Assembly: GCF_037076345.1 (NCBI RefSeq)
Contig: NZ_AP024702.1
Coordinates: 3,038,001 to 3,102,000 of the forward strand
Reading direction: 5' to 3'
From: Haloferula helveola
GTDB taxonomy: Bacteria; Verrucomicrobiota; Verrucomicrobiia; Verrucomicrobiales; Akkermansiaceae
DNA length: 64,000 nt
The translations under genes and the position numbers were made by a program. The stretch's first letter is position 1; each line of letters opens with the position of its first letter. Below the pieces are notes generated by a model. That model was not told where the DNA came from and made no database searches. It was given only the letters and a program-made list of their open reading frames with translations. Positions 1-64,000 of the stretch are shown here, piece by piece.

Positions 1-1
1 G

Positions 2-631
2 GGCCACCGTCCGGGTCCGAAAGGCTTCACCACCGTGGTCCTGGACGCCGGCCATGGCGGTCATGATTCCGGGGCCGTCTCGCGATCGACCGGGGCCAAG
101 GAGAAGGATCTCGCACTCGACACCGTGAAACGCGTCCAGCGCAAGCTCGGCGGCAAAGTGAAGGTGAAGCTGATGCGCTCGAACGACCACTTCATCGATC
201 TCGACGACCGCGTCGACCGCGTGAGCGGCAAGGGCGGAACGATTCTGGTCAGCATCCACTACAATGCCGGTCCCTCGTCCATGCGCGGACCCGAGATGTA
301 CTGGTGGCGGGTGGACAGCTGGGGGCTCGCGACGCGTCTCCAGCGCGAGTTGGAAAAAACCGTGCCGGGCGAAAGCGGCAACCGCGGCCAGGTCCGCCGC
401 CGCCTCCGGCTGACCCGCAACCCGGATATTCCGAGTGTCCTCGTCGAATGCGGATACCTTAGCAATCCGTCGGAAGCGCGCCTGTGCAACGACGCCGGCT
501 ACCGCGACAGGCTGGCCTCCGCCATCGCCCGTGCGATCCTCGACCAGCAGGCGAATGGCGATCCACCCGGCCGACTGCCGCCACCGATCAACAAGCCGCC
601 GAGCCGCCCGACCGATCCTCCGGGGTCCTGA
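2..631 (+). CDS. N-acetylmuramoyl-L-alanine amidase (Amidase_3 family), 5' end outside window
   Basis: Zinc amidase that cuts the bond between N-acetylmuramic acid and the stem peptide of peptidoglycan, acting outside the cytoplasmic membrane. The reading frame is open to the left edge and the residues just before the first GTG (position 35) still fit the domain (KGFTTVVLDAGHGGHDSGA), so the N-terminus, including any signal peptide, is missing. Visible family motifs are DAGHGGHDSGA (first zinc His), a Glu in the EKDLALDT helix, SIHYNAG (second zinc His) and VLVECGYLSN (catalytic Glu). The protein ends in a proline-rich tail (about 25 residues). The catalytic core is complete, so it is probably active. 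Family assignment is firm; whether it works in daughter-cell separation is not shown by the sequence. Confidence 0.92.
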   Translation, partial: GHRPGPKGFTTVVLDAGHGGHDSGAVSRSTGAKEKDLALDTVKRVQRKLGGKVKVKLMRSNDHFIDLDDRVDRVSGKGGTILVSIHYNAGPSSMRGPEMYWWRVDSWGLATRLQRELEKTVPGESGNRGQVRRRLRLTRNPDIPSVLVECGYLSNPSEARLCNDAGYRDRLASAIARAILDQQANGDPPGRLPPPINKPPSRPTDPPGS

Positions 632-712
632 ACCGCGGGCAGGGGCATCGGTTTTGTGTCTGAACCTGATCAAACGAAGCTTCGGTTGGCCGCCGCTTAT
701 CCCGCATCGGCC

Positions 713-1660
713 ATGCAGAAAGTTCATTCGTTCCTCCTCGTTCCGGCAGCACTGTTGGGTTTTGCACTAGCTTGGGCCGTCAAACCGAATTCCGAGGTGC
801 CGGCGTCGGCGGGTGCCACCCCTCCGAAGGTGGAAAGGGACCGTCGGGAGAATTCCGGGTCCGACGCGGAGTCTCCGGCTTCGCCCAAAGTGGAGACGCG
901 GACGATGGTGATTGGCGGTGACTCGGAGTCAATGACACCGGAAATGCGGGAGGCTCAGGACAGGATGGCCACCGCGATGGAGGAACAGCACCGCAAGAAG
1001 GACGAAAGGCGGATCTCCGAGCTTGTTGCGGCACTCGGGCTCGACGCCGGACAGGAGGCCGAACTGCGAACTTTCTTCGACAAGCGGCGCCGCGCGCTCA
1101 CGGCAATGTGGGCGGGGGGAGATGCCGAGAAGGGCATGGAAGCGATGCGGGAGGACAAGCTGGATGACTTCCTTGCCGATCTCCTTTCTCCCGATCAGCA
1201 CGAGACCTATGACGAACTCAAGGCGACGGAGAGAAGTCGGGAAGTCGAGGCAGCGGCCCTCAAGGATCTCGCCGGCATCACCCGCTCCGTCGACTTGCGG
1301 CCCGACCAGCGTGACGCGGTATACGACATCCTGCACAAGGAGGCTGCCGAACGGATCGAACGGCGTGCCGAAAGTGGCCAGGGTTCGATGATGACGATGT
1401 TCGGGAACGAGATCGGATTCGGTTCCGAAACCGATTTTATGGACTTCAGTGGTGTGTTTGAGGGGATGGATGAGGGCAATGGCGAAGTGCCTGACCAGCA
1501 GGCCATCGTCCAACGGATTCGGGAGGCCCAGCAGAAGAAGATCGACGAACAAGTCGGTCGTTTCGAGGGCGTGCTCGATGAGGGTCAGCTCACGAAGTAC
1601 CGGGAAACGCTCGAGTCGAAGGCATCGATGTTCGGGGCGATGCTTGAGGCCGGCGAATGA
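713..1660 (+). CDS. Membrane-anchored or secreted helical protein with LxxxQ-type repeats, unknown function
   Basis: No family recognised with certainty. The frame extends upstream to a GTG at 656, but the ATG at 713 begins a good signal peptide or anchor (MQKVHSFLLVPAALLGFALA), so it is preferred; this gives 315 residues. The rest is highly charged and predicted helical. It contains four spaced motifs of similar form: LDAGQEAELRTFF, LSPDQHETYDEL, LRPDQRDAVYDIL and LDEGQLTKYRETL. This pattern recalls the LTxxQ motifs of periplasmic Spy/CpxP-like proteins, but the match is by eye only. It converges with thrC, the two stops lying about 10 bp apart. A protein with similar short DQ motifs lies at 47145-48023. 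Confidence 0.75.
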   Translation: MQKVHSFLLVPAALLGFALAWAVKPNSEVPASAGATPPKVERDRRENSGSDAESPASPKVETRTMVIGGDSESMTPEMREAQDRMATAMEEQHRKKDERRISELVAALGLDAGQEAELRTFFDKRRRALTAMWAGGDAEKGMEAMREDKLDDFLADLLSPDQHETYDELKATERSREVEAAALKDLAGITRSVDLRPDQRDAVYDILHKEAAERIERRAESGQGSMMTMFGNEIGFGSETDFMDFSGVFEGMDEGNGEVPDQQAIVQRIREAQQKKIDEQVGRFEGVLDEGQLTKYRETLESKASMFGAMLEAGE

Positions 1661-1670
1661 TCCTCGCAAG

Positions 1671-2963
1671 TCACTGGCCGTTCAGCCAGTCCTTGAACTC
1701 CGCTTCGTCAGCTGACATCGACGTCGCGACTTTCTCGCGGTCGGCGAGCACGGCGAGGCGCTCGGGGATCTCGACCGAACCCTTGCCGAGTTCCTCTTCC
1801 ATCACGTCGAGGAACTTTGACGGGTGGGCGGTCTCGAGGGTGATGGTCGGCGTGTCGGGGTGGGCGGTCCGCCATGCCTTGGCGGCCAGCCAGCCGACCG
1901 CGCCGTGCGGATCGATCGTGTAGCCGAGCGTCTCCTTCACCTCGCGGATGGCGGCGCGGGTCTCCTCGTCGCTGAAGGCGAGGCCGTCGATCGTGTCGCA
2001 CATTTCCTCCCACGAACTCCCGAAAAGCGCCTGCATGCGTGCGAAGTTCGAGGGCGCGCCGACGTCCATCGCGTTGGAGATCGTCGCTTCGCTGGGCAGC
2101 GGCTGGTAGTCGCCGCTCTCGAGGTAGCGGGGGACCACGTCGTTGATATTGGTGGCGGCGACAAAGCGCTCGACCGGCAGGCCGAGCTGGCGGGCCAGCA
2201 GGCCGGCGGTCAGGTTGCCGAAGTTGCCCGACGGAATGACGAACGCGGGCGTCCGGTCGATCTGGCGGGCACTATGGATGTAGTAGAAGCTCTGCGGGAC
2301 GAGTCGCGACAGGTTGATCGAGTTGGCCGAGGTCAGGTTGAGCCGTTCGGAGAGTTCGCGGTCGAGGAAGGCGGACTTCACCAAGCGCTGGCAGTCGTCG
2401 AAGGTGCCGTCGATCTCGAGCGCGGCGATGTTTCCGCCGAGGGTGGTGAGCTGCTTTTCCTGGAGTCCCGAGACCTTGCCCTTCGGGTAGAGGATGAAGA
2501 CCCGGGTGCCCGGGACGTTGTGGAAGGCCGATGCGACCGCGCCGCCGGTATCGCCGGAAGTGGCGACCAGCACGGTGAGCTGGCGATCCTCGTCGCGCGT
2601 CAGCCATGCCATGAGCCGCGCCATGAAGCGGGCACCGAAGTCCTTGAAGGCAAGCGTCGGGCCGTGGAACAGCTCGAGGATGTGGTCGTCGGGTGTCAGC
2701 GAAACGACCGGAGCGTCGAATTCGAGCGTGCCGTCGACGATCTCCCTGAGCGCATCCTCAGGCACGTCTTCGCCGAAGAACGCACCGGCCACGGCGTGGC
2801 CGATTTCGCGGAAACTCAGGTCGCGCCAACCTTTCCAGAATTCCTCGCCGAGGGTCGGCAGGGTGTCCGGCATGTAGAGTCCGTTGTCCGGCGGCAGCGA
2901 GCGCAGGATCGCTTCCTTCAGGTCGACCCGGTGGTCCGGGTTGTTGGTCGAGTGGTAGAGCAT
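1671..2963 (-). CDS. thrC: Threonine synthase
   Basis: PLP enzyme converting O-phospho-L-homoserine to L-threonine, last step of threonine synthesis. The 430-residue length fits the bacterial family. The N-terminus (MLYHSTNNPDHRVDLKEAIL) and the SLPPDNGLYMP segment are typical; the PLP-binding lysine is Lys107 in LAFKDFGARF, and ATSGDTGGAVASAF is the phosphate/PLP-contact loop. The start faces the regulator gene at 3143 across 179 bp. The preceding step, homoserine kinase, is encoded at 3713-4675 on the same strand, so the two thr genes are separated by a gene on the opposite strand rather than adjoining. Confidence 0.96.
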   Translation of the reverse strand: MLYHSTNNPDHRVDLKEAILRSLPPDNGLYMPDTLPTLGEEFWKGWRDLSFREIGHAVAGAFFGEDVPEDALREIVDGTLEFDAPVVSLTPDDHILELFHGPTLAFKDFGARFMARLMAWLTRDEDRQLTVLVATSGDTGGAVASAFHNVPGTRVFILYPKGKVSGLQEKQLTTLGGNIAALEIDGTFDDCQRLVKSAFLDRELSERLNLTSANSINLSRLVPQSFYYIHSARQIDRTPAFVIPSGNFGNLTAGLLARQLGLPVERFVAATNINDVVPRYLESGDYQPLPSEATISNAMDVGAPSNFARMQALFGSSWEEMCDTIDGLAFSDEETRAAIREVKETLGYTIDPHGAVGWLAAKAWRTAHPDTPTITLETAHPSKFLDVMEEELGKGSVEIPERLAVLADREKVATSMSADEAEFKDWLNGQ

Positions 2964-2986
2964 CGCGACTTGGCCCTAGGTGGCCC

Positions 2987-3006
2987 GTTTCCCCGTCAGG
3001 GGCAAC
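2987..3006. promoter_or_regulatory. Imperfect palindrome in the thrC/regulator divergent region
   Basis: The 20-bp sequence GTTTCCCCGTCAGGGGCAAC is an inverted repeat with 8-bp arms, one mismatch and a 4-bp centre. It sits about 23 bp upstream of the thrC start and about 137 bp upstream of the XRE-cupin regulator. A palindrome here could be an operator for that regulator or a short hairpin in the thrC leader. Nothing else in the sequence decides between these, and chance cannot be excluded. Confidence 0.3.
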
Positions 3007-3142
3007 CTGCAATGCTGTCTTGAACCCGGGAATCAGGGCAGAACCGCGATCCGGGTGGGGAAGCAAGCTCTTCCTGCCGTACATGCCGTGTGCGGGCCGG
3101 GCCTTGACCGGCTTTTTCGCACTTAGGAAGCTCTTGTGAACG

Positions 3143-3703
3143 ATGAACATGGTTGAACTCGCCTCCCGCCTGAAGTCAGCCCGGCTGGCGAAGGGCTACA
3201 CGCTCGAACGGGTTTCGGAGCTTTCCGGTCTCGGTAAGGGCCTGCTGTCGAAGGTGGAGAACTTCCGGGTGACGCCGTCGCTGCCGACGCTCGCCAAGCT
3301 GAGCGAGGCCCTTGGCATGAGCCTGTCCGAGCTTTTCACCGGCCTCGACGAGAAACCCAAGATCAGCATCGTCCGGGCCGAACAGCGCAAGGAGGTCGAG
3401 CGCAACCGGGACCAGTCGGACATCGACTACCAGTCACTGGCCCACCTGCGTCCGGACCGGAACATGGACCCCTTCCTCCTCACCGTTCCCGCCGGTGGCG
3501 GTCGTGACGAGGCGATGCCCCACGAAGGTGAGGAGTTCCTGATGGTGACCAAGGGCCGGGTGTCCTTCGAATACGAAGGTGAGGTCCACGACATGAAGGC
3601 CGGCGATGCCGCTTACTTCGACGCGGAGGTCGACCACCGCGTCTTCAATCCCCACAAGACCGAGGCCCAGGTGCTCTGCGTCTTCCTCGGTCGACCGATG
3701 TAG
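3143..3703 (+). CDS. XRE-family transcriptional regulator with C-terminal cupin domain
   Basis: Regulator of 186 residues. Residues about 6-60 form a lambda-repressor-like helix-turn-helix (LKSARLAKGYTLERVSELSG through KLSEALGMSLSELF). Residues about 100-184 form a single cupin barrel (HEGEEFLMVTKGRVSFEYEG, AGDAAYFDAEVDHRVFNP) with His and Glu at the positions used for metal or ligand binding. XRE-cupin proteins usually sense a small molecule and act on nearby genes. This one starts divergently from thrC, and its stop lies 10 bp from the stop of thrB, so it is set between both threonine genes. Control of threonine synthesis is an inference from this layout. A second ATG two codons later (MNMVEL) is an equally good start. 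Confidence 0.93.
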   Translation: MNMVELASRLKSARLAKGYTLERVSELSGLGKGLLSKVENFRVTPSLPTLAKLSEALGMSLSELFTGLDEKPKISIVRAEQRKEVERNRDQSDIDYQSLAHLRPDRNMDPFLLTVPAGGGRDEAMPHEGEEFLMVTKGRVSFEYEGEVHDMKAGDAAYFDAEVDHRVFNPHKTEAQVLCVFLGRPM

Positions 3704-3712
3704 GGCGCGGGC

Positions 3713-4675
3713 CTACTTGCTCGCCTTCTCTTCCACCACGTGCACGCCGTGGGGGTTGATCTTGGAGACGTAGATCTGGTTTTCCAGCGAGACACTGGAG
3801 AAGACTTTCGAGATCGCTTCGCCGACCTTGTTGGCGGTGGTTTCACCTTCACAGAGCGCGAAGACCGACGGGCCGGCACCGGAAATCGAGAAGCCGAGGG
3901 CGCCGCTGGACATCGCGGCGCGCTTGGCCTTGTAGAACTCGGGGATGAGCTTCTGGCGCCGCGGCTCGGCGATGACGTCGTGGATCGAGCGCGAGATCAG
4001 TCCGTAGTCGGACTGGATGAGGCCGCACAGCAGGCCACCGAGGTTGCCGATCTGCTGGGTCGCGTTCACCAGCGGGATGTCCTTCGGCAGGATCTCGCGG
4101 GCGACCTTGGTGAGAATCTCGATGTCCGGATGGACGACCGCCGCCCACAGGTCGGCCGGTGGTGGCAGCTGGGCGACGTCGAGTTCGTCGTTGCTGCGGA
4201 TGAAAACGATGCCGCCGAGCAGGCAGGGCGCGACGTTGTCGGCGTGCCAGGCGCCGTCGGCGGATGCCTCACCGGCCATGGCGAAGGGCAGGAGCTGCTG
4301 CTTGGAAAGCGGCTCGCCGATCAGCTTGTTGACCGCGTAGGCGCCGGCCACGGCCGAAGCGGCGGACGAGCCGAGTCCGGAGCCGAAGGGCATCTTCTTG
4401 TGGATCTCCATTTCGATCCCGCGATCGGTCATCCCGAGGTGGCGGAGCAGATCGAGGGCGGCGACGCCGGCGGTGTTCTTTTCCGGTGCCTTCGGCAGCT
4501 TGCCGTCGTCACCGGTGATGGCGGTGATGTGCAGGCCGGGTTTGTCACAATGGCGCACGACCACCTCGTCTCCGGGCGAGTCGATGGCGAACCCGAGCAC
4601 GTCGTACCCGCAGGCCACGTTGGCAACGGTGGCGGGGGCAAAAACGCGCACTTCCTGAACGGCTTCCTTGAGCAT
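3713..4675 (-). CDS. thrB: Homoserine kinase
   Basis: GHMP-family kinase that phosphorylates homoserine, giving the substrate of ThrC. The 320-residue protein shows the N-terminal segment FAPATVANVACGYDVLGFA and the GHMP ATP loop KMPFGSGLGSSAASAVAG (about residues 94-111). A third motif near the C-terminus, GFSISGAGPSVFAL, is the usual substrate-side loop. The gene is read toward the oppositely oriented regulator, with 9 bp between the stops. The start is taken at the first ATG, which matches the family N-terminus. Confidence 0.96.
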   Translation of the reverse strand: MLKEAVQEVRVFAPATVANVACGYDVLGFAIDSPGDEVVVRHCDKPGLHITAITGDDGKLPKAPEKNTAGVAALDLLRHLGMTDRGIEMEIHKKMPFGSGLGSSAASAVAGAYAVNKLIGEPLSKQQLLPFAMAGEASADGAWHADNVAPCLLGGIVFIRSNDELDVAQLPPPADLWAAVVHPDIEILTKVAREILPKDIPLVNATQQIGNLGGLLCGLIQSDYGLISRSIHDVIAEPRRQKLIPEFYKAKRAAMSSGALGFSISGAGPSVFALCEGETTANKVGEAISKVFSSVSLENQIYVSKINPHGVHVVEEKASK

Positions 4676-4868
4676 GGGGCGCGGGCTGTAGCACCCATCC
4701 GCCGTTTTGTCGAATCCGGGGGCGTGGGATGACGGACTCAGAAGCGAACTTTACAAAACGTGGCCAACTTCGGGGAATGGGAAGATGGAATCCGGAAAAT
4801 GCTGGGTTTCCACCTTTCGACCCGCCGGAGTTCCGGACGGAGCAGGCTGATCCGTTCCCGCTTCATCC

Positions 4869-5171
4869 ATGTTCATCGACCTGATTCTCCTACTGCTGAC
4901 GGTGGCCGTCCTATTGCTACCGCTGATCGGTTTGGTGTGCTCCAGGTGGATCTGGATTCGGGTGATTTGTACGCTCGCGTTGCTTGGAGAGGCATTCGTT
5001 GGCGGCTACGGTCTGGCGCACTTCTTCGGCATGGGCAACTGGAGTGGTGGGCGGGAGCTCCACCCGGTGGCCTACGGTATCGTGGCAGCGTTCTTCGCGA
5101 CCTGCGCCCTTCTGCCGGCCATCCTGCGACCCGGCCAGGAAAAGAGATCGGCGGGTCACGAAGAGTTCTGA
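4869..5171 (+). CDS. Small integral membrane protein, unknown function
   Basis: A 100-residue protein with three likely membrane helices: about residues 2-25 (FIDLILLLLTVAVLLLPLIG), 29-52 and 64-86 (VAYGIVAAFFATCALLPAIL), ending in a short charged tail (GQEKRSAGHEEF). The hydrophobic pattern and the methionine start at the first helix support coding. A longer reading frame overlaps it in another frame (4760-5245), but it is arginine/serine-rich with no protein-like pattern. The next gene follows after 83 bp on the same strand. No function can be assigned. Confidence 0.65.
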   Translation: MFIDLILLLLTVAVLLLPLIGLVCSRWIWIRVICTLALLGEAFVGGYGLAHFFGMGNWSGGRELHPVAYGIVAAFFATCALLPAILRPGQEKRSAGHEEF

Positions 5172-5254
5172 CCGTTGAGATCAGGCCAAGAGGACTCCAA
5201 ATTTCGGCTCGGACCGTAATGTTGGTTCAAGCCGTTCATGCCTAGGTTCGATCC

Positions 5255-5515
5255 ATGAAACCGATCGTGTGCCCGAACTGCGGAAACGAAATGACGACCG
5301 GACAGTTCCGTCTGCGGAAGAGCACTTGGGATTGGCTTTTCTGGGGTGGCGGGTTTTCCCATCTCTTCTTCACTTCGACTGGAGAGAAGAAGCCGACCAT
5401 TTCCCTCGGTCACGGGGCCGTTCGCCCCGGGCACAGCTGTCGGGAATGCGGAAGCATCGTCCTGCTTCCGCGGAAGCGCCTGCCCGTTCCAGAGTGGGGT
5501 TATCCCAATGATTGA
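5255..5515 (+). CDS. Small zinc-ribbon protein (DUF6487-like)
   Basis: An 86-residue protein with an N-terminal knuckle VCPNCGNEM and a second HSCRECGSIVL about 50 residues later, giving a CxxC...CxxC zinc ribbon. Between them lies a tryptophan/glycine-rich stretch (WDWLFWGGGFSHLFF). This layout resembles the DUF6487 family of small putative zinc-binding proteins; the name is from memory of the family pattern. It probably binds zinc as a structural element; partner and role are unknown. It converges with rlpA, whose stop is 30 bp away. Confidence 0.75.
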   Translation: MKPIVCPNCGNEMTTGQFRLRKSTWDWLFWGGGFSHLFFTSTGEKKPTISLGHGAVRPGHSCRECGSIVLLPRKRLPVPEWGYPND

Positions 5516-5545
5516 GGTGCCTCTGGGAATTCAGGCGATGTGCCG

Positions 5546-6058
5546 TCAGAACAGCCCGAAGAACCACTTCCGGCGCTTCTTCCGCTTGTATTTGCCGTCG
5601 CCGACGGAGAGCACCTCGACCTCGACGGTGGCCAGTCCTTGGTCGCGGAAGTCGATCTTCTTCGCCGCCCGCGGGGAGAGGTCGATGATGCGGTTGCCGA
5701 TGAAGGGGCCGCGGTCGTTGACCCGGCACTTCACCGACTTGCCGTTGTCGAGGTTGGTGACCTTGACGACGCAGGGCAGGGGCAGGGTCTTGTGGGCGGC
5801 GATGTTGTGCCATGGCATCACCTTCTCGCCGATCGACGTGTTGCCGCGCTTGAGGCCGAAGAAGGATGACTCGTCGTACCACGACGCGGTGCCGACCTCG
5901 CTGTGGTGGAGCGCCTGATCGACGCTCATCGGGTGGTAGGTCTGACCGCGCACGGTGTAGGTGCGGGTCATGTAGCCCTTGTAGCCGCCGCGCGGATGGG
6001 CGCATGAGGCCATCAGCAGGGCGAGGGCCGAAAGCAGCAGCGTGGCGAGGTGGCGCAC
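5546..6058 (-). CDS. rlpA: RlpA-like septal ring lytic transglycosylase lipoprotein
   Basis: A 170-residue lipoprotein: signal MRHLATLLLSALALLMASC gives a lipobox ending at Cys19. Residues about 54-155 form the double-psi beta-barrel of RlpA, with the family motifs VGTASWYDESSFFG, the segment MPWHNIAAHKTLPLP and VKCRVNDRGPF. RlpA proteins in other bacteria cleave naked glycan strands at the septum or act as structural lipoproteins. A SPOR domain, present in some relatives, is absent; the protein ends in a basic aromatic tail (KRKKRRKWFFGLF). The start codon is GTG. A promoter-like sequence lies so close upstream that a leaderless transcript is possible. Confidence 0.9.
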   Translation of the reverse strand: MRHLATLLLSALALLMASCAHPRGGYKGYMTRTYTVRGQTYHPMSVDQALHHSEVGTASWYDESSFFGLKRGNTSIGEKVMPWHNIAAHKTLPLPCVVKVTNLDNGKSVKCRVNDRGPFIGNRIIDLSPRAAKKIDFRDQGLATVEVEVLSVGDGKYKRKKRRKWFFGLF

Positions 6059-6064
6059 GCCGGG

Positions 6065-6092
6065 ATGATACTTAGGAAAAGCTAAGGATCAA
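6065..6092 (-). promoter_or_regulatory. Candidate sigma-70 type promoter of rlpA
   Basis: On the minus strand the sequence reads TTGATC, a 16-base spacer, then TATCAT, close to -35 and -10 consensus. The spacer is itself an inverted repeat (CTTAG...CTAAG), which could be a regulator site. The -10 ends only about 7 bases before the GTG start of rlpA, so transcription would begin at or next to the start codon. Confidence 0.45.
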
Positions 6093-6112
6093 GAGGTGAG
6101 GTGGGAGGCATG

Positions 6113-6264
6113 TGGACCGCGCGAGCCTACTCGCGCCCCGGAGCCTCGGGATCGTTAGGCCGGCGCGGTGGAAGTCGGAGCTGCCGACCGTGGCAGCTGA
6201 CTCCGTAGGCGGGTAGTCGCGCGTTTGCCGGACCGACGGGGCGCGAGTGGGCTCGCGCGGTCCA
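6113..6264. repeat. Nested palindrome, family TGGACCGCGCGAG (copy 1)
   Basis: Outer arms of 27 bases at about 6113-6139 and 6238-6264 are reverse complements with one mismatch. Each arm contains its own hairpin (GCGCGAG, four-base loop, CTCGCGC). The centre holds another hairpin built on GAGCTGCC/GGCAGCTGACTC. It lies between the HU gene and rlpA. The same arm sequence recurs at 9994-10152. Confidence 0.85.
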
Positions 6265-6282
6265 TCGGGAGCGTCGAGCGGC

Positions 6283-6603
6283 TCAGTCCGTCTCGCGTTC
6301 CCTGATCATCGGCAGGGTGCCGGCGACCTGTTCCTTCATCTCCTTGCCCGGCTTGAACTTGACCACGGCGCGGGCGGGGATGGGGACATCCTTGCCGGGA
6401 TTCTTCGGATTGCGGCCGATCTTGGCCTTGGTCTCCTTCACCTGGAACGCGCCGAAGTTGCGCATGACCACGGTGTCACCGTTGGCGAGAGCATCAGTGA
6501 TGGAATCCAGAGTTTTCTGGATGACGTCGAAGACCTGCTGCTGGGTCAGGCCGGTTTCGTTGCTGATTTTAACGACGAGCTCTCGCTTGGTAACGGTTGC
6601 CAT
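6283..6603 (-). CDS. HU/IHF-family DNA-binding protein
   Basis: A 106-residue histone-like protein that bends and compacts DNA as a dimer. The N-terminal helices (TKRELVVKISNETGLTQQQV), the central GDTVVMRNFGAFQVKET segment and the arm motif RNPKNPGKDVPIPARAVVKF are all present, including the conserved proline at the arm tip. The sequence does not clearly separate HU from IHF. The C-terminus extends about 12 residues beyond the usual HU end (TLPMIRERETD). It is read toward rlpA, with palindrome copy 1 between. Confidence 0.95.
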   Translation of the reverse strand: MATVTKRELVVKISNETGLTQQQVFDVIQKTLDSITDALANGDTVVMRNFGAFQVKETKAKIGRNPKNPGKDVPIPARAVVKFKPGKEMKEQVAGTLPMIRERETD

Positions 6604-6687
6604 GGGTGACGGGTGGCCGGGTTTGACTCGGCGGGAGGATTGGACACCACAGCTGGGGTCATTTGTCCCGCGAAAAATCGGAGAAAA

Positions 6688-7629
6688 TCATGCGGATTCC
6701 GTGCCATCCGGGTCGAATCCTTCGAGGATTCGTTCCGTCGTGCGAAAATGGCGTTTGGCGGTGCGCTCGAGAATCGCAGGTCCATGACGCTCAACGAGCT
6801 GCTTCCCGGCGTCGATGACGGCATCGGACGCGCCCAAGGGCAGCGTGATGCCCCCCGCGGCCGAAGTTTTCTCCATCCAATCGACGAACCTTTCGCGGGC
6901 CAGAATGGATGCCGCGGCGACCGCCACGTCGGACTCCGCTTTGGTCCGTTGGTCGAGTTGGATTTCGAGCTTCAGCTGCTTGAGCGCGCGCTGCAGCACC
7001 TGGGGTTGGGCGAACTGGTCGGACAGCGCCCGCGGGCACTTCGGGCGTTGCTCGAGCAAGCGTCCGATCGTCCGGGCGTGGCCCCACGCCAGCAGCCGGT
7101 TGACGTTGCCGAACGAGGTGTGGAGTTCGTTGTAGCGTTCCGGACCGATCGAGATGACCGCGGTCGCGATGCCCGGGGTGTTGCGGATGGTTTCGGAGAG
7201 CGCGCGGATGCGCTTGGCGCTGGAAATCCGCTTCGAGTCCATGATGCCGGCATCGAGCAGCGCGCGGGAGATCGAGGCGTCGACGTAGGCGCCGGCGATG
7301 ACGAGCGGTCCGAAGTAGTCGCCCTTGCCGCTCTCATCGATTCCGAAGTGCGGCTCGAACATCTCCGGGTTGTGGACTTCCTCGTAGCCGAGCCGGGCCT
7401 CGCCGAGGATCTCGGGCTCCAGCGTGAAACGGACGAAATCCTCGGTCTCCTTGCCCTGCACGAGGACCTTCGGGCCCTTCTCGTAGACCGACACGTTGAG
7501 CTTGCCCTTCTTGGCGGCGAAAATCGTGTACGGCTTCTCGGCGAACTCGAACCCGTCGCGCTCCAGCACGCCGCGGAGCTTTTCCGCCTGTTCGGCGGTC
7601 AGGGCGGCGGTGTGGGAGTTGGCGGGCAT
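6688..7629 (-). CDS. rnhC: Ribonuclease HIII
   Basis: Cleaves the RNA strand of RNA-DNA hybrids in replication and repair. The protein is 313 residues if it starts at the ATG at 7629 (MPANSHTAAL). A frame extension to 7653 exists but reads through the GAACATCGAACG repeat, so it is unlikely to be coding. The N-terminal part (about 1-90, TAEQAEKLRGVLERDG...) is the HIII-specific substrate-binding domain. The catalytic domain shows GIDESGKGDYFGPLV (first Asp-Glu), MDSKRISS (third acidic residue) and ESDVAVAAASILARERF (fourth). The N-terminal extension and the DEDE pattern distinguish it from RNase HII. Confidence 0.94.
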   Translation of the reverse strand: MPANSHTAALTAEQAEKLRGVLERDGFEFAEKPYTIFAAKKGKLNVSVYEKGPKVLVQGKETEDFVRFTLEPEILGEARLGYEEVHNPEMFEPHFGIDESGKGDYFGPLVIAGAYVDASISRALLDAGIMDSKRISSAKRIRALSETIRNTPGIATAVISIGPERYNELHTSFGNVNRLLAWGHARTIGRLLEQRPKCPRALSDQFAQPQVLQRALKQLKLEIQLDQRTKAESDVAVAAASILARERFVDWMEKTSAAGGITLPLGASDAVIDAGKQLVERHGPAILERTAKRHFRTTERILEGFDPDGTESA

Positions 7630-7639
7630 GTCGCGATGC

Positions 7640-7681
7640 TGAACACCGAACATCGAACGTCCAACATCGAACGTCGAAAGG
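7640..7681. repeat. Dispersed GAACATCGAACG repeat (copy 1), before rnhC
   Basis: Short imperfect tandem array built from units like GAACATCGAACGTC and CAACATCGAACGTC. It begins about 11 bases before the rnhC ATG. A related array lies before the methyltransferase gene at 54586. Read as protein on the minus strand it gives strings of the MFDV/MLDVRC type, which can mislead start-site prediction. Confidence 0.8.
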
Positions 7682-7717
7682 GATGGTGCGGAGTCGCATC
7701 CGGTGCAGGGTGGGGGC

Positions 7718-8740
7718 GTGCTGAAGCCAAAGCGCCGTCACGACCCGCTGAAGGAGCCGGAGAGGTTCCGGGAAGCGTTGAGCGATTGGTTCGAGACGCA
7801 TGGGCGGGACTACCCGTGGCGGCGGACACGCGACCCTTACGCGATTCTGGTGTCGGAGGTGATGCTCCAGCAAACGCAGATCGCGACCGTGCTCGGCCGC
7901 GGGTTCTACGATCGCTTCCTTGAGCGCTTTCCGAATACCGCCGCGCTCGCGGAAGCCGATGACGACTCGCTGCTGAAGGCCTGGGAGGGGCTGGGCTACT
8001 ACCGTCGTGCCCGGATGCTGCGGGAAGCCGCGCGGGCCGTGGAAGGTGAGCATGGCGGCGAGTTTCCGGAGGACTATGGGGCGATTCTCGCGTTGCCGGG
8101 GGTCGGCCGCTACACCGCCGGCGCGGTTAGCTCGTTCGCCTTCGATCGCCCGGCTCCGATCGTCGATGGCAACATCGCGCGGGTGCTGTCCCGCCTGATG
8201 GACTTCCGCGAGCCGATCGACGGCACCGCCGGGCAACGCCAGCTCTGGTCGTGGGCGGAGGATCTGTTGGATGACCGGAGTCCGCGGGTTCACAACTCGG
8301 CGTTGATGGAGCTCGGGCAGACTTTCTGCCGTCCGGGTGTCCCCGACTGCCTGGGTTGTCCGGTGGCGGCATATTGCAACTGCGCGGAGCCGGCGGACCT
8401 CCCGCTGAAGGCGAAGAGGGTGAAGCTGACGGACGTCGACGAGCACGTGGTCTTCGCTGTTAGGAAGGGCGAGATCCTGCTCCGGAAGCTGGAGGGCGGA
8501 CGGCGCTCCGGCATGTGGCGGCTGCCCGAAAGGGAAGAGCGCGGCGACTTGCTGCATCGCCGGAAGTACGGCATCACGCGCTACCGGGTCACCATGCATG
8601 TGCATGCTGCCGCTGCTGACACCGCCGCCGAAGAAGGCGAGCAATGGCACGACATCGGGGCGGTGACCGAACTGGTGATGCCGCCGAGCGACCGCGCGGC
8701 GCTCGCCGCATTGATGGACGAAACCGAAGAAATCGCGTGA
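7718..8740 (+). CDS. mutY: A/G-specific adenine glycosylase
   Basis: Base-excision repair enzyme that removes adenine opposite 8-oxoguanine. The 340-residue protein shows the catalytic Glu in SEVMLQQTQ, the helix-hairpin-helix LALPGVGRYTAGAV, the catalytic Asp in PIVDGNIARVLSR and a four-cysteine iron-sulfur loop (CRPGVPDCLGCPVAAYC, spacing 6-2-5). The C-terminal domain (about residues 225-340) is the NUDIX-like 8-oxoG recognition part and is rather short. The start is taken at GTG 7718, right after a G-rich stretch that may serve as ribosome-binding site; GTG 7703 is an alternative. Its start faces rnhC divergently. Confidence 0.95.
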   Translation: MLKPKRRHDPLKEPERFREALSDWFETHGRDYPWRRTRDPYAILVSEVMLQQTQIATVLGRGFYDRFLERFPNTAALAEADDDSLLKAWEGLGYYRRARMLREAARAVEGEHGGEFPEDYGAILALPGVGRYTAGAVSSFAFDRPAPIVDGNIARVLSRLMDFREPIDGTAGQRQLWSWAEDLLDDRSPRVHNSALMELGQTFCRPGVPDCLGCPVAAYCNCAEPADLPLKAKRVKLTDVDEHVVFAVRKGEILLRKLEGGRRSGMWRLPEREERGDLLHRRKYGITRYRVTMHVHAAAADTAAEEGEQWHDIGAVTELVMPPSDRAALAALMDETEEIA

Positions 8741-8774
8741 GCCAGCGGCATTGCTCTGCGTAGTATTTCCACGG

Positions 8775-9560
8775 ATGCGCCGCTTGTTGAAGTTCTTGCC
8801 CGCCGTCGGGTGCGGGGTGGTGATGATGAGCTGCGCTCCCCAGCCGCCGCCTCCGATCGTCGGTGCGACCCCACCCGGAAAGTCGATCTATCAGTCGGCC
8901 GCCCGCCGTTTCGCCGCGGTTGTCGTTTCCGACCGGATGGACATCGACGACTGGATCGGCGACCGCTTTTCGAGGCAGAAGGCACCGAAGGATGCCGACG
9001 GGGGATCCGCGGTTCCGATCACGGCCGACGGCTACTTCCTCACTGCCGACCACGTGCTGGCCTCGTCGACCGGGCGCCAGGTTTTCGTCCTGTTGCGCCG
9101 CGACGGCCGGCTCCGTGCCTACCCGGCACGGATTGTCTGGCGGGGATCGGGCGGCGACGTGGCGGTGCTGCAAGCGGATGTAGCGACGCCCGACCACTAC
9201 CGCTGGACGCCGACCTCGCAGTGGCTGCCGCAAGGCACGCCGGTTATGCATGCGGGCATCGCCACGGGTTTCAGCAGTCCGGCGGGAAAATTGATCACGC
9301 CGATTCCTCCCGATGCCGGATTCTCCGGCAATCACCGCTTCAAGCATGACATTCCGCTCGAGCCCGGCGACAGCGGTGGCCCGGTGGTCGATGCCAACGG
9401 CTTGCTGGTCGGCATCAATTCCGCGGTCGAATATCTGGTGCCGCTCGAGACGGCGTTCTTCATCGAGTCCGAAGCCAACCGCCCGAATGTCCGGCGGCTG
9501 ATGTCGGTGATTGAGCGCGACCGGAAGAGGCGACCCGCTCCCGCCGTATCCATGCCGTGA
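8775..9560 (+). CDS. Trypsin-like serine protease lipoprotein
   Basis: A 261-residue protein exported as a probable lipoprotein (MRRLLKFLPAVGCGVVMMSC, then a proline-rich linker). The chymotrypsin-fold triad is visible: His in FLTADHVLAS, Asp in GGDVAVLQADV and Ser in EPGDSGGPVVDANG. No PDZ domain follows, unlike DegP/HtrA proteases. The ATG at 8775 is preferred over the TTG at 8751 because it begins the signal peptide. The stop overlaps the start of the next gene by one base (TGATG), which suggests translational coupling with the small lipoprotein downstream. A likely role is surface or periplasmic proteolysis; the substrate is unknown. Confidence 0.87.
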   Translation: MRRLLKFLPAVGCGVVMMSCAPQPPPPIVGATPPGKSIYQSAARRFAAVVVSDRMDIDDWIGDRFSRQKAPKDADGGSAVPITADGYFLTADHVLASSTGRQVFVLLRRDGRLRAYPARIVWRGSGGDVAVLQADVATPDHYRWTPTSQWLPQGTPVMHAGIATGFSSPAGKLITPIPPDAGFSGNHRFKHDIPLEPGDSGGPVVDANGLLVGINSAVEYLVPLETAFFIESEANRPNVRRLMSVIERDRKRRPAPAVSMP

Positions 9561-9991
9561 TGATGCGACTGATTTCCGCTCTGGCGTTCTCGCTGCTGCT
9601 GGCCTCGTGTGCCGAGCGGATGCATTGGTCGGAGCGTGCGGCCCAGGACCGCATCATGCTGGTTCGGGAAACGCCACCGACGCTCGGCTACCGTCGTTTG
9701 GCATTCCAGGCGGGCTCTCACCCGGACCTTTCGAAGTTCCTTTCCAACAAGGGACGTCCGGATTTCATCGCCGAGACCTCAACCGACGACCGCCAGTATT
9801 TGATCCTCTACTACCTCGGTCCTGAGAAGGCGTATGCCTGCCGTTCGTGGCGCGGCCAGCCGAACACGATCGAGTTCGCCGGACCCTATCCGATTACCTC
9901 GAAGGAAGCGGATGTGCTGCGTGAGCTCAAGAGGACCTCGGCCGACAGCGCCGACACCGGGATCGCGGCCGGCCGGGTTCTGATTCCGTGA
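9560..9991 (+). CDS. Small lipoprotein, unknown function
   Basis: About 143 residues with a lipoprotein signal (MMRLISALAFSLLLASC). The mature part has no recognised domain; it contains aromatic and charged stretches (DDRQYLILYYLGPEKAYACRSW) that look like a short beta-rich fold. Its ATG overlaps the stop of the upstream serine protease gene, so the two are probably made together and may act together at the envelope. A GTG one codon upstream and an ATG one codon downstream are alternative starts. Confidence 0.78.
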   Translation: MMRLISALAFSLLLASCAERMHWSERAAQDRIMLVRETPPTLGYRRLAFQAGSHPDLSKFLSNKGRPDFIAETSTDDRQYLILYYLGPEKAYACRSWRGQPNTIEFAGPYPITSKEADVLRELKRTSADSADTGIAAGRVLIP

Positions 9992-9993
9992 GC

Positions 9994-10152
9994 TGCCGCA
10001 GGCGGACCGCGCGAGCCCACTCGCGCCCCTGAGCCAACAGCGCGATGGCGTTGCGGATGAATCGCTTCGGTTTCAGTTCGAGCGGCCGCTGCGGTGGCAT
10101 GTGGACCCGGAACTCCGGGGCGCGAGTGGGCTCGCGCGGTCCGCCTGCGGCA
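9994..10152. repeat. Nested palindrome, family TGGACCGCGCGAG type (copy 2)
   Basis: Two perfect 36-base inverted arms, about 9994-10029 and 10117-10152, separated by roughly 87 bases. Each arm holds the hairpin GCGCGAG-CCCA-CTCGCGC also seen in copy 1 at 6113. The site fills the gap between two convergent genes (lipoprotein and DUF3472 protein), so it could also act as a two-way terminator here. Confidence 0.88.
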
Positions 10153-10176
10153 CATGAATGCACCGTCAACCGGGCG

Positions 10177-11457
10177 CTACGGCTGCGGCAGCTTGTCTAA
10201 GTCGATCTCGGGCTTCAGTTCGGGGGCGGACTCGCGCTCGAACCACTGGTCGAACTTCACGCGCTCGTCGAAGAAGCCGCCGTTGCGCATGAAGAAAACG
10301 CCGTCCTCCGTGCCGCCGGCGTAGTCAAGCCGGTGGCCGCCGCGGGCGGTGCCGTCGGCGGTGAAGCGTGCCCGGGTGAGTTCGTGCCATTCGCCTTCGG
10401 TATCGCGTGCCCACTGGTTGCCGTGCAGCGCCTTGCGCCCGATGGCTCCGTAGTCGGGCGCGAAGTTCTCGAGGAAGGAATGGAAACCGGTGTAGTGGGT
10501 GTCGGTTTTCGGCCGACGGAAACTGGCGATCAGCCGCCACTCGTCGGCCGCCTTGTCGCCGAACCACGAGGTGTAGGTGGTGTTGCCCTTGCCGTCCGGA
10601 ATGACTTCCGTGAGGAAGCGGTAGGTGACGCCCGCCTTCCACGGGTAGGTGAGGAAACTCTGTCCTCCCGAGCCTTCGTGTCCGAAGTCCTGCGCCCGCA
10701 CGCCTTCACCGGTGCCGAGCGTGATGACGCGGTCTTCTTCGGGAATCTCCTTCGGGTTGTTCGTCTTGAACGGACTCCACACCGAGAACAGGACCCAGCG
10801 CTCGGTCGGGCTTTTCACCTGCATGCCGAAGTAGCCCTGACCGAATCCGTTCGCCATGAAGTAGGAACCGATCGGGTCCTCGCCCTCGGGCACGGTGATC
10901 TCGCTGTAGGCGTGACGGATCTTCCTGTCGCGCGGCAACTGGTAGCCGAGGTGGACCGACGGTCCACGGCGTCCCCAGTAGAACATGTTGCCTTCGTTCG
11001 ACTTCACGAAGTCGAGCTGGAGGCCCTCGGTGTCGGACGAGATTCCGAGTTCGCGCACGATCGCGAAGCCTGAGCCGGTCCGCTCGATTCCCTGCAGGTC
11101 GATGCGCAGGTAGCCTGCCTTCGGAACCTCGACCTTGCCGAGCGGGTGTTCGTCGGAACCGTCGGCGGTCAGGGTGGTTTCGAAGGACTGATCGCGCACC
11201 GCTGTCCGGATCTTCGAGCTGCCGTCGGGCGACTTCGCCTTCAGGGAGAGCTCAAGTGCGGCAGGCCGGTCGAGGTGGACGTAGATCGAGAAGACGCCTT
11301 CCTTGTCCGACCAGCGGACGGAGCCGTCGCGCGAAACGCCGGGGCCCGGTGCGGGTGCGGTGCGGAACGTATTGCCTCCGGCCGGGACCGACCACTCGGC
11401 AGCGAGCAAGGGTGCGACAGCCGCCAGACCGGCGGCTGCGAGAATAACGGGCTTCAT
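10177..11457 (-). CDS. Secreted DUF3472/DUF5077-type protein
   Basis: A 426-residue exported protein (signal MKPVILAAAGLAAVAPLLAA). The first part (about 25-140) resembles the DUF5077 jelly-roll region; the second (about 150-350) resembles DUF3472, with segments such as MFYWGRRGPSVHLGY, GYFGMQVKSPTERWVLFSVW and WRLIASFRRPKTDTHY. These domains occur in secreted proteins of Bacteroidetes and Verrucomicrobia and are thought to bind or process glycans, but no activity is established. Its start is 13 bp from the stop of the large upstream cytochrome protein on the same strand, so both may share a transcript. Confidence 0.85.
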   Translation of the reverse strand: MKPVILAAAGLAAVAPLLAAEWSVPAGGNTFRTAPAPGPGVSRDGSVRWSDKEGVFSIYVHLDRPAALELSLKAKSPDGSSKIRTAVRDQSFETTLTADGSDEHPLGKVEVPKAGYLRIDLQGIERTGSGFAIVRELGISSDTEGLQLDFVKSNEGNMFYWGRRGPSVHLGYQLPRDRKIRHAYSEITVPEGEDPIGSYFMANGFGQGYFGMQVKSPTERWVLFSVWSPFKTNNPKEIPEEDRVITLGTGEGVRAQDFGHEGSGGQSFLTYPWKAGVTYRFLTEVIPDGKGNTTYTSWFGDKAADEWRLIASFRRPKTDTHYTGFHSFLENFAPDYGAIGRKALHGNQWARDTEGEWHELTRARFTADGTARGGHRLDYAGGTEDGVFFMRNGGFFDERVKFDQWFERESAPELKPEIDLDKLPQP

Positions 11458-11469
11458 GGGTCGAACGGG

Positions 11470-14400
11470 TCAGCCGCCCTTGGTTTGGAGCGAGCCGAGG
11501 TAGTCGATCATCGAAATGAACTCCTCGAGCGAGAGATTGCCGGCCAGACCGGGCGGCATCATCGACTGCGGAAGGTGATCATCCTTGGCGATGTCGGCGC
11601 GCTTCAGCTTGGTCACCTGGCCGGCGATGTTGCGGATCTCGACAATCCCGTCGGCCTCGGCGGTCACGAAGCCCATGTGGGTCGCGCCGTCCTTCATCGT
11701 GATCATGCTGGTCTGGAAACCCTGCGAGACGACCTTGTTGGGATCGAGTATCGACTCGATCAGATAGTCGCGGGTGAACTTCGAACCGGCGGAGCCGAGA
11801 TAAGGACCTTTCTGCTCGGCCTGCGGGTCGACAGCATGACAGGCGATGCAGCCTTGGGCGGTGAACAGACGCTTGCCTGTTTCGACGTCGCCGTGGCCGG
11901 ACATCGCCGCCTTGGTGACTTCTTCCGGAGACAGCTCGGCGACCTTCTTGCCGGCGCTTGCGGCGGACGCGGTCGCCTCCTTGGCCGCCTTGGCGGCCGC
12001 GATCAGCTCGTCGTTGTCGAAGGAAAGTCCGACTTCGATCTGCTTCTCGAAGCCCGGAAGCTTGAGGTCGGCCAGCGCGAGGAAGAAGCCGACTTCACGC
12101 GGGTTCTTGTCGATGTGCTTCTTCACCTCTTCCTTCCACTTGTCTTTGGCCAACGGGCTGTTCAGCACCGTGAGCAGCGACTTCCACGCGATGCGGCTGA
12201 CGGCGTCGCTCTGCTTGGCGGCGAGCTGTCGGAGCTTGTTGACCTCGGCACCGCGCTCGGTCTCGTTGACGAAGTCATCGATGTGCTGCCCGACCTCGTC
12301 CGGCAGGCCTTTTTCCTGGCTCCACTCGGCGAGCACCGCGAGACGCGAAACGGTCACGCTCTGCGCAGGGCCGCGGTTCAGTGCCTTGTAGCATTCCACG
12401 CGGCGGGGGAAGGGGAGCTTCGGATTCTTGGCGGCGTTGATCAGTAGTCCGATTTGCGCGTCGGTCGGCTTCGATGCGCCGAGCGCGGCCATCACCGGAT
12501 CCAGACCCTCGAGCTTGAGTTCGGAGACCGGAATGCGGTTCTTGGCGAGGGTGTCGAGGTAGGTGCTGCGCAGGGCCTCGGGGACCATGGTGTAGCCGCG
12601 CTCCAGAGCGGTACGGATTTTCGGCGTCCGTTCCCAATCGACGGTTTCGTAGTACGGTCCGCGGTCGTCCGGGCGGGTGCCCCACCACATCTTCAGGTCC
12701 CACGGCTTCTCGTCGTAATGCAGCCGCGCCAGAGCCGAGAGACCGGCGAAGCGAAGTTCGGCGTCGCCGGTGCGACCGATCAGGGCGAGCAGCGAGTCGA
12801 CCGCCTCGGTCGAGTGGATGTGCTGCAGCGCGCCGAGCGCGATCTTGCGTTGGGCGGTATCCTCGGCGCCGGCGATCAGGGCCGGCACGTTCGCGAGGGA
12901 TGTCAGAGTGGCGACCGCGGTGTGAGCAAGACGGGGAGAGCTGCCTTGCTCGCTCCAATCGGTCGAAGCTTGTAGAATGGCCGGCGCCGCATCCTTGGCA
13001 CCGAGGCGTTGGAGTCCGACGAGGGCCTGCAGGACGACCCGTGCATTCGGGTCGGTCAGGGCCTTGGTGTAGGCATCCACCGGAACTCCTTCGAGCTCCG
13101 TGAGACGGTCGGTCATGGCGCGCAGCGCGAACTCGCGCAAGTCGTCGTCGGCCACCAGCTCGGCAATGTAGCGGGTGCTTTCGGTGCCGTAGAGTTGCTT
13201 GAGGGTGAAGACCGCGGCGACCCGTGCCTCGACGCTCTGCTTGGTATCCTTGGCGATGCCGAACACGCCTTCGGCGAAGGCCGGCTTCTTGCCGCGGCGG
13301 AGGATCTCGCGCTGGGCCTCGAAGCGCTGCACGCCGGAAGCGGATGCAAGCAGCGTGACGAGCTTGGCGTCGTCCGCCTTGGTCACGTCCTCGTATTTCG
13401 CGCCGCCGTCGCCGGTCGCGGTGACCTGCTGGATCATGCCGACCGGCTTGCCCTTGCCGGCGAAGTTGAATTTCCCGCCGCGCCAGTCGGCGATGTAGAG
13501 ACGCGAGAAGCCGTCGACGTCGATGTCCGTCGCGCGCGGCGTCTTGTGGAAGACCTCCTGCTCGATACTGAAGCTCGCGCCCTCGCGCTTGGATTTGTGG
13601 TAGTAGACGTTGCCGGTCGTCCAGTCACAGGAGTAGAGCATGTTGCCGAACTCACCGGGGAGGCCGGGCTCGTCGACCCACAGGCCGCCGGTTCCGGATC
13701 CGCCACCGTAGTCGGCGAGCGGCTGGATGGCCTCGTCCGCGAAGTTCTTGTAGAGCCGCGGATAACCGTGGTCACCGAGCGCGGTGTAGTGGTGGAAACG
13801 GGTGTTCCAACCCTTGCCGTCGTTGGTGTTGTCGCGGCTGAAAAGATCGAGGGTGGGGGAGATCGCGGTGTCGCAGATGTTGCGGGTCATCAGCGCGTAC
13901 GGCTCGAGTTCCGAGCCATCGGGACGGACGCGTGCGACGCCGCCGCCGAAGAGCGTGTAGCGCTTGCCGTCGGCGCCCTTTGCGTCGGCCATGCCGAAGT
14001 CGCCGACCGACACGTAGAGCCAGCCGTCGATGCCCATCCGCACGCCGTTGGTCGTGTGGTCGGCACCGCGGGGGTGCTCGATGCCGCCACCGAAGCCGGT
14101 GACGAGCAGCTTCTTCTCATCCGCGACGCCGTCGCCGTCGGTATCCCGGAAGCTGCTGAGGTAGGGCGGGTGGATCAGGTAAAGGGTATCGCCGACGATG
14201 TGGCCGCCGCGGGGGCTGTCGATGGTCGGGACGAAGTGGACGAAATCGTCGGCCTTGCCGTCGCCGTCGGTGTCCCGGCAGCGGATGATCCGGCCCATGT
14301 CCTTCTGCTTGCCCAGCGAGCCGTTCTGGTCGGAGGAAACGTAGACGTCGCCATTCGGAGCGACGGTGATCGCGGCCGGGTAATCGGCGTTCGGCGGGCC

Positions 14401-14484
14401 GGCGAAGTCATGGATTTCAAAGCCTTCGGGAATGGCCAGGGCGGTGCCGGAAAGGGCGATCGGGATCAGAATGCGTCGAGTCAT
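11470..14484 (-). CDS. PVC-type heme-binding protein: beta-propeller, HEAT repeats and cytochrome c
   Basis: About 1004 residues, exported (signal MTRRILIPIALSGTALA). Order: a six-blade type propeller (about 20-390; IPEGFEIHDFAGPP, repeated DTDGDG segments, HPRGADHTTNG), then a long HEAT-like helical region (about 400-860), then a cytochrome c domain with one heme site CIACH near residue 878 and a possible axial Met in SMMPPGL. This architecture is abundant in Planctomycetes and Verrucomicrobia and is annotated as a membrane-bound dehydrogenase or PVC-type heme-binding CxxCH protein. It probably oxidises a sugar or other organic substrate in the periplasm and passes electrons on; the substrate is unknown. 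The reading frame extends 42 codons upstream, but that part lacks a signal sequence. Confidence 0.9.
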   Translation of the reverse strand: MTRRILIPIALSGTALAIPEGFEIHDFAGPPNADYPAAITVAPNGDVYVSSDQNGSLGKQKDMGRIIRCRDTDGDGKADDFVHFVPTIDSPRGGHIVGDTLYLIHPPYLSSFRDTDGDGVADEKKLLVTGFGGGIEHPRGADHTTNGVRMGIDGWLYVSVGDFGMADAKGADGKRYTLFGGGVARVRPDGSELEPYALMTRNICDTAISPTLDLFSRDNTNDGKGWNTRFHHYTALGDHGYPRLYKNFADEAIQPLADYGGGSGTGGLWVDEPGLPGEFGNMLYSCDWTTGNVYYHKSKREGASFSIEQEVFHKTPRATDIDVDGFSRLYIADWRGGKFNFAGKGKPVGMIQQVTATGDGGAKYEDVTKADDAKLVTLLASASGVQRFEAQREILRRGKKPAFAEGVFGIAKDTKQSVEARVAAVFTLKQLYGTESTRYIAELVADDDLREFALRAMTDRLTELEGVPVDAYTKALTDPNARVVLQALVGLQRLGAKDAAPAILQASTDWSEQGSSPRLAHTAVATLTSLANVPALIAGAEDTAQRKIALGALQHIHSTEAVDSLLALIGRTGDAELRFAGLSALARLHYDEKPWDLKMWWGTRPDDRGPYYETVDWERTPKIRTALERGYTMVPEALRSTYLDTLAKNRIPVSELKLEGLDPVMAALGASKPTDAQIGLLINAAKNPKLPFPRRVECYKALNRGPAQSVTVSRLAVLAEWSQEKGLPDEVGQHIDDFVNETERGAEVNKLRQLAAKQSDAVSRIAWKSLLTVLNSPLAKDKWKEEVKKHIDKNPREVGFFLALADLKLPGFEKQIEVGLSFDNDELIAAAKAAKEATASAASAGKKVAELSPEEVTKAAMSGHGDVETGKRLFTAQGCIACHAVDPQAEQKGPYLGSAGSKFTRDYLIESILDPNKVVSQGFQTSMITMKDGATHMGFVTAEADGIVEIRNIAGQVTKLKRADIAKDDHLPQSMMPPGLAGNLSLEEFISMIDYLGSLQTKGG

Positions 14485-14594
14485 CGCTGTGGGCCGCTGA
14501 ATACGCGGAAAATCAGGGGTTTTGTCGGGAAACATGGCATACGGGCGGCGCAAAATGCCTTGTCCCCACGGCCGGATCAACGACAACCAGCGGC

Positions 14595-15512
14595 GTGATC
14601 CGCAAAGCATTCCTGCTCGGCGCCGGCCTCGGAACGCGGCTGCGTCCGCTCACCGACCGGCTCCCGAAACCGCTGGTTCCGCTGTTCCACCGGCCGCTGG
14701 TCGAATGGGCGATGGATGCCTGCGCTGCGGCAGGGATCGAGGAGTTCGCGATCAACACCCACCACCTGCCGGAATGCTGGCGCCAACTTGGCGGAGATTG
14801 GGAGTATGAGGGAGGCTCACCGTGGACGGGTGAGAATGCCGTCGCTGCCGAGTCGGCCCGTTGGAACGGGCTTCCCGTGACGCTTTTCCACGAGCCGGAC
14901 CTGCTCGAAACCGGGGGCGGGATCCGGAACATCTCGGCCTGGGTCGGCGACGACGATGTGCTGGTTCACAATGGCGACATCTACGCCTCGCTGCCGCTGG
15001 ACCGGCTGATCTCCGCTCACGAGGCATCGGAGAATGTCGTGACCCTGGCACTCCGTTCGGAGGGCGTGGCCAAGCACATCGCGATCGAGGGCGGACAGGT
15101 CGTCGATATCCGCGAAATGCTCGGCCGCACTCCCGGCACCCACGTTTTCAGCGGGATCTACGTCTTTTCGCCGCAACTGCTCGATCGGATCCCTCCCGGC
15201 GAGAAGATCTCGGTGATCCCCGCCTTTCTTGAGCTCGCAAAGGAAGGCCGCCTCGGCGGAGTCGTGCTGGACGACGGGGTGTGGTTCGATCTGGGGGATC
15301 AGGAGAGCTATTTGGCAGCACACCGCGAGCTAGGATTGACCGAGCCGGTGCATCCGGCGGCGGAGGTTTCGGAGACGGCCCTCATCGAAGCTTCCGTGGT
15401 CGGTCCCGGGGCGGTTGTGGGTGCCGGAGCAGCACTGCGTGACGCGGTCGTCTGGCCGGGAGCCAGAATCGGCGAAGGTGAGACCGTCGAGCATGCGGTC
15501 GTGACGCCGTAG
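14595..15512 (+). CDS. Sugar-1-phosphate nucleotidyltransferase
   Basis: A 305-residue enzyme of the mannose-1-phosphate guanylyltransferase/MurU type, transferring a nucleotide to a sugar-1-phosphate. The N-terminus carries the signature LLGAGLGTRLRPLTDRLPKP (nucleotide binding, catalytic Lys at its end). VHNGDIYASLP holds the metal-binding Asp, and residues about 250-305 form a short left-handed beta-helix tail (ALIEASVVGPGAVVGAGAAL). The start is GTG. The stop is 36 bp before the sugar-phosphate isomerase gene, suggesting joint supply of activated sugars for the envelope. The exact sugar and nucleotide cannot be read from the sequence. Confidence 0.9.
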   Translation: MIRKAFLLGAGLGTRLRPLTDRLPKPLVPLFHRPLVEWAMDACAAAGIEEFAINTHHLPECWRQLGGDWEYEGGSPWTGENAVAAESARWNGLPVTLFHEPDLLETGGGIRNISAWVGDDDVLVHNGDIYASLPLDRLISAHEASENVVTLALRSEGVAKHIAIEGGQVVDIREMLGRTPGTHVFSGIYVFSPQLLDRIPPGEKISVIPAFLELAKEGRLGGVVLDDGVWFDLGDQESYLAAHRELGLTEPVHPAAEVSETALIEASVVGPGAVVGAGAALRDAVVWPGARIGEGETVEHAVVTP

Positions 15513-15548
15513 GCGGACCGGAGCTTGCCCCGGCGGGGAGGAGCCGGA

Positions 15549-16532
15549 ATGATCCCCGGCATGGACCATGTGAGCCACGGCAGGCGGGTGATCGAAATGG
15601 AGGCGACCGCCCTCCAGCAGATCGCCGCGCGTCTCGGCGAATCCTTCGCGGAGGCCGTCGGCATGCTCAAGGACGTGCTCGACCGCCGGGGGAAGATCGT
15701 CGTTGTCGGCATCGGCAAGTCCGGCAACATCGGCCACAAGATCGCCGCCACGCTGAACTCGACCGGTTCGACCGCGGTGGTGCTGAACTCCCAGAATGCA
15801 CTCCACGGCGACCTCGGGATCCTTTCCGATGGTGACGCGGTCATCGCGCTCTCCTACTCCGGTGAGACCGCCGAGCTCCTCGACTTGCTGCCGCACATCA
15901 AGCGTTTCGACGTCAAGTTGATCGCGATGTGCGGTCGGCCTGACTCGACCTTGTCGCAACATTCCACGGTGACCCTCGACACCTCCGTCGAGCGCGAGGC
16001 CTGTCCGCTCAATCTGGCTCCGACCTCGTCCTCGACCGCGATGCTGGTGATGGGCGACGCGCTGGCGATGGTCTTGCTCGAGGCCCGCGGCTTCACCGAG
16101 GAGGAATTCGCGCGCTTCCATCCCGGCGGAGCGCTCGGCCGCGCCCTGCTGACGCGGGTGTCCGACATCATGCGTGCCGGTGACGGGTTGGCGACGGTGG
16201 CTGAGGGCGCCACGGTGCACGATGCTCTGGTCGCGATGACCGACGCCCGCTCCGGCGCGTGTGTGGTGCTGAAACCCGACGGCGCGCTGGCCGGCATTTT
16301 CACTCACGGCGACTTCGCCCGCAGTTACCAGCAGGATGCGGGCGTCGGCGGCAAACCGGTGGCCGACCTGATGACCCGTAATCCGATCAGCGTTTCCGGG
16401 GATGCGCTGGCCGCCGAGGCGGTGAAGACGATCGGTGCGCACCGGATTGACGATGTCGTCGTGCTCGACTCCGCCGGCAAGCCGGTGGGTCTCATCGATA
16501 CCCAGGACCTCGCGCGGTTGAAAATCGTTTAG
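15549..16532 (+). CDS. kdsD: KpsF/GutQ-family arabinose-5-phosphate isomerase
   Basis: Interconverts ribulose-5-phosphate and arabinose-5-phosphate, first step toward Kdo of lipopolysaccharide. The 327-residue protein has an SIS domain (about 30-180; VVVGIGKSGNIGHKIAATL, LSYSGETAELLDLLPHIK, LAPTSSSTAMLVMGDALA) and two C-terminal CBS domains (about 200-325). The SIS residues for sugar phosphate binding are present. The ATG at 15549 follows a strong Shine-Dalgarno (GGGGAGGAG) by five bases, so it is preferred to the start at 15525. Together with the upstream nucleotidyltransferase it implies a Gram-negative type envelope with Kdo. Confidence 0.93.
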   Translation: MIPGMDHVSHGRRVIEMEATALQQIAARLGESFAEAVGMLKDVLDRRGKIVVVGIGKSGNIGHKIAATLNSTGSTAVVLNSQNALHGDLGILSDGDAVIALSYSGETAELLDLLPHIKRFDVKLIAMCGRPDSTLSQHSTVTLDTSVEREACPLNLAPTSSSTAMLVMGDALAMVLLEARGFTEEEFARFHPGGALGRALLTRVSDIMRAGDGLATVAEGATVHDALVAMTDARSGACVVLKPDGALAGIFTHGDFARSYQQDAGVGGKPVADLMTRNPISVSGDALAAEAVKTIGAHRIDDVVVLDSAGKPVGLIDTQDLARLKIV

Positions 16533-16640
16533 AGCGGGCAACCGCGAAACTCGCGAAAGGCCGCGAAATGGGTTTTGGGATCCGGACGGGAGGACGGGCG
16601 CAGAACGCCGATTTTTGGAAGTTGATACCTGGGAACGCGC

Positions 16641-17057
16641 ATGCTCGAGGATCGTATCAATGCCGCACGACTTCGTGAAGCGGTGCGGCGGGCGGTGCTT
16701 CCGTCCGTGCTGGCGTTGGCGGACGTGATCGCGACCCTCCTCGGGCAGCCGGCTGCGTATTGGCAGGGCGACCTTCAGGCTGCCACGGATGCCAACCCGC
16801 TGGTCGTCAGGGCACTTCGATTCAGTCCGTGGCTTTCAATTCCCGGATGGCTCGCTTGGGTGGGGATGATCGTCACTTTCATGCTGGCCGCCGCTCCGGT
16901 GTGGAGGGTTCGCGCGTTGGTTTTCCTCTGCCTCGCCCATCTTTGCTTCGTGTGGGCGTGGGTGCTCAAATGGAACCTCGTGGCGGGCCTTTCATTTTCG
17001 CTAGTGGCATTTTGGGTGACCGTGTTGATGCGGCATCAGATTCACCGGGTTCGGTAG
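16641..17057 (+). CDS. Small membrane protein with three to four helices, unknown function
   Basis: A 138-residue protein. After a basic N-terminal segment (LREAVRRAVLPSVLALADVI) there are likely membrane helices near residues 20-37, 66-88 (IPGWLAWVGMIVTFMLAAAP), 92-110 and 112-130 (LVAGLSFSLVAFWVTVLM). No family is recognised. It stands alone between the isomerase gene and a palindrome. Hydrophobic periodicity supports coding; the function is unknown. Confidence 0.68.
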   Translation: MLEDRINAARLREAVRRAVLPSVLALADVIATLLGQPAAYWQGDLQAATDANPLVVRALRFSPWLSIPGWLAWVGMIVTFMLAAAPVWRVRALVFLCLAHLCFVWAWVLKWNLVAGLSFSLVAFWVTVLMRHQIHRVR

Positions 17058-17093
17058 ACCGGCCTTTTGGGGGAACTGCCATGATCCAAGGCA

Positions 17094-17166
17094 TGGACCG
17101 CGAGCTTCAGCTCGCCCCGTCATGCCGGCAGCCCGGGTTCCGGGGCGAGCTGAAGCTCGCGGTCCA
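17094..17166. repeat. Nested palindrome, family TGGACCGCGAGCTTCAGC (copy 1)
   Basis: Perfect 25-base inverted arms at about 17094-17118 and 17142-17166 with a 23-base spacer. Each arm contains the near-perfect palindrome GCGAGCTTCAGCTCGC. It lies between two genes read in the same direction. Further copies are at 55070 and 59225. Outer borders TGGACC...CCCC are shared with the family at 6113 and 9994. Confidence 0.9.
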
Positions 17167-17290
17167 CTCCGGCCCGATGCCGCTCCATCCGGGTTGATCT
17201 CGACTCCGGGAAGTTGCCTTTTCGCCACATGCTTCCCTTTGTGAGACATGCGTGTTAGAGGCCGTGCGTCCCGTAGCGGATGTCATCCGG

Positions 17291-19186
17291 ATGAATCGGC
17301 AGCAATACAACGAACTCGTCACAAAGATCGAACGCCGCTACGAAGGACGCCCCGTGCCGTTGCTTCGCAAGGCGCTGTTTTACGTCTGGTTCAGCTATGG
17401 CTACCTGGCGCTCGTGCTGATCGTCTCGGTGACGGTCCTCGCCGGGTTGGTGGCCTTGGTGATCTTCAAACCCAACTACGCGACGATCAAGCTGGGTCTG
17501 ATCATCGGGGTGGTCTTCGGAGCCCTGTTCCTCTCGATCGTGAAGGGGCTGTGGGTGAAGATGTCTCCGCCGGATGGGATCCCTTTGAAGAAGCAGGACG
17601 CTCCGGAGCTTTTCGCCCTTCTCGACCAGCTTCGCGAGCAGGTGGCTCCGGTGAAATTCAACTCGGTGCTGGTCAATGGCGACTTCAACGCGGCCGTCGT
17701 GCAGGTGCCGCGCCTCGGAATCTTCGGCTTCTACCGCAGCTATTTGCTGCTGGGGTTGCCACTGCTCCAGACGCTCGGAACCGACGAGTTCAAGGCGGTG
17801 CTCGCGCACGAGTTCGCCCACCTTTCGAACCGCGACGGCAGCTCCGGCTCGTGGCTCTACCGGATCCGCCGGAGTTGGGAACAGATGATCAGCAATGTCG
17901 CGGAGAGCGGCGGCCGCGGATCGTTCGCGCTCAGGCCTTTCGTCTCCTGGTTCTGGCCGCGCTTCAATGCCCACGCCTTCGTGCTTTCCCGTCTGCAGGA
18001 GTACCGGGCGGATGCGCTGGGCGCCGAGTTCGCGGGCACCGAGGCGATGGGCCGGGCCCTGCAGAGGATCGAACTGCGCGGCCGTTGGCTGGAGGAATCG
18101 GTATGGCCCGATGTCTTCCGCCGGGTGAACCACGAGTCGGCCGCGCCGGGCGAGGTGTTCCAGTTTCTCGCCACCCGTTCCTCGGAGGAGATCCCGGCGG
18201 ACCAGTCGAGCGAGTGGCTCGAGCACGCCTACCTGCGCCCGACCGATCATTCCGACACCCACCCGGCGTTGTTGGACCGGCTGCGATCGCTGGATGCGGT
18301 TCCTCCGGAAATCGGGCAAGGGGTCTACAAGGATCTTCCGCCTGTCGGCAAAACCGCGGCGGCGGAGCTTCTTGGCGGCCGCGAAAAGGACCTGATGGAG
18401 TCCCTCAGCAAAGACTGGCAGACCGGAATGGCGATCCCTTGGAAGGCCCGTCACGACGAGGTGCGGAAGATCCGCTCGGAGCTCGGCCCGGAGGAGGAGG
18501 TCGAGACCGCCGAGGATGCTTGGAAGTGGGCGGCCGCCATGATGGACATCGAGGACGACGGCGCGGCGATGCCGTGGATCGAGCGCGTGCTCGGGATGGA
18601 TCCGCAGCATGTTGGCGCCCGGTTCGTGAAGGGTCGGCATCTTCTCACCCAAGGCAATGCGGACGGGGTGTCCCTGCTTGAGGAGGTCATGCAGGAGGAC
18701 CGTGGGCTTGGCATGGAGGTGCTCGGTCTGCTGCACGGGCACTACACCCGCACCGGCAATGTCGAGGAGCTGAAGGAAATCACGCGCCGCGCGGACAACC
18801 TCGACGAGTTCTACGAGATCGCCGAGCGCGAGCGCCAGGGCGTGAACAAGTCCGACACCCTGAAGCCCCACTCGCTTTCACCCGACATGATCCGCCGTTG
18901 TGCGAAGATCTTCGAAGGCGAGGAATCCATCGCCGAGGTCCATGTGGCCGGCAAGGAAGTCGAGCACATGAAGAATGTCCCGATGCATGCCGTGTCGCTC
19001 AACCTTACCGGGTCGTTTTTCAAGCTGAAGTCCGGCAACGCCGACCAGGAGCTGGTCAACCGGGTCGTCGAAGCGCTCCCGATCGAGGGAACCTTCCTCG
19101 TCTTCGTGAATCACAAGGACCAGAAGTGGTTGGGCAAGCGGGTGGCGGAGCAACCCGGCTCGCTGATTTATCCGGTTCCTGAGTGA
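17291..19186 (+). CDS. M48-family membrane metallopeptidase with C-terminal helical repeats
   Basis: About 631 residues. Two membrane helices near the N-terminus (about 30-60 YLALVLIVSVTVLAGLVALV and 65-88). The zinc-protease motif LAHEFAHLSNRDGS is at about residue 175, and a third ligand Glu lies in LQEYRADALGAEFAG, typical for M48 (HtpX/Ste24 group). After about residue 390 comes a soluble part with TPR-like helices (WAAAMMDIEDDGAAMPWIERVLGMDP) and a final alpha/beta segment. M48 proteases clear misfolded membrane or periplasmic proteins; whether the active site faces the cytoplasm is not clear. The start ATG at 17291 (MNRQQYNEL) is chosen over GTG 17252. Confidence 0.88.
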   Translation: MNRQQYNELVTKIERRYEGRPVPLLRKALFYVWFSYGYLALVLIVSVTVLAGLVALVIFKPNYATIKLGLIIGVVFGALFLSIVKGLWVKMSPPDGIPLKKQDAPELFALLDQLREQVAPVKFNSVLVNGDFNAAVVQVPRLGIFGFYRSYLLLGLPLLQTLGTDEFKAVLAHEFAHLSNRDGSSGSWLYRIRRSWEQMISNVAESGGRGSFALRPFVSWFWPRFNAHAFVLSRLQEYRADALGAEFAGTEAMGRALQRIELRGRWLEESVWPDVFRRVNHESAAPGEVFQFLATRSSEEIPADQSSEWLEHAYLRPTDHSDTHPALLDRLRSLDAVPPEIGQGVYKDLPPVGKTAAAELLGGREKDLMESLSKDWQTGMAIPWKARHDEVRKIRSELGPEEEVETAEDAWKWAAAMMDIEDDGAAMPWIERVLGMDPQHVGARFVKGRHLLTQGNADGVSLLEEVMQEDRGLGMEVLGLLHGHYTRTGNVEELKEITRRADNLDEFYEIAERERQGVNKSDTLKPHSLSPDMIRRCAKIFEGEESIAEVHVAGKEVEHMKNVPMHAVSLNLTGSFFKLKSGNADQELVNRVVEALPIEGTFLVFVNHKDQKWLGKRVAEQPGSLIYPVPE

Positions 19187-19192
19187 GGCCGA

Positions 19193-22100
19193 TCAGTATT
19201 CGACGACCAGCTGGATGAATCCCTTTTCCGGCCGTGGGCCGGGGACTCGGATCTGTGCCGTGAAGGTGGTGTCGCTGTTCTCGAGGATCTCGGCGGCGGT
19301 CCACTCACCATCGAGGCCGGTCGTGAACCGGGCGGCATAGGTGATTCCCTCCGGCAGGTAGTCGGGCTTGGGAAACGTCATTGTGAAGTAGCCGCCGGGA
19401 CCGAAGGAATACTGGATCGGCGAGGGTCCGAGGGTCGCCGGGCTGATGCCGAGCGCGAAGTCGATGATGTTCGGAAAGCCATTGCCGTTCGGGTCGTCCT
19501 CCGGATCCCAATCGGCCGGGTCCAGCCCCCAGTCCTTGATCCATGTCTCGAAGGACAGGCTGACCGGCCGCACAACGACGTCGAGATAAGCCGGTCCGTA
19601 TTCGAGGAACAACTGGCGGTTGGCGGGGAAGCCGGGCGCGTCGGTGATCTTGGTCGCGAAGCTACCGCTTCGGGAACCCGCGGTGAGAATGCGCCAGCGG
19701 TCGCCGATCTGGACGCCCGCCGCCAGCGCGGGCGGCAGCTTGAGGTCGATGCGTCCGGCAAGGGCGGCGTGGCCGGTGGCGGTGATCGTGTCGCGGTTGT
19801 TGCCGGTGCCGGGGGGGGCGGTAATGTCGATTTCCAAACGCTTGGTGGGGAGGGTGGTGAAGGTGCCGTTGACCATCAGGCTGGCCGCGGTGTCTTCGTC
19901 GCCGATCCACATCGCTCCCTGGTTGGTGACCGGCGCGTTGATGGTGCCGGAGACGTGGGCATCGCCGGTGCACTCGAACGAGAGCGCCGAGAAGCTGCCG
20001 CTTGGGTTCTCAAAGGTTCCGGAGTTGGTGACGGCTCCGGTGAACACCGCGCTGCCGCCGGTCTGCCGGAAACGCGACTCCGCATTCACTTCGCCGATCG
20101 TCATGGTCGCGCCGCTCAGGCTGCCGCCGTCCATCAGGTAGTCGCCTTTGCCGAAGATCGCCCCGATGCGCAGCTCGTCATCGAGGATCACCGAGCTGGT
20201 GTCGTTCTGCTCGATGGTTCCGTTGCCCTGCTCGCCGACCAGCAGGTCGTCGGAGTAGAGCGCGGAGTTGTCGAAAAGCAGGAAACGGTCGGCCTGTCCG
20301 GGTCCAAGCAGGCCGCTGACGCCGATAAGGGTTCGGTCCGTGACGTCGGTGCGGCTGGAGCTCGACTGGCGCCAGACGGTGCCTGTCGTGGCTCCGAACT
20401 CACCGACCTCGAAGTCCGAACCGATCAGCAGGTCAGCGTTGCCGGATAGGTCCGACACGCCGGGGTCGGACGGCGTTTGGCGCACGGCGAAAAAGCCGAC
20501 GTCGATGGTGCCGCCACCGAGGTTGAGCGTCTCGCCGTCCTGCGCGACCTGCATGCTGCCGGTCACGTCGAGGGTGGACCCGCCGACGGTATTCCACTGG
20601 CAAGAGCCGCCGAGTGTGAGGCTGCCGAAGTCGGCATCGGCCTCGTTGGTGAAACTCGAACTGCCGTTGAACACGGCCGAGCCCGTGACGGCGAAGGTGC
20701 CGCCTTCGAGAATGACCTCCGTGCTGCCGAGATTGACGGCACTGGCGGTGAGCGAGCCTCCGACCTGGGTCAGCGAAGGGGGCGCGCCAACGACTGCCGG
20801 ATCGTTGAGAAGACCGCACTGGAAGTTGGTCGATCCGATTTCCATGTCGGCCCCGTCGCGCAGCTCGAGCGGGCCGGTGGTGCATTGGCCGCCTCCTGCG
20901 AACAGGTAGGCATCGGCACCCAGCAGGGTTCCTTGGAACAAAGTGGTGCCGTCGCGATGGCGGTAGCTGCCGTCCGCCTCGACCGTCAACGCCTGCCCGA
21001 TCGTGTGGCCGGTTCGTTGTTCGAAGTTGCTGCCGGCACCGGTGACGAGCAGTTCGTTGGCAAGGTCGAGGTCACCCCAGCCCTGGGCGTCGACGGTCGA
21101 TCCGGGTCCGACCTGGAGGTTGTCGACGGTCAGTGAGCCACTCGCTTCGATGTCGAGTCCACCCTGGAGGCCGAGCACGAGGTCGCCGTTGAGTTGGACG
21201 GTCCGGCCGGCCGGCACGGTCAGCCGGTTGACGGAGTTCGGGAAGAACTCAAGTCGGTCGATGTCCTGCGTCCCGTCGGCATCGAAGTGCAGCACGCCCA
21301 GATCGACCTCGACCAGCGGGCAGTCGAGGTTGCCGCCGTCGAAGTGGAAGTCGCCGCCTTCGAGCAAGGCGCTCGGAGTCATCACGGTTCCGTTCTCCAG
21401 CATGAAGGTCGAACCGGTGCCGGTTTCCAGATACCCCGCATCCAGAAGGATGCCGTTCATCGTGTAGTTGCCCGTGGCACCGACCACCAGATTGCCGTCG
21501 ACGGTGTGCGTGTTCGCTCCGTTCTGGACAAACGAACCGCCCGTGAGGATCGCGAGGTCGCCGTGGTTGGTCAGCGAGCCGAGGGTGTAGGTGTGCGTTC
21601 CCCCGACGATCCGCATCTCGAAGTCAAGCGGGTCGCCGTTGTCGGCGAGCGTCAGGCTCCCGCGATGGGTGACCGCTCCTCCCGCGTTGACATCAAAGGC
21701 ATCGGTGTTGATCGAGCCGCTGTCGAAGAAGTAGACGCCGCTCACCGAGACCTGGTCGGCATCCACCACACGGTTGTTGAACTGTTCGAACAGCGAACCG
21801 TTCTCCACCCGCAACGTGTCGGCTTCCAAGGTGCCGCCGAGATAGCTGTAGCGGCTGTTCGGCACGCCGCCGCCGCTGCCGCCGACGACCAGTTGTGCGG
21901 GAGGGCCGCCCGATGTGCGCACGACCACCGCGCCGTCATTCTGGTCGAAGATCCCGCTGCCGGGTGCGCCGAGGCCGTCGCCGCCGACCGCGAGCATCGT
22001 GTCGATGTCGAGTGTGCCACCGGACATGGAGGCGGTGCCGTCGCTGTTGAGGCCGATGAACAACCGCCTGAGGTCTGCGCTGCTGGTGCCGCTCTGAGCC

Positions 22101-22972
22101 ATCGACCCGGGGCGGTCATTCTCGCCGATCGTCACCTCCACATCGTCTCCGCCGAGGACGGCATTGCCGCCGAGCGTGAAACTGGCGGTGCCGGTCGAGG
22201 CAGCCGGCGTGCCCGGCTCGTTGTCGGTCGTGCCGATTTTCAGCATCCCCGCGCCGAGCGTGTCGTCGAGGGTCAGGGTGCCACCGGTCAGGCTGAAAGT
22301 CGCCCCCTGCTCGTAGTTGAGGAGGATCCGGCCGAGCGAGAGGCTGCCGCCGGTTTGCTGCAGCATCGGCACACCACCGGTGGCCTGGAGCTCGAGCGTG
22401 TGGCCGGCGGTGGTCGCCGAGACGGATCCGTTCGAGATCGTCATTGAGCTGTTCTCGGAAATCTCGGCCTGACCGAAAAACAGCTCGGGCGTGCTGTTGA
22501 GGTAGACTTGGTAAGAGGCGCCGTCGCGCACCTCGAGATCGCCGACCGTCAGGCGGCCGTTGGTGTGGCGGAAAGTGGTCCCTTCCAGAACCTTGAGCCA
22601 GTGGTTGATGGTCAGATCCTCGCCCGGCCACTGGTAGAAGAAGTTGATGGTATTGTTTAGGTAGGGCCGCAGATCCATTTCCGCGAAGGTGTCCACGTTG
22701 GCGATCGGCGCGTAGTAGATGTTCACGTTGCCGCCCAGATAACCGGTGCCCACACTGACGATGTTCACGGTGTCGACCTGCACCGGAAGCCCGCTCGTCC
22801 AGTTGCCCGGATTGTTGAAGTTGCCGGACGGGCTGCTGTAGTTCGGCCAGAATTTCCAAAATGCCTCGGCTGCCGCGTGCGGAGCTGAGGCGAGGAGGGT
22901 GCCGGTGGCGACGATCACAACCGACCGGGAAATGCCGGCGGTCGCGCGCAGGGGAGGGAAGCTGCTTTTCAC
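19193..22972 (-). CDS. Large secreted beta-strand-repeat (autotransporter-like) protein
   Basis: A 1259-residue exported protein. A long signal region ends near residue 35 (LLASAPHAAAEAFWKFWPNY). The body is a chain of short glycine/threonine/asparagine-rich beta segments (for example FTLGGNAVLGGDDVEV, GSLTASAVNLGSTEVILEGG), like the beta-helix passenger of autotransporter-associated strand-repeat proteins. A C-terminal module begins with DDPNGNGFPNIIDFALG, a calcium-binding-like DxNGxG segment found at the end of many verrucomicrobial secreted proteins. No outer-membrane beta-barrel is visible, so export would use another route. Likely a cell-surface or extracellular structural protein. It is divergent from the macroglobulin gene (147 bp gap). 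Confidence 0.85.
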   Translation of the reverse strand: MKSSFPPLRATAGISRSVVIVATGTLLASAPHAAAEAFWKFWPNYSSPSGNFNNPGNWTSGLPVQVDTVNIVSVGTGYLGGNVNIYYAPIANVDTFAEMDLRPYLNNTINFFYQWPGEDLTINHWLKVLEGTTFRHTNGRLTVGDLEVRDGASYQVYLNSTPELFFGQAEISENSSMTISNGSVSATTAGHTLELQATGGVPMLQQTGGSLSLGRILLNYEQGATFSLTGGTLTLDDTLGAGMLKIGTTDNEPGTPAASTGTASFTLGGNAVLGGDDVEVTIGENDRPGSMAQSGTSSADLRRLFIGLNSDGTASMSGGTLDIDTMLAVGGDGLGAPGSGIFDQNDGAVVVRTSGGPPAQLVVGGSGGGVPNSRYSYLGGTLEADTLRVENGSLFEQFNNRVVDADQVSVSGVYFFDSGSINTDAFDVNAGGAVTHRGSLTLADNGDPLDFEMRIVGGTHTYTLGSLTNHGDLAILTGGSFVQNGANTHTVDGNLVVGATGNYTMNGILLDAGYLETGTGSTFMLENGTVMTPSALLEGGDFHFDGGNLDCPLVEVDLGVLHFDADGTQDIDRLEFFPNSVNRLTVPAGRTVQLNGDLVLGLQGGLDIEASGSLTVDNLQVGPGSTVDAQGWGDLDLANELLVTGAGSNFEQRTGHTIGQALTVEADGSYRHRDGTTLFQGTLLGADAYLFAGGGQCTTGPLELRDGADMEIGSTNFQCGLLNDPAVVGAPPSLTQVGGSLTASAVNLGSTEVILEGGTFAVTGSAVFNGSSSFTNEADADFGSLTLGGSCQWNTVGGSTLDVTGSMQVAQDGETLNLGGGTIDVGFFAVRQTPSDPGVSDLSGNADLLIGSDFEVGEFGATTGTVWRQSSSSRTDVTDRTLIGVSGLLGPGQADRFLLFDNSALYSDDLLVGEQGNGTIEQNDTSSVILDDELRIGAIFGKGDYLMDGGSLSGATMTIGEVNAESRFRQTGGSAVFTGAVTNSGTFENPSGSFSALSFECTGDAHVSGTINAPVTNQGAMWIGDEDTAASLMVNGTFTTLPTKRLEIDITAPPGTGNNRDTITATGHAALAGRIDLKLPPALAAGVQIGDRWRILTAGSRSGSFATKITDAPGFPANRQLFLEYGPAYLDVVVRPVSLSFETWIKDWGLDPADWDPEDDPNGNGFPNIIDFALGISPATLGPSPIQYSFGPGGYFTMTFPKPDYLPEGITYAARFTTGLDGEWTAAEILENSDTTFTAQIRVPGPRPEKGFIQLVVEY

Positions 22973-23119
22973 GACAATTCGCGAGCACTCTCCCCTGTGA
23001 GAAGGCGCGGGGTCAAGTTCGTGGGGTGTCTCACCGCCCTATCCGGACCCGAACACCAAAGAAAAACCGACATATCTTTCCTTCGGCGTCGCATCTACTT
23101 AGATTGGATCCGTTTCGCC

Positions 23120-26100
23120 ATGAAGACGCTCGCCTTGCTCTCACTCGCCCTGATCGGGCCGCTCGCCGCCGCTCCGCGGCTCTTCGTTTCCGAGGACCGG
23201 ATCGGTCCGGGAACGGGAATTGAAATCATCCTCGACCACGAAGCCGCACCTGCCGACCGGGTCGGCCACGAAGCCGCCACCAAGTGGCTGGCCATCGAGC
23301 CCGCGTGGGCCGGGAAGACGGTCTGGAAGGATGCCAACGTGCTGAAGTTCGAGCCGTCGGAGGCGCCGAAACTCGGCACGTCCTACACCTTCACCCTGGT
23401 CGGGAAGCACATCCACCTCGACGGCTCGGAGGTTCCTACCGGCAAGCTCGGCAAGGCGTCGACGCCGTCACCCGGGATCGACTACGGCACGATGCTCCAC
23501 CGCTACCAGTCGGGATGGTCGCCCCGGACCGCCGCCTACTATCTCTGCTTCAACGACATGGTGGATCCGGATCGCGCGGCCGCCTTTTTCCACTACGTCG
23601 ATGAGACGAACCGCAAGGTGACGGCGAAGGTGCGGCGGGCGACTTTCGGCGAACTCAAGCAACCGGGCTACGTGCAGCCGACTTTCCGCGAACGCTACGA
23701 GGCGGTCCTGACGGGGACGCCCTACGAACCGGAGCTCAAGCCCGAGTTCGAGATTGCCGGTGGCCTGATCGTCGAGCCGGCCTCGCCACTGCCGGTCGGC
23801 GAGGAATGGAAGCTAGTGATCGGTGACGGCTTGCCGGTGGGAGAGAGGAAATTGGCATCAGCCACGAGCCGGAGGATTGGCGACATCAAGCCGTTCGAAC
23901 TGCAGGGCGCCTTCGCCAGAACGATCGCCGACGAACCGCGCCGGATAGTGATCGACTTCAGCCTCAATCTTCCGGGCGAGCTTCCGGAGGGCGCGGTGCG
24001 GGTCGAGCCGGATGTGCCGGACATGAAGATCGTGACCGATGATGACGACGTGGAAATCCATGGCGACTTTTCCGCCCATGACCGCTGGACCGTCTTCATC
24101 AGCGACCAGATTGCCTCCTACGACGGTCGGAAGATCGACGCGGCCGCGGTCAAGAAGCTGGAGTTCAAACACCTTGAGCCGGCGATCGGCCTGGCCAGCG
24201 AGGACGAGAGCCAGCTCGCTTCGGGGTCGCGCCATTACCGGGTCTCGACGGTGAATGTCGACACGCTGCGCGTCAGGGTGAAGCAGCTCAACGGCTCGCA
24301 GCTGATCCGCGCCCAGCAGGGATACCGCTACTACACCGGGCGCGGAGCGGATGGTGAGCCGCTGCGGCCCCAGCGGCTGATGCCCTACGAGCTGATGGTC
24401 GGAAAAACGATCTCCGACTTCGAGATCGAACTGGAGAACGGGATCGATACCTCGCGGGAGCTGCACCTTGACTGGGACAAGGTGCTGGCGGGCGATCCGA
24501 AGCCTTACACGTTCGGAGCGCCGCCGGAGGAACCGCAAACCCCGGCGACCACGGATCCCGCGGCGCTGTTTCTTGAGATCACCGGCACGCCGAAGGCGGG
24601 GGTCCGCTCCGGGCGCTCGCGCGCGGTGCAGTCGCTGGTGCAACTCACCGACCTCGGCATGGCTTGGAAGATCACCGGCGAGGAGGCGAAGGTGTTCGTC
24701 TTCTCCTGTCTGACCGGCAAGCCGCTCGAAGGGGTGGAAATCGATATCTTCGGAGAGGATGCCGAGAGGCTCGGTGAGGTGGCAACCGATGCCAACGGGC
24801 TCGCCCTGCTGCCGCGCGACGACAAGGCCCGCCACCTGCGCGCGAACCTCGGCAAGGACCAGTTCTCCGCGCCATTCGACGCGGCGATGCCGACCGTCGG
24901 CATGTGGAGGTTCCCGGTGCGCTACTCGTGGCAGACGCTGCCGATGGAAAGCCGGCGCCTTCTGATGTTCTCCGACCGCTCGCTGTATCGCCCGGGCGAG
25001 GAGGTGCATGTGAAAGGCATCGTCCGCACGCAGAACGGCAACGCGATCGAGAAGCGGGACGCCGGCACGGTGCGGTTCACGGTGACGAACCCGACCGGGA
25101 CCGAGATCGTCGGAGAAGATATCGAGATTTCGGAAACGGGATCGTTCGACCATTCGTTCCGGCTGCCGCCCGAAACGACCGGCTTTCACCAAGTGGCGGT
25201 GGTCTGGACGGACGAACTGAAGAAGGCGGGGGAGATCGAGAACTGGGTCGATCGCAGCCACGCCGTCGAGAGCGCCCGCTTCACGCTGGGTCTGCGGGTC
25301 GAGGAGTTCCGGCGCAATGCGTTCGAGATCAGCCATGAGGTCGAGAAGGCGGCACCCGGGGCCAGCGAGGTCTCAGTGGATCTCACCGCGAAGTACTACC
25401 ACGGCCAGCCGCTGGCGAAGGGCGAGGTCGGTGTGTGGACGCAAGTGACGGACCGCAACTTCTACCCGGACCGCTTCCGTGACCACCTCTTCGGCGATCA
25501 TCGGCAGCAGGATTTCCACTACTGGTATCACTACTTCGGCTACCGTTGGGAGGACGACTACGGCCGTCGCCGCTCGGAGACCGAGTCGCGCGAGATGGAA
25601 CTCGGAGAGGACGGAACGGTGCGCGTGACCACGCCGATTCCCGAGGCCGAGTTCCCGATGCTGCGCGATGTGAGCGTGCAAACCGAAGTCACCGATGCCA
25701 ATCGACAGACGCTGACCAAGACGAGTTCGGCACGCGTGCATCCGGCCTCGGTGTATGTCGGTGTCCGCAGGCTCGACCGGCTCGTCCGGGCCGGCGACCG
25801 GTTGCCGCTCGACGTGCTTGCGGTCGATACCCAAGGCAACACCTTCGAAGGCGATCTGGAAATCGCGGTGAAGCTTTCCCGCGAGGTCAACGAGCAGGTG
25901 AAGATGGTGCTGCCCGACGGCCGGGGATCGGTTCGCAACGACAAGCGGCAGGAGGAGCTTTCCACTTCGACGCTGCAACTGGCGGGAGGAAAGGGAACCG
26001 AATTCCTCTTCGCGCCGGAGAAGTCCGGCCGCCACACGATCGAGCTCCGCGGCACGGATCCGGAGGGACGGCCGTTCGCGACCGCGATGACCGTCCATGT

Positions 26101-28903
26101 TTACGGCACCAACGAGTATCCCTGGGCCTACGAGGACAACATGCGGATCAAGCTGGTATCGGAGAAGAAGATGTATCGTCCCGGCGACACCGCGCGGGTG
26201 CTGGTGCTGTCGCCGATCAAGGGCACCGCGCTGGTCACGGTGGAACGCGAGAATGTCACGCGGTCGTTCCTGACCGAACTCGATCCGGCGAACCCGGTCG
26301 TCGAGGTTCCGCTCGAGGATGATGACGCGCCAAACTGCTACGTTTCGGTGCTCGTGATCAAGGGCGCACAGGACAGCCTGAGGAAGTTCAAGGAGCCGCA
26401 GCTCCGGCTCGGTTACTGCGGATTGAAGGTCGAGAACCTGCGCGACCGGCTGGCGGTCGAAATGGAGCGGGTCGATGGCGAGCATGCCGCCGAGTCGGTC
26501 GATGGCGAACTGGTCCAGTTGCTCCCGGGCAGCGAGATGAAGCTCGCCGGGCAGGTGCTGCTCGCCGACGGCAAACCCGCCGCGAATGCCGAGGTCACGG
26601 TTTATGCCGAAGACGAAGGCACGCTGGCGGTGGTTGGCTACGAGACGCCCGATCCGATGGCGTTTTTCTACGATCCGCGATTCCTCCGGGTGGAATGCGG
26701 AACGTCGCTCGGCAATTTCATCCCCGAGGCGCCGGACGAGCAAAGCTTCTTCAACAAGGGACTCTTTATCGGCGGCGGCGATGGCTACGCGAGCGAGGCG
26801 CTCGAGTCGCCGAGAAATGACTTCAACCCGTGCGCGTTCTGGCAGCCGGCGGTGATGACCGATGCCGAAGGCCGCTTCACGGTGACCGCGAAGCTCCCGG
26901 ACACGCTGACCCGCTACCGTCTGATCGCGGTGGCGCATCACGGAGAGGCGCGGTTCGGCCACGCCGAGTCGGCCTTCAAGGTGAACAAACCGCTGATGCT
27001 CGAGCCGCAGGTGCCGCGCTTCGCGAGTGAGGGTGACTCCCTCGAAATGCGGGCACTGGTCCAGAACGCCTCCGACGTCGAGGGTGTTTGGAAGGTGACG
27101 CTGGTTCCGAATCCTCCCGCCTCGGATCCGGTGGCGGCCTTCGCCGAAGGAGTCGAGGAGAGCGCGATGGTCACGCTGGCGCCCGGCAAGTCGCAGAGCG
27201 TGTCGTTCCGGGTCGACTTCCGGAACACCGGTGAAGCGGTGATGAACTGGCGGGCAGAACCGGTCTCGCTGTCGGGCGCCGAGCCGACACCGGCGATGCG
27301 TCGTCGTCATGCGGACTCGGTGGAGTCGGTCTTCCAGGTCGAATATCCGGTCCCGCTGATGCGCCAGACGCGTCTGATCCGCCTCGACCGCCAGTCCGAC
27401 CCGCTCGACCTCCTGGGCGACTTCGATCCGGCCTTGCTCGAAGGTCGCGGCCACCTCGAGGTCGAGATGTCCCGCTCGCTGCTGCTCGAGGCCGGGGGAG
27501 CGATCGATTATCTACTGCGATACCCGTACGGATGCATCGAGCAGACCACCTCCTCGCTGATTCCGTGGCTGGCGGTCGATAAATTGCGCCCGGTTTCTCC
27601 TTCAATGGCGAAGCACACGCCCGAGGAGGTGGAGGAAGCCATCCAGGGCGGTATCGACCGGTTGCTCTCGATGCAGAACAGCGACGGCGGCTTCGGCTAC
27701 TGGAGCGGCGCCGGGGATTCGGCCCGCTGGGCGAGCAGCTACGCCGGACTCGGACTGGTGCTGGCGTCCGAGGAGGGCAGCGTGCCTCCCGGCGCGATCG
27801 ATCGACTGGGTAATTACCTGATCCGGCAGCTCCGGGAGCTGGATGAAGAGACTTCGTCGTGGGAACTGGAGACGATCGCGCGTGATCTCTGGATCCTCGC
27901 CCTAGCCGATAAGCCTCAGGAAGCCTACGTCAACAAGCTCCGCGACCGCTTGGATGACTTGGACGGGCGGGCCCGCTGCTTCCTTGCGCTGGCCGAGATT
28001 GCGGCCGGAAACAACGATGCCGCCCGCAAGATCATGGAGGCTCCGCTTTCCGGCAAGGGAACCGGCGCGCGGTGGATGCGGTGGCAACCGGATCACGCCT
28101 ACAAGCTGCTCGTCTGGAGCGTGCTCGATCCCGGTTCGGAACAGGCGGTGACCGCGCTCGACCGGCTGCTGAGGGACCGCAATCCCTACGGCCACTGGCG
28201 CACGACGTGGTGCAACTCATGGTCGATCCTCGCGCTCGCGGCGTATGCGGAAACCGAGAAGGATCTCGGCCCGACCGAACTCGTCCTGAACGACGGCAAC
28301 CGGCCCGATGTCATGACCCTCGATGCCACCGATTTGGCATCGTCGCGCAGCCTTCCGCTCCACCCCGGCCTGAAGCTCGCGGTGACTTCCGACGGCCCGG
28401 CATTCATCCGTCTGAAGCTTGAGTCGAAACCGAAAATCGCACCGCTGCAGCCGGTGGCGGTCAACGGGCTCGAGGTGACCCGCTTCTACCAACGGGTGCA
28501 TCCCGACGGAACCACCGAACCGCTCGACTCACCGAAGATCGGCGACCTGATCCGGGTTGATCTGCGGGTCACCTTGCCGGGCGATGATTCCCGCTATCTG
28601 GTCGTCGAGGATCGCTTGCCGGGCAATTTCGAAGCGATCAACAACACCTTCGAGTCGCAGGCAGCGAACATGAATGCCGGCGGCACGAGCGAGGAGAGCT
28701 GGACGGTCTCGCACAACGAGATCCGGGACGACCGGGTGATGTTCTTCCTCGACCGCGTTTACCGTCGCGGCACGCAGACGCTCAGCTACCTCGCGCGCTG
28801 CACGATCGAGGGCGAGAGCTTCGCACCGCCGGCGAAGGTCGAGGCCATGTATGACCCCGACCAGACCGCGTTGTCGGCCAGCCGGTCCTTCGAGGTGAAG
28901 TGA
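23120..28903 (+). CDS. Bacterial alpha-2-macroglobulin family protein
   Basis: About 1927 residues, exported (signal MKTLALLSLALIGPLAAAPR, no lipobox Cys). Macroglobulin (MG) domains run through the first 1350 residues; MG-like strands such as LLMFSDRSLYRPGEEVHVKG and KMYRPGDTARVLVLSP mark two of them. The thioester motif CIEQ lies near residue 1472 in YPYGCIEQTTSS, so the covalent protease-trapping chemistry appears intact. Alpha-alpha barrel repeats follow (MQNSDGGFGYWSG). Bacterial relatives sit in the periplasm, where they inhibit invading proteases, and are usually paired with PBP1C, as here: the stop overlaps the GTG of the next gene by four bases. The start was moved inward to the signal peptide. 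Confidence 0.94.
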   Translation: MKTLALLSLALIGPLAAAPRLFVSEDRIGPGTGIEIILDHEAAPADRVGHEAATKWLAIEPAWAGKTVWKDANVLKFEPSEAPKLGTSYTFTLVGKHIHLDGSEVPTGKLGKASTPSPGIDYGTMLHRYQSGWSPRTAAYYLCFNDMVDPDRAAAFFHYVDETNRKVTAKVRRATFGELKQPGYVQPTFRERYEAVLTGTPYEPELKPEFEIAGGLIVEPASPLPVGEEWKLVIGDGLPVGERKLASATSRRIGDIKPFELQGAFARTIADEPRRIVIDFSLNLPGELPEGAVRVEPDVPDMKIVTDDDDVEIHGDFSAHDRWTVFISDQIASYDGRKIDAAAVKKLEFKHLEPAIGLASEDESQLASGSRHYRVSTVNVDTLRVRVKQLNGSQLIRAQQGYRYYTGRGADGEPLRPQRLMPYELMVGKTISDFEIELENGIDTSRELHLDWDKVLAGDPKPYTFGAPPEEPQTPATTDPAALFLEITGTPKAGVRSGRSRAVQSLVQLTDLGMAWKITGEEAKVFVFSCLTGKPLEGVEIDIFGEDAERLGEVATDANGLALLPRDDKARHLRANLGKDQFSAPFDAAMPTVGMWRFPVRYSWQTLPMESRRLLMFSDRSLYRPGEEVHVKGIVRTQNGNAIEKRDAGTVRFTVTNPTGTEIVGEDIEISETGSFDHSFRLPPETTGFHQVAVVWTDELKKAGEIENWVDRSHAVESARFTLGLRVEEFRRNAFEISHEVEKAAPGASEVSVDLTAKYYHGQPLAKGEVGVWTQVTDRNFYPDRFRDHLFGDHRQQDFHYWYHYFGYRWEDDYGRRRSETESREMELGEDGTVRVTTPIPEAEFPMLRDVSVQTEVTDANRQTLTKTSSARVHPASVYVGVRRLDRLVRAGDRLPLDVLAVDTQGNTFEGDLEIAVKLSREVNEQVKMVLPDGRGSVRNDKRQEELSTSTLQLAGGKGTEFLFAPEKSGRHTIELRGTDPEGRPFATAMTVHVYGTNEYPWAYEDNMRIKLVSEKKMYRPGDTARVLVLSPIKGTALVTVERENVTRSFLTELDPANPVVEVPLEDDDAPNCYVSVLVIKGAQDSLRKFKEPQLRLGYCGLKVENLRDRLAVEMERVDGEHAAESVDGELVQLLPGSEMKLAGQVLLADGKPAANAEVTVYAEDEGTLAVVGYETPDPMAFFYDPRFLRVECGTSLGNFIPEAPDEQSFFNKGLFIGGGDGYASEALESPRNDFNPCAFWQPAVMTDAEGRFTVTAKLPDTLTRYRLIAVAHHGEARFGHAESAFKVNKPLMLEPQVPRFASEGDSLEMRALVQNASDVEGVWKVTLVPNPPASDPVAAFAEGVEESAMVTLAPGKSQSVSFRVDFRNTGEAVMNWRAEPVSLSGAEPTPAMRRRHADSVESVFQVEYPVPLMRQTRLIRLDRQSDPLDLLGDFDPALLEGRGHLEVEMSRSLLLEAGGAIDYLLRYPYGCIEQTTSSLIPWLAVDKLRPVSPSMAKHTPEEVEEAIQGGIDRLLSMQNSDGGFGYWSGAGDSARWASSYAGLGLVLASEEGSVPPGAIDRLGNYLIRQLRELDEETSSWELETIARDLWILALADKPQEAYVNKLRDRLDDLDGRARCFLALAEIAAGNNDAARKIMEAPLSGKGTGARWMRWQPDHAYKLLVWSVLDPGSEQAVTALDRLLRDRNPYGHWRTTWCNSWSILALAAYAETEKDLGPTELVLNDGNRPDVMTLDATDLASSRSLPLHPGLKLAVTSDGPAFIRLKLESKPKIAPLQPVAVNGLEVTRFYQRVHPDGTTEPLDSPKIGDLIRVDLRVTLPGDDSRYLVVEDRLPGNFEAINNTFESQAANMNAGGTSEESWTVSHNEIRDDRVMFFLDRVYRRGTQTLSYLARCTIEGESFAPPAKVEAMYDPDQTALSASRSFEVK

Positions 28904-31158
28904 GTGAAGGCGCGACTGTCGTGAAGAAGCCCCTCCACCGCCGCAAGCGCTTGATCGTTCCCGCCGCCCTCGGGGTGGCGGGCTTGGTCGGCTGGTTCGG
29001 CGTGCCGTGGCTGGCCCCCTTGCCGGAGTCGCTGGCTGAAAGCGAGGCGTCGCCGGTGCTGCTCGACCGTCACGGCGAGGCGCTGCATCACCTGACGCTG
29101 CCCGACTTCACCCGCCGGGCTCCGGTTTCTCTCAAGGAAGTCCCCGATGACCTGATCGCCTGCACGCTGGCGGCGGAGGACAAGCGCTTCCATTCGCACG
29201 GAGGCATCGACCTGCTGGCGACGGCCCGGGCGGCGAAGGACTGGATGACCACCGGGCACGCGGTTTCCGGGGCATCGACCATCACCCAGCAGCTCGTGAA
29301 GTTGTCCGGGCCGACCCGTGAACGGAACCTGTGCGCGAAGATCGAGGAGGCGATGGCGGCGAGGCACCTCGAGATGCGATGGTCGAAGGACAAAATCCTC
29401 GAAGCCTACCTGAACCGGCTCGACTACGGAAACCTGCGGATCGGTCCGGCCGAAGCGGCCCGCTTCTACTTCCAGAAGCCGCTCGACCAGCTTTCGCTCG
29501 GCGAGTGCGCGTTGCTGGCGGGCCTGCCGCAGGCACCGTCGCGCCTGGATCCCACCGAGCATCCCGAGCGGGCTCTCGGACGGAGGAATGTCGTGCTCGA
29601 CCGTCTTGCGGCGGCCTTCGATTACGATGAAAGCCGTATTTCGGCAGCGCGCGACGAACCGGTCCGGCTTCGGCCGCTTGAGGAAGAGCGGATCGCGCCA
29701 TGGCTGCCCGAGATGGTCGCTTCGGAGACCCGCACGACGCTTGATGGCGAACTGCAGCGGGACGTCGAGGCGATCGTGACGGAGGAACTCGCTCCCTTGC
29801 GCGACTCGAACCTGCGGCACATGGCGGTGGTCGTGATTCACAATCCGACCGGTGAGATCCTGGCGCTCGTTTCCTCCGGTGACTGGGATGACCCGAGGGG
29901 CGGCCGCATCAACGGCGCGATGTCGCCGCGATCGCCGGGCTCGGCACTCAAGCCGTTCACCTACCTGCTCGCATTCGAGAACGGGCGTTCGCCCGGCTCG
30001 ATCGTGGCGGACATCCCGACCCGTTTCCGGACGATCGAGGGGCTCGACACGCCCCAGAACTACGACCGTGCCTACCGGGGCCCCGTCACCATTCGTGAGG
30101 CGCTCGCCTGCTCGCTGAATGTCCCGGCGATGCGCGAGTTGAACCGGCTCGGCGGGCCGGAGCCGCTGTATCGTCTGCTCGACGAGTTGGGCCTGACCAC
30201 CCTTGGCGAGGACTCCAGCGATCTCGGTCTCGGCCTGACGATCGGCAATGCTCCGGTGCGATTGATCGAGCTGACCAATGCCTACGCCGCTCTGGCGCGG
30301 GGTGGGGAAAGCTTCGCGCCGAGCTTGTTCCCGCGCTCCGATCCGCCGGAAACGAAGCGCATGTTCGACAAGGCCTCGGCTTTCCTGATTGCCGACATTC
30401 TCGCCGATCCGGCGGCGCGGGCACCGGCCTTCGGACGTCGTGGCCCGCTCGAACTGCCGTTTCCGTGTGCGGCGAAGACCGGGACCTCGACCGACTACCG
30501 GGACAACTGGTGCCTCGGATTCACCGGCGAGTTCACCGTCGGCGTGTGGGCCGGGAATTTCGATAACTCGCCGATGAAAGGGCTTTCCGGCGTGGCCGGC
30601 GCTGGGCCGGTCTTCCAGAGGACCATGCGGCGGCTGCATCGCGACGTGGCACCGTCTTGGTTGGAACGGCCGGACGGGCTGGTGAAGGTCCGCATCGATC
30701 CACGCAGCGGTCGGCAGGTCGGGCGGAAGGCGGCCCGTTCGGTGATCGAGTGGGCGCGATCGGACGCCGAACCGCCACCCGCCGGACCGGAGGACTACGA
30801 CGAGCGTGGGCGCCTGTTCCTCGATGCGTCGTACGGCGAATGGTTGGCGTCGGATGAGAACCGCCGCCGCTCCGAGTTCGCGCCGATGCCCGCGATGCCG
30901 GCGGAGTCACCGCTGCGAGTGCTCGCGCCGCGGGATGGCGTTACTTACGTCCTCGATCCCGAACTGCCGAACGGTGGGCGGCTTCACCTGGCGACGAATC
31001 TGCCCGGGCTCGTGAGCTGGCGCTGCGACACACTCGATCTCCAGCCCGGGACCCCCGAGCCGGTGGCGGCACTGCGGCCCGGGCGTCACGTGCTTGTCGC
31101 CACCGACCCCCGGAGTGGGGAAACGACGGAGATCGCGATCGAGGTCGAGCAGCGGTGA
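28900..31158 (+). CDS. pbpC: Penicillin-binding protein 1C (class A, bifunctional)
   Basis: Makes and cross-links peptidoglycan. The 752-residue protein has an N-terminal membrane anchor (about 18-40), a glycosyltransferase domain (catalytic AAEDKRFHSHGGID; GASTITQQLVKL), a transpeptidase domain with SxxK in SPGSALKPFTY, SxN in CSLNVPAMREL and KTG in CAAKTGTSTDY, and a C-terminal BiPBP_C-like domain (about 665-752). All catalytic motifs are intact. The GTG start overlaps the end of the macroglobulin gene (GTGA), so both proteins are translationally coupled, matching the known idea that A2M protects the envelope while PBP1C repairs it. Confidence 0.95.
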   Translation: MSEGATVVKKPLHRRKRLIVPAALGVAGLVGWFGVPWLAPLPESLAESEASPVLLDRHGEALHHLTLPDFTRRAPVSLKEVPDDLIACTLAAEDKRFHSHGGIDLLATARAAKDWMTTGHAVSGASTITQQLVKLSGPTRERNLCAKIEEAMAARHLEMRWSKDKILEAYLNRLDYGNLRIGPAEAARFYFQKPLDQLSLGECALLAGLPQAPSRLDPTEHPERALGRRNVVLDRLAAAFDYDESRISAARDEPVRLRPLEEERIAPWLPEMVASETRTTLDGELQRDVEAIVTEELAPLRDSNLRHMAVVVIHNPTGEILALVSSGDWDDPRGGRINGAMSPRSPGSALKPFTYLLAFENGRSPGSIVADIPTRFRTIEGLDTPQNYDRAYRGPVTIREALACSLNVPAMRELNRLGGPEPLYRLLDELGLTTLGEDSSDLGLGLTIGNAPVRLIELTNAYAALARGGESFAPSLFPRSDPPETKRMFDKASAFLIADILADPAARAPAFGRRGPLELPFPCAAKTGTSTDYRDNWCLGFTGEFTVGVWAGNFDNSPMKGLSGVAGAGPVFQRTMRRLHRDVAPSWLERPDGLVKVRIDPRSGRQVGRKAARSVIEWARSDAEPPPAGPEDYDERGRLFLDASYGEWLASDENRRRSEFAPMPAMPAESPLRVLAPRDGVTYVLDPELPNGGRLHLATNLPGLVSWRCDTLDLQPGTPEPVAALRPGRHVLVATDPRSGETTEIAIEVEQR

Positions 31159-31176
31159 AGTGGACCGGGGCTCCGC

Positions 31177-31248
31177 GGCCCCCTGAAGGGGGAACTACAA
31201 ACCCCAGTGGCGCGCTTGCGGAGTTTGTAGTTCCTCCTTCAGGAGGCC
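31177..31248. repeat. Nested palindrome, family GGAACTACAAAC
   Basis: Inverted arms at about 31177-31205 and 31220-31248 share GGGAACTACAAAC-type sequence. Each arm also has a small hairpin (CCCCCTGAAGGGGG on the left, CCTCCTTCAGGAGG on the right). The two hairpins differ in base pairs but keep perfect pairing. The right hairpin is followed by TTTCT and could end the pbpC transcript. Confidence 0.82.
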
Positions 31249-31303
31249 TTTCTAGCAGCCAAATTTTCTTCCGGCCCGCGCCCGGACTCTCCAGCATTCG
31301 ATC

Positions 31304-33712
31304 ATGATTTCTCCGGAATCCTACGAGAACCTCGGATCGTTCTACCTCGGCCGCGAGTATGATGCGGAGGCCGGCAAGCCCGATGGCGATCTGCTCCTCT
31401 ACGACTCGAAGGATCTCGTGACCCACGGAGTGGTGCTGGGGATGACGGGTTCGGGCAAGACGGGCCTGTGCATGGCCTTGCTTGAGGAAGCGGCGATGGA
31501 TCACGTGCCGGCGATCGTCATCGATCCGAAGGGCGACATCGCCAACCTGATGCTGACGTTTCCCAATCTTGCTGCCGAAGACTTCCGGCCATGGATCAAC
31601 GAGGACGACGCTTCGAAGAAGGGCGTTTCTCCCGACGATTACGCTGCGAAGACGGCCGCGATGTGGAAGAACGGCCTCGCGGAGTGGGGGCAGTCGCCCG
31701 AGCGGATCGCGACGCTTCAGGAGCGGGTCGATGTCAACATCTTCACCCCGGGTTCGAATGCCGGCATCCCGGTCTCGATCCTCTCTTCACTCGAGGCGCC
31801 GCCATTCGAAGTCATCGACGACGGTGAGCTGCTCGGCGAGCGGATCGAGTCGACCGTCTCGTCGCTTCTGTCGCTGGTCGGAGTCGATGCCGATCCGATC
31901 CAGTCTCCCGAAGCGATCCTGCTCGCGAACATCTTCGCGAACGAGTGGCGCGGTGGCCGCGACCTTTCCCTCGAGAGCCTGATCCGACACATCCAGCAGC
32001 CGCCTTTCGACAAGGTCGGCGTGATCGATGTCGAGAGCTTCCTGCCGTCGAAGAAACGCCAGGACCTCGCGCTGCGCTTCAACAACCTGCTGGCTTCCCC
32101 GGGCTTCGCCACCTGGCTCGAGGGTCCGCCGCTCGACATCGCCAAGATGCTCCACACGCCGCAGGGCAAGCCGCGGATCTCGATCTTCTCGATCGCCCAC
32201 CTCTCCGACAGCGAGCGGATGTTCTTCGTCAGCCTGCTGCTCAACCAGATGCTCGGCTGGATGCGCGCGCAGAACGGCACGACCTCGCTGCGGGCCCTGC
32301 TCTACATGGACGAGATCTACGGTTACCTGCCGCCGACCGCCAATCCGCCGAGCAAGAAGCCGATGATGACGATGCTCAAGCAGGCGCGTGCCTTCGGTCT
32401 CGGATGCCTGTTTGCCACGCAAAACCCGGTCGACCTCGACTACAAGGCGCTGTCGAACATCGGCTCGTGGTTCCTCGGACGGCTGCAGACCGAGCGCGAC
32501 AAGCTGCGGGTGCTCGACGGTCTAGAGGGCGCGGCCGCTTCGCAGGATGCGGGTTTCAACCGGTCCGAGATGGAGAAGCTGCTCTCCGGCCTCGGCAGCC
32601 GGGTGTTCCTGATGAACAACGTCCACGAGGACGCGCCGGTGCTTTTCCACGTGCGCTGGGTGATGAGCTACCTCGCCGGTCCGTTGACCCGCACGTCGAT
32701 CAAGAAGCTGATGGACCCGAAGCGTGACGCCTTCGCTGGAAATACGAAGGATGCCGTAGGCGAGAAACCTTCGAATCCGATGGCGATGCCGTCGTCTTCC
32801 GCTCCGGCCGCCGCGCCGAGGCCGGCGTTGGGTTCCGGTGTGACCGAACACTTCGTTCCGCTGGCCGGATCGGGGGAAGGGATCGTTTACCGTCCGCACC
32901 TGCTGCGCGCCGGGACGGTTCACTTCGCGTTGGCCAAGGCGAAGGTCGAGGGCTCGCGCACGGTGATGAAGGTCAACCCGATGAAACCCGACGCGATCGA
33001 CTGGGATCACGAGGTCGAGGTGAAGACGGCGGAGTGGGCCGAACAACCGGCCGAAGGCGCGGGATTCGCCGAACTGCCGGGGTATGCGATGAACGCGGAC
33101 AACTACAAGCAGGTCGAAAAAGACTACGACGAGTGGCTTTATCGCAACGAGAGGGCCGAGATCCTCTCGTGTCCGGCGCTCGATGCCTTTGCCGGATTGG
33201 GCGAGAGCGAGGAGGCATTCCGCGGTCGGCTCGGCCACGCGGCCCGCGAGGCGCGCGACGAGGCGGTCGAGAAACTGCGCGACAAGGTCGAGTCGAAGCT
33301 GAAGACGCTGGAGAACCGCAAGGAGAGCGCCGAGCGGACGCTCGAGCGGGAGAAGGGCCAGGCGGACTCGGCCAAGATCGATGCCGGGATGAGCGTGCTG
33401 GGTAGCCTGCTCGGTGGGTTGCTGGGCGGCCGGCGGCGCAGCGCTTCGACGGCGGTGAGGCGGTCGTCGCGGGCCTACCAGCAGCACCGCGATGTGGCGG
33501 CGGCCGAAGCGAAGGTCGAGGGGATTGAGGAGGACATCGCCGAGATGAAGGCTGAGTTGGAGGAGGACGTTCGCAAACTTTCCGAGGAGTTCGACCCGCA
33601 GTCGCTCGAGCTCGAGACCGAGGTCCTCAAGCCGACCCGGGCGAACGTGGAGGTCGATGAGGTCGCTCTGCTTTGGCTGCCCTACGACGAGCAAGGGGGA
33701 AAGGCGTGGTAG
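31304..33712 (+). CDS. HerA/FtsK-superfamily ATPase with C-terminal coiled coil (DUF853-like)
   Basis: An 802-residue P-loop ATPase. Walker A is GMTGSGKTG at about residues 46-54; VIDPKGDIANL follows; Walker B is RALLYMDEIYGYLPP near residue 335; then a sensor-like LFATQNPVDLDY. These place it in the HerA-FtsK clade of DNA or protein pumping ATPases. Residues about 640-770 are long charged helices broken by a glycine-rich hydrophobic piece (LGSLLGGLLGGRRR), suggesting coiled coil and possible membrane contact. No nuclease (NurA, SIR2) gene is adjacent, so the usual HerA partner is absent from this neighbourhood. The biological role is unknown; similar stand-alone proteins occur in many bacteria. 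Confidence 0.87.
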   Translation: MISPESYENLGSFYLGREYDAEAGKPDGDLLLYDSKDLVTHGVVLGMTGSGKTGLCMALLEEAAMDHVPAIVIDPKGDIANLMLTFPNLAAEDFRPWINEDDASKKGVSPDDYAAKTAAMWKNGLAEWGQSPERIATLQERVDVNIFTPGSNAGIPVSILSSLEAPPFEVIDDGELLGERIESTVSSLLSLVGVDADPIQSPEAILLANIFANEWRGGRDLSLESLIRHIQQPPFDKVGVIDVESFLPSKKRQDLALRFNNLLASPGFATWLEGPPLDIAKMLHTPQGKPRISIFSIAHLSDSERMFFVSLLLNQMLGWMRAQNGTTSLRALLYMDEIYGYLPPTANPPSKKPMMTMLKQARAFGLGCLFATQNPVDLDYKALSNIGSWFLGRLQTERDKLRVLDGLEGAAASQDAGFNRSEMEKLLSGLGSRVFLMNNVHEDAPVLFHVRWVMSYLAGPLTRTSIKKLMDPKRDAFAGNTKDAVGEKPSNPMAMPSSSAPAAAPRPALGSGVTEHFVPLAGSGEGIVYRPHLLRAGTVHFALAKAKVEGSRTVMKVNPMKPDAIDWDHEVEVKTAEWAEQPAEGAGFAELPGYAMNADNYKQVEKDYDEWLYRNERAEILSCPALDAFAGLGESEEAFRGRLGHAAREARDEAVEKLRDKVESKLKTLENRKESAERTLEREKGQADSAKIDAGMSVLGSLLGGLLGGRRRSASTAVRRSSRAYQQHRDVAAAEAKVEGIEEDIAEMKAELEEDVRKLSEEFDPQSLELETEVLKPTRANVEVDEVALLWLPYDEQGGKAW

Positions 33713-33819
33713 GTAGGGACGAGCGCCCTCGCTCGTCCGCGGTCGGTCGCGCTCGAGGCTTGGTTAAGAACCGTTTAGGCAGCTCCCTCGGCGGTCGGCC
33801 GAGGGCGTCCGACCCTACC
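33713..33819. repeat. Nested palindrome, family GTAGGGACGAGCG
   Basis: Starts directly at the stop of the ATPase gene. Outer borders GGTAGGG and CCCTACC are inverted. The left part has the hairpin GACGAGCG-CCCT-CGCTCGTC; the right part has CCTCGGC-GGTC-GGCCGAGG, so the two inner hairpins differ in sequence. Located between genes read in the same direction. Confidence 0.75.
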
Positions 33820-33854
33820 CTTGCGAGGAGCGAGCGGCTCGGTAGGTTCATTTC

Positions 33855-34208
33855 ATGACCCGCCGCATCTTCCTCCTGCTCTTCGCCATGACCGCCTCGC
33901 TGTTCGCCCGCGAGGCGAAGGAGGATGCGCGGATCGACGCACTTCTGAAGAAGGTCGCCTCACTCGAAGGAGCGACCTTCATCCGCAACGGCTCGGAGCA
34001 CAGCGCGAAGGAAGCGGCCGGTCATCTGCGCAAAAAACTCGGCCGGGCGGGGGAGAGGGTGAAGACCGCGGAGGACTTCATCGACGGCTGCGCGACCAAG
34101 TCGTCGATCACCGGCAAACCCTACAAGATCCGCTTTTCCGACGGATCGGAGAAGGAGTCGGGACCCTACCTCCACGGCGAGCTCAAGAAGATCGGTGCCG
34201 CCGGGTGA
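33855..34208 (+). CDS. Secreted DUF5329-like protein
   Basis: A 117-residue protein with a signal peptide (MTRRIFLLLFAMTASLFA). The mature part fits the DUF5329 pattern as remembered: IDALLKKVASLEGATFIRNG, then SAKEAAGHLRKKL, then EDFIDGCATKSSITGKPYKI and a C-terminal YLHGELKKI. The function of this family is unknown; members are small periplasmic proteins. Its stop is 15 bp from the convergent M50-like gene. Confidence 0.83.
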   Translation: MTRRIFLLLFAMTASLFAREAKEDARIDALLKKVASLEGATFIRNGSEHSAKEAAGHLRKKLGRAGERVKTAEDFIDGCATKSSITGKPYKIRFSDGSEKESGPYLHGELKKIGAAG

Positions 34209-34223
34209 TCGGGTAACGTCGCG

Positions 34224-35123
34224 CTAGCGCATCGCTCGCAGCACCAGCTTCTCCGTCGCGTCGGCGGTGGCCATGGCGTTGACGACCCACTCTCGCGCGT
34301 AGCCTTGGAAGCTCATGTCGGGGGAGGCAAGGCAGGTCAGGCAGATCAGGATCAGCAGGTTGGCGACGTAGATGATCATTAGCGACAGGAAGGTGCCGTT
34401 GTCGCGGAGGTCCGGCTGGTCGCGGGGGATCATCCACAGCGTCCACAGCAGGTGGAAGGTCCAGAAAAAGCCGAGCAGCCCGTAGAGCGACTTCATCGCG
34501 GCCGGCGACAGATCGACGAAGATCCCGACACAAGCGTAGATCCCGACGATCAGCGCCGCCCACAGCGGAACGAAGTAGGGGGCGAGCGCGATCAGGATGT
34601 TCGACTTGTCGGTGGTGACATAGCCGCCGTCGACGCTGACGCCCCAGTCGCTGACCGTGCCCCGGCACAGCCGGATGAACAGGATGTGGGTCAGTTCGTG
34701 GCCGAGGACGTAGAGGTAGAGGAAGAAATTCCAGAGCAGGCCGGAGGCGAACCAGCCGACCATCAGCAAGGCACCGGTGGCGAAGTACCAGAACGGGCTC
34801 GATGCCCAGAAGCTCCGGTCCAGCGCGGCGCTTGAGAACAGGTTGAAGAAGGTCCAGCTGGTGACGCCCGCCAGCGGGATCAGCAGGATCGCCAGCAGCC
34901 AGCGGAACATCCGCAGGGCGATGTGTGGCGACTCTTCGGCTGGGACCGCGCCGGCGATTGAGGCGTGCACCCACTTGTGGTGGCGACGGTTCGCCGGTCG
35001 GTTGGCGCAGACCTTGGCCCGGGCGCTGGCGAGCTTGATCGACTCCGTGAAGCCGGGTCGTGTCCGGCGGCGATTGCCTCCGGTTTTCGAACCGAGTCGG
35101 AGCTGCTTCCGGGGTGGAGCCAT
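34224..35123 (-). CDS. Membrane protein with HExxH motif (M50-like putative peptidase)
   Basis: About 299 residues if started at the ATG at 35123. Residues about 72-299 contain six or so hydrophobic helices, and GHELTHILF (HExxH) lies within or next to a membrane helix, as in site-2 protease-like M50 families. A second Asp-containing motif typical of M50 (LDG) is not obvious, so activity is uncertain. The first 70 residues are basic and of low complexity (GGNRRRTRPGF), which may be a cytoplasmic extension or may mean that the true start is the ATG at about 34910 (MFRWLLAILLIPLAG). No partner is apparent in the flanking genes. Confidence 0.7.
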   Translation of the reverse strand: MAPPRKQLRLGSKTGGNRRRTRPGFTESIKLASARAKVCANRPANRRHHKWVHASIAGAVPAEESPHIALRMFRWLLAILLIPLAGVTSWTFFNLFSSAALDRSFWASSPFWYFATGALLMVGWFASGLLWNFFLYLYVLGHELTHILFIRLCRGTVSDWGVSVDGGYVTTDKSNILIALAPYFVPLWAALIVGIYACVGIFVDLSPAAMKSLYGLLGFFWTFHLLWTLWMIPRDQPDLRDNGTFLSLMIIYVANLLILICLTCLASPDMSFQGYAREWVVNAMATADATEKLVLRAMR

Positions 35124-35187
35124 GAGCGGCCCCGGAGATACTTCGGGAATCTTAATCAATCAAGATCGAAGACGGCCAAAGCGGTGT

Positions 35188-35556
35188 TTATTTGACCACC
35201 TTTTTGTCAGCGTCCTTCCAAGCGGTGATGCCGCCCTTGAGATCGTAGACCGTTTCGAAACCAAGCTCTTCGAGTTGCTTCGCGGCCCGGGCGCTGCGAC
35301 CTCCGCTGCGGCAGTAGACGACCAGCGGCTTCGACTTGTCGAACTTCTCGGCCACCTTGGCGGCGAAGTCGTCGCTGCCGATCTCGACCCGGGTCGCCCC
35401 TTCGAGATGCCCTTCGTCCCATTCTTCTTGGGTCCGGACGTCGAGAAGCTGGGCTTTCTTGGCGATCAGTTCCTCGGCCTTGGCCGGCTCGACCTTGTCG
35501 GCGGCACAGGCGGTGAGGGAGAAGACGGCGAGGAGGGGAAGGATGAGCTTTTTCAT
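35188..35556 (-). CDS. Rhodanese-domain lipoprotein
   Basis: A 122-residue protein exported as a probable lipoprotein (MKKLILPLLAVFSLTAC). The rest is one rhodanese domain with LDVRTQEEWDEGHLEGA and the active-site loop VVYCRSGGRSA carrying the catalytic Cys. Rhodaneses move sulfane sulfur; periplasmic versions are thought to act in sulfur or thiol chemistry. The longer frame to 35628 runs through a palindrome arm and is rejected as start. Confidence 0.92.
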   Translation of the reverse strand: MKKLILPLLAVFSLTACAADKVEPAKAEELIAKKAQLLDVRTQEEWDEGHLEGATRVEIGSDDFAAKVAEKFDKSKPLVVYCRSGGRSARAAKQLEELGFETVYDLKGGITAWKDADKKVVK

Positions 35557-35594
35557 GATGGCTACCCTGCCTCGGGTGGAACGGCTGTCAATTC

Positions 35595-35666
35595 GTGGTG
35601 CGCGGACTTCAGTCCGCATCTTCGTCACATCCGGGGTTCCGGGGCGGACTGAAGTCCGCGCACCAC
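35595..35666. repeat. Nested palindrome, family GTGGTGCGCGGACTTCAG
   Basis: Perfect 23-base inverted arms at about 35595-35617 and 35644-35666 with a 26-base spacer. Each arm contains the palindrome GCGGACTTCAGTCCGC. The spacer includes CCGGGGTTCCGGGG-like sequence, similar to the spacers at 17094 and 55070. It lies between the rhodanese gene and rsgA. Confidence 0.9.
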
Positions 35667-35670
35667 GGGA

Positions 35671-36789
35671 CTACCGCCACTCGCCGCGTTGCTCGCGTTC
35701 GTATTCGATCCGGTCCTCGAGGTTGCGGGCCTTGACCCGGTGGTTGCGTTTGGCGCGACGCTCGGTGGTGATCTGGCGTTTCTTGGCGCGGCGCTGGAGG
35801 TCCTCGATCTCCTCGTCGAGCCGGAGGAAACTCTCCAACCGCTCGATCTCAAGTTCACCGGCCTCGACCGCGGCGCGGATCGCGCAGCCCTTGTCGGTGC
35901 CGTGCTTGCAGTCGTGGAACTTGCACTCGGCAGCGACCGCCTCGACGTCGGCAAAGCTCTCGCGGAGCGTCTGCTCGTCGGTCCACATCTGGATCTCCCG
36001 CATGCCCGGGTTGTCGATCAACATGCCACCGCCCGGCAGCAGGACGAGCTCGCGGGAGGTGGTCGTGTGGCGGCCCTTGCCGGTCACCTCGTTCACCTCG
36101 CTGGTCCACTGCCACTCCTCGCCCATCAGCTGGTTGACCAAGGTCGACTTGCCGACGCCGCTCGATCCGACGATGCACATTGTCGATCCGGGCGAAAGGT
36201 GACGCTTCAGAATCTCAAGGCCGCTGCCCTCGAGCGCACTGGTGAGATGAATTTCGGCCTCGGGGCTGAGCGCCTGAAGCTCGGCGACCGCCTCGTTGCA
36301 TTGATCCTCGGGAAATGCATCCGACTTGTTGACCAGCACCACCGGCTTCGCACCGCTTCGGCCGATCAGGGCGAAGTAACGCTCCATCCGGCGCGGGTTG
36401 TGGTCGGGGCCGGGGTCGGTGACGACCGCGATCACATCGACGTTCGTCCCGATGACCTGCTCCTCGACGCTCTTGCCCGGCACCTTGCGGGAAAAGCACG
36501 AGCTGCGGGGCAGGCGGGCACGGATGACGTGGTCCTCGTTTTCGCCTCCGAGTTCGACCGCCACCCAGTCGCCGACCGCGGGCAGTTCGGCATCGGTCGG
36601 GGCGTCGTGCCAGACCTTGCCCGAGAGCACCACGTCGATGTCCTCGAGCTGGCCGTCGTTATCGAAGACGAACGCTCCGTAGTTGATCGGCGTCTCGCGG
36701 TTCAGCCGGGCGGGGACGCGACCTTGCTTCGCATGCGGCTCGAAAGCCTGTGCGAGTTCGTCGTTCCACCCGAGATCGGCGAGGGTCAT
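35671..36789 (-). CDS. rsgA: Ribosome small subunit-dependent GTPase A
   Basis: GTPase that helps late maturation of the 30S ribosomal subunit. The 372-residue protein has an N-terminal OB-like part (about 20-95), a circularly permuted GTPase domain in which NKSD (G4) comes before the P-loop GSSGVGKSTLVNQL (G1), and a C-terminal zinc region (CKFHDCKHGTDKGCAIRAAV). The order G4-G1-G3 (DNPGMRE) is diagnostic. The start ATG at 36789 (MTLADLGWNDELAQ) is used; the longer frame begins inside a palindrome. The charged C-terminal tail is longer than in many relatives. Confidence 0.95.
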   Translation of the reverse strand: MTLADLGWNDELAQAFEPHAKQGRVPARLNRETPINYGAFVFDNDGQLEDIDVVLSGKVWHDAPTDAELPAVGDWVAVELGGENEDHVIRARLPRSSCFSRKVPGKSVEEQVIGTNVDVIAVVTDPGPDHNPRRMERYFALIGRSGAKPVVLVNKSDAFPEDQCNEAVAELQALSPEAEIHLTSALEGSGLEILKRHLSPGSTMCIVGSSGVGKSTLVNQLMGEEWQWTSEVNEVTGKGRHTTTSRELVLLPGGGMLIDNPGMREIQMWTDEQTLRESFADVEAVAAECKFHDCKHGTDKGCAIRAAVEAGELEIERLESFLRLDEEIEDLQRRAKKRQITTERRAKRNHRVKARNLEDRIEYEREQRGEWR

Positions 36790-36833
36790 CCGGCGCGGAC
36801 CATACGCGGCCCGCGCGGCCGTGTCGACCCGAG

Positions 36834-36944
36834 GAGTGGCGCTTTCCAAGCGCCATATCTAGGGGTGGCGGCTTCCAGCCGCCGGTTCGGCAGCGCGGTC
36901 AGGAGACCGCCGCGCCCACCCATGGCGCCCGGAGGGCGCCACTC
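36834..36944. repeat. Nested palindrome, family GGAGTGGCGC (copy 1), four hairpins in a row
   Basis: Outer inverted borders GGAGTGGCGC and GCGCCACTCC. Inside are four successive hairpins: GGCGCTTTCCAAGCGCC, GGCGGCTTCCAGCCGCC, GCGGTCAGGAGACCGC and GGCGCCCGGAGGGCGCC. Loops are nearly constant (TCC/TTCC or the complement) while stems differ. It sits in the divergent region between rsgA and the thioredoxin-like gene. A second copy is at 48115. Confidence 0.88.
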
Positions 36945-37015
36945 CTTGCCGAAACGGATTCGCTCCCACTTTGATCTTTCAACCGCTCAGATTTCTGGCG
37001 AGATGCTGCGGACTT

Positions 37016-38065
37016 ATGACTCATCGATTTCTTTCCGCCGCGTTGGGTGTTTGGGTGGCTCTTTCCGGAGCGACGGCCTCGGCGGCTCTCAAGGTCGGCG
37101 ATCGCGCTCCGAAAATCGCGCCGGGAAAGTGGGCGCAGGGTGAGCCGGTCGGTGAGCTGGAAGGCGACAAGGTCTACATCGTCGAGTTCTGGGCGACGTG
37201 GTGCGGGCCGTGCATCGCCGCGATTCCCCACGTCAATGACCTGTCGAAGAAGCACTCCGGCGACGGACTGGTGGTGGTCGGCCAGAATCTTGGCGAGGAC
37301 GAGGCGACGGTCACCGGCTTCGTCCGCAAGATGGGCTCGAAGATGACCTACCGCGTGGCGGTCGATGATGCCGCGGGCACGATGTCGAAGACCTGGCTGA
37401 AGGCCGCGGGCCAGAGCGGAATTCCCTGCGCCTTCGTGGTCAACAAGAAGGGGAAGGTCGCCTACATCGGCCACCCGATGCGGCTGGAGGAGTCGTTCAT
37501 CAAGAAGCTGCTTGCCGAGGAGGGCACCGCGCCCGCTCCGAAGGAAGCCCCGGTGGCGGCCGCTCCGAGCGAGAAGGCGAAGGCGCTCGAAGCGAAGGCG
37601 ACGGAATTGCTGGCGGCAGGTAAACCTGAAGAGGCAGCGCCGGTGATCGCCGAACTGCACGAGGAACTTGCTGACGGTTTCCGCCACATCGGCGGGCTGA
37701 TGGAGCTCGATCTGATGATCGCCCGCAAGCAGCACGCCGACGCGGTCGCCTTGGCGGGGATCCTTGCGGAAGACTTCTCCGCCAAACCGGAGGTTGTGCT
37801 CGGGGTGGCGAAGCGCCTCGCCGCTGCCACCGCCGCCACGCCGTCGATGCTTGATGCTGCCACCGGCCTGGCGCAGCCGCTCTCGTCCGGCGACGGTCCG
37901 CAGAAATCCGGTGCTCTCGAAGTGCTCGCAAGCGTGGCCTTCCGTCAGAACGACCGCGAGCGCGCCGTGAGCCTGCAGAAGCAGGCGGTCGAGTGTGCCG
38001 ATGCCTCGCAGGCCGCGGCGGCGCGGGAAGTGCTGCAGGCCTACGAAGACGGCCGCCAGCCCTGA
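37016..38065 (+). CDS. Secreted thioredoxin-like protein with C-terminal helical repeats
   Basis: A 349-residue exported protein (signal MTHRFLSAALGVWVALSGATASA). Residues about 25-165 form a TlpA/AhpC-type thioredoxin fold with the redox motif WATWCGPC and cis-Pro region SGIPCAFVVN. A linker rich in Ala/Pro/Glu leads to TPR-like helices (about 195-349). It probably reduces or oxidises disulfides in the periplasm, with the helical part binding a partner. It is followed after 40 bp by the MoxR gene on the same strand, so it may belong to the Bat-like operon; TPR proteins and thioredoxin-like proteins occur in such loci elsewhere. Confidence 0.9.
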   Translation: MTHRFLSAALGVWVALSGATASAALKVGDRAPKIAPGKWAQGEPVGELEGDKVYIVEFWATWCGPCIAAIPHVNDLSKKHSGDGLVVVGQNLGEDEATVTGFVRKMGSKMTYRVAVDDAAGTMSKTWLKAAGQSGIPCAFVVNKKGKVAYIGHPMRLEESFIKKLLAEEGTAPAPKEAPVAAAPSEKAKALEAKATELLAAGKPEEAAPVIAELHEELADGFRHIGGLMELDLMIARKQHADAVALAGILAEDFSAKPEVVLGVAKRLAAATAATPSMLDAATGLAQPLSSGDGPQKSGALEVLASVAFRQNDRERAVSLQKQAVECADASQAAAAREVLQAYEDGRQP

Positions 38066-38105
38066 GCCCCTTGAACGGCTCCGCCCCCTTTTCACCCTTC
38101 ACTCC

Positions 38106-39077
<972 letters not shown>

Positions 39078-39085
39078 TCGGCACG

Positions 39086-39943
39086 ATGTCCGACCACGCG
39101 CCACTTCCTGACGATCCGCTCGACGCGCGGCAGTTCGAGATCGTTGTCCGGAGGCTCGCCGACGCGCTTGCGTATGGTCAGGAAAGCTCGCCGTTCCTTG
39201 GAGCGGGAATCGAGTACGTGCAGTCGCGGCTTTATCAGAATGGCGACCCGGTGAAGTTCATGGACTGGAAGGTGACCGGCCGGACCGGTCGCTACCATGT
39301 GAAGGAATACGAGGCCCCGCGGCAGATGCCGGTGTATTTGCTGGTCGACACCTCCGCCTCGATGCGGGTCGGCTCGTGCGCGCCGGGCAAGTACGCGTGG
39401 GCGGTTCGCATCGCCGGCGGGCTGGCGCTGGCGGCGGTCGAGCACATGAATCCGGTCGGCTTGATGGGAGTGGGCGGCGCCGGAATGCACCACACGCCGT
39501 CGCTGTCCCGCGGATCGATCATGCAGTGGCTGCACCAGCTCCGCCACGAGCGGGCCGGTGGTGAAACGACGCTCGGTCGGCGGGTTCGTGAGCTGATCCC
39601 ACGGGTCGAGCAGCGCTGTTTGTTTGTCGTGATCAGCGACCTCCACGACCCCGACGCGGTGCCGGCGATCAAACGCATGGCGCAGGACCACGATTGCCTT
39701 GTGATCCATCTCGAAGACCCGGCTGAGCAGGGGACCCTGAAGGCGGGCTTCTTCCGCGGAGTCGAAGCCGAAACCGGCCGCTCGTTCGTTGCCCACGGGC
39801 ACAGCCGCTTTGTCGATCGTGGCGATGGCACGATGCTGGCGCGGGCCGGGATTTCCTATCTGCACTTGCCGACCGATGAACAGGTCCTGCCGAGCCTGCG
39901 GCATTTCATGAAGAACCGTGCCGGAACGGCGAGGCGACGATGA
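39086..39943 (+). CDS. DUF58-domain protein with VWA-like fold
   Basis: A 285-residue cytoplasmic protein. DUF58 segment: FMDWKVTGRTGRYHVKEYEA. A VWA-like metal site follows: VYLLVDTSASM, with later TLGRRVRELI and VVISDLHDPD. DUF58 proteins nearly always accompany MoxR ATPases. The ATG at 39086 is preferred to the TTG at 39074. Its stop overlaps the next ATG by four bases (ATGA). Confidence 0.93.
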   Translation: MSDHAPLPDDPLDARQFEIVVRRLADALAYGQESSPFLGAGIEYVQSRLYQNGDPVKFMDWKVTGRTGRYHVKEYEAPRQMPVYLLVDTSASMRVGSCAPGKYAWAVRIAGGLALAAVEHMNPVGLMGVGGAGMHHTPSLSRGSIMQWLHQLRHERAGGETTLGRRVRELIPRVEQRCLFVVISDLHDPDAVPAIKRMAQDHDCLVIHLEDPAEQGTLKAGFFRGVEAETGRSFVAHGHSRFVDRGDGTMLARAGISYLHLPTDEQVLPSLRHFMKNRAGTARRR

Positions 39944-40752
39944 AAGCGGCCCTCTCCATGCTCATCGCGATGGTTCTGCCCGTCGCCGCGGCTCCCGACG
40001 CTCCCGATGACGTATCGGATCCGAATGCGATCGGTATCGAGGAAGGAACGCGCGTGGTTCTCGAACGCGACGACTACATTCCGCGACCGCTCGACGACCG
40101 CACGCCGCTGATCGTGCGGCTCGGCGAAGTTTCACCGGTGGAGGACGGCTATTCGTATCGCTTCCACTTCATCGGATTCGAGCCCGGCGAGTACCGCCTG
40201 GCGGACTTCCTGATGCGGGCGGACGGAACTCCCGCGGAGGAGCTGGGCGACCGGACCGTGACGGTGAAGACGATCCTGCCGGCCGATCACGACGGCTCGT
40301 TGACGCCTCATGTGCCGTCGACGTTTCCGTGGTTCGGCGGCTACCGCACGCTGTTGATCGGACTGGGTGTTGTCTGGGTGCTGGGATGGATCGCGCTGGC
40401 ATGGTTTGGGCGTCGGCGTCGTGCGGCGGATGAAGCGGTGCAGGAACCGCCGCCGCCGACCTTCGCCGAGCGACTGCGTCCCTATGTCGAGGCGGCCGCC
40501 GGTGGCGAGCTCGACAGCCGCGAGCAGGCCGAGCTCGAACGTCTGCTGAGCGCCTACTGGCGGGACCGGTTGAAGCTTCCCGAGCAACGGATGGCGAGTG
40601 AGCTGGCCGAGCTGCGCAAGCATCCCGAGGCGGGAGAGCTGATCCGCGCGCTCGAGGGCTGGCTGCATCGTCCGGGCGGCGTTTCTCCGGAACGCGTCGA
40701 CGATCTGCTGGCGCCCTACCGAACTCCGGTTGGAGAGGAGGTGCGGGCATGA
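39940..40752 (+). CDS. Membrane protein of the MoxR/VWA operon
   Basis: A 270-residue protein with a signal peptide (MKAALSMLIAMVLPVAA), an extracytoplasmic beta-rich region (about 20-125) and one membrane helix (about 131-153, TLLIGLGVVWVLGWIALAWF), then a cytoplasmic helical tail (about 170-270) with two short repeated helix units. Topology and place match the small membrane partner seen in Bat-type operons (DUF4381-like position), but sequence identity to a named family was not recognised. It overlaps both neighbours by four bases (ATGA at each end), so it is translated with them. Confidence 0.82.
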   Translation: MKAALSMLIAMVLPVAAAPDAPDDVSDPNAIGIEEGTRVVLERDDYIPRPLDDRTPLIVRLGEVSPVEDGYSYRFHFIGFEPGEYRLADFLMRADGTPAEELGDRTVTVKTILPADHDGSLTPHVPSTFPWFGGYRTLLIGLGVVWVLGWIALAWFGRRRRAADEAVQEPPPPTFAERLRPYVEAAAGGELDSREQAELERLLSAYWRDRLKLPEQRMASELAELRKHPEAGELIRALEGWLHRPGGVSPERVDDLLAPYRTPVGEEVRA

Positions 40753-41666
40753 GTTTTCATCACCCCGAGTTCCTCTGGCTGCTGGCCCTGCCTCTGGGCT
40801 GGGGATTCTGGCAATGGGTGCGCCGCGGCCACGCCGTGGCCTTGCCCTTCGACCACGGAGCGCAGGGCGAAGGTCGGGTTCCGCGGTTCATGATCCACCT
40901 CGCGGGGACCTTGCCGGCCGTCATTCTCGCCGTCGCGGTGCTGATGCTCGCGGGTCCGCGTCGGCCCGCTCCGCCGAGCGATGAACGGGTGCTCAACAAC
41001 ATCCTGATCTGCATCGACGTCTCCGGCTCGATGGGAGTGCCCTTCGGTTCCGGCGGCACGCGATTCGAGGCGGCTGTCGAGGCCGCCCGGAGCTTCTGCG
41101 AGTTTCGCAAGGGCGACGCGTTCGGGCTCACCGTGTTCGGTTCGGAATACATCCACTGGGTGCCGCCGACCGCCGAGCTTTCGGCCGTTTCGAATGCGAT
41201 GAACTACGTCCGCCCGGACAACATGCCGGGCTGGATGGGCGGCACGCTGATCGGCAACGCGCTGCGCGGCTGCCGCGACCAGCTCGTTCGGATCGGAGAA
41301 GGGGACCGGGCGGTGGTGCTGATCAGCGATGGCCAAAGCGGCGACTTTTCCAATGGAGGCGACCGTGCCGTGGCGGAGGAGCTCGCCAAGGACGACATCC
41401 GGGTCTTCGGGATCCTGATCGGCGACGGTACTGGTGCTGCCGGGCTCGACACGGTCTCGGCGACGACCGGCGGCCGGACTTTCGTAGCGGGTGACCCGGG
41501 AGCGCTCGACGAGATCTTCCGCGAGATCGACCGGATGCAGAAGGCGAACTTCAAGCCGTCCACCGCCGAGTGGGTCGACTACCACGAACCCTTCGCGATC
41601 GCCGGCGTCTCCGCGCTGTTGCTTTATTCGATCACCCTTCTCGGACTCCGTTATACGCCTTGGTAG
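40749..41666 (+). CDS. VWA-domain membrane protein (BatA-like)
   Basis: A 305-residue protein with two N-terminal membrane helices (about 8-25 and 55-75), a von Willebrand A domain (about 88-270) and a C-terminal helix (about 281-300). The metal-ion site is complete: DVSGSM, then the Thr in GWMGGTLIG, then ISDGQSGD. Bat proteins in Bacteroides are linked to oxidative stress tolerance, but in most bacteria the role is unproven. Start overlaps the preceding stop (ATGA); the next gene begins one base after its TAG. Confidence 0.93.
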   Translation: MSFHHPEFLWLLALPLGWGFWQWVRRGHAVALPFDHGAQGEGRVPRFMIHLAGTLPAVILAVAVLMLAGPRRPAPPSDERVLNNILICIDVSGSMGVPFGSGGTRFEAAVEAARSFCEFRKGDAFGLTVFGSEYIHWVPPTAELSAVSNAMNYVRPDNMPGWMGGTLIGNALRGCRDQLVRIGEGDRAVVLISDGQSGDFSNGGDRAVAEELAKDDIRVFGILIGDGTGAAGLDTVSATTGGRTFVAGDPGALDEIFREIDRMQKANFKPSTAEWVDYHEPFAIAGVSALLLYSITLLGLRYTPW

Positions 41667-41667
41667 G

Positions 41668-42663
41668 ATGTGGGAACCTGAAGACATCCCCTCGCTCGCG
41701 CTTGCGGCCGCAGCCATCACGGCGGCGGTGGCCGCGCTGGGCGAGTGGCTCCACGCGCGACGGGTCCGCCGCATCGCCCCGCTCGCTTTCGGCCCCTCCG
41801 GCCGGCCGCGGCATTGGACCCGGCCGATGCCGATCCTGCGGGTCGTGGCCATAGCCGCCGCGGCGTGGTCACTCGTGACGCTCGTTTCCTTCGACAACCG
41901 GACCCGCGAGCGCCGCACCGGAAACAATGTCGACCGGCATCTGGTGGTGCTGCTCGACGTGTCGCCCTCGATGCTGCTCGACGATGCCGGCGAGGCGGGT
42001 GACATGACCCGCAACGCGCGCGCGGCCGAGGTGCTGAAGTCGGTACTCGACCAGGTGCCCGACGACCACGTCCGCCTGACCGCCATCGCCTTCTACACCG
42101 AGGCCCGCATGCTGGTGGAGCAATGCCGTGACCGCGAACTGCTGCTTCACCTCGCTTCCGGCACGCCTTTCCACATCACCTACAAGCCGGGCAGGACCGA
42201 CATTCTCGCATCGGTCAACAAGGCGGGGACCCTGATCAAGGACCTGCCGCGCAAGTCGGCGACGCTGTTGGTCCTTTCCGATGGCGACAGCCTGCCGCCG
42301 TCCGGTCTCCAGCCGTTGCCGTCCTCGGTCGACCAGGTGGTTGTGGTCGGCGTCGGCGATCCGGCGCGCGGGGCATTCATCGACGGTCACCAGTCGCGGC
42401 AGGATACCTCGAACCTCGGCCAGCTCGCGCGGCGTCTCGGCGGCCGCTACTACGACTGCAACTACCGGCCGCTGCCGCGCGAGGCGCTTGAGTCGCTGAC
42501 GGCCGAGAATCCGACCGGCTCGATCTGGCGCACCGACCGGCGGATGCTGGCCTTGCTGCTGCTTTCGCTTTCCACTGCTACCCTTTGCCTGATTCCATTG
42601 CTACTCGATGCCTTTGGCAGTCCGTGGCGCTATCGTCCCGCTGCCGCCGTCCCAACCTCATGA
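41668..42663 (+). CDS. Second VWA-domain membrane protein (BatB-like)
   Basis: A 331-residue protein. Membrane helices near residues 8-25 and 55-72, then a VWA domain with DVSPSM as first metal motif, a possible Thr ligand in GRTDILASVNKA and LSDGDSL, then a final membrane helix (about 295-315, ALLLLSLSTATLCLIPLLL). The insertion LLDDAGEAGDMTRNARA after the metal motif is longer than in the first VWA protein. Tandem VWA genes are typical of BatA/BatB. The start ATG immediately follows the upstream stop. Confidence 0.92.
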   Translation: MWEPEDIPSLALAAAAITAAVAALGEWLHARRVRRIAPLAFGPSGRPRHWTRPMPILRVVAIAAAAWSLVTLVSFDNRTRERRTGNNVDRHLVVLLDVSPSMLLDDAGEAGDMTRNARAAEVLKSVLDQVPDDHVRLTAIAFYTEARMLVEQCRDRELLLHLASGTPFHITYKPGRTDILASVNKAGTLIKDLPRKSATLLVLSDGDSLPPSGLQPLPSSVDQVVVVGVGDPARGAFIDGHQSRQDTSNLGQLARRLGGRYYDCNYRPLPREALESLTAENPTGSIWRTDRRMLALLLLSLSTATLCLIPLLLDAFGSPWRYRPAAAVPTS

Positions 42664-42667
42664 TCCG

Positions 42668-43414
42668 ATGAAACGTTACCTCGCACTCCTTTGGTTGATG
42701 CTGCCGCTGCCGCTGGTGGTCCTGCATTTCAGTCGTGGCCAGAAGTGGCTCGAGATCGATGAAGCCCGCGTGCTGGTGATCCAGGGCGAGGATGCGGAAA
42801 AGGAAGGCGACTGGGAGGCCGCCGACTCGGCCTACCGCGAGGCGGCGAGGTTGGTGGCAACGGAAAAGCCGGACCTCAAGCTGCGGCTCGATCTCGCCCA
42901 GGTCCGGACCCGCTTCCGCAAAGGCGAGGCCGTGGAGGCGATCGATCTTTCCGAAGCGCTGGTCAACGATCCGTCATTCCGCGCCATGCCCGGGGAATTC
43001 CGCGAGGAGGCGCGTGAGCTCGCCGGCCGCATTCACTACTATGCCGCTTGGGTGATGCGCCTCGAGGGCGCCAGCCGGGAACTTTGGATGGAGGAAGCCG
43101 AACTCGCGCGGCAGAACTACCGTTTGTTGGTCGAGGAATTCGATCACGGCGGAAAGCCGGCCAATGGCAGCGAGCCCGCCGCCCACCAGAAGGACCTTGA
43201 GTCCGCGGTTCAGCTGCAGCGGCTCAGCCTGACCGAACTCATGGCGAGGCCTCTGCCTAAGGAAGGCCAGTGCATGGCTTGTCAGGGTCTGAGCGAACAG
43301 ATGGCCAAGCGTCGCGGGCAACGCGGCAAGAAACCCGGAGTCGGGCCGATGCGCGAAGGGCCGCCCGACAAGGGAGCCGGCCTCGACCGCTTCAAGCCCG
43401 GCTCCGGATCCTGA
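42668..43414 (+). CDS. TPR-like protein of the Bat-like operon
   Basis: A 248-residue protein with an N-terminal anchor (about 3-22, YLALLWLMLPLPLVVLHF) followed by TPR-like helices: DAEKEGDWEAADSAYREAAR and LDLAQVRTRFRKGEAVEAI. A later CMAC motif (QCMACQGLSEQM) could bind metal or a thiol. The tail is Gly/Pro/Lys-rich. Bat loci generally encode a TPR protein (BatC/BatE) in this position, so it is assigned by context. Four bases separate the upstream stop from its ATG. Confidence 0.85.
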   Translation: MKRYLALLWLMLPLPLVVLHFSRGQKWLEIDEARVLVIQGEDAEKEGDWEAADSAYREAARLVATEKPDLKLRLDLAQVRTRFRKGEAVEAIDLSEALVNDPSFRAMPGEFREEARELAGRIHYYAAWVMRLEGASRELWMEEAELARQNYRLLVEEFDHGGKPANGSEPAAHQKDLESAVQLQRLSLTELMARPLPKEGQCMACQGLSEQMAKRRGQRGKKPGVGPMREGPPDKGAGLDRFKPGSGS

Positions 43415-43435
43415 ATCCTCTTCGAATTCTTTTTC

Positions 43436-46400
43436 ATGAACGTCACCCACCACTCCAGGCTCGTCCTGCTTTCGCTCGGGCTGCTTTGCGCGGCTGCATC
43501 CGCCCAGATCCGGGTCGTCCCGGTCCCCGATCCGACCGAAGGGAATCCCCTCCTTAACTCGCTGAAGGGCGAAGAGCCGGAGGAACCCGCGGAGGAGCCG
43601 GCCGAAAAGGAGGAGGACCTCGCGGCCGAGTTGATGAAGGTCGGTTTCGACCGGTCGCCCGAGGCGATCTTCGAGGTCCTGCGGAACCGCGACGCGACCA
43701 CCGAACTCAAGCCGGCGGAGGAGTTCCAGCACGCCGTGATGTTTGGCGACTGGAAGGTGGTCGGCGAGACGTTGGCATCGCTGCCTGTTGAGAAGGCCCA
43801 GGAGATTTACAGCAAGCTCATCACCTCGCTCAGCGGACAGGCGGTGTCGGTTGGCACCCTGCTCAGCGAACCGGAGATCAACGAGGACGAGGATCCCTAT
43901 GAGATGCGGCGCCGGCTGATGATGCAGCGCAACGAGAAGCGGAAGCTTCCGGCGCCGCTGTTGAGCGAGGACTTCTACGGACTGATCGACGCCGCCCCGG
44001 GCGGAGTGACCGAGAAGCAGATCCCGGCGGTTGCCAAGCTCGCCAAGGTGGCCCTCGGCGATGCCGGCAGGGAAACGCTGAGCGCGCGTCTCAAGGACGG
44101 GTGGAAAGGCATGGGCGGTGAAACGCCGGAAAGCGCCTTGCTGGCGACCCGGCTGCTTTCGGAACTCGGCTGGATCCGTGAGGCCGCTCCGTTTCTTCCG
44201 TTGGAGGAATCGGAGTGGGAAAAGTCCGACCTGACCCAGCTCGTTTACACGATGGAGTACTTCACCACCCTCGGCATCGAGGACCGCGACGAACGGCAGT
44301 TCGGGAAAGCGGCGGCGGTTTGCGCGAAGCTGATGAAGTCGACCCGGATCGGGAACTACACCCGCCCGCAGTTCCGGCTGGCGATGGACCGGCTGGTCGC
44401 GCTGCTTCCGGCGCTCGAACCCGAGGCGGCACAAAAGCTCATCCGCGAGCAACTCTTCGCGCAACGTGCCACCCTTTCCGACCTGATCGCGATCTTCGGG
44501 GAGCAGGGGCAGAAGGCATCGCAAGGGGAGGACCTTCAGGCGCGGACCGACAGCTTGGGAACCCAGCGCCTGATTCTTGATGCCCTGATTCCGATGGAAG
44601 GACCACTGCCGCCGAATGTCGCGGTGCTGGTGCTCAATTGGCTGGCCGAGGCCGAGGGTTGCTACCGCGCCGGCGGCATCGTGGCGACCGAGATGACCCA
44701 GGCCGAGCGGATGATGCTGCGCCGCTACGGGATGTATGAATCGATGGAGGTGAACACGCTGTCGACCGACCAGATCCTTGAGACGGCTCCGGCGAAGGAG
44801 ATCATCGAGCGTCTGAATCCGGGGCTTTCCCAGCGCGTCCGGCTGACGCTTCTCAAGCTCCGCGTGCTGAGCACCGACGAGCTCGACATGGCGAGCGTGC
44901 GTGCCTACGCCGAGGAACATCCGGGTCTCGAGCGGCAGATCTGCGAGGACATCCTCGCCGCTTGGGTGGCGAAGCAGAGCAAGCCTGCAGAGAGCGCGCG
45001 GGTGAAGCAGATGCGGGCCTACGGGATGTACATTCCTCCCCAGCTGACCCGCGCCGGCCAGAGCATCCCGCTGACCCGGTTGCGTCAGAACCGGAATATC
45101 GAGGAACTGAAGCAGCTCCTCGCCGAGCTGCGCGGCATCTCTCCGGAGCCGCTCGATCCGGCGCTGATCGTCGAGGCCTTCATGGCGCTCCACAGCGGAG
45201 CCGAGGTCTACCAGCTCGATGACATCATCGCGATTTTCGGAACGCCGGAATCGATGGTCCGCGCGGAGCTGCTGAATCTCCTCGAAGGCATGCGGACCCG
45301 GCTGGCCGAAGAATGGCGCGATCCCGCAACCCAGCAGCAGGCTTCAACGAAGCGCACCGAGGAGGAAATGAAGGATGAGGTGTCCCGCGGTTACCGCACG
45401 GCCCTCGAACTGGCGAAACGCGGCATCCCCGATGACGACGATGACTGGCAGTCGCTCATCACCCGCGGACGTTTGTTCTACGACGCCTCTCAGTACGAGT
45501 TCGAGCGCGAGATCCAGCTGTCCGATTACGTCGGTCTTCGCGACGGCGCGTTCGATAGCTTCCGCAAGGCGGCGGAAACGTATGCTTCCGGGATCGAGTC
45601 GATGCCCAAGGGCCAGTGGACGACCGAACCTTACCAAGCGTGGTTCTTCGTGATGCTCGGGGCCAGCGATCTCGCGCAGCTTACCAGCAACACGGCGCGG
45701 ACCGATCCCGGCCTGACATCGATCGGTGACGCGATGCGCGCGCTTCCCGGCGAGGCGGCCGATGCCCACCTGACGATGTTCGGCGAAATGCTCGGGACGC
45801 TGTTCCCGCGGGTGCCGGCGAACGTGCGGCAGCGTTTCCTCTCGTCCGGACTCAAGATCATCGGCGAGGACCATCCCGCTGCCGAAGCGGCGACCCGCTC
45901 GCTCGATTACTACCGGGAGTTGCTGGATGAGATCCAACTGCGGGTGACGGTCGACGGGCCGACCGAAGTCGGTCACGGCCACCCGTTCGGATTGTTCATC
46001 GGGCTTGAATCGACCCGTCAGTTGCTGCGCGAGAGCGGTGGCTTTGGGAAGTATCTGTCCGGTCCCGGACGAGGCATGGCTCCGGGCGGACGGGATCTCC
46101 GGGGGGACTTCGAGAAGAACATCCACGCCGCGCTCGATGAGACCTTCGAGGTCGTTTCGCTCACCTTCCATGACTCCGGCGTCAAGCCGATCCCGGCCGG
46201 GCGCGAGGGCTGGATGGAAACGCCGATGGTGTATGCCGTCCTGCAGGCGAAGAACGCCGCGGTCGACCGGATCCCGTCGATCCAACTCGACATGGACTTC
46301 GTCGATCAACCCGGACAAGTCGTGTTGCCGGTGATGTCGCAGGTCCAGCCGATCGATGCTCGCTCTGACGATCCCTCTCCCCGACCGTGTCCTGAACTCA

Positions 46401-47116
46401 ACTTCGTGGTGACCCTCGACGAGCGCGATTGGGCTGACGGCATCCTCAGCGTCGACATCTCCGCAACCGGCGAAGGGATCATCGCCGGCCTATCGGAGAA
46501 CTTCGATTTCGAGCGTGAAGGCTTCGAAGCGGAAGTGGTCGACGGCACGCTGGCGATTGTCGAGTTCACCAGCGACGGCGTTTCGCGTGCCCCGCGTGCG
46601 GATCGGAACTGGCAGATCACCTACCGGCGTCAGCCGGGTCTCGAATCGGCCGCGAGCTTCCCGCTTCCGCAGCCGGTCGCGGCCGGGGATTCAGCGAATA
46701 TCGAATACAAGGTGTATCGCGATGCCGACCTGCTGACACTGACTCCCGACGAGGCGGCCAAGGGAATCGCGCTTTCGACCATCGGCGGCAACGACATGAA
46801 CCGCTGGCTGCTGGCGGGCGCCGGCGTCGTGGTGCTGATCCTGCTCATCTGGCTGATCGCCCGCAACCGCAAGCCGGCCGAGGCGGCGGAGAAGGGGCTG
46901 ACCGCGCCGGAGGAGGTGACGCCGTTTTCGACGGTGGTGTTCCTGCGACGGGTCCGTAGCGAGTTGGGCGGGCAGCTTTCCGACGGTGACCGTGAGTCGA
47001 TCACGGCTCAGATCCACGAGATCGAGTCGACTTGCTTCGGTCGCGAAGAACAGCCTGCACCGGACCTTGAGAAGGTCGTGAAGCAGTGGATGAAGGTCGC
47101 GCGTCGCGCGGCCTGA
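43436..47116 (+). CDS. Giant membrane protein ending the Bat-like operon (BatD-like position)
   Basis: A 1226-residue protein with signal peptide (MNVTHHSRLVLLSLGLLCAAAS). It has an acidic linker, a long helical solenoid-like region (about 60-820), beta-rich segments (about 830-1110) and one C-terminal membrane helix (about 1125-1143, WLLAGAGVVVLILLIWLIA) followed by a short cytoplasmic domain (about 1150-1226). The beta-rich part plus membrane helix resembles BatD in layout, but BatD is usually about 600 residues, so the extra solenoid is unusual. No catalytic motif was recognised. It probably spans the periplasm and links the VWA complex to an envelope target; this is inference. Confidence 0.85.
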   Translation: MNVTHHSRLVLLSLGLLCAAASAQIRVVPVPDPTEGNPLLNSLKGEEPEEPAEEPAEKEEDLAAELMKVGFDRSPEAIFEVLRNRDATTELKPAEEFQHAVMFGDWKVVGETLASLPVEKAQEIYSKLITSLSGQAVSVGTLLSEPEINEDEDPYEMRRRLMMQRNEKRKLPAPLLSEDFYGLIDAAPGGVTEKQIPAVAKLAKVALGDAGRETLSARLKDGWKGMGGETPESALLATRLLSELGWIREAAPFLPLEESEWEKSDLTQLVYTMEYFTTLGIEDRDERQFGKAAAVCAKLMKSTRIGNYTRPQFRLAMDRLVALLPALEPEAAQKLIREQLFAQRATLSDLIAIFGEQGQKASQGEDLQARTDSLGTQRLILDALIPMEGPLPPNVAVLVLNWLAEAEGCYRAGGIVATEMTQAERMMLRRYGMYESMEVNTLSTDQILETAPAKEIIERLNPGLSQRVRLTLLKLRVLSTDELDMASVRAYAEEHPGLERQICEDILAAWVAKQSKPAESARVKQMRAYGMYIPPQLTRAGQSIPLTRLRQNRNIEELKQLLAELRGISPEPLDPALIVEAFMALHSGAEVYQLDDIIAIFGTPESMVRAELLNLLEGMRTRLAEEWRDPATQQQASTKRTEEEMKDEVSRGYRTALELAKRGIPDDDDDWQSLITRGRLFYDASQYEFEREIQLSDYVGLRDGAFDSFRKAAETYASGIESMPKGQWTTEPYQAWFFVMLGASDLAQLTSNTARTDPGLTSIGDAMRALPGEAADAHLTMFGEMLGTLFPRVPANVRQRFLSSGLKIIGEDHPAAEAATRSLDYYRELLDEIQLRVTVDGPTEVGHGHPFGLFIGLESTRQLLRESGGFGKYLSGPGRGMAPGGRDLRGDFEKNIHAALDETFEVVSLTFHDSGVKPIPAGREGWMETPMVYAVLQAKNAAVDRIPSIQLDMDFVDQPGQVVLPVMSQVQPIDARSDDPSPRPCPELNFVVTLDERDWADGILSVDISATGEGIIAGLSENFDFEREGFEAEVVDGTLAIVEFTSDGVSRAPRADRNWQITYRRQPGLESAASFPLPQPVAAGDSANIEYKVYRDADLLTLTPDEAAKGIALSTIGGNDMNRWLLAGAGVVVLILLIWLIARNRKPAEAAEKGLTAPEEVTPFSTVVFLRRVRSELGGQLSDGDRESITAQIHEIESTCFGREEQPAPDLEKVVKQWMKVARRAA

Positions 47117-47144
47117 GGCGGTCCGGCCCCCGAAGCGGACTCCG

Positions 47145-48023
47145 CTACTCGGTCGGGGCGGTGACCAGCTGCCGCAGGCTGACGGTAGCTTCCTCGGCGT
47201 AGGTCGCCTTGTGCTGCATGGCTTCGAGATCCATGGGAGGAAACGGACTGGCGGATGAAGCTGCGTCCCGTAGTGCGAGGTAAGCGAGGTGGTCGTCGAG
47301 GGCCTGCCGCTGATCGCTGTCTAGCACCTGGCGATAACGCTCGACGAACGCCGCGTCGTCCATCGGGTTCGATCCGAGATAGCCGCGGGTTCGTGAGAAA
47401 TCCATCAGGCTCGCGAGGGCTCCGGCATGGTCGGGAAGCCAGTCGGAATATTCGGCCGGATCGAGTTCTCCCCGGGACGCGGCGTCCGCGGCCAGAAGCA
47501 GTTCCATGAGCGGCGAAGCGTCCTTGCGGTAGTCGCTCGCTTCGGTCTGGAGGTCGTCGAATTCACGTTGGCGGAATTCTTGGTAAAGCCGGCCGACCTC
47601 TTCGGACTGGTCTTCCCTGAGAGCGACTCCGGAGAGTCCGCCGAGGATGGAAGCGTCCGTGGCGGGATCGTCGGCCGGGTTCTCCTTCAGGGCTTCCTGG
47701 GCCCCGGCGGCAGCATCGACCAGTGAAAGGACGTCCAGCGCGACTTCGCCAGCGAGCTCGACACGGGACTCGCCGTATTTCGCGACGAGCGCGTCAGTGC
47801 GGCTGGCGGGAGCTTGTCTGGAGGAGATCTTTGGGTCCGATGCTGGGCGATCCGAGGTCGGTTCGGCCTTGGTGGACTCGGTCACTGCTGCGGGAACCGG
47901 GTCGGGGGTTTGGGGTTGATCTCCGTCTTGCGATCCGTCGCGGCTGCGCATGATCACGAAAACGACGGCGATGCCGATGACGACGGCGGGAACGACAATG
48001 CGGGGGATGGCTTTGGTGCTCAT
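47145..48023 (-). CDS. Single-pass membrane protein, helical, unknown function
   Basis: A 292-residue protein with one N-terminal membrane helix (about 7-24, IPRIVVPAVVIGIAVVFVIM), a long Ser/Thr/Pro-rich linker and a helical C-terminal half. Motifs LREDQSEEVGRLYQEF and LDSDQRQALDDHLAYL resemble the repeated LxxxQ/DQ motifs of the protein at 713-1660; the two may be distant relatives. It converges with the Bat-like operon and its stop is 28 bp from the stop of the giant gene. No function can be assigned. Confidence 0.72.
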   Translation of the reverse strand: MSTKAIPRIVVPAVVIGIAVVFVIMRSRDGSQDGDQPQTPDPVPAAVTESTKAEPTSDRPASDPKISSRQAPASRTDALVAKYGESRVELAGEVALDVLSLVDAAAGAQEALKENPADDPATDASILGGLSGVALREDQSEEVGRLYQEFRQREFDDLQTEASDYRKDASPLMELLLAADAASRGELDPAEYSDWLPDHAGALASLMDFSRTRGYLGSNPMDDAAFVERYRQVLDSDQRQALDDHLAYLALRDAASSASPFPPMDLEAMQHKATYAEEATVSLRQLVTAPTE

Positions 48024-48114
48024 ACGGGAGACGGGGGATTGAATCCGCGCTCCGTTTCTAAAGGGAGAGGCCCGTGGAAAGCGACCCTTCTTTCACCAAG
48101 GCCCGGGAATCCAA

Positions 48115-48301
48115 GGAGTGGCGCTTTCCAAGCGCCATGAGTGGGCGCGGCGGTCTCCAGGCCGCGTAGTTGCCCAGGCAATCAATTGCAGGCGTTCACT
48201 GAATACGGATCTCCACCCGTCGTTGCGGCAGGATTTGGGGCTGATCATCCGCGACCGGGAGATCGCCGCGCCCACTCATGGCGCCTGCAAGGCGCCACTC
48301 C
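48115..48301. repeat. Nested palindrome, family GGAGTGGCGC (copy 2) with compensatory changes
   Basis: Arms of about 52 bases at 48115-48166 and 48250-48301 are inverted. Differences between them keep base pairing inside each arm: the first hairpin has a T-A pair on the left arm and a C-G pair on the right; the second has G-C on the left and A-T on the right. The site lies between two genes on the minus strand and fills most of a 279-bp gap. Confidence 0.88.
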
Positions 48302-48302
48302 G

Positions 48303-48518
48303 CTACGCCTGCCACTTGATCTGGAACTCGATCTCTTCGGCGCCGTCCTCGCGTTCGTGCTCGATGTTGTAGGTCGCGCGGACCGGAACGTAGATCCGCT
48401 CTCCGGCGATCTGGATTTCGAACTGCTCACCGTTCTCCAAACAATCCGCAAGACGGCGGAGCTTGGCGATGAATTCGTCGGTCGGGTAGGTCTTCTCGAG
48501 GTCTCGGTCTTGTTTCAT
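48303..48518 (-). CDS. Amphi-Trp domain protein
   Basis: A 71-residue protein (MKQDRDLEKTYPTDEFIAKL...). The pattern of a short N-terminal strand, a helix (FIAKLRRLADCLENGE) and FEIQIAGERIYVPVRA followed by EEIEFQIKW matches the small amphi-Trp domain, named for its conserved aromatic residues. Its function is unknown; members may bind small ligands or proteins. The start is placed at ATG 48518; a longer frame upstream reads a palindrome arm. Confidence 0.82.
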   Translation of the reverse strand: MKQDRDLEKTYPTDEFIAKLRRLADCLENGEQFEIQIAGERIYVPVRATYNIEHEREDGAEEIEFQIKWQA

Positions 48519-48534
48519 GGTGGTAATGGTTGAA

Positions 48535-48595
48535 GCGCCGGCTATGAAACCGGCATTGGGGTTGGTTCGCAAGATGCCGGTTTCATAACCGGCGC
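48535..48595. repeat. Nested palindrome, family GCGCCGGTTATGAAACC
   Basis: Inverted arms at about 48535-48557 and 48572-48595, differing at a few bases. The right arm holds the hairpin GCCGGTT-TCAT-AACCGGC; the left equivalent is weaker. It lies just upstream of the amphi-Trp gene and downstream of the nuclease-family gene. Confidence 0.8.
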
Positions 48596-48618
48596 TCCTC
48601 TTGAGCTTGAGGCGGATC

Positions 48619-49554
48619 CTACTCAGGCCACGCGACCTTCACCCAGACAGGATAGTGGTCGGAGGGCTGGGTCTCGCGGGTTTCGGCGCGGACGATGTCG
48701 GCGCCGAGAAGCTGGGCGTCCTTTGAAACCAGAATGTGGTCAACCTTGGCCCAGCCGTCGGTGCGCGCGGTCCAGAAGTGAAGCGTGCGGCGGTTCTTCA
48801 CGTCGGGATGAAGTCGGCGGTATGGATCGGTGAGCGGGTGCTGCCAGCCACGCACCGACTGTCCGGCGAGCGTGACATCCTTGCCGATGAAGTAGTCCAC
48901 CGCCGGGTTGCCCTCCGTGGCGTTGAAGTCGCCGAGAAGCACGACCGGTTCCTCCGGATGGGCTCGGGCGTCGATGCGCGAGGCGATCAACGGTGCGGCC
49001 CGCTCGCGCGAGTACTGGCTGCGGTGGTCCCAGTGGGTGTTGAAGACGTAGAACCCGCGCCCGGTCGCGCGGTCGGTCAGGCGGATCCACGAGGTACATC
49101 GCTCCGGGTCGTTGCCCCATGTTCTTGATCCGGGCATTTCCGGATAGTCGGACAGCCAGAAGGTACCGCGTTCCGCCGGGTCGGGTTCGAACCGGTGGCG
49201 CTTCCAGAAAATGCCGGCATACTCGCCCTCGCGTTTGCCGTCCTTGCGGCCGATACCGTGGAAGTCGTAGTCGGGCAATGAAGCCCACAGGTCGGCCGCC
49301 TGGCCGTGCAGCGCCTCCTGCACCCCGAAGACGTCAGGATCGATTTGGCGGATCGTCCGAAGCACACGGTCGAGCCGGTTCGGCCACTTCCGCCAGCCGT
49401 GATCCTCGGGTGCCTCGTAGCGGACATTGAAGCTGCACAGCGTGAGTTCCAGCACGCCGTCGGCCCGCACCGGCACGGCCCGGGGCGCTTCCTTTTCGCC
49501 GCATCCGGCACCGAGCAGCGCCAACCCGAGCGCGATGATCCGGGCCCGCGTCAT
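48619..49554 (-). CDS. Endonuclease/exonuclease/phosphatase-family lipoprotein
   Basis: A 311-residue protein with lipoprotein signal (MTRARIIALGLALLGAGC). The EEP fold is complete: CSFNVRYEAP, FGVQEALHGQ (metal Glu), FNTHWDHRSQ, VVLLGDFNATEGNP (DxN) and PSDHYPV (catalytic His). Such secreted EEP proteins hydrolyse phosphodiesters, phospholipids or nucleic acids; the substrate is unknown. The start overlaps the stop of the upstream isomerase gene (ATGA), so they are co-translated. Confidence 0.93.
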   Translation of the reverse strand: MTRARIIALGLALLGAGCGEKEAPRAVPVRADGVLELTLCSFNVRYEAPEDHGWRKWPNRLDRVLRTIRQIDPDVFGVQEALHGQAADLWASLPDYDFHGIGRKDGKREGEYAGIFWKRHRFEPDPAERGTFWLSDYPEMPGSRTWGNDPERCTSWIRLTDRATGRGFYVFNTHWDHRSQYSRERAAPLIASRIDARAHPEEPVVLLGDFNATEGNPAVDYFIGKDVTLAGQSVRGWQHPLTDPYRRLHPDVKNRRTLHFWTARTDGWAKVDHILVSKDAQLLGADIVRAETRETQPSDHYPVWVKVAWPE

Positions 49555-50618
49555 TCCCCGGTGATCATGTCGTGGAAGACGTGGATGCCGACCCCGCCGC
49601 GGCCTTCCCGCAGCGCCTTGCGGTAGTTGGCGATGATCTCGATCCGCTTGGAGGTCTGGAGGGCGGCGAAAACCTCATCGCGGGCTTCCTCGAAGTTTCG
49701 CGGTTCGGCGGCGCGCTTGTCGGTGACCTCGACGAGGTGCCAGCCGATCTTGGTGCGGATCAGCCGTGGCTGGTTTTTCTGCATCGCGAAGACCGGCTTG
49801 GAAAAGTCGGCGGGGATCCGCTCGCCGGTCATCCAGCCGAGATCGCCACCGGAGCGCTTGTTGCGTTCATCCTCGCTGACTTCGGCGGCGAGCTGTTCGA
49901 ACGTTTTGGTCTTGGCCCGCAGCTCTCCGAGAGCCTCTTCGAGAACGCCCTTCGCATCCTCCGACTCGCGATTGAGGGTGGCGACGAAAACGTGCCTCAC
50001 CTTGACGCGTGGAGGCAGGGCGAACCGTTCACGATTCTCGGCAAACCACTCGGCCGCTTCTTCCTCGCTGACCGCGATGCCATCGGCGATCTGTGACTCG
50101 ATGTATTTCGACTGCTGAATCGTCGCGCCGAGCCGCAGGCGAAGTTCCTCCTCGCTGTCGATGCCTTCGGCTTCGAGGTCGGCCCGCATCTGTTCACGCG
50201 TCGGGAAGCGCGACGCGAGACGTTTCACTGCCGCGTCGATTTCCTCATCCGTGACGGGGAGCTCCTGCTGGTTGGCGCGCACTTTCATGCGCAGCAGTTC
50301 GTGATCGATGAGATCGTTGAGTGCCGCGAGGCGCGTGGTCCGCCGCTGTTCCGGTTCGAGATCATCCATCGTCTTGCCGGTCAGCCACAGGCGTTCGCGG
50401 GCGGCCCGCTCGACCTGCGAAAGGTAGATCGGGATGCCCATCACGCGCGCCACCACGCCCTGCTTGCGGGCATAGGCGAGCGAGCTCTGGCTGTCGGGCC
50501 GGCCGTCCTGGATGCGCCGGTTGACCGGGCCGTTGAAGACGAACAGGTCGAGGGCCAGATAGATCAGGCCCGCCGAGTAGAGGAAGACCCGGATGGTGAA
50601 GCTCTTGGACGGGCGCAC
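49551..50618 (-). CDS. Membrane-anchored SurA/PpiD-like peptidyl-prolyl isomerase
   Basis: A 355-residue protein with an N-terminal membrane anchor (about 8-28, IRVFLYSAGLIYLALDLFVF). A SurA-type helical region follows (about 55-190), then a parvulin domain (about 205-310; VRHVFVATLNRES, GGDLGWMTGERIPADF, KIGWHLVEVTDKR). Parvulins fold and guide outer-membrane and periplasmic proteins. It is coupled to the downstream EEP lipoprotein gene by a 4-base overlap. Confidence 0.93.
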   Translation of the reverse strand: MRPSKSFTIRVFLYSAGLIYLALDLFVFNGPVNRRIQDGRPDSQSSLAYARKQGVVARVMGIPIYLSQVERAARERLWLTGKTMDDLEPEQRRTTRLAALNDLIDHELLRMKVRANQQELPVTDEEIDAAVKRLASRFPTREQMRADLEAEGIDSEEELRLRLGATIQQSKYIESQIADGIAVSEEEAAEWFAENRERFALPPRVKVRHVFVATLNRESEDAKGVLEEALGELRAKTKTFEQLAAEVSEDERNKRSGGDLGWMTGERIPADFSKPVFAMQKNQPRLIRTKIGWHLVEVTDKRAAEPRNFEEARDEVFAALQTSKRIEIIANYRKALREGRGGVGIHVFHDMITGE

Positions 50619-50643
50619 GGGTGCGGGAGATACGTCGGCGGGT

Positions 50644-51801
50644 TCAGCGAATTTCCACCGAGGCTCCGGGGCGGACGAAATCCGGCAGGCGGGTCGCGTC
50701 CCAGTTGGCCATCCGGATGCAGCCGGCGCTGCGGGCGCGGCCGATCGTTTCCGGGTCGGATGTGCCGTGGATGCCGATGCCCGAAACGCTGAGGCCCATC
50801 CAGATCACCCCGACCGGGCTGTTCGGGCCGGGCGGGATGTTCAGCGCGTCGTTGCTGCGACCCTTGCCGTCGAGCAGCGACTGGTCGTAGCGCCACACCG
50901 GGAGCTGCACCGCGTTGCGCATTTCCCACAGTCCGTATTTGATGAACTGCGGTTTGCCCGGCGTGATCGGGAACGCCGCGATCAACGAGCGGTTCGCCTT
51001 CACCTGCACGGCGCCGTCGCCCTCGTTGACCACCAGCGCGCTCGGAGTCGATTCGTAGATGCGTGCCTGGTTGACCTTGGTGTCGACCACCACGTGCCGG
51101 CTGGCGAGGACCTCCTCGGTCTCGTAGCGGGAGCCGGTAAGGTTCTCGACGAGGAACGGCTTCACGTTGGGAACGATCAACGCCTTGCCCGGGGTGAGGC
51201 CGTAGACGGTCTTGGAGCCGTTGATCTCGATCAGGAACTCGACGTCGGTGTGATAGCGCTCCGACATGAATTCTCCGTAGCTTCGGTAGCTCATGCGCTT
51301 GGCGCCGACTTGTTGGGAGCGCTTGTAGGAAAGGCTGGAATTCACCCACTTCCGGGCCTCCTCAGGAACGATCGCGGTGGCGAAGGGATGGGTGACCGAC
51401 TCGCGCGCGGCATTCATGACCGGGCGAACGTCGTTCAGCGGGTGGCCTTGGACCTCATTCCACGCATTCATCGCGAGAATCGTGAAGCGGCCCGGTTTGC
51501 CATCGATGACGCCTGGGCCGAAGTGAGCCTGATCGAGGAAGATCTGAAGCCGCACCGCGTCCTCGCTCGTCGGCAGGTTCTCGACCTCCGGCGAGTCCGA
51601 GCGCGGGTTGGTCTTTGGTTCGGGAATCTCGACCTGCCCCGGCGGCAACGGTTTCGCCTCGGGTGCGGTCGGGGCCGGTTCGACCGGCTTCACGCCGGTG
51701 TCCGGGGTGATGTCCGACGGGTCCACCGGCAGCGCGCGAGGCACCTGGGCAGCGACGGGAAGGGCGATGGCGAGGAGGGTGAGCAGTCCGATTCGGGTCA
51801 T
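50644..51801 (-). CDS. L,D-transpeptidase (YkuD family) with N-terminal peptidoglycan-binding region
   Basis: A 385-residue exported enzyme (signal MTRIGLLTLLAIALPVAA). After a Pro-rich linker come a peptidoglycan-binding-like segment (about 80-120; RLQIFLDQAHFGPGVIDG) and a YkuD domain (about 250-385) with the active-site pattern IHGTSDP...SAGCIRM, where the Cys is the nucleophile. It makes 3-3 cross-links or attaches proteins to peptidoglycan. The start ATG at 51801 is chosen because the upstream extension has no signal. Confidence 0.94.
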   Translation of the reverse strand: MTRIGLLTLLAIALPVAAQVPRALPVDPSDITPDTGVKPVEPAPTAPEAKPLPPGQVEIPEPKTNPRSDSPEVENLPTSEDAVRLQIFLDQAHFGPGVIDGKPGRFTILAMNAWNEVQGHPLNDVRPVMNAARESVTHPFATAIVPEEARKWVNSSLSYKRSQQVGAKRMSYRSYGEFMSERYHTDVEFLIEINGSKTVYGLTPGKALIVPNVKPFLVENLTGSRYETEEVLASRHVVVDTKVNQARIYESTPSALVVNEGDGAVQVKANRSLIAAFPITPGKPQFIKYGLWEMRNAVQLPVWRYDQSLLDGKGRSNDALNIPPGPNSPVGVIWMGLSVSGIGIHGTSDPETIGRARSAGCIRMANWDATRLPDFVRPGASVEIR

Positions 51802-51966
51802 GATGGCCGAGAGGGTCGAGGCGGGACGGGCGCACTTTGCCACCACCCGGAGCCCGTGTCATCCGGTTTTGCCGCCCGTGTTTCCGAGCTGTCAGGATTC
51901 CACAGGAAATCGGGTGCTTGCCGCAAAAGAATCGTCATGTTCACTACGTAGCAACCGACCCACACC

Positions 51967-52950
51967 ATGAAGATTCCAACGTTTTTCGCCGCCATCGCGC
52001 TCGCCACCCCACTCGCCGCCGAGGATCCTTGGCTGGTCTTCGAAGGAAGTGACGGTCCGGGCAAAGGTAAGCATGTCGTGCTCGTCAGCGGTGACGAGGA
52101 ATACCGCAGCGAGGAAGCGATGCCAATGCTTGGCAAACTTCTGGCCGAGCGCCACGGATTCAAGTGCACCGTGCTGTTCGCGATCGATCCGAAGACCGGT
52201 GAGATCAACCCGAACGAGCAGACGAATATTCCCGGTGTCGAGGCGATCGACTCGGCCGACTTCCTGGTTGTCGGACTCCGTTTCCGCGAGTTGCCGGACG
52301 AGGACATGAAACACATCGTTGACTACGTCGAAGCCGGCAAGCCGTTGCTCGGCCTGCGGACCTCGACCCACGCTTTCAAATACGGTCGCCTGAAGGACAG
52401 CCCGTACAAGCATTGGTCGTTCAACTCGAAGGAGTGGGACGGTGGCTTCGGGCGCCAGGTGCTCGGGGAAACGTGGATCAATCACCACGGCCATCACGGC
52501 AAGGAGAGCACCCGGGGCGTTTTGGACGAGGCGAATGCCGGTCACCCGTTGCTGACCGGCGTCGAGGACGTCTGGGGCACCACCGACGTTTATGGCATCA
52601 AGAAGCTGCCCGAGGACGCGAAGGTGCTGATCCACGGTCAGGTGCTCTCGACCATGGAGCCCGACAGCGCCCCGGTCGAAGGCAAGAAGAACGATCCGAT
52701 GATGCCGGTGGCATGGGTGCGTGACCGCAAGGTCGGCGACAAGACCCAGAAGGTCATCTGCACGACCATGGGTGCTGCCGATGACTTCGTGCATCCCGGG
52801 CTGACCCGCTTCGTGGTCAACTCCGCCTTCTGGGCGACCGGGCTGGAAGTGCCGAAGGAGCTGAATGTCGAGCCGGTCGGCGACTACAAGCCGAGCGCCT
52901 TCGGCTTCAACAAGTTCGTCAAAGGCAAGAAGCCGGCGGATTACCGTTGA
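51967..52950 (+). CDS. Secreted ThuA-like protein
   Basis: A 327-residue protein with a signal peptide (MKIPTFFAAIALATPLAA). The core is a ThuA/glutamine-amidotransferase-like fold (GKHVVLVSGDEEYRSEE, DFLVVGLRFRELPDEDM, GKPLLGLRTSTHAF, VAWVRDRKVGDKTQKVICTT). ThuA domains are very common in Planctomycetes and Verrucomicrobia and are thought to act in sugar metabolism, but the reaction is not established. The gene ends 10 bp inside the convergent protease gene, so the two stops overlap. Confidence 0.92.
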   Translation: MKIPTFFAAIALATPLAAEDPWLVFEGSDGPGKGKHVVLVSGDEEYRSEEAMPMLGKLLAERHGFKCTVLFAIDPKTGEINPNEQTNIPGVEAIDSADFLVVGLRFRELPDEDMKHIVDYVEAGKPLLGLRTSTHAFKYGRLKDSPYKHWSFNSKEWDGGFGRQVLGETWINHHGHHGKESTRGVLDEANAGHPLLTGVEDVWGTTDVYGIKKLPEDAKVLIHGQVLSTMEPDSAPVEGKKNDPMMPVAWVRDRKVGDKTQKVICTTMGAADDFVHPGLTRFVVNSAFWATGLEVPKELNVEPVGDYKPSAFGFNKFVKGKKPADYR

Positions 52951-53801
52951 GCTTCCGCTTTATCCGCTTCGCGTGCCGGTGCTTCGAGGGTCTGGAGGAT
53001 CGCGGAGACCGGCACGCAGTTTTTCACGACCATTTGCAACGGTCCCTTCGGCTGGCCGTTGTCTGACTCGTAGTAGATCGATTGGGTCGAGGAAACCATC
53101 CCGACGACACGCCCATCGGTGTCGAGCACCGGTCCTCCCGAAGAACCCTTGGCGTAGTCGGCGGTGATCGACATCACCGTCGAAGCTTTCCGGTCGTCTT
53201 TGCCCGGGCGGCGGAAGTAGCGTGAGACGTCGCCGAAGGTGTGCATGAAGAAGCGCTTGTGGGGGTGGCTGATCACGTGCACCCGGCTCCCGATGGCCGC
53301 CGGAGTCCCGAGCGCGAGCGGCTTGAGGTCGCCCGCCTTGACCTTGAAGATGGCGACATCGTTCTCCTGGTTCTGAGCAACTACTTCGGTGATGATGTGG
53401 ACATTGCCCTCGCGGTCGCAGACCCCCATTGCGGCGCCTTTCGCTTTCTCGAACACGTGGTGGTTGGTGACCATCAGGCCGTCGGTCGTCAGAGCCCAGG
53501 CGGTCGCGACCCCACCGATGTGCCACTTGTCGCACTTCCCGCACTTGTAGACCGAACTAATCAGGAAAACGGATTCCGCCGGATCCTCCGGACTGCTGTC
53601 GGCCGCGGTCGAAGGCAACTCGATCGATCGGGAGATGTCCGACAAGCCTTTGGCAAAGGAGTCCGCTGTGGGAAACTCTTCCTTGTCCGCGATTTTCCCG
53701 AGTTTTCGTTGGAAATTAGCGATCAGGGCCGGGTCGTTGATCACGACAGGCTCGGCGAAGGCGGCACCGAGGCCGAGGAGGAAGAGCAGGGCGGTTTTCA
53801 T
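52941..53801 (-). CDS. Trypsin-like serine protease, secreted, with cysteine motif
   Basis: A 286-residue exported protein (signal MKTALLFLLGLGAAFA). Triad residues: His in MVTNHHVFEKA, Asp in ENDVAIFKVKAG, Ser in GSSGGPVLDTDG. A CGKCDKWH cluster lies before the catalytic His and may form a disulfide or bind metal, which is unusual for this fold. No PDZ domain follows. The long frame to 53990 has no signal and low complexity, so the ATG at 53801 is used. Confidence 0.88.
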   Translation of the reverse strand: MKTALLFLLGLGAAFAEPVVINDPALIANFQRKLGKIADKEEFPTADSFAKGLSDISRSIELPSTAADSSPEDPAESVFLISSVYKCGKCDKWHIGGVATAWALTTDGLMVTNHHVFEKAKGAAMGVCDREGNVHIITEVVAQNQENDVAIFKVKAGDLKPLALGTPAAIGSRVHVISHPHKRFFMHTFGDVSRYFRRPGKDDRKASTVMSITADYAKGSSGGPVLDTDGRVVGMVSSTQSIYYESDNGQPKGPLQMVVKNCVPVSAILQTLEAPAREADKAEAQR

Positions 53802-53856
53802 GGCCGATTTAGCGAAGCGTCCGTGGCGGGTCGTCTGGCAAATTCCGTGCCGGGCA

Positions 53857-54582
53857 TCACCGGCGCCGCCACAGGCTGAGTTGCGAAGAGGTCCACTGGA
53901 ACTTGCGGGCGGTTTCCCGGATGAGGAATGGCTCGTCGCGGGTCGAAAGAAGTTCGAACGAGGGGTCGAGGTGCCGTTGCAGCCAGTCAAGCGTCGGGCC
54001 GTCCGGCCAGTTCTCCGGCGGAGTGAACTCGCCGAGCCACGTGCAGGGGGTGGCGAGGATGAGTTCGCCGCCCGGGCGGACGAGCGAAGGCAGCCGGTCG
54101 AGCAGTCGTTCCGGCTCCGGGAGGCGGCAGAGGAGGTTGGCGGCGTGGACCCGGTCGAAGTCTCCGAGGTCGTCGCGGAGGTTCATCGCGTCGCCCTGCT
54201 CGAAGCATACCCGGGACGGATCGGTGCCGTCGGGGAGCCTCGCTTCGAGCGGGGTCCACCCGTGGCCCTCGTCGAGCCGGCGGTAGGGGAGCGGCGCGTC
54301 CCGGAGGGCAGTGGCCGCATCGACGAACGCGTGGGAGAAATCAATGCCGATGACCTCGCCGCAGCTACGAGACATCTCGTAGGACGAGCGTCCGACGGCG
54401 CAGCCGAGATCGAGTCCCCGGGATGCTTCATCGGCAGAAAAGTGGCGCTGCGTGCGCACGGCGAAATCGAGCGCGTCCGCCATTCCCGCGGGGGTGTCTT
54501 CGGGGAGGATCTCCTCCGCGGTCCCGTAGTGGAAGAGGAGATACTCCGAGAGGAGTTTGTCCGACTCGTAGGGGTTGGACAT
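53857..54582 (-). CDS. Probable 4-mercaptohistidine N1-methyltransferase (OvoA C-terminal type)
   Basis: A 241-residue SAM methyltransferase. The N-terminal NPYESDKLLSEYLLFHYG, the SAM loop GLDLGCAVGRSSYEMS and CFEQGDAMNLRDDLGDFD match the stand-alone domain that in OvoA methylates 5-thiohistidine, giving ovothiol. In OvoA it is fused behind an iron sulfoxide synthase; no such gene or PLP lyase is in this window, so the pathway would have to be completed elsewhere. The start is ATG 54582 (MSNPYESD); a few codons upstream come from a dispersed repeat. A cupin gene lies 49 bp upstream on the same strand. Confidence 0.82.
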   Translation of the reverse strand: MSNPYESDKLLSEYLLFHYGTAEEILPEDTPAGMADALDFAVRTQRHFSADEASRGLDLGCAVGRSSYEMSRSCGEVIGIDFSHAFVDAATALRDAPLPYRRLDEGHGWTPLEARLPDGTDPSRVCFEQGDAMNLRDDLGDFDRVHAANLLCRLPEPERLLDRLPSLVRPGGELILATPCTWLGEFTPPENWPDGPTLDWLQRHLDPSFELLSTRDEPFLIRETARKFQWTSSQLSLWRRR

Positions 54583-54585
54583 GGG

Positions 54586-54622
54586 AATATCGAACATCGA
54601 ACGCTCAACACCGAACGTTGAA
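54586..54622. repeat. Dispersed GAACATCGAACG repeat (copy 2), before the methyltransferase
   Basis: Units such as GAACATCGAACGCTC and CAACACCGAACGTTG begin about four bases before the methyltransferase ATG, in the same orientation relative to the gene as copy 1 before rnhC. Confidence 0.78.
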
Positions 54623-54631
54623 GTCCGGGAA

Positions 54632-55009
54632 TCAGTGAACAGGGACCTCGCCTTCCTTCACGGCGGACTCGTCGTAGAAGAAGTCGTTGTCGTCGTGCTT
54701 GGGGATCGGGATGTTGACGATCTTCATGCGACCCACGGCACGGTGGCGGCATCCCGGGCGGATCATCACGGCGCTGAGCGGCTTCACCGCGACCATTTCG
54801 CCATCGAGTTCGAGGAATCCCTCGCCTTCGAGGACCAGATAGATCTCGGTGGTTTTCTTGTGATAGTGGGTGGTCGGTTCGTCGCGGACCTCAAGATAGT
54901 GCGCGGATGCCGGGGCGTCATCGAGATTGGCAAATGCCCGGCGGGTCGTGCCGCAGCAGCATTCGACGGGGGCGAGATCGGGGAAGTCAACGTGTTCGTA
55001 GCGCTTCAT
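54632..55009 (-). CDS. Cupin-domain protein, possible partner of the methyltransferase
   Basis: A 125-residue single cupin. Metal-ligand pattern: HYHKKTTEIYLVLEGEG (two His and Glu) and a later His in RPGCRHRAVG. An N-terminal VECCCGTTRRAF segment has three adjacent cysteines, which could take part in thiol or metal chemistry. It lies directly upstream of the methyltransferase gene on the same strand, so a joint role in histidine-thiol metabolism is possible but unproven. Confidence 0.85.
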   Translation of the reverse strand: MKRYEHVDFPDLAPVECCCGTTRRAFANLDDAPASAHYLEVRDEPTTHYHKKTTEIYLVLEGEGFLELDGEMVAVKPLSAVMIRPGCRHRAVGRMKIVNIPIPKHDDNDFFYDESAVKEGEVPVH

Positions 55010-55069
55010 GAGTTGAATTACGCGATGGAAGGCGTGCCCCGATCAAGAAGGGAGACGTTGGTTTTCGAA

Positions 55070-55151
55070 TGGACCGCGAGCTTCAGCTCGCCCCGGAGAG
55101 TCGGTCCATTGCTGTGCTGGGGTTCCGGGGCGAGCTGAAGCTCGCGGTCCA
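55070..55151. repeat. Nested palindrome, family TGGACCGCGAGCTTCAGC (copy 2)
   Basis: Perfect 25-base inverted arms at about 55070-55094 and 55127-55151. Arm sequence is identical to copy 1 at 17094; the spacer (CGGAGAGTCGG...GGGGTTCC) resembles that of copy 3 at 59225. It lies between two minus-strand genes. Confidence 0.9.
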
Positions 55152-55178
55152 TCTGCTGCAGGCTTCCTTTCGGCTGGA

Positions 55179-56393
55179 TCAGTCGCGGTCCGCGGCAAGC
55201 GCGTCCATGATGTAGCGCGACGGGCGGAAGTTCTCGATGATGATCTCCTGCCCGCCTCCGCGGTTCATGCGCACCTCCTTGACGTTGAAGTTCGGCGTCT
55301 TGTGGGGCGCGAACAGGATGTCGTCGTGGGTCGAGTTCTCGTGCTTCTTGAACATCTCCGGAACGATGTCGCCGCCGAGGTGGTCGTCGCGGCCGGTGGC
55401 GAGGTGGCAGGTGCCGAGCACTTTCTCGTCCTGAATGTCGGCGCCGGAAACGGGCAGCACCTGCGTGCCGAAGCCGAGTTCGCCGAGCGTGCCGGTCATC
55501 GGGTCGTCGGCGAGCCGCGCGTTGTGGGCATCAATGGTGGCCTGGTCGCCTTCGATCAGCTCCGACTTGATGATGTTGCGGTCGGTGACGGTCAGCACGC
55601 CTAGGGTGCCGTCTTCGTATTTCATCGGGAAGTGACCGCGGGCATCGGTCGGGACGAAGTAGACTTCACCGGCGGGCAGGTTCGCGACGTCCGGGGTCTT
55701 GCCTTTGCAAAGTCCGTGGGACTTCTGAGCCTCCTGACGGTTGAGGCCGAGCCAGGCGGTGAGGATGCGGCCATCTTCGAGTTCGAAGTCGATCTCAACG
55801 CTGTCCGCCTTGGTCATTGCGAGGCGGATCCGCTCGGCGTCGGCCGAAACCTCGTCGTAGCTCACTGCCAGGCCGGACGACAGGATGATGTCGTTGAGGC
55901 CGTGCAATGTTGCTCCGCGGAAACCGAACTCCTTGCACTTCGCCGTCAGTGGTGCGGTGGCGGAAAAAGTCGAGATGCAGAGGATGATGTCGTAGTTCGG
56001 ATAGATGTCGCGATCCAGCGACAGCTGCTTGCCCTCGGTGTCCCAGACCTCGTCGGCGAGATCCAGATTCGAACCGTGGGTGCAGCGGTAGGCGAACATC
56101 TCGCCACCGGTCATGCCGAGGCGGTCCATCGCTCCCTTGTGCAATGCTTGGTAGAAAGCTTCGTGCGCCTTCTTTTGCACCGGGAAGCCGTCCTCTTTGA
56201 GAAACTGGAAATCCCTGATCAGGCCGGCGGGCTCGTCGAAGTCGGTCAGGATGCAGACGCGGCATCCGTCGGTCGGTTCGAACACCGAGCTGAGCAACTT
56301 GACGAGGTCGAAGGGCGGAAAGTCGCGGTTTTCGGGATGGAGCAGGATCTCCTCGTGGAGGTAGTCGGGCAAGGTGGCCGTTGCGGATGACAT
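55179..56393 (-). CDS. M29-like (aminopeptidase T family) putative peptidase
   Basis: A 404-residue protein. The C-terminal region has LGTCHLATGRDDHLGGD and a later HDDILFAP with an adjacent NFNVKEV, reminiscent of metal-binding positions in M29 aminopeptidases (thermophilic metalloproteases). The N-terminal half (about 1-220) is alpha/beta and also fits that family. Identity by eye is moderate and other amidohydrolase-like assignments are possible. The start ATG at 56393 is used because upstream residues come from a palindrome. Confidence 0.7.
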   Translation of the reverse strand: MSSATATLPDYLHEEILLHPENRDFPPFDLVKLLSSVFEPTDGCRVCILTDFDEPAGLIRDFQFLKEDGFPVQKKAHEAFYQALHKGAMDRLGMTGGEMFAYRCTHGSNLDLADEVWDTEGKQLSLDRDIYPNYDIILCISTFSATAPLTAKCKEFGFRGATLHGLNDIILSSGLAVSYDEVSADAERIRLAMTKADSVEIDFELEDGRILTAWLGLNRQEAQKSHGLCKGKTPDVANLPAGEVYFVPTDARGHFPMKYEDGTLGVLTVTDRNIIKSELIEGDQATIDAHNARLADDPMTGTLGELGFGTQVLPVSGADIQDEKVLGTCHLATGRDDHLGGDIVPEMFKKHENSTHDDILFAPHKTPNFNVKEVRMNRGGGQEIIIENFRPSRYIMDALAADRD

Positions 56394-56457
56394 AACGCGG
56401 CAGCCTAAATCCGGCCGGGGGTGGCGCAAGAGAACTTTCGCGGCCGGAGTGTCACGC

Positions 56458-56522
56458 AAGGAGGGGCTGCCTTCGGCTGCCCAACCCCAGTGGAAAAGGG
56501 CAGCCGAAGGCAGCCCCTCCTT
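56458..56522. repeat. Inverted repeat, family AAGGAGGGGCTGCCTTCGG
   Basis: Perfect 25-base inverted arms at about 56458-56482 and 56498-56522 with a 15-base spacer. Each arm contains GCCTTCGGC, a small hairpin with a TTC-type loop. It fills the divergent gap between the M29-like gene and the next gene, so it is unlikely to be only a terminator. Confidence 0.88.
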
Positions 56523-56562
56523 GATTCCTTGCCGAGCGGGGCCGAACCGGTAGCCTCGCACG

Positions 56563-57534
56563 ATGAATGTGTCTCACCTTTGTCTCGCCGGCGCGCTTTT
56601 CGCGTCGCCCCTGTTTGCCCAAGACAGCCACTTTGATGGCTGGAAGTGGAAGGAGAAGGACACCGACCATTTCTTCATCCGCGTGGAGGGCACCAGCTAC
56701 GATCCCGCCTCGCGATACGCGGAAAAGGTCTGGGACGTGGTCGTGGAAGTGCTGCCCGGTTTGGAGAAGGACTTTTCGGACAATCTCTTCCGCACGCCGG
56801 ACGGTGCGAAAGGGGCGGACGAGGCACCATACCGTCACTGCATCTATCTGGTGGGCGACGGGGCCGAGTTCAACGAGCTGGTGCAGATCGATGCCGGACG
56901 CAATGGCTGGGACGATAACACGGTGCGCCTGACGAAGCGGACCGGCAATTACTCCGATCCGCGGAACCGCTACGGGGTCTTCTGCAAGGGCGACCCGAAC
57001 CAGAGCGCGGGAGGCGACCGCGACATCACGCCGGTATTCGTCCACTCGACGGGTTCGACGTTGCTTCGCGCCCGATCGACCTCGAACAAGCTGCCGTTCT
57101 GGATGACCGCGGGCTTCGGCTACTACGTCGAGCACCAGCTTTTCGAATTGTGCCGAGTCTACTATCTCGACTTCGAAGCGTACTACGAGCAGCAGAATGC
57201 CGAGATCCAGCAGGGCGAGACGCTCGGGCCGAACGAGTCGTGGGCGAAGGTGCTGCGGAAGTTGTGCAAGGACGGCAAGCGCGAGAGCCTCGACGATGTT
57301 TGCACCGCACAGATCCTGACGCTCTCACCCAACGAGTCGGGTTACATTTTCGCGCTCACTTGTTTCCTGGTCCGCGATGATGCTGCGCGCGGGAAGTATC
57401 AGGAACTGGTCAAGAAGGCTCGCGACGGCACCACGATCACCAAGGCGGTACTGTTGGAGACCTATGGCTATGCCAACGATGCCGCGTTGGAGGCCGAGTG
57501 GTACGAGTGGCTCGAGAGCCGGGATTTCAAGTGA
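56563..57534 (+). CDS. Secreted protein related to peptidase MA-like families, active site apparently lost
   Basis: A 323-residue exported protein (signal MNVSHLCLAGALFASPLFA). The fold pattern WKWKEKDTDHFFIRVEG, then FWMTAGFGYYVEHQLFELC where peptidase MA-like/DUF1570 proteins have WLNEGLAEYFE or HExxH, suggests a related but probably inactive protein. Role unknown. It converges with DAHP synthase, 4 bp apart. Confidence 0.7.
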   Translation: MNVSHLCLAGALFASPLFAQDSHFDGWKWKEKDTDHFFIRVEGTSYDPASRYAEKVWDVVVEVLPGLEKDFSDNLFRTPDGAKGADEAPYRHCIYLVGDGAEFNELVQIDAGRNGWDDNTVRLTKRTGNYSDPRNRYGVFCKGDPNQSAGGDRDITPVFVHSTGSTLLRARSTSNKLPFWMTAGFGYYVEHQLFELCRVYYLDFEAYYEQQNAEIQQGETLGPNESWAKVLRKLCKDGKRESLDDVCTAQILTLSPNESGYIFALTCFLVRDDAARGKYQELVKKARDGTTITKAVLLETYGYANDAALEAEWYEWLESRDFK

Positions 57535-57538
57535 CCGC

Positions 57539-58582
57539 TCAGAGCTTTTCCGCGGCTTCGTGGAGGAGCGCCTCGGTGGTTTCCCAATCGATGCACTTGT
57601 CGGTGATCGATTGACCGCGGACGAGCTGGTCGAGCGGCTGGGGGAAAGACTGGTTGCCGGCGACGAGATTGCTTTCGAGCATCGCACCGATCACCGAGGT
57701 GTCGCCTGCGGCTCGCTGGCGGACGATCTCGCGGAAGACGTCGGGCATGCGCTTGTCGTCCTTGCCGCAGTTGGCGTGCGAGGCGTCGATCATGATCGCG
57801 GGCGGAAGCTTGGCGGCCTCCAGTGTTTCACGGGTCTTGCGGACGCTGTCCTCGTCGAAGTTCGGGCCGGCGTCGCCGCCACGCAGGATGACGTGGCATC
57901 GCGGGTTGCCGGTGGTGGTCACGGCGGAGGCGACGCCCTGTTCGGAGACGCCGAGAAAGGTCTGGGTCTTGCTGGCCGCCTTGACCGCGTTGATCGCGGC
58001 GTGGAGGTCGCCTGAGGTGGTGTTCTTGAAGCCGACAGGCATCGACAGGCCGGAGGCCATCTGGCGGTGGGTCTGGCTTTCCGCGGTGCGGGCGCCGATG
58101 GCCGACCAGCTGATCAGGTCGGCGATGAATTGCGGCGTGATCGGATCAAGCAGCTCGGTGGCGGTCGGCAGGCCGAGGTCGACGACCTTGCGCAGGAATC
58201 CGCGCGCGCGGCGCAGGCCTTCGGGGATGTTGTCGGAGCCGTCGAGTTTCGGGTCCATGATCAGCCCCTTCCAGCCGACGGTGGTGCGCGGCTTCTCGAA
58301 GTAAACGCGCATCACGAGGTAAAGCTTGTCCTTCAGCCGTTCCGAGAGCGCGGCGAGGCGCTGGGCATACTCGAGGCCGGCTTCGGTGTCGTGGATCGAG
58401 CACGGCCCGACGATCACCAGCAGCCTCGGGTCGTCACCGAAGAGGATCGAGCCGATCACGTCGCGCGAGGCAGCGACAAAGTCTGCCTGCTTCTCCGAGC
58501 GGGGGATTTCCGAATGGAGCAGGGCGGGTGCGGGCAGCGGGACGTTGCGGGCGACGTGCAGGTCGGTGACGCGCGAAGTCAT
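57539..58582 (-). CDS. 3-deoxy-7-phosphoheptulonate (DAHP) synthase, class I
   Basis: First enzyme of the shikimate pathway: condenses phosphoenolpyruvate with erythrose-4-phosphate. The 347-residue protein shows VIVGPCSIHDTEAGLEYA (metal Cys), MRVYFEKPRTTVGWKGLI, GARTAESQTHRQMASGLS, CHVILRGGDAGPNFD and PAIMIDASHANCGKD, all typical of the AroF/G/H group. Which feedback inhibitor it senses cannot be told. The gene is complete. Confidence 0.97.
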   Translation of the reverse strand: MTSRVTDLHVARNVPLPAPALLHSEIPRSEKQADFVAASRDVIGSILFGDDPRLLVIVGPCSIHDTEAGLEYAQRLAALSERLKDKLYLVMRVYFEKPRTTVGWKGLIMDPKLDGSDNIPEGLRRARGFLRKVVDLGLPTATELLDPITPQFIADLISWSAIGARTAESQTHRQMASGLSMPVGFKNTTSGDLHAAINAVKAASKTQTFLGVSEQGVASAVTTTGNPRCHVILRGGDAGPNFDEDSVRKTRETLEAAKLPPAIMIDASHANCGKDDKRMPDVFREIVRQRAAGDTSVIGAMLESNLVAGNQSFPQPLDQLVRGQSITDKCIDWETTEALLHEAAEKL

Positions 58583-58664
58583 GGGCGCAGCTTACGGGTG
58601 GGGAGTTCGAAGTAAAAAGAGCCAAGTTCCAAATGTGGTGCATGGCGGAGGCAGCGCCGAGATT

Positions 58665-59180
58665 CTACCGGCTGAACTCGAGAACGCCCTGGTCGTCGAT
58701 GGCGAACTGCAGGTTCGCTTGGTCGGCGACGAGGTTGATCAATGTCCAGGCGTCGATGTTGCTGCGCTGGAGATGGATAAGCGGGGTAGGCTTCGCGGAT
58801 TCGAGCCCGCCGTCTTCAGCGGCATCCACCCACCTGTAGGCGATCTGCAGACGATCGGCCTGTCCGTCCTCCGGGAAGTTCACTCGATGCATGATCCAGT
58901 CGATGCACTCGGCAGGAAGGGCCTGGTTGAAGTCCACCACGGGGAGCACGGACTCCTTAAGTCTCGCCCGGACAAGGTCGCGTGGAGAGGGTTGGGAACG
59001 GTCGCTGAGTTTCGGAGGCCGGGAGTCCGGGGACAGCTCGGCGGAGCTGGCGTCGGCAAGCCTTTCCCGATCCGTGACGCTCCCCATCGTGATGCTCCGG
59101 GCGGTCTTCTGGAGGGCATACGGCAGCAGACAGGCGATCGTGCCAAGAATGGCGAATGCGAGGCCGATCTTGAGTCGCAT
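58665..59180 (-). CDS. Membrane-anchored protein, unknown function
   Basis: A 171-residue protein with an N-terminal membrane helix (about 4-22, KIGLAFAILGTIACLLPYAL). The middle is Ser/Pro-rich. The C-terminal part (about 90-171) has an alpha/beta pattern (NIDAWTLINLVADQANLQFA and IDDQGVLEFS) that recalls short secretin/TonB N-terminal (STN-like) domains, though weakly. It stands upstream of DAHP synthase on the same strand with an 82-bp gap. Confidence 0.62.
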   Translation of the reverse strand: MRLKIGLAFAILGTIACLLPYALQKTARSITMGSVTDRERLADASSAELSPDSRPPKLSDRSQPSPRDLVRARLKESVLPVVDFNQALPAECIDWIMHRVNFPEDGQADRLQIAYRWVDAAEDGGLESAKPTPLIHLQRSNIDAWTLINLVADQANLQFAIDDQGVLEFSR

Positions 59181-59224
59181 GGGTAAGGGTAGCCGGGACT
59201 GAGGTGAGCATGCAACGGCCAGAG

Positions 59225-59307
59225 TGGACCGTGAGCTTCAGCTCGCCCCGGAGAGTCGGGACATCATGGTGCAGGGGTTCCAGGGCGAGCTTAAGCTCGT
59301 GGTCCAT
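59225..59307. repeat. Nested palindrome, family TGGACCG(C/T)GAGCTTCAGC (copy 3)
   Basis: Inverted arms at about 59225-59249 and 59283-59307. Compared with copies 1 and 2 there are a few substitutions: GTGAGC on the left, CTTAAG in the right hairpin and GTGGTCC at its end. It lies between two minus-strand genes. Confidence 0.85.
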
Positions 59308-59313
59308 TCCCCT

Positions 59314-60678
59314 CTACGCCTTCGTCACTTTCTCCCACGGTCCGGTGATCGCGAGCGTGAGGCCGTGGCCTTGCAGGTTGGCGAAGAGCCATTTGCCGTC
59401 GGGCGAGAAGCATGAGCCGGCGAACTCGGACTTGTCCTTCGAGTTCCGCGCGATGCTGAACATCTTGCCGTCGCTGGTGATCCCCCGCAGGTGGGTGTGG
59501 GTGCTGAAGGACGCGTCGACGAGGTCCTCGCAGATCACCAGTCCGCCCCATGGTCCGGAGCACACGTTGTCGCCGTTCGTCAGGAGGTCGTCCTCACCGG
59601 CTTCGATGTAGAGTTCGAGCGTGTCCGGCTTTTCGGCCGATCCGGAGGGATCGAGACGGAACACCTGGCCGTGCCGGGTCGCTCCACCGTCGGTGCAGCA
59701 GATGAAGATCCCGTCTTCGGTGAACCAGATGCCTTCGCCGCGTGCGAAGCGTGCCGCACCCGCCTTGTGGCCGCGGATCCTGAGGTCGTCGAGAGGTGCT
59801 TCAGGCTCCTCGACGTCGATCCACGTCGCTTTCATCGGCGTCCGTTCGACCGGCCACTCCGAATCCGGATCGTAGTTGCGCAAGTCGGCCTTGGGTCGGT
59901 CGACGATCGCCAGCGCCTGCAGTTTGCCTTCGGTGAAATCGCGTTCCCGTTTCGGCAGGAAACGGTAGAGCAGGCCGTCGGTCCGGTCCTCGGTGAGGTA
60001 GAGGATCCCGGTGCCGGGATCGAGCGCCACAGCCTCGTGCCGGAAGCGGCCCAGGGCCTTGAGCGGGACCGCCTTCTGCAATCCGGGCTGGTCGGTGGCC
60101 TTCACCTCGAAGCACCAGCCGTGTTGGCGTCCGCGCGGCGTGAGGAGGTCTTCCGGCTCCTCACAGGTGATCCATGTGCCCCATGGCATCGGCCCGCCGG
60201 CGCAGTTGCGGTCGGTGCCCGTCAGCGAGAGGAACTGGCGGACGGTCTCGCCGGTCTCCGGATCAAAGACCAGGTTGCTGGTGCCGCCGATGTGGGGTTC
60301 GCGGCCGCCTTCCCCCGCATCGTGGCTCAGCGAGAGATCGAGATTTTCGGGGAACTTCCGGTTGTTCGGGAAAGGCCCGATACCGGTCATCGCCAGCGCC
60401 AACTCATGGTTCCGGACGAGGATCACCTTGCCGTCCGGACCGGCAAAGGCGGCCATGCCGTCCGGCTTTCCGGGGACTTTGAAGCCGTCGTCCATTTTCT
60501 CGCCGAGTTTCGAGAGCACGCGGTAGGAGAAGCCTTCGGGAAGATCGAGAATTCCTTCCGGATCCTTGATCAGCGGGCCGAAGGGGTCGGCCGTGCGGGA
60601 AGTGGCGGCATGGCTGTAGCGCTGGAGGCCGGCGAAGGCGAGGCCGGTGGTGACGAGGAAACGGCGGCGGGTGATCAT
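59314..60678 (-). CDS. PhoX-like phosphatase (DUF839), Tat-exported
   Basis: A 454-residue protein with a twin-arginine signal (MITRRRFLVTTGLAFAGL). The body is a beta-propeller of the PhoX alkaline-phosphatase family, with VILVRNHELA, AGGPMPWGTWITCEE (Glu ligand), GRFRHEAVALDP, GILYLTEDRTDG and NVCSGPWGGLVICED. PhoX enzymes use calcium and iron and release phosphate from esters outside the cell. Tat export fits cofactor loading before transport. Substrate specificity is not evident. Confidence 0.9.
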   Translation of the reverse strand: MITRRRFLVTTGLAFAGLQRYSHAATSRTADPFGPLIKDPEGILDLPEGFSYRVLSKLGEKMDDGFKVPGKPDGMAAFAGPDGKVILVRNHELALAMTGIGPFPNNRKFPENLDLSLSHDAGEGGREPHIGGTSNLVFDPETGETVRQFLSLTGTDRNCAGGPMPWGTWITCEEPEDLLTPRGRQHGWCFEVKATDQPGLQKAVPLKALGRFRHEAVALDPGTGILYLTEDRTDGLLYRFLPKRERDFTEGKLQALAIVDRPKADLRNYDPDSEWPVERTPMKATWIDVEEPEAPLDDLRIRGHKAGAARFARGEGIWFTEDGIFICCTDGGATRHGQVFRLDPSGSAEKPDTLELYIEAGEDDLLTNGDNVCSGPWGGLVICEDLVDASFSTHTHLRGITSDGKMFSIARNSKDKSEFAGSCFSPDGKWLFANLQGHGLTLAITGPWEKVTKA

Positions 60679-60790
60679 GGACTGGAGCTACGAGACAGGG
60701 CGGCTGAGGGGGGTCAAGACGAGAGCCGGAAAGTGGCGGAATTGTTGATGGATAAAGTAAATACGGCCGATTTTCCGGCTTGATGGAGGT

Positions 60791-60819
60791 TTGACACGCC
60801 TTCTTTGGAAGTGTTTTTT
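60791..60819 (+). promoter_or_regulatory. Weak candidate promoter before the KKETVRVTL protein
   Basis: A perfect -35 hexamer TTGACA, 17 bases, then a T-run (TTTTTT) in place of a good -10. It starts about 63 bases before the ATG at 60854. The leader also holds a repeated CGCAAAAAA pattern. Suggestive only. Confidence 0.3.
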
Positions 60820-60853
60820 CTCCCCAACGCAAAAAACGCAAAAAAACGCCCGC

Positions 60854-61525
60854 ATGAGCGATCAAGAGAACCCGCCCTCGAAACAAACTTCCAGCGTCCC
60901 GCTGAAGAAGGAAACGGTCCGCGTGACCCTGAAGGCCGCCGATGCGCCCGCCGCTTCGCCGACCGGTGCCGCTCCGGCCCCGGCCGCCCCGAAGCCGACT
61001 GCCGCGCCCAAGCCTCCAACGGCTCCCAAGCCACCGTCCCCGACGGTCGGCGCACCCCCGGCTCCGACCGTGGGTGGCAAGGCTCCGGCCCCGGCCCCGA
61101 CGATTCCTCTCCGCACCGCGGGTGGCTCTTCCGCTCCGGGTGCTCCGGCCCCGACCATCAAGCTCAATACCGGTGGTGCGGCTTCAAAGCCGGGCCCGCC
61201 GATCACCCAACCTGCCGGTGGCCCCGGTGCTCCCAGCGCTCCGGCACCCGGCCCGACCGTTGCCCTCCCGAAGGCGACCGTCCAACTCCAGCCGCCGACC
61301 CAGCCGCTCGGCACCGCCGCGCCGGCCGCGTCGCAGATGGCGACCATGCAGGTCAGCGAAGAGGATGCCGGCACCGGCTCGAACGGGATCGTCAACGTCC
61401 TCTCGATCCTCGGTTTCCTCGGCGCCGCCGCGGTGATCGCGATCCAGCTCATGACCGCCGCAGTCTGGCTCGGAACCGACGACCAAGGCGAGAAGCAGCC
61501 CATCGAGTGGGGTAACCTTTTCTAA
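60854..61525 (+). CDS. Pro/Ala-rich single-pass membrane protein with KKETVRVTL motif
   Basis: A 223-residue protein. The N-terminus has SVPLKKETVRVTLKA, a motif that I recall from similar verrucomicrobial proteins. Residues about 30-165 are a proline/alanine/glycine-rich linker with repeated PTV/APAP units. A membrane helix is near residues 180-202 (IVNVLSILGFLGAAAVIAIQLM), followed by a short tail (LGTDDQGEKQPIEWGNLF). The N-terminal motif would lie in the cytoplasm and the tail outside or the reverse. The next small gene begins 9 bp later and a terminator follows it, so the two form a compact operon. Confidence 0.85.
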   Translation: MSDQENPPSKQTSSVPLKKETVRVTLKAADAPAASPTGAAPAPAAPKPTAAPKPPTAPKPPSPTVGAPPAPTVGGKAPAPAPTIPLRTAGGSSAPGAPAPTIKLNTGGAASKPGPPITQPAGGPGAPSAPAPGPTVALPKATVQLQPPTQPLGTAAPAASQMATMQVSEEDAGTGSNGIVNVLSILGFLGAAAVIAIQLMTAAVWLGTDDQGEKQPIEWGNLF

Positions 61526-61534
61526 TTCACGACC

Positions 61535-61732
61535 ATGGTAGCACCCATCATCACCTTTGTATTCGCCGCCGGCGTCGCCTTCCTCGCATGGCAGAGCACG
61601 ACGGTCGAAACGGACATGCGCGAGGGCAACCTCGACGCCCCGATGGCCGACGAGTCGCCAGCCGTCGCCGACGACGAGCCCGCCGATGAACCGGCGGATG
61701 ACTCCGAGGACATGGAGGAGAGCGAAGAGTAA
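61535..61732 (+). CDS. Small acidic membrane-anchored protein
   Basis: A 65-residue protein: an N-terminal membrane helix (about 2-20, VAPIITFVFAAGVAFLAW) followed by an acidic, low-complexity tail (DEPADEPADDSEDMEESEE). It begins 9 bp after the Pro/Ala-rich gene and is followed 20 bp later by a strong terminator, which supports it as a real second gene of a two-gene operon. No homologue is recognised. Confidence 0.62.
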   Translation: MVAPIITFVFAAGVAFLAWQSTTVETDMREGNLDAPMADESPAVADDEPADEPADDSEDMEESEE

Positions 61733-61751
61733 TTCGATCCCGACCCACTTC

Positions 61752-61787
61752 AGCGCCCGCTTCCGGATCTCCGGGAGCGGGCGTTTT
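61752..61787 (+). terminator. Rho-independent terminator of the two-gene membrane operon
   Basis: Stem CGCCCGCTTCCGG / CCGGGAGCGGGCG with one mismatched pair and a 4-base loop, followed by TTTTT. It begins about 20 bp after the stop of the small acidic gene. Confidence 0.85.
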
Positions 61788-61810
61788 TCGTTCCGGTATG
61801 CCGATTGTAT

Positions 61811-61917
61811 TCCGGACCAGGATGGATGGGATGGATCGGATGACGGATTGGGTTCGCAAGTCTCCGCCATCCCAATCTGATCCCATCCATCTTATCCATC
61901 CCGGTCCCATTCGGATT
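61811..61917. repeat. GGATGG-rich imperfect inverted repeat
   Basis: Left part GGATGGATGGGATGGATC and right part with ATCCCATCCATCTTATCC are imperfectly inverted, with CCGGACC/GGTCC pieces outside. The short read-through peptides it encodes (MDGMDRMTDW) are not a gene. It fills most of the 266-bp gap before trxA together with the terminator. Confidence 0.7.
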
Positions 61918-61997
61918 GTCCGAGCAACGGATTCTCTGGGCTCGCTCCGGGATCCGGGCGGAGTTGACAATCGGAGTCCGCCCGCCATCGTTCGGCC

Positions 61998-62318
61998 ATG
62001 GCTTTGCAACTCAACGACAGCAATTTCCAAAGTGAGGTGATCGACTCCGACGTGCCGGTGCTCGTGGACTTCTGGGCCGAGTGGTGCGGACCCTGCAAGA
62101 TGATCGGTCCGGTCATCGACCAGGTGGCCGACGAGATCGGTGACAGTGCCAAGGTCGGCAAGGTCAACGTCGACGAAGCCCGCGACCTCGCGGTGAAGTA
62201 CAACGTCCGCTCGATCCCGCTGCTCCTCTTCTTCAAGGGCGGCGAGGTGAAGGACCAGATCGTCGGCGCGAACGTGACCAAGGACCAGCTCAAGGAGAAG
62301 CTGGCGTCGCTCGCCTGA
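61998..62318 (+). CDS. trxA: Thioredoxin
   Basis: A 106-residue cytoplasmic thioredoxin that keeps protein thiols reduced. The active site is FWAEWCGPCKMIGPV and the cis-Pro loop is VRSIPLLLFFKGG. The length and all conserved positions fit TrxA. It stands alone after the GGATGG repeat and ends in a two-way terminator shared with the convergent DUF1287 gene. Confidence 0.97.
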   Translation: MALQLNDSNFQSEVIDSDVPVLVDFWAEWCGPCKMIGPVIDQVADEIGDSAKVGKVNVDEARDLAVKYNVRSIPLLLFFKGGEVKDQIVGANVTKDQLKEKLASLA

Positions 62319-62340
62319 TCGTATCCCGCTTTTTTCAAAG

Positions 62341-62371
62341 GCCGGTTCCCCCACGGGAGCCGGCCTTTTTC
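62341..62371. terminator. Two-way terminator between trxA and the DUF1287 gene
   Basis: Stem GGCCGGTTCCC / GGGAGCCGGCC with one wobble pair and a 4-base loop, followed by TTTTT on the plus side and preceded by an AAA run on the other. It lies in the 51-bp gap between two convergent stops, so it can end both transcripts. Confidence 0.88.
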
Positions 62372-62942
62372 ATTTCCACCGGTAGTGGCCGGTGATCGGG
62401 AAGTCGAACAGCCGGTCCTCTTCCTTCGCGCCCCTGCCGATGTTGTGGATCACCAGAGGTCTGCCGTCCTCGTTGCGCCGGTCGCTGACGATCATGATGT
62501 GCGGGAGGTTCGGCGGCACGGTGCAGGTGACGAGGTCACCGGGTTGGTAGTCGGACGGCTTCTTGGTGACGTCTTTGGAATATCCCTGCCGCTTGAAGTA
62601 GGTCTTGAGGTTGGGAACCCGGCGATGGTCGATATTCCGATCGGGTCGCTTGAGCCCCCAGTTTTTCGGATACTTGGCGAAGTTCGCCCTCATGTCCTCG
62701 TGAACGAGCTTCTGAAGGTCGGCAGCGATGCCCTTCCGCAGCGCGCGGACGACGACGTCGGTGCAAACGCCGCGTTCCTTCGGAACGTCGCCGCCGGGGT
62801 AGTCGAGGCCGACGTAGGCTGGGTCGTAGAGGGTGGTCACGCCGATCTGGGTCCGGGCGGCCTCGACGATCTTCTTGCCGGTCTCCGCACGCAGGAAACC
62901 ACCGACCATGCTGAGGAGAAGAAGGCAGAGAATACTTCGCAT
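62370..62942 (-). CDS. Secreted DUF1287 protein (YijF-like)
   Basis: A 190-residue exported protein (signal MRSILCLLLLSMVGGFLRA). DUF1287 belongs to the NlpC/P60-like papain fold: VCTDVVVRALRKGI holds the putative nucleophile Cys, and PHIMIVSDRRNEDGRPLVIHNIGRGAKEEDR in parts carries the usual His regions. It probably cuts a peptide or amide in the cell envelope. The long upstream extension has no signal and is rejected. Confidence 0.87.
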   Translation of the reverse strand: MRSILCLLLLSMVGGFLRAETGKKIVEAARTQIGVTTLYDPAYVGLDYPGGDVPKERGVCTDVVVRALRKGIAADLQKLVHEDMRANFAKYPKNWGLKRPDRNIDHRRVPNLKTYFKRQGYSKDVTKKPSDYQPGDLVTCTVPPNLPHIMIVSDRRNEDGRPLVIHNIGRGAKEEDRLFDFPITGHYRWK

Positions 62943-62991
62943 GTAGGGTGAGCGATGCCCGATCCGGGATTTGCGAGTTCCGCCGACGGAT

Positions 62992-63999
62992 TCATCCCGA
63001 TACGGCGAGGGAATCGAAGAACTTCGGCAGCTGCTTGCGGAGCTTGAAGAAGCCCGCGGTGGCAGAGGGCCAGAGTTTGCGATCCCACTCGCGGACGAAG
63101 GGATGGACCGGCACTCCGGCTTCGAGGTTATCCAGAACCTGACGCCATGGGCCGACCGCGGGACGTGCGACGACGATGGCATCGAGTTTCTCGTCGGCCA
63201 CCCACGCCTGGACGGCTTCGCCAAGGTCGCCGGTCAGTGCGACGCCTCCGTATCTCTGCCGTGTGTCTTCCAGAGCGCCCCGCAGGAAATTGTGAACCGG
63301 TTGCGCCGCTTCCCGGAGACACTCGGTGGCAACGCCGGTAGACATCACCTCGCAGGGTGGCGGCGCGAGGTCATCCGCAAGGACGAGGTGGCCGATCCTG
63401 CCGTCTGGTGGGGAGAAATCCTGCAACTCAAGGGGCATTCGTTCGAACTCATGATCTTGTGGCAGCGGACCGGCGGACTCGTCGAGCTGGCCCGTGGGAT
63501 TGAACCGGCCGTCCGTGTACTTCGCGATGTTCGAAGCTCGCGCGAGGTAGTGTTTGCCCTTCGTGTGGAGGCCCGCGACCCAGCGCCACGACAGCGTGTT
63601 GGACGCCGGGTCGCCGTCGAGCAGGTGTCGCATGAAGAAGTCGGCGCCGAGCTGCCAAGGAAGCCGGAGCGTGAAAACCCAGATGCTGGCGAACCACATA
63701 CGGGTGTGGTTGTGAAGATAGCCGTGCTCGACCAACTCGCGCGCCCAGCTGTCGAAACAGTCGATGCCCGTGCGTCCTGCGATGGCGGCATCGTAGTCGT
63801 CGGATCGGTCGAGCCCGTCGAGGTCCGAAAGGTAGCGATCCCAGACCTGAGGACGCATTTCCAGCCAGCCCTTCCAGTAGGTCCGCCACGCGACTTCCTG
63901 CAGGAATTTGTCGACACTCGACGCCGCGAAGCGCCCGAGCACGGCCCGGCTGACCTCATCTTCGGTGATCAGGCGGGTGCGAAGGTAAGGGGACAGGCC
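62992..63999 (-). CDS. Photolyase/cryptochrome FAD-domain protein with extra C-terminal alpha/beta domain, N-terminus outside window
   Basis: The frame is open to the right edge, where residues GLSPYLRTRLITEDEVSRAV continue the family pattern; the true start lies beyond 64000. Residues of the visible part give the photolyase FAD-binding fold: FLQEVAWRTYWKGWLEM, LHNHTRMWFASIWVFTLRLPW, NTLSWRWVAGLHTKGKHYL and NIAKYTDGRFNPTG. After this, about 160 residues form an additional domain (IGHLVLADDLAPPPC, GEAVQAWVADEKLDAIVVAR) with alternating strands and helices. Photolyases normally carry their Rossmann-like antenna domain at the N-terminus; whether it is also present there cannot be seen. Function is likely light-driven DNA repair or light sensing. 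Confidence 0.83.
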   Translation of the reverse strand, partial: GLSPYLRTRLITEDEVSRAVLGRFAASSVDKFLQEVAWRTYWKGWLEMRPQVWDRYLSDLDGLDRSDDYDAAIAGRTGIDCFDSWARELVEHGYLHNHTRMWFASIWVFTLRLPWQLGADFFMRHLLDGDPASNTLSWRWVAGLHTKGKHYLARASNIAKYTDGRFNPTGQLDESAGPLPQDHEFERMPLELQDFSPPDGRIGHLVLADDLAPPPCEVMSTGVATECLREAAQPVHNFLRGALEDTRQRYGGVALTGDLGEAVQAWVADEKLDAIVVARPAVGPWRQVLDNLEAGVPVHPFVREWDRKLWPSATAGFFKLRKQLPKFFDSLAVSG

Positions 64000-64000
64000 C

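Follow-up and report, generated by a model that had tools for sequence, protein, structure and literature searches.

A conserved pairing of a predicted metalloenzyme, D404, with an OvoM/OvsM-related methyltransferase in Verrucomicrobiota

OvsA is the selenoxide synthase of the ovoselenol pathway, and OvsM is its methyltransferase. OvsM is also the closest known structure to the methyltransferase (MT) considered here, which is encoded in a 64,000-nucleotide stretch of the Haloferula helveola genome (the window); the top matches in the PDB are OvsM (9bxh, 1e-52), OvoM (9bxl, 8e-38) and OvoA (8khq, 3e-37). The substrates methylated by this group of enzymes are 5-thiohistidine and 5-selenohistidine. 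A further enzyme of interest, NmbA, is described in PMC12719100 as a stand-alone N-methyltransferase of bacillithiol, acting on a small thiol. For the second protein considered here, the 404-residue D404, the related described structures are those of a dioxygenase and of aminopeptidases. NicX, a 2,5-dihydroxypyridine dioxygenase, binds iron through H265, S302, H318 and D320 (PMC7910607, section 8). In the M29 aminopeptidase AmpS of S. aureus, the metal ligands are E253, E319, H348, H381 and D383, with Y355 close by; the counterpart of this tyrosine in Lmo1603 is Y315 (both from PMC4661694).

The window genome (5.68 Mb, a single contig, 98% complete) was compared with a family sample of 60 genomes from its own family and with a phylum sample of 288 Verrucomicrobiota genomes; all genome counts are raw tallies, uncorrected for ancestry. 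The surroundings of MT were fetched for the 53 of 60 family genomes in which MT scores at least 145 bits, G001 and G003 being represented by 3.7-kb loci only. The initial annotation had described MT and a cupin upstream of it on the same strand, and both genes were confirmed at their positions on the minus strand (Table 1). The linkage of this pair is real, but the constant partner of MT, D404, had gone unmentioned. On the minus strand the order of transcription is D404, a hairpin, the cupin, MT and a trypsin-like protease, with 34 bases between the cupin and MT. The protease, 3' of MT on the same strand, is probably a mere neighbour; homologues are present in the fetched regions of four other family genomes (G007, G009, G050 and G020, in the last more than 5 kb away) and in none of those from other families. 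The fetched regions of relatives contain no homologue of the ThuA-like protein (E 1e-10), and the promoter and terminator scans gave no result.

Table 1. Features at the D404–MT locus, in positions of the window.
Feature	Position	Strand	Basis and remarks
ThuA-like protein	51967-52950	+	33.5 bits, cut-off 33.4
Trypsin-like serine protease	52941-53801	-	Trypsin_2; start site and signal peptide assigned by visual inspection
MT, methyltransferase	53857-54597	-	246 aa; TIGR04345
Cupin, small, metal-type, with CxCG motif	54632-55009	-	125 aa; Cupin_2; part of the module in some genomes only
Dispersed palindromic repeat, REP-like hairpin	55071-55150		Inverted 22-mer pair
D404, 404-aa predicted metalloenzyme, predicted NicX / M29-aminopeptidase fold	55179-56393	-	AlphaFold2 model, ligand conservation
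DAHP synthase	57539-58582	-	About 4 kb or less from the module

The hairpin between D404 and the cupin is formed by an inverted 22-mer, which occurs as three pairs in the window (17095-17165, 55071-55150 and 59226-59305; chance expectation 0.00); one of the two other pairs carries 1-2 mismatches. The element looks like a dispersed palindromic repeat of the REP type. The intergenic RNA is predicted to fold into a long hairpin at -83.2 kcal/mol (z -7.3), which may weaken read-through.

Judged by its sequence, MT is a class I SAM methyltransferase and a divergent relative of OvoM, OvsM and the C-terminal domain of OvoA. The TIGR04345 model matches it along its whole length with 172.2 bits, against a cut-off of 170, and the open frame spans 266 aa, so that the description of MT as a free-standing relative of the OvoA C-terminal domain is upheld. 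The model exceeds its cut-off in 27 of the 60 family genomes, and the remaining 26 orthologues score 145-169 bits. MT is homologous over its full length to OvoA, OvoM and OvsM, with identities over the aligned columns of 40%, 40% and 49%, respectively. The SAM-binding region is kept in all of 87 stand-alone MTs (one per genome, 53 from the family and 34 from elsewhere, three of them, in G001, G018 and G046, from genomes without D404), when these are aligned with 13 OvoA domains of the phylum and the three PDB sequences.

The likeness does not extend to three positions that may contact the substrate. OvoA, OvoM and OvsM carry D152, Y180 and H230, whereas the window MT has C152, C180 and W230; this D/Y/H trio is our own criterion, drawn from three PDB sequences and numbered on the trimmed window MT. 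The trio is present in 3/3 PDB sequences and in 9 of 13 OvoA proteins, in none of the three second MTs of OvoA genomes and in none of the 87 stand-alone MTs, six of which have D/Y/W. An unrooted tree was built from 67 rows (34/34 non-family and 14/53 family stand-alone MTs, the three second MTs, 13 OvoA domains and three PDB sequences). In it, a branch with 99/92 support parts OvsM, OvoM and OvoA from the other sequences; OvsM branches off along the path that connects the groups, and the placement of six sequences from family f22 is weak. Because the trio is missing from 87 of 87 stand-alone MTs, the specificity for mercaptohistidine first ascribed to MT is doubtful, and the label "4-mercaptohistidine N1-methyltransferase" on such proteins is no proof of ovothiol. 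The stand-alone MTs are likely to share a chemistry akin to that of OvoA, OvoM and OvsM, a claim that stops short of the same substrate. Plasmid records contain 18 matches to MT, of which 14 are annotated as ovoA; there were no matches in phage records, and no relatives were found in viral contigs.

The gene that accompanies MT across genomes is D404. In the phylum sample, D404 (more than 450 bits) is present in 44 of 288 genomes and TIGR04345 (E <= 1e-20) in 57. The set of D404 genomes coincides with the set of 44 MT genomes that lack OvoA, and the other 13 MT genomes are the OvoA genomes; these counts leave out G202, with a weak D404-like match of 92 bits, and include among the OvoA genomes G182, in which the halves of OvoA occupy two adjacent frames. 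In three of the OvoA genomes (G217, G275 and G280), which like the rest lack D404, a second MT that stands alone is encoded as well. In the family sample, where D404 is found genome-wide in 52 of 60 genomes, 50 have both genes, three have MT only (G001, G018 and G046, which are 72%, 88% and 93% complete, respectively), two have D404 only (G004 and G017) and five, all of genus g3, have neither. In family f4, two genera (G066 and G312) carry both genes, and genus g28, with four genomes, carries neither, a pattern suggestive of joint loss. The family genomes with one gene but not the other, and the three second MTs without D404, are exceptions that count against a two-gene module.

The two genes are also physically linked. 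In 23 of the 34 genomes from outside the family, D404 directly precedes MT on the same strand, less than 300 bases away. The two genes lie within 6.1 kb of each other in 28 of the 34; in the other six, a point against the pairing, they do not share a fetched region. Within the family, D404 is upstream on the same strand inside the fetched MT region in 26 of 53 genomes. Among same-strand frames up to 4 kb from either gene, only D404 and MT recur in 11 of the 11 families compared, and the next neighbour cluster, DAHP synthase, reaches three; in this tally the three loci of second MTs were wrongly assigned to family f1, which leaves both family counts as they are. MT's constant partner is thus D404, and not the cupin. 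The carriers of the pair include genomes of 1.3-1.7 Mb, and its presence in 11 family groups suggests a metabolic step that aerobic Verrucomicrobiota regularly carry out, the first enzyme of which goes unnamed by the Pfam and NCBIfam scans of the window.

Several other genes were seen near the module. DAHP synthase is nearby in G030, G080, G304 (just downstream of MT) and the window, too few cases to build on. Upstream of D404 and on the same strand, several family relatives (L062, L074, L077, L083, L084 and others) have a gene resembling a bifunctional nuclease (a cluster with members in 14 genomes) and one resembling a gamma-carbonic anhydrase (a cluster with members in 12); both names are our reading of the sequences.

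In the phylum sample, D404 is also restricted to genomes with COX1 (E <= 1e-30). COX1 is present in 101 of the 288 phylum genomes, comprising 44 of 44 with D404 as against 57 of 244 others, and in 11 of the 13 OvoA genomes. This link fits an O2-using enzyme, but shared ancestry confounds it and alone could explain it, and the 57 COX1 genomes without D404 speak against a reading of D404 as an oxygenase.

The cupin matches Cupin_2 with 38 bits (cut-off 27.2) and contains the HxH...E...H motif of metal-type cupins (H48, H50, E55 and H89). Its metal-ligand histidines and its "CCC" segment had both been remarked on from the sequence, and both hold: all 16 orthologues keep H48, H50, E55 and H89, and the segment belongs to a CxCG motif that is itself conserved, in which C17, C19 and G20 are invariant and C18 nearly so. 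The closest cupin relative, PDB 4h7l, has C-x-C-G too. Orthologues, defined by at least 62% identity, occur in 16 of the 60 family genomes; each of the 16 also has MT, and in 15 of them the cupin adjoins it. In the sixteenth, G037, the cupin and MT are at contig ends, and D404 and the cupin share the end of another contig than MT. One genome, G024, has a second cupin copy (68%) elsewhere, and cupin matches of any kind (E <= 0.001) are found in 35 of the 60.

It could be argued that the cupin is the real catalytic partner of MT and D404 a bystander. The adjacency in 15 of 16 genomes favours this, as do three genomes in which the cupin stays with MT while D404 is located elsewhere (G039 and G056) or is not found (G046, where the cupin is also directly beside a nuclease-like gene). 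However, 37 of the 53 family MT genomes are without an orthologue, six of them having a homologue of 48-50% or 53% identity elsewhere, and a cupin cluster near MT is limited to the window's family among the 11 families compared. We regard this explanation as improbable. Since an orthologue accompanies MT in just 16 of 53 genomes, the suggestion that the cupin supplies a core step is unsupported and was rejected; some genera have the cupin as an accessory.

The known thiol and selenium pathways were searched for genome-wide. The window genome gave only partial matches to the OvoA N-terminal model (38.7 bits, cut-off 400) and to the EgtB model (47.5 bits), with no full-length EgtB-like or OvsA protein found, matching the earlier observation that the iron sulfoxide synthase is missing from the window. 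In the phylum sample the EgtB model (E <= 1e-40) matches 16 genomes, 13 of which are the OvoA genomes, and at this threshold an EgtB-type synthase is present in only one of the 44 module genomes (G188, an EgtB). An ordinary ovothiol pathway with its genes scattered over the genome, as had been proposed, would account for MT scoring slightly above the TIGR04345 cut-off and for its homology to OvoA C-terminal domains. It is contradicted by the search of the window genome, in which no OvoA, EgtB or OvsA-type synthase was found, by the single such synthase among 44 module genomes and by the D/Y/H trio, found in 0/87 stand-alone MTs; the absence of D404 from all 13 OvoA genomes among the 288 adds little, having a chance of 0.11. 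The proposal is already largely refuted and we consider it scarcely credible.

Nine full-length EgtB-like proteins from family genomes (L113-L121; 264-289 bits) belong elsewhere. L119 scores 428 bits with the OvsA of the PDB, compared with 187 for EgtB and 173 for SenA, and shares 55-95% identity with the other eight. These OvsA-like proteins occur in nine of the 60 family genomes, eight of which have D404 and MT, that is, in 8 of the 50 D404–MT genomes of this sample. In this respect the family sample is less clear-cut than the phylum sample, and these eight genomes count against the two-step module preferred below. SenB-like proteins stand beside them in all four loci tested (278-296 bits, just below the cut-off of 300), and SelD (TIGR00476, E <= 1e-20) is present in eight of the nine genomes. 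This suggests synthesis of ovoselenol or 5-selenohistidine in the nine relatives. SelD is found in 28 of the 60 family genomes at the same threshold; 27 of the 28 matches contain one in-frame TGA, and therefore SelD there may be a selenoprotein itself.

MT might then be an OvsM that makes ovoselenol. Its top PDB match is OvsM, and in the nine OvsA-like genomes, with their SenB-like neighbours and SelD, the sole MT above 145 bits is the MT considered here. Against this, SelD was found neither in the window genome nor in the seven genomes of its genus, OvsA was not found in the window genome, the fetched OvsA regions contain no MT, and OvsM has D/Y/H where the window MT has C/C/W. As a general account of MT this is very unlikely, though it could still hold in the nine OvsA genomes; for the window strain ovoselenol was rejected. 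With the synthases and SelD not found and the D/Y/H trio absent, synthesis of either ovothiol or ovoselenol in the window strain is unlikely. Methylation of bacillithiol by an NmbA-type enzyme was likewise rejected: of the 288 phylum genomes, BshC was found in two that lack D404 and in 0 of the 44 with the module. None of the window MT's 41 matches in the PDB bears the name NmbA, though some are called only "Methyltransferase".

D404 itself is hardly recognized by sequence searches. The window protein has no match in Pfam, NCBIfam or the PDB (the last up to E 10), and a D404 sequence profile gave no match in the PDB either; 21 of 43 D404 members, the window protein not among them, weakly match Peptidase_M29 (PF02073; best 4.6e-5), and two archaeal homologues are annotated as aminopeptidase. 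Among named genomes the survey of D404 covers the 80 top-scoring relatives out of at least 509, and beyond Verrucomicrobiota it covers plasmid and viral records only, with three partial matches in the former and no relatives found in viral contigs. The D404–MT pair is not named in the PMC literature on ovothiol, ovoselenol or mercaptohistidine, among the matches listed; D404 has no searchable name.

An AlphaFold2 model of D404 from 43 sequences has a mean pLDDT of 95 and a pTM of 0.91; an earlier model from 27 rows had a pLDDT of 82, and NicX is the first match for both. Foldseek against the PDB returns NicX as the single match below 0.001 (1e-13), and VIA-align gives Z scores of 26.5 for NicX, 18.8 for AmpT, 17.3-18.4 for AmpS and PepS, and 13.0 and 11.7 for the crocagin proteins CgnE and CgnB. 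Residues E243, E305, H330, H356 and D358 are invariant in 64 D404 sequences. In an alignment with two archaeal M29 members, three of these five line up; the HxD pair is shifted there by one residue and was assigned from its motif. According to the model, then, D404 has the M29 ligand set within a fold closest to that of NicX, and one iron or two metals would both fit.

These features are compatible with two kinds of enzyme. D404 could be a metallo-hydrolase similar to M29 aminopeptidases, which would free or trim the substrate of MT without O2, the module being otherwise the same. Its five invariant residues match the five M29 metal ligands, and the weak Peptidase_M29 matches and the archaeal annotations point the same way; both M29 glutamates are kept, which would suit a two-metal hydrolase no less than an iron oxygenase and weakens the case for the latter. 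On the other hand, the M29 tyrosine (Y355 in AmpS, Y315 in Lmo1603) is D337 in D404, the predicted fold is closer to NicX than to the M29 enzymes (Z 26.5 against 17-19), and a hydrolase gives no explanation for the restriction of D404 to COX1 genomes in the phylum sample. The hydrolase is possible, and ranks second. An oxygenase-type D404 ranks first, with about an even chance that the D404-(cupin)-MT locus is a two-step module of such a metalloenzyme and a methyltransferase.

For the preferred oxygenase-type module we infer a shared pathway, an order of steps, the use of O2 and a type of substrate along the following lines. The cupin and MT would be the downstream part of the module. D404 and MT would most likely act one after the other on a single small metabolite, which is probably amino-acid-like or a nitrogen heterocycle. 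D404 would perform a metal-dependent and probably O2-dependent conversion, and MT would methylate the substrate or product at a nitrogen or, with lower likelihood, at a sulfur; the cupin would be accessory in some genera. If D404 is an oxygenase, the NicX fold would gain a reaction, and the pathway may yield a small molecule so far unrecognised. A bolder proposal, to which we give only an outside chance, is that an iron-using D404 with the NicX fold replaces the OvoA-type sulfoxide synthase: it would modify a histidine-derived imidazole with O2, by a route unrelated to OvoA, EgtB and OvsA, and MT would then finish a new histidine-derived redox metabolite, a small thiol or equivalent, in aerobic Verrucomicrobiota. 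At any rate, the reading of the locus should move from MT and a cupin in a thiohistidine pathway to D404 and MT as a conserved two-gene module with an optional cupin.

Compared with known systems, MT is free-standing, as are OvoM and OvsM, and NmbA is likewise a stand-alone methyltransferase. The M29 aminopeptidases AmpT, AmpS and PepS share with the modelled D404 the fold and the counterparts of all five metal ligands, at similar spacings. They differ in that a tyrosine lies seven residues past their first histidine ligand, where D404 has the invariant Asp337. D404 is also tied to a methyltransferase, and the window D404 does not match M29 in Pfam. NicX, in contrast, is the nearest fold (309 residues superposed at 3.6 Å, with 13% identity). 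D404 likewise has the histidine and the HxD pair of NicX; a counterpart of Ser302 was not traced in D404, and D404 differs further from NicX by its E305, which corresponds to the second glutamate of M29.
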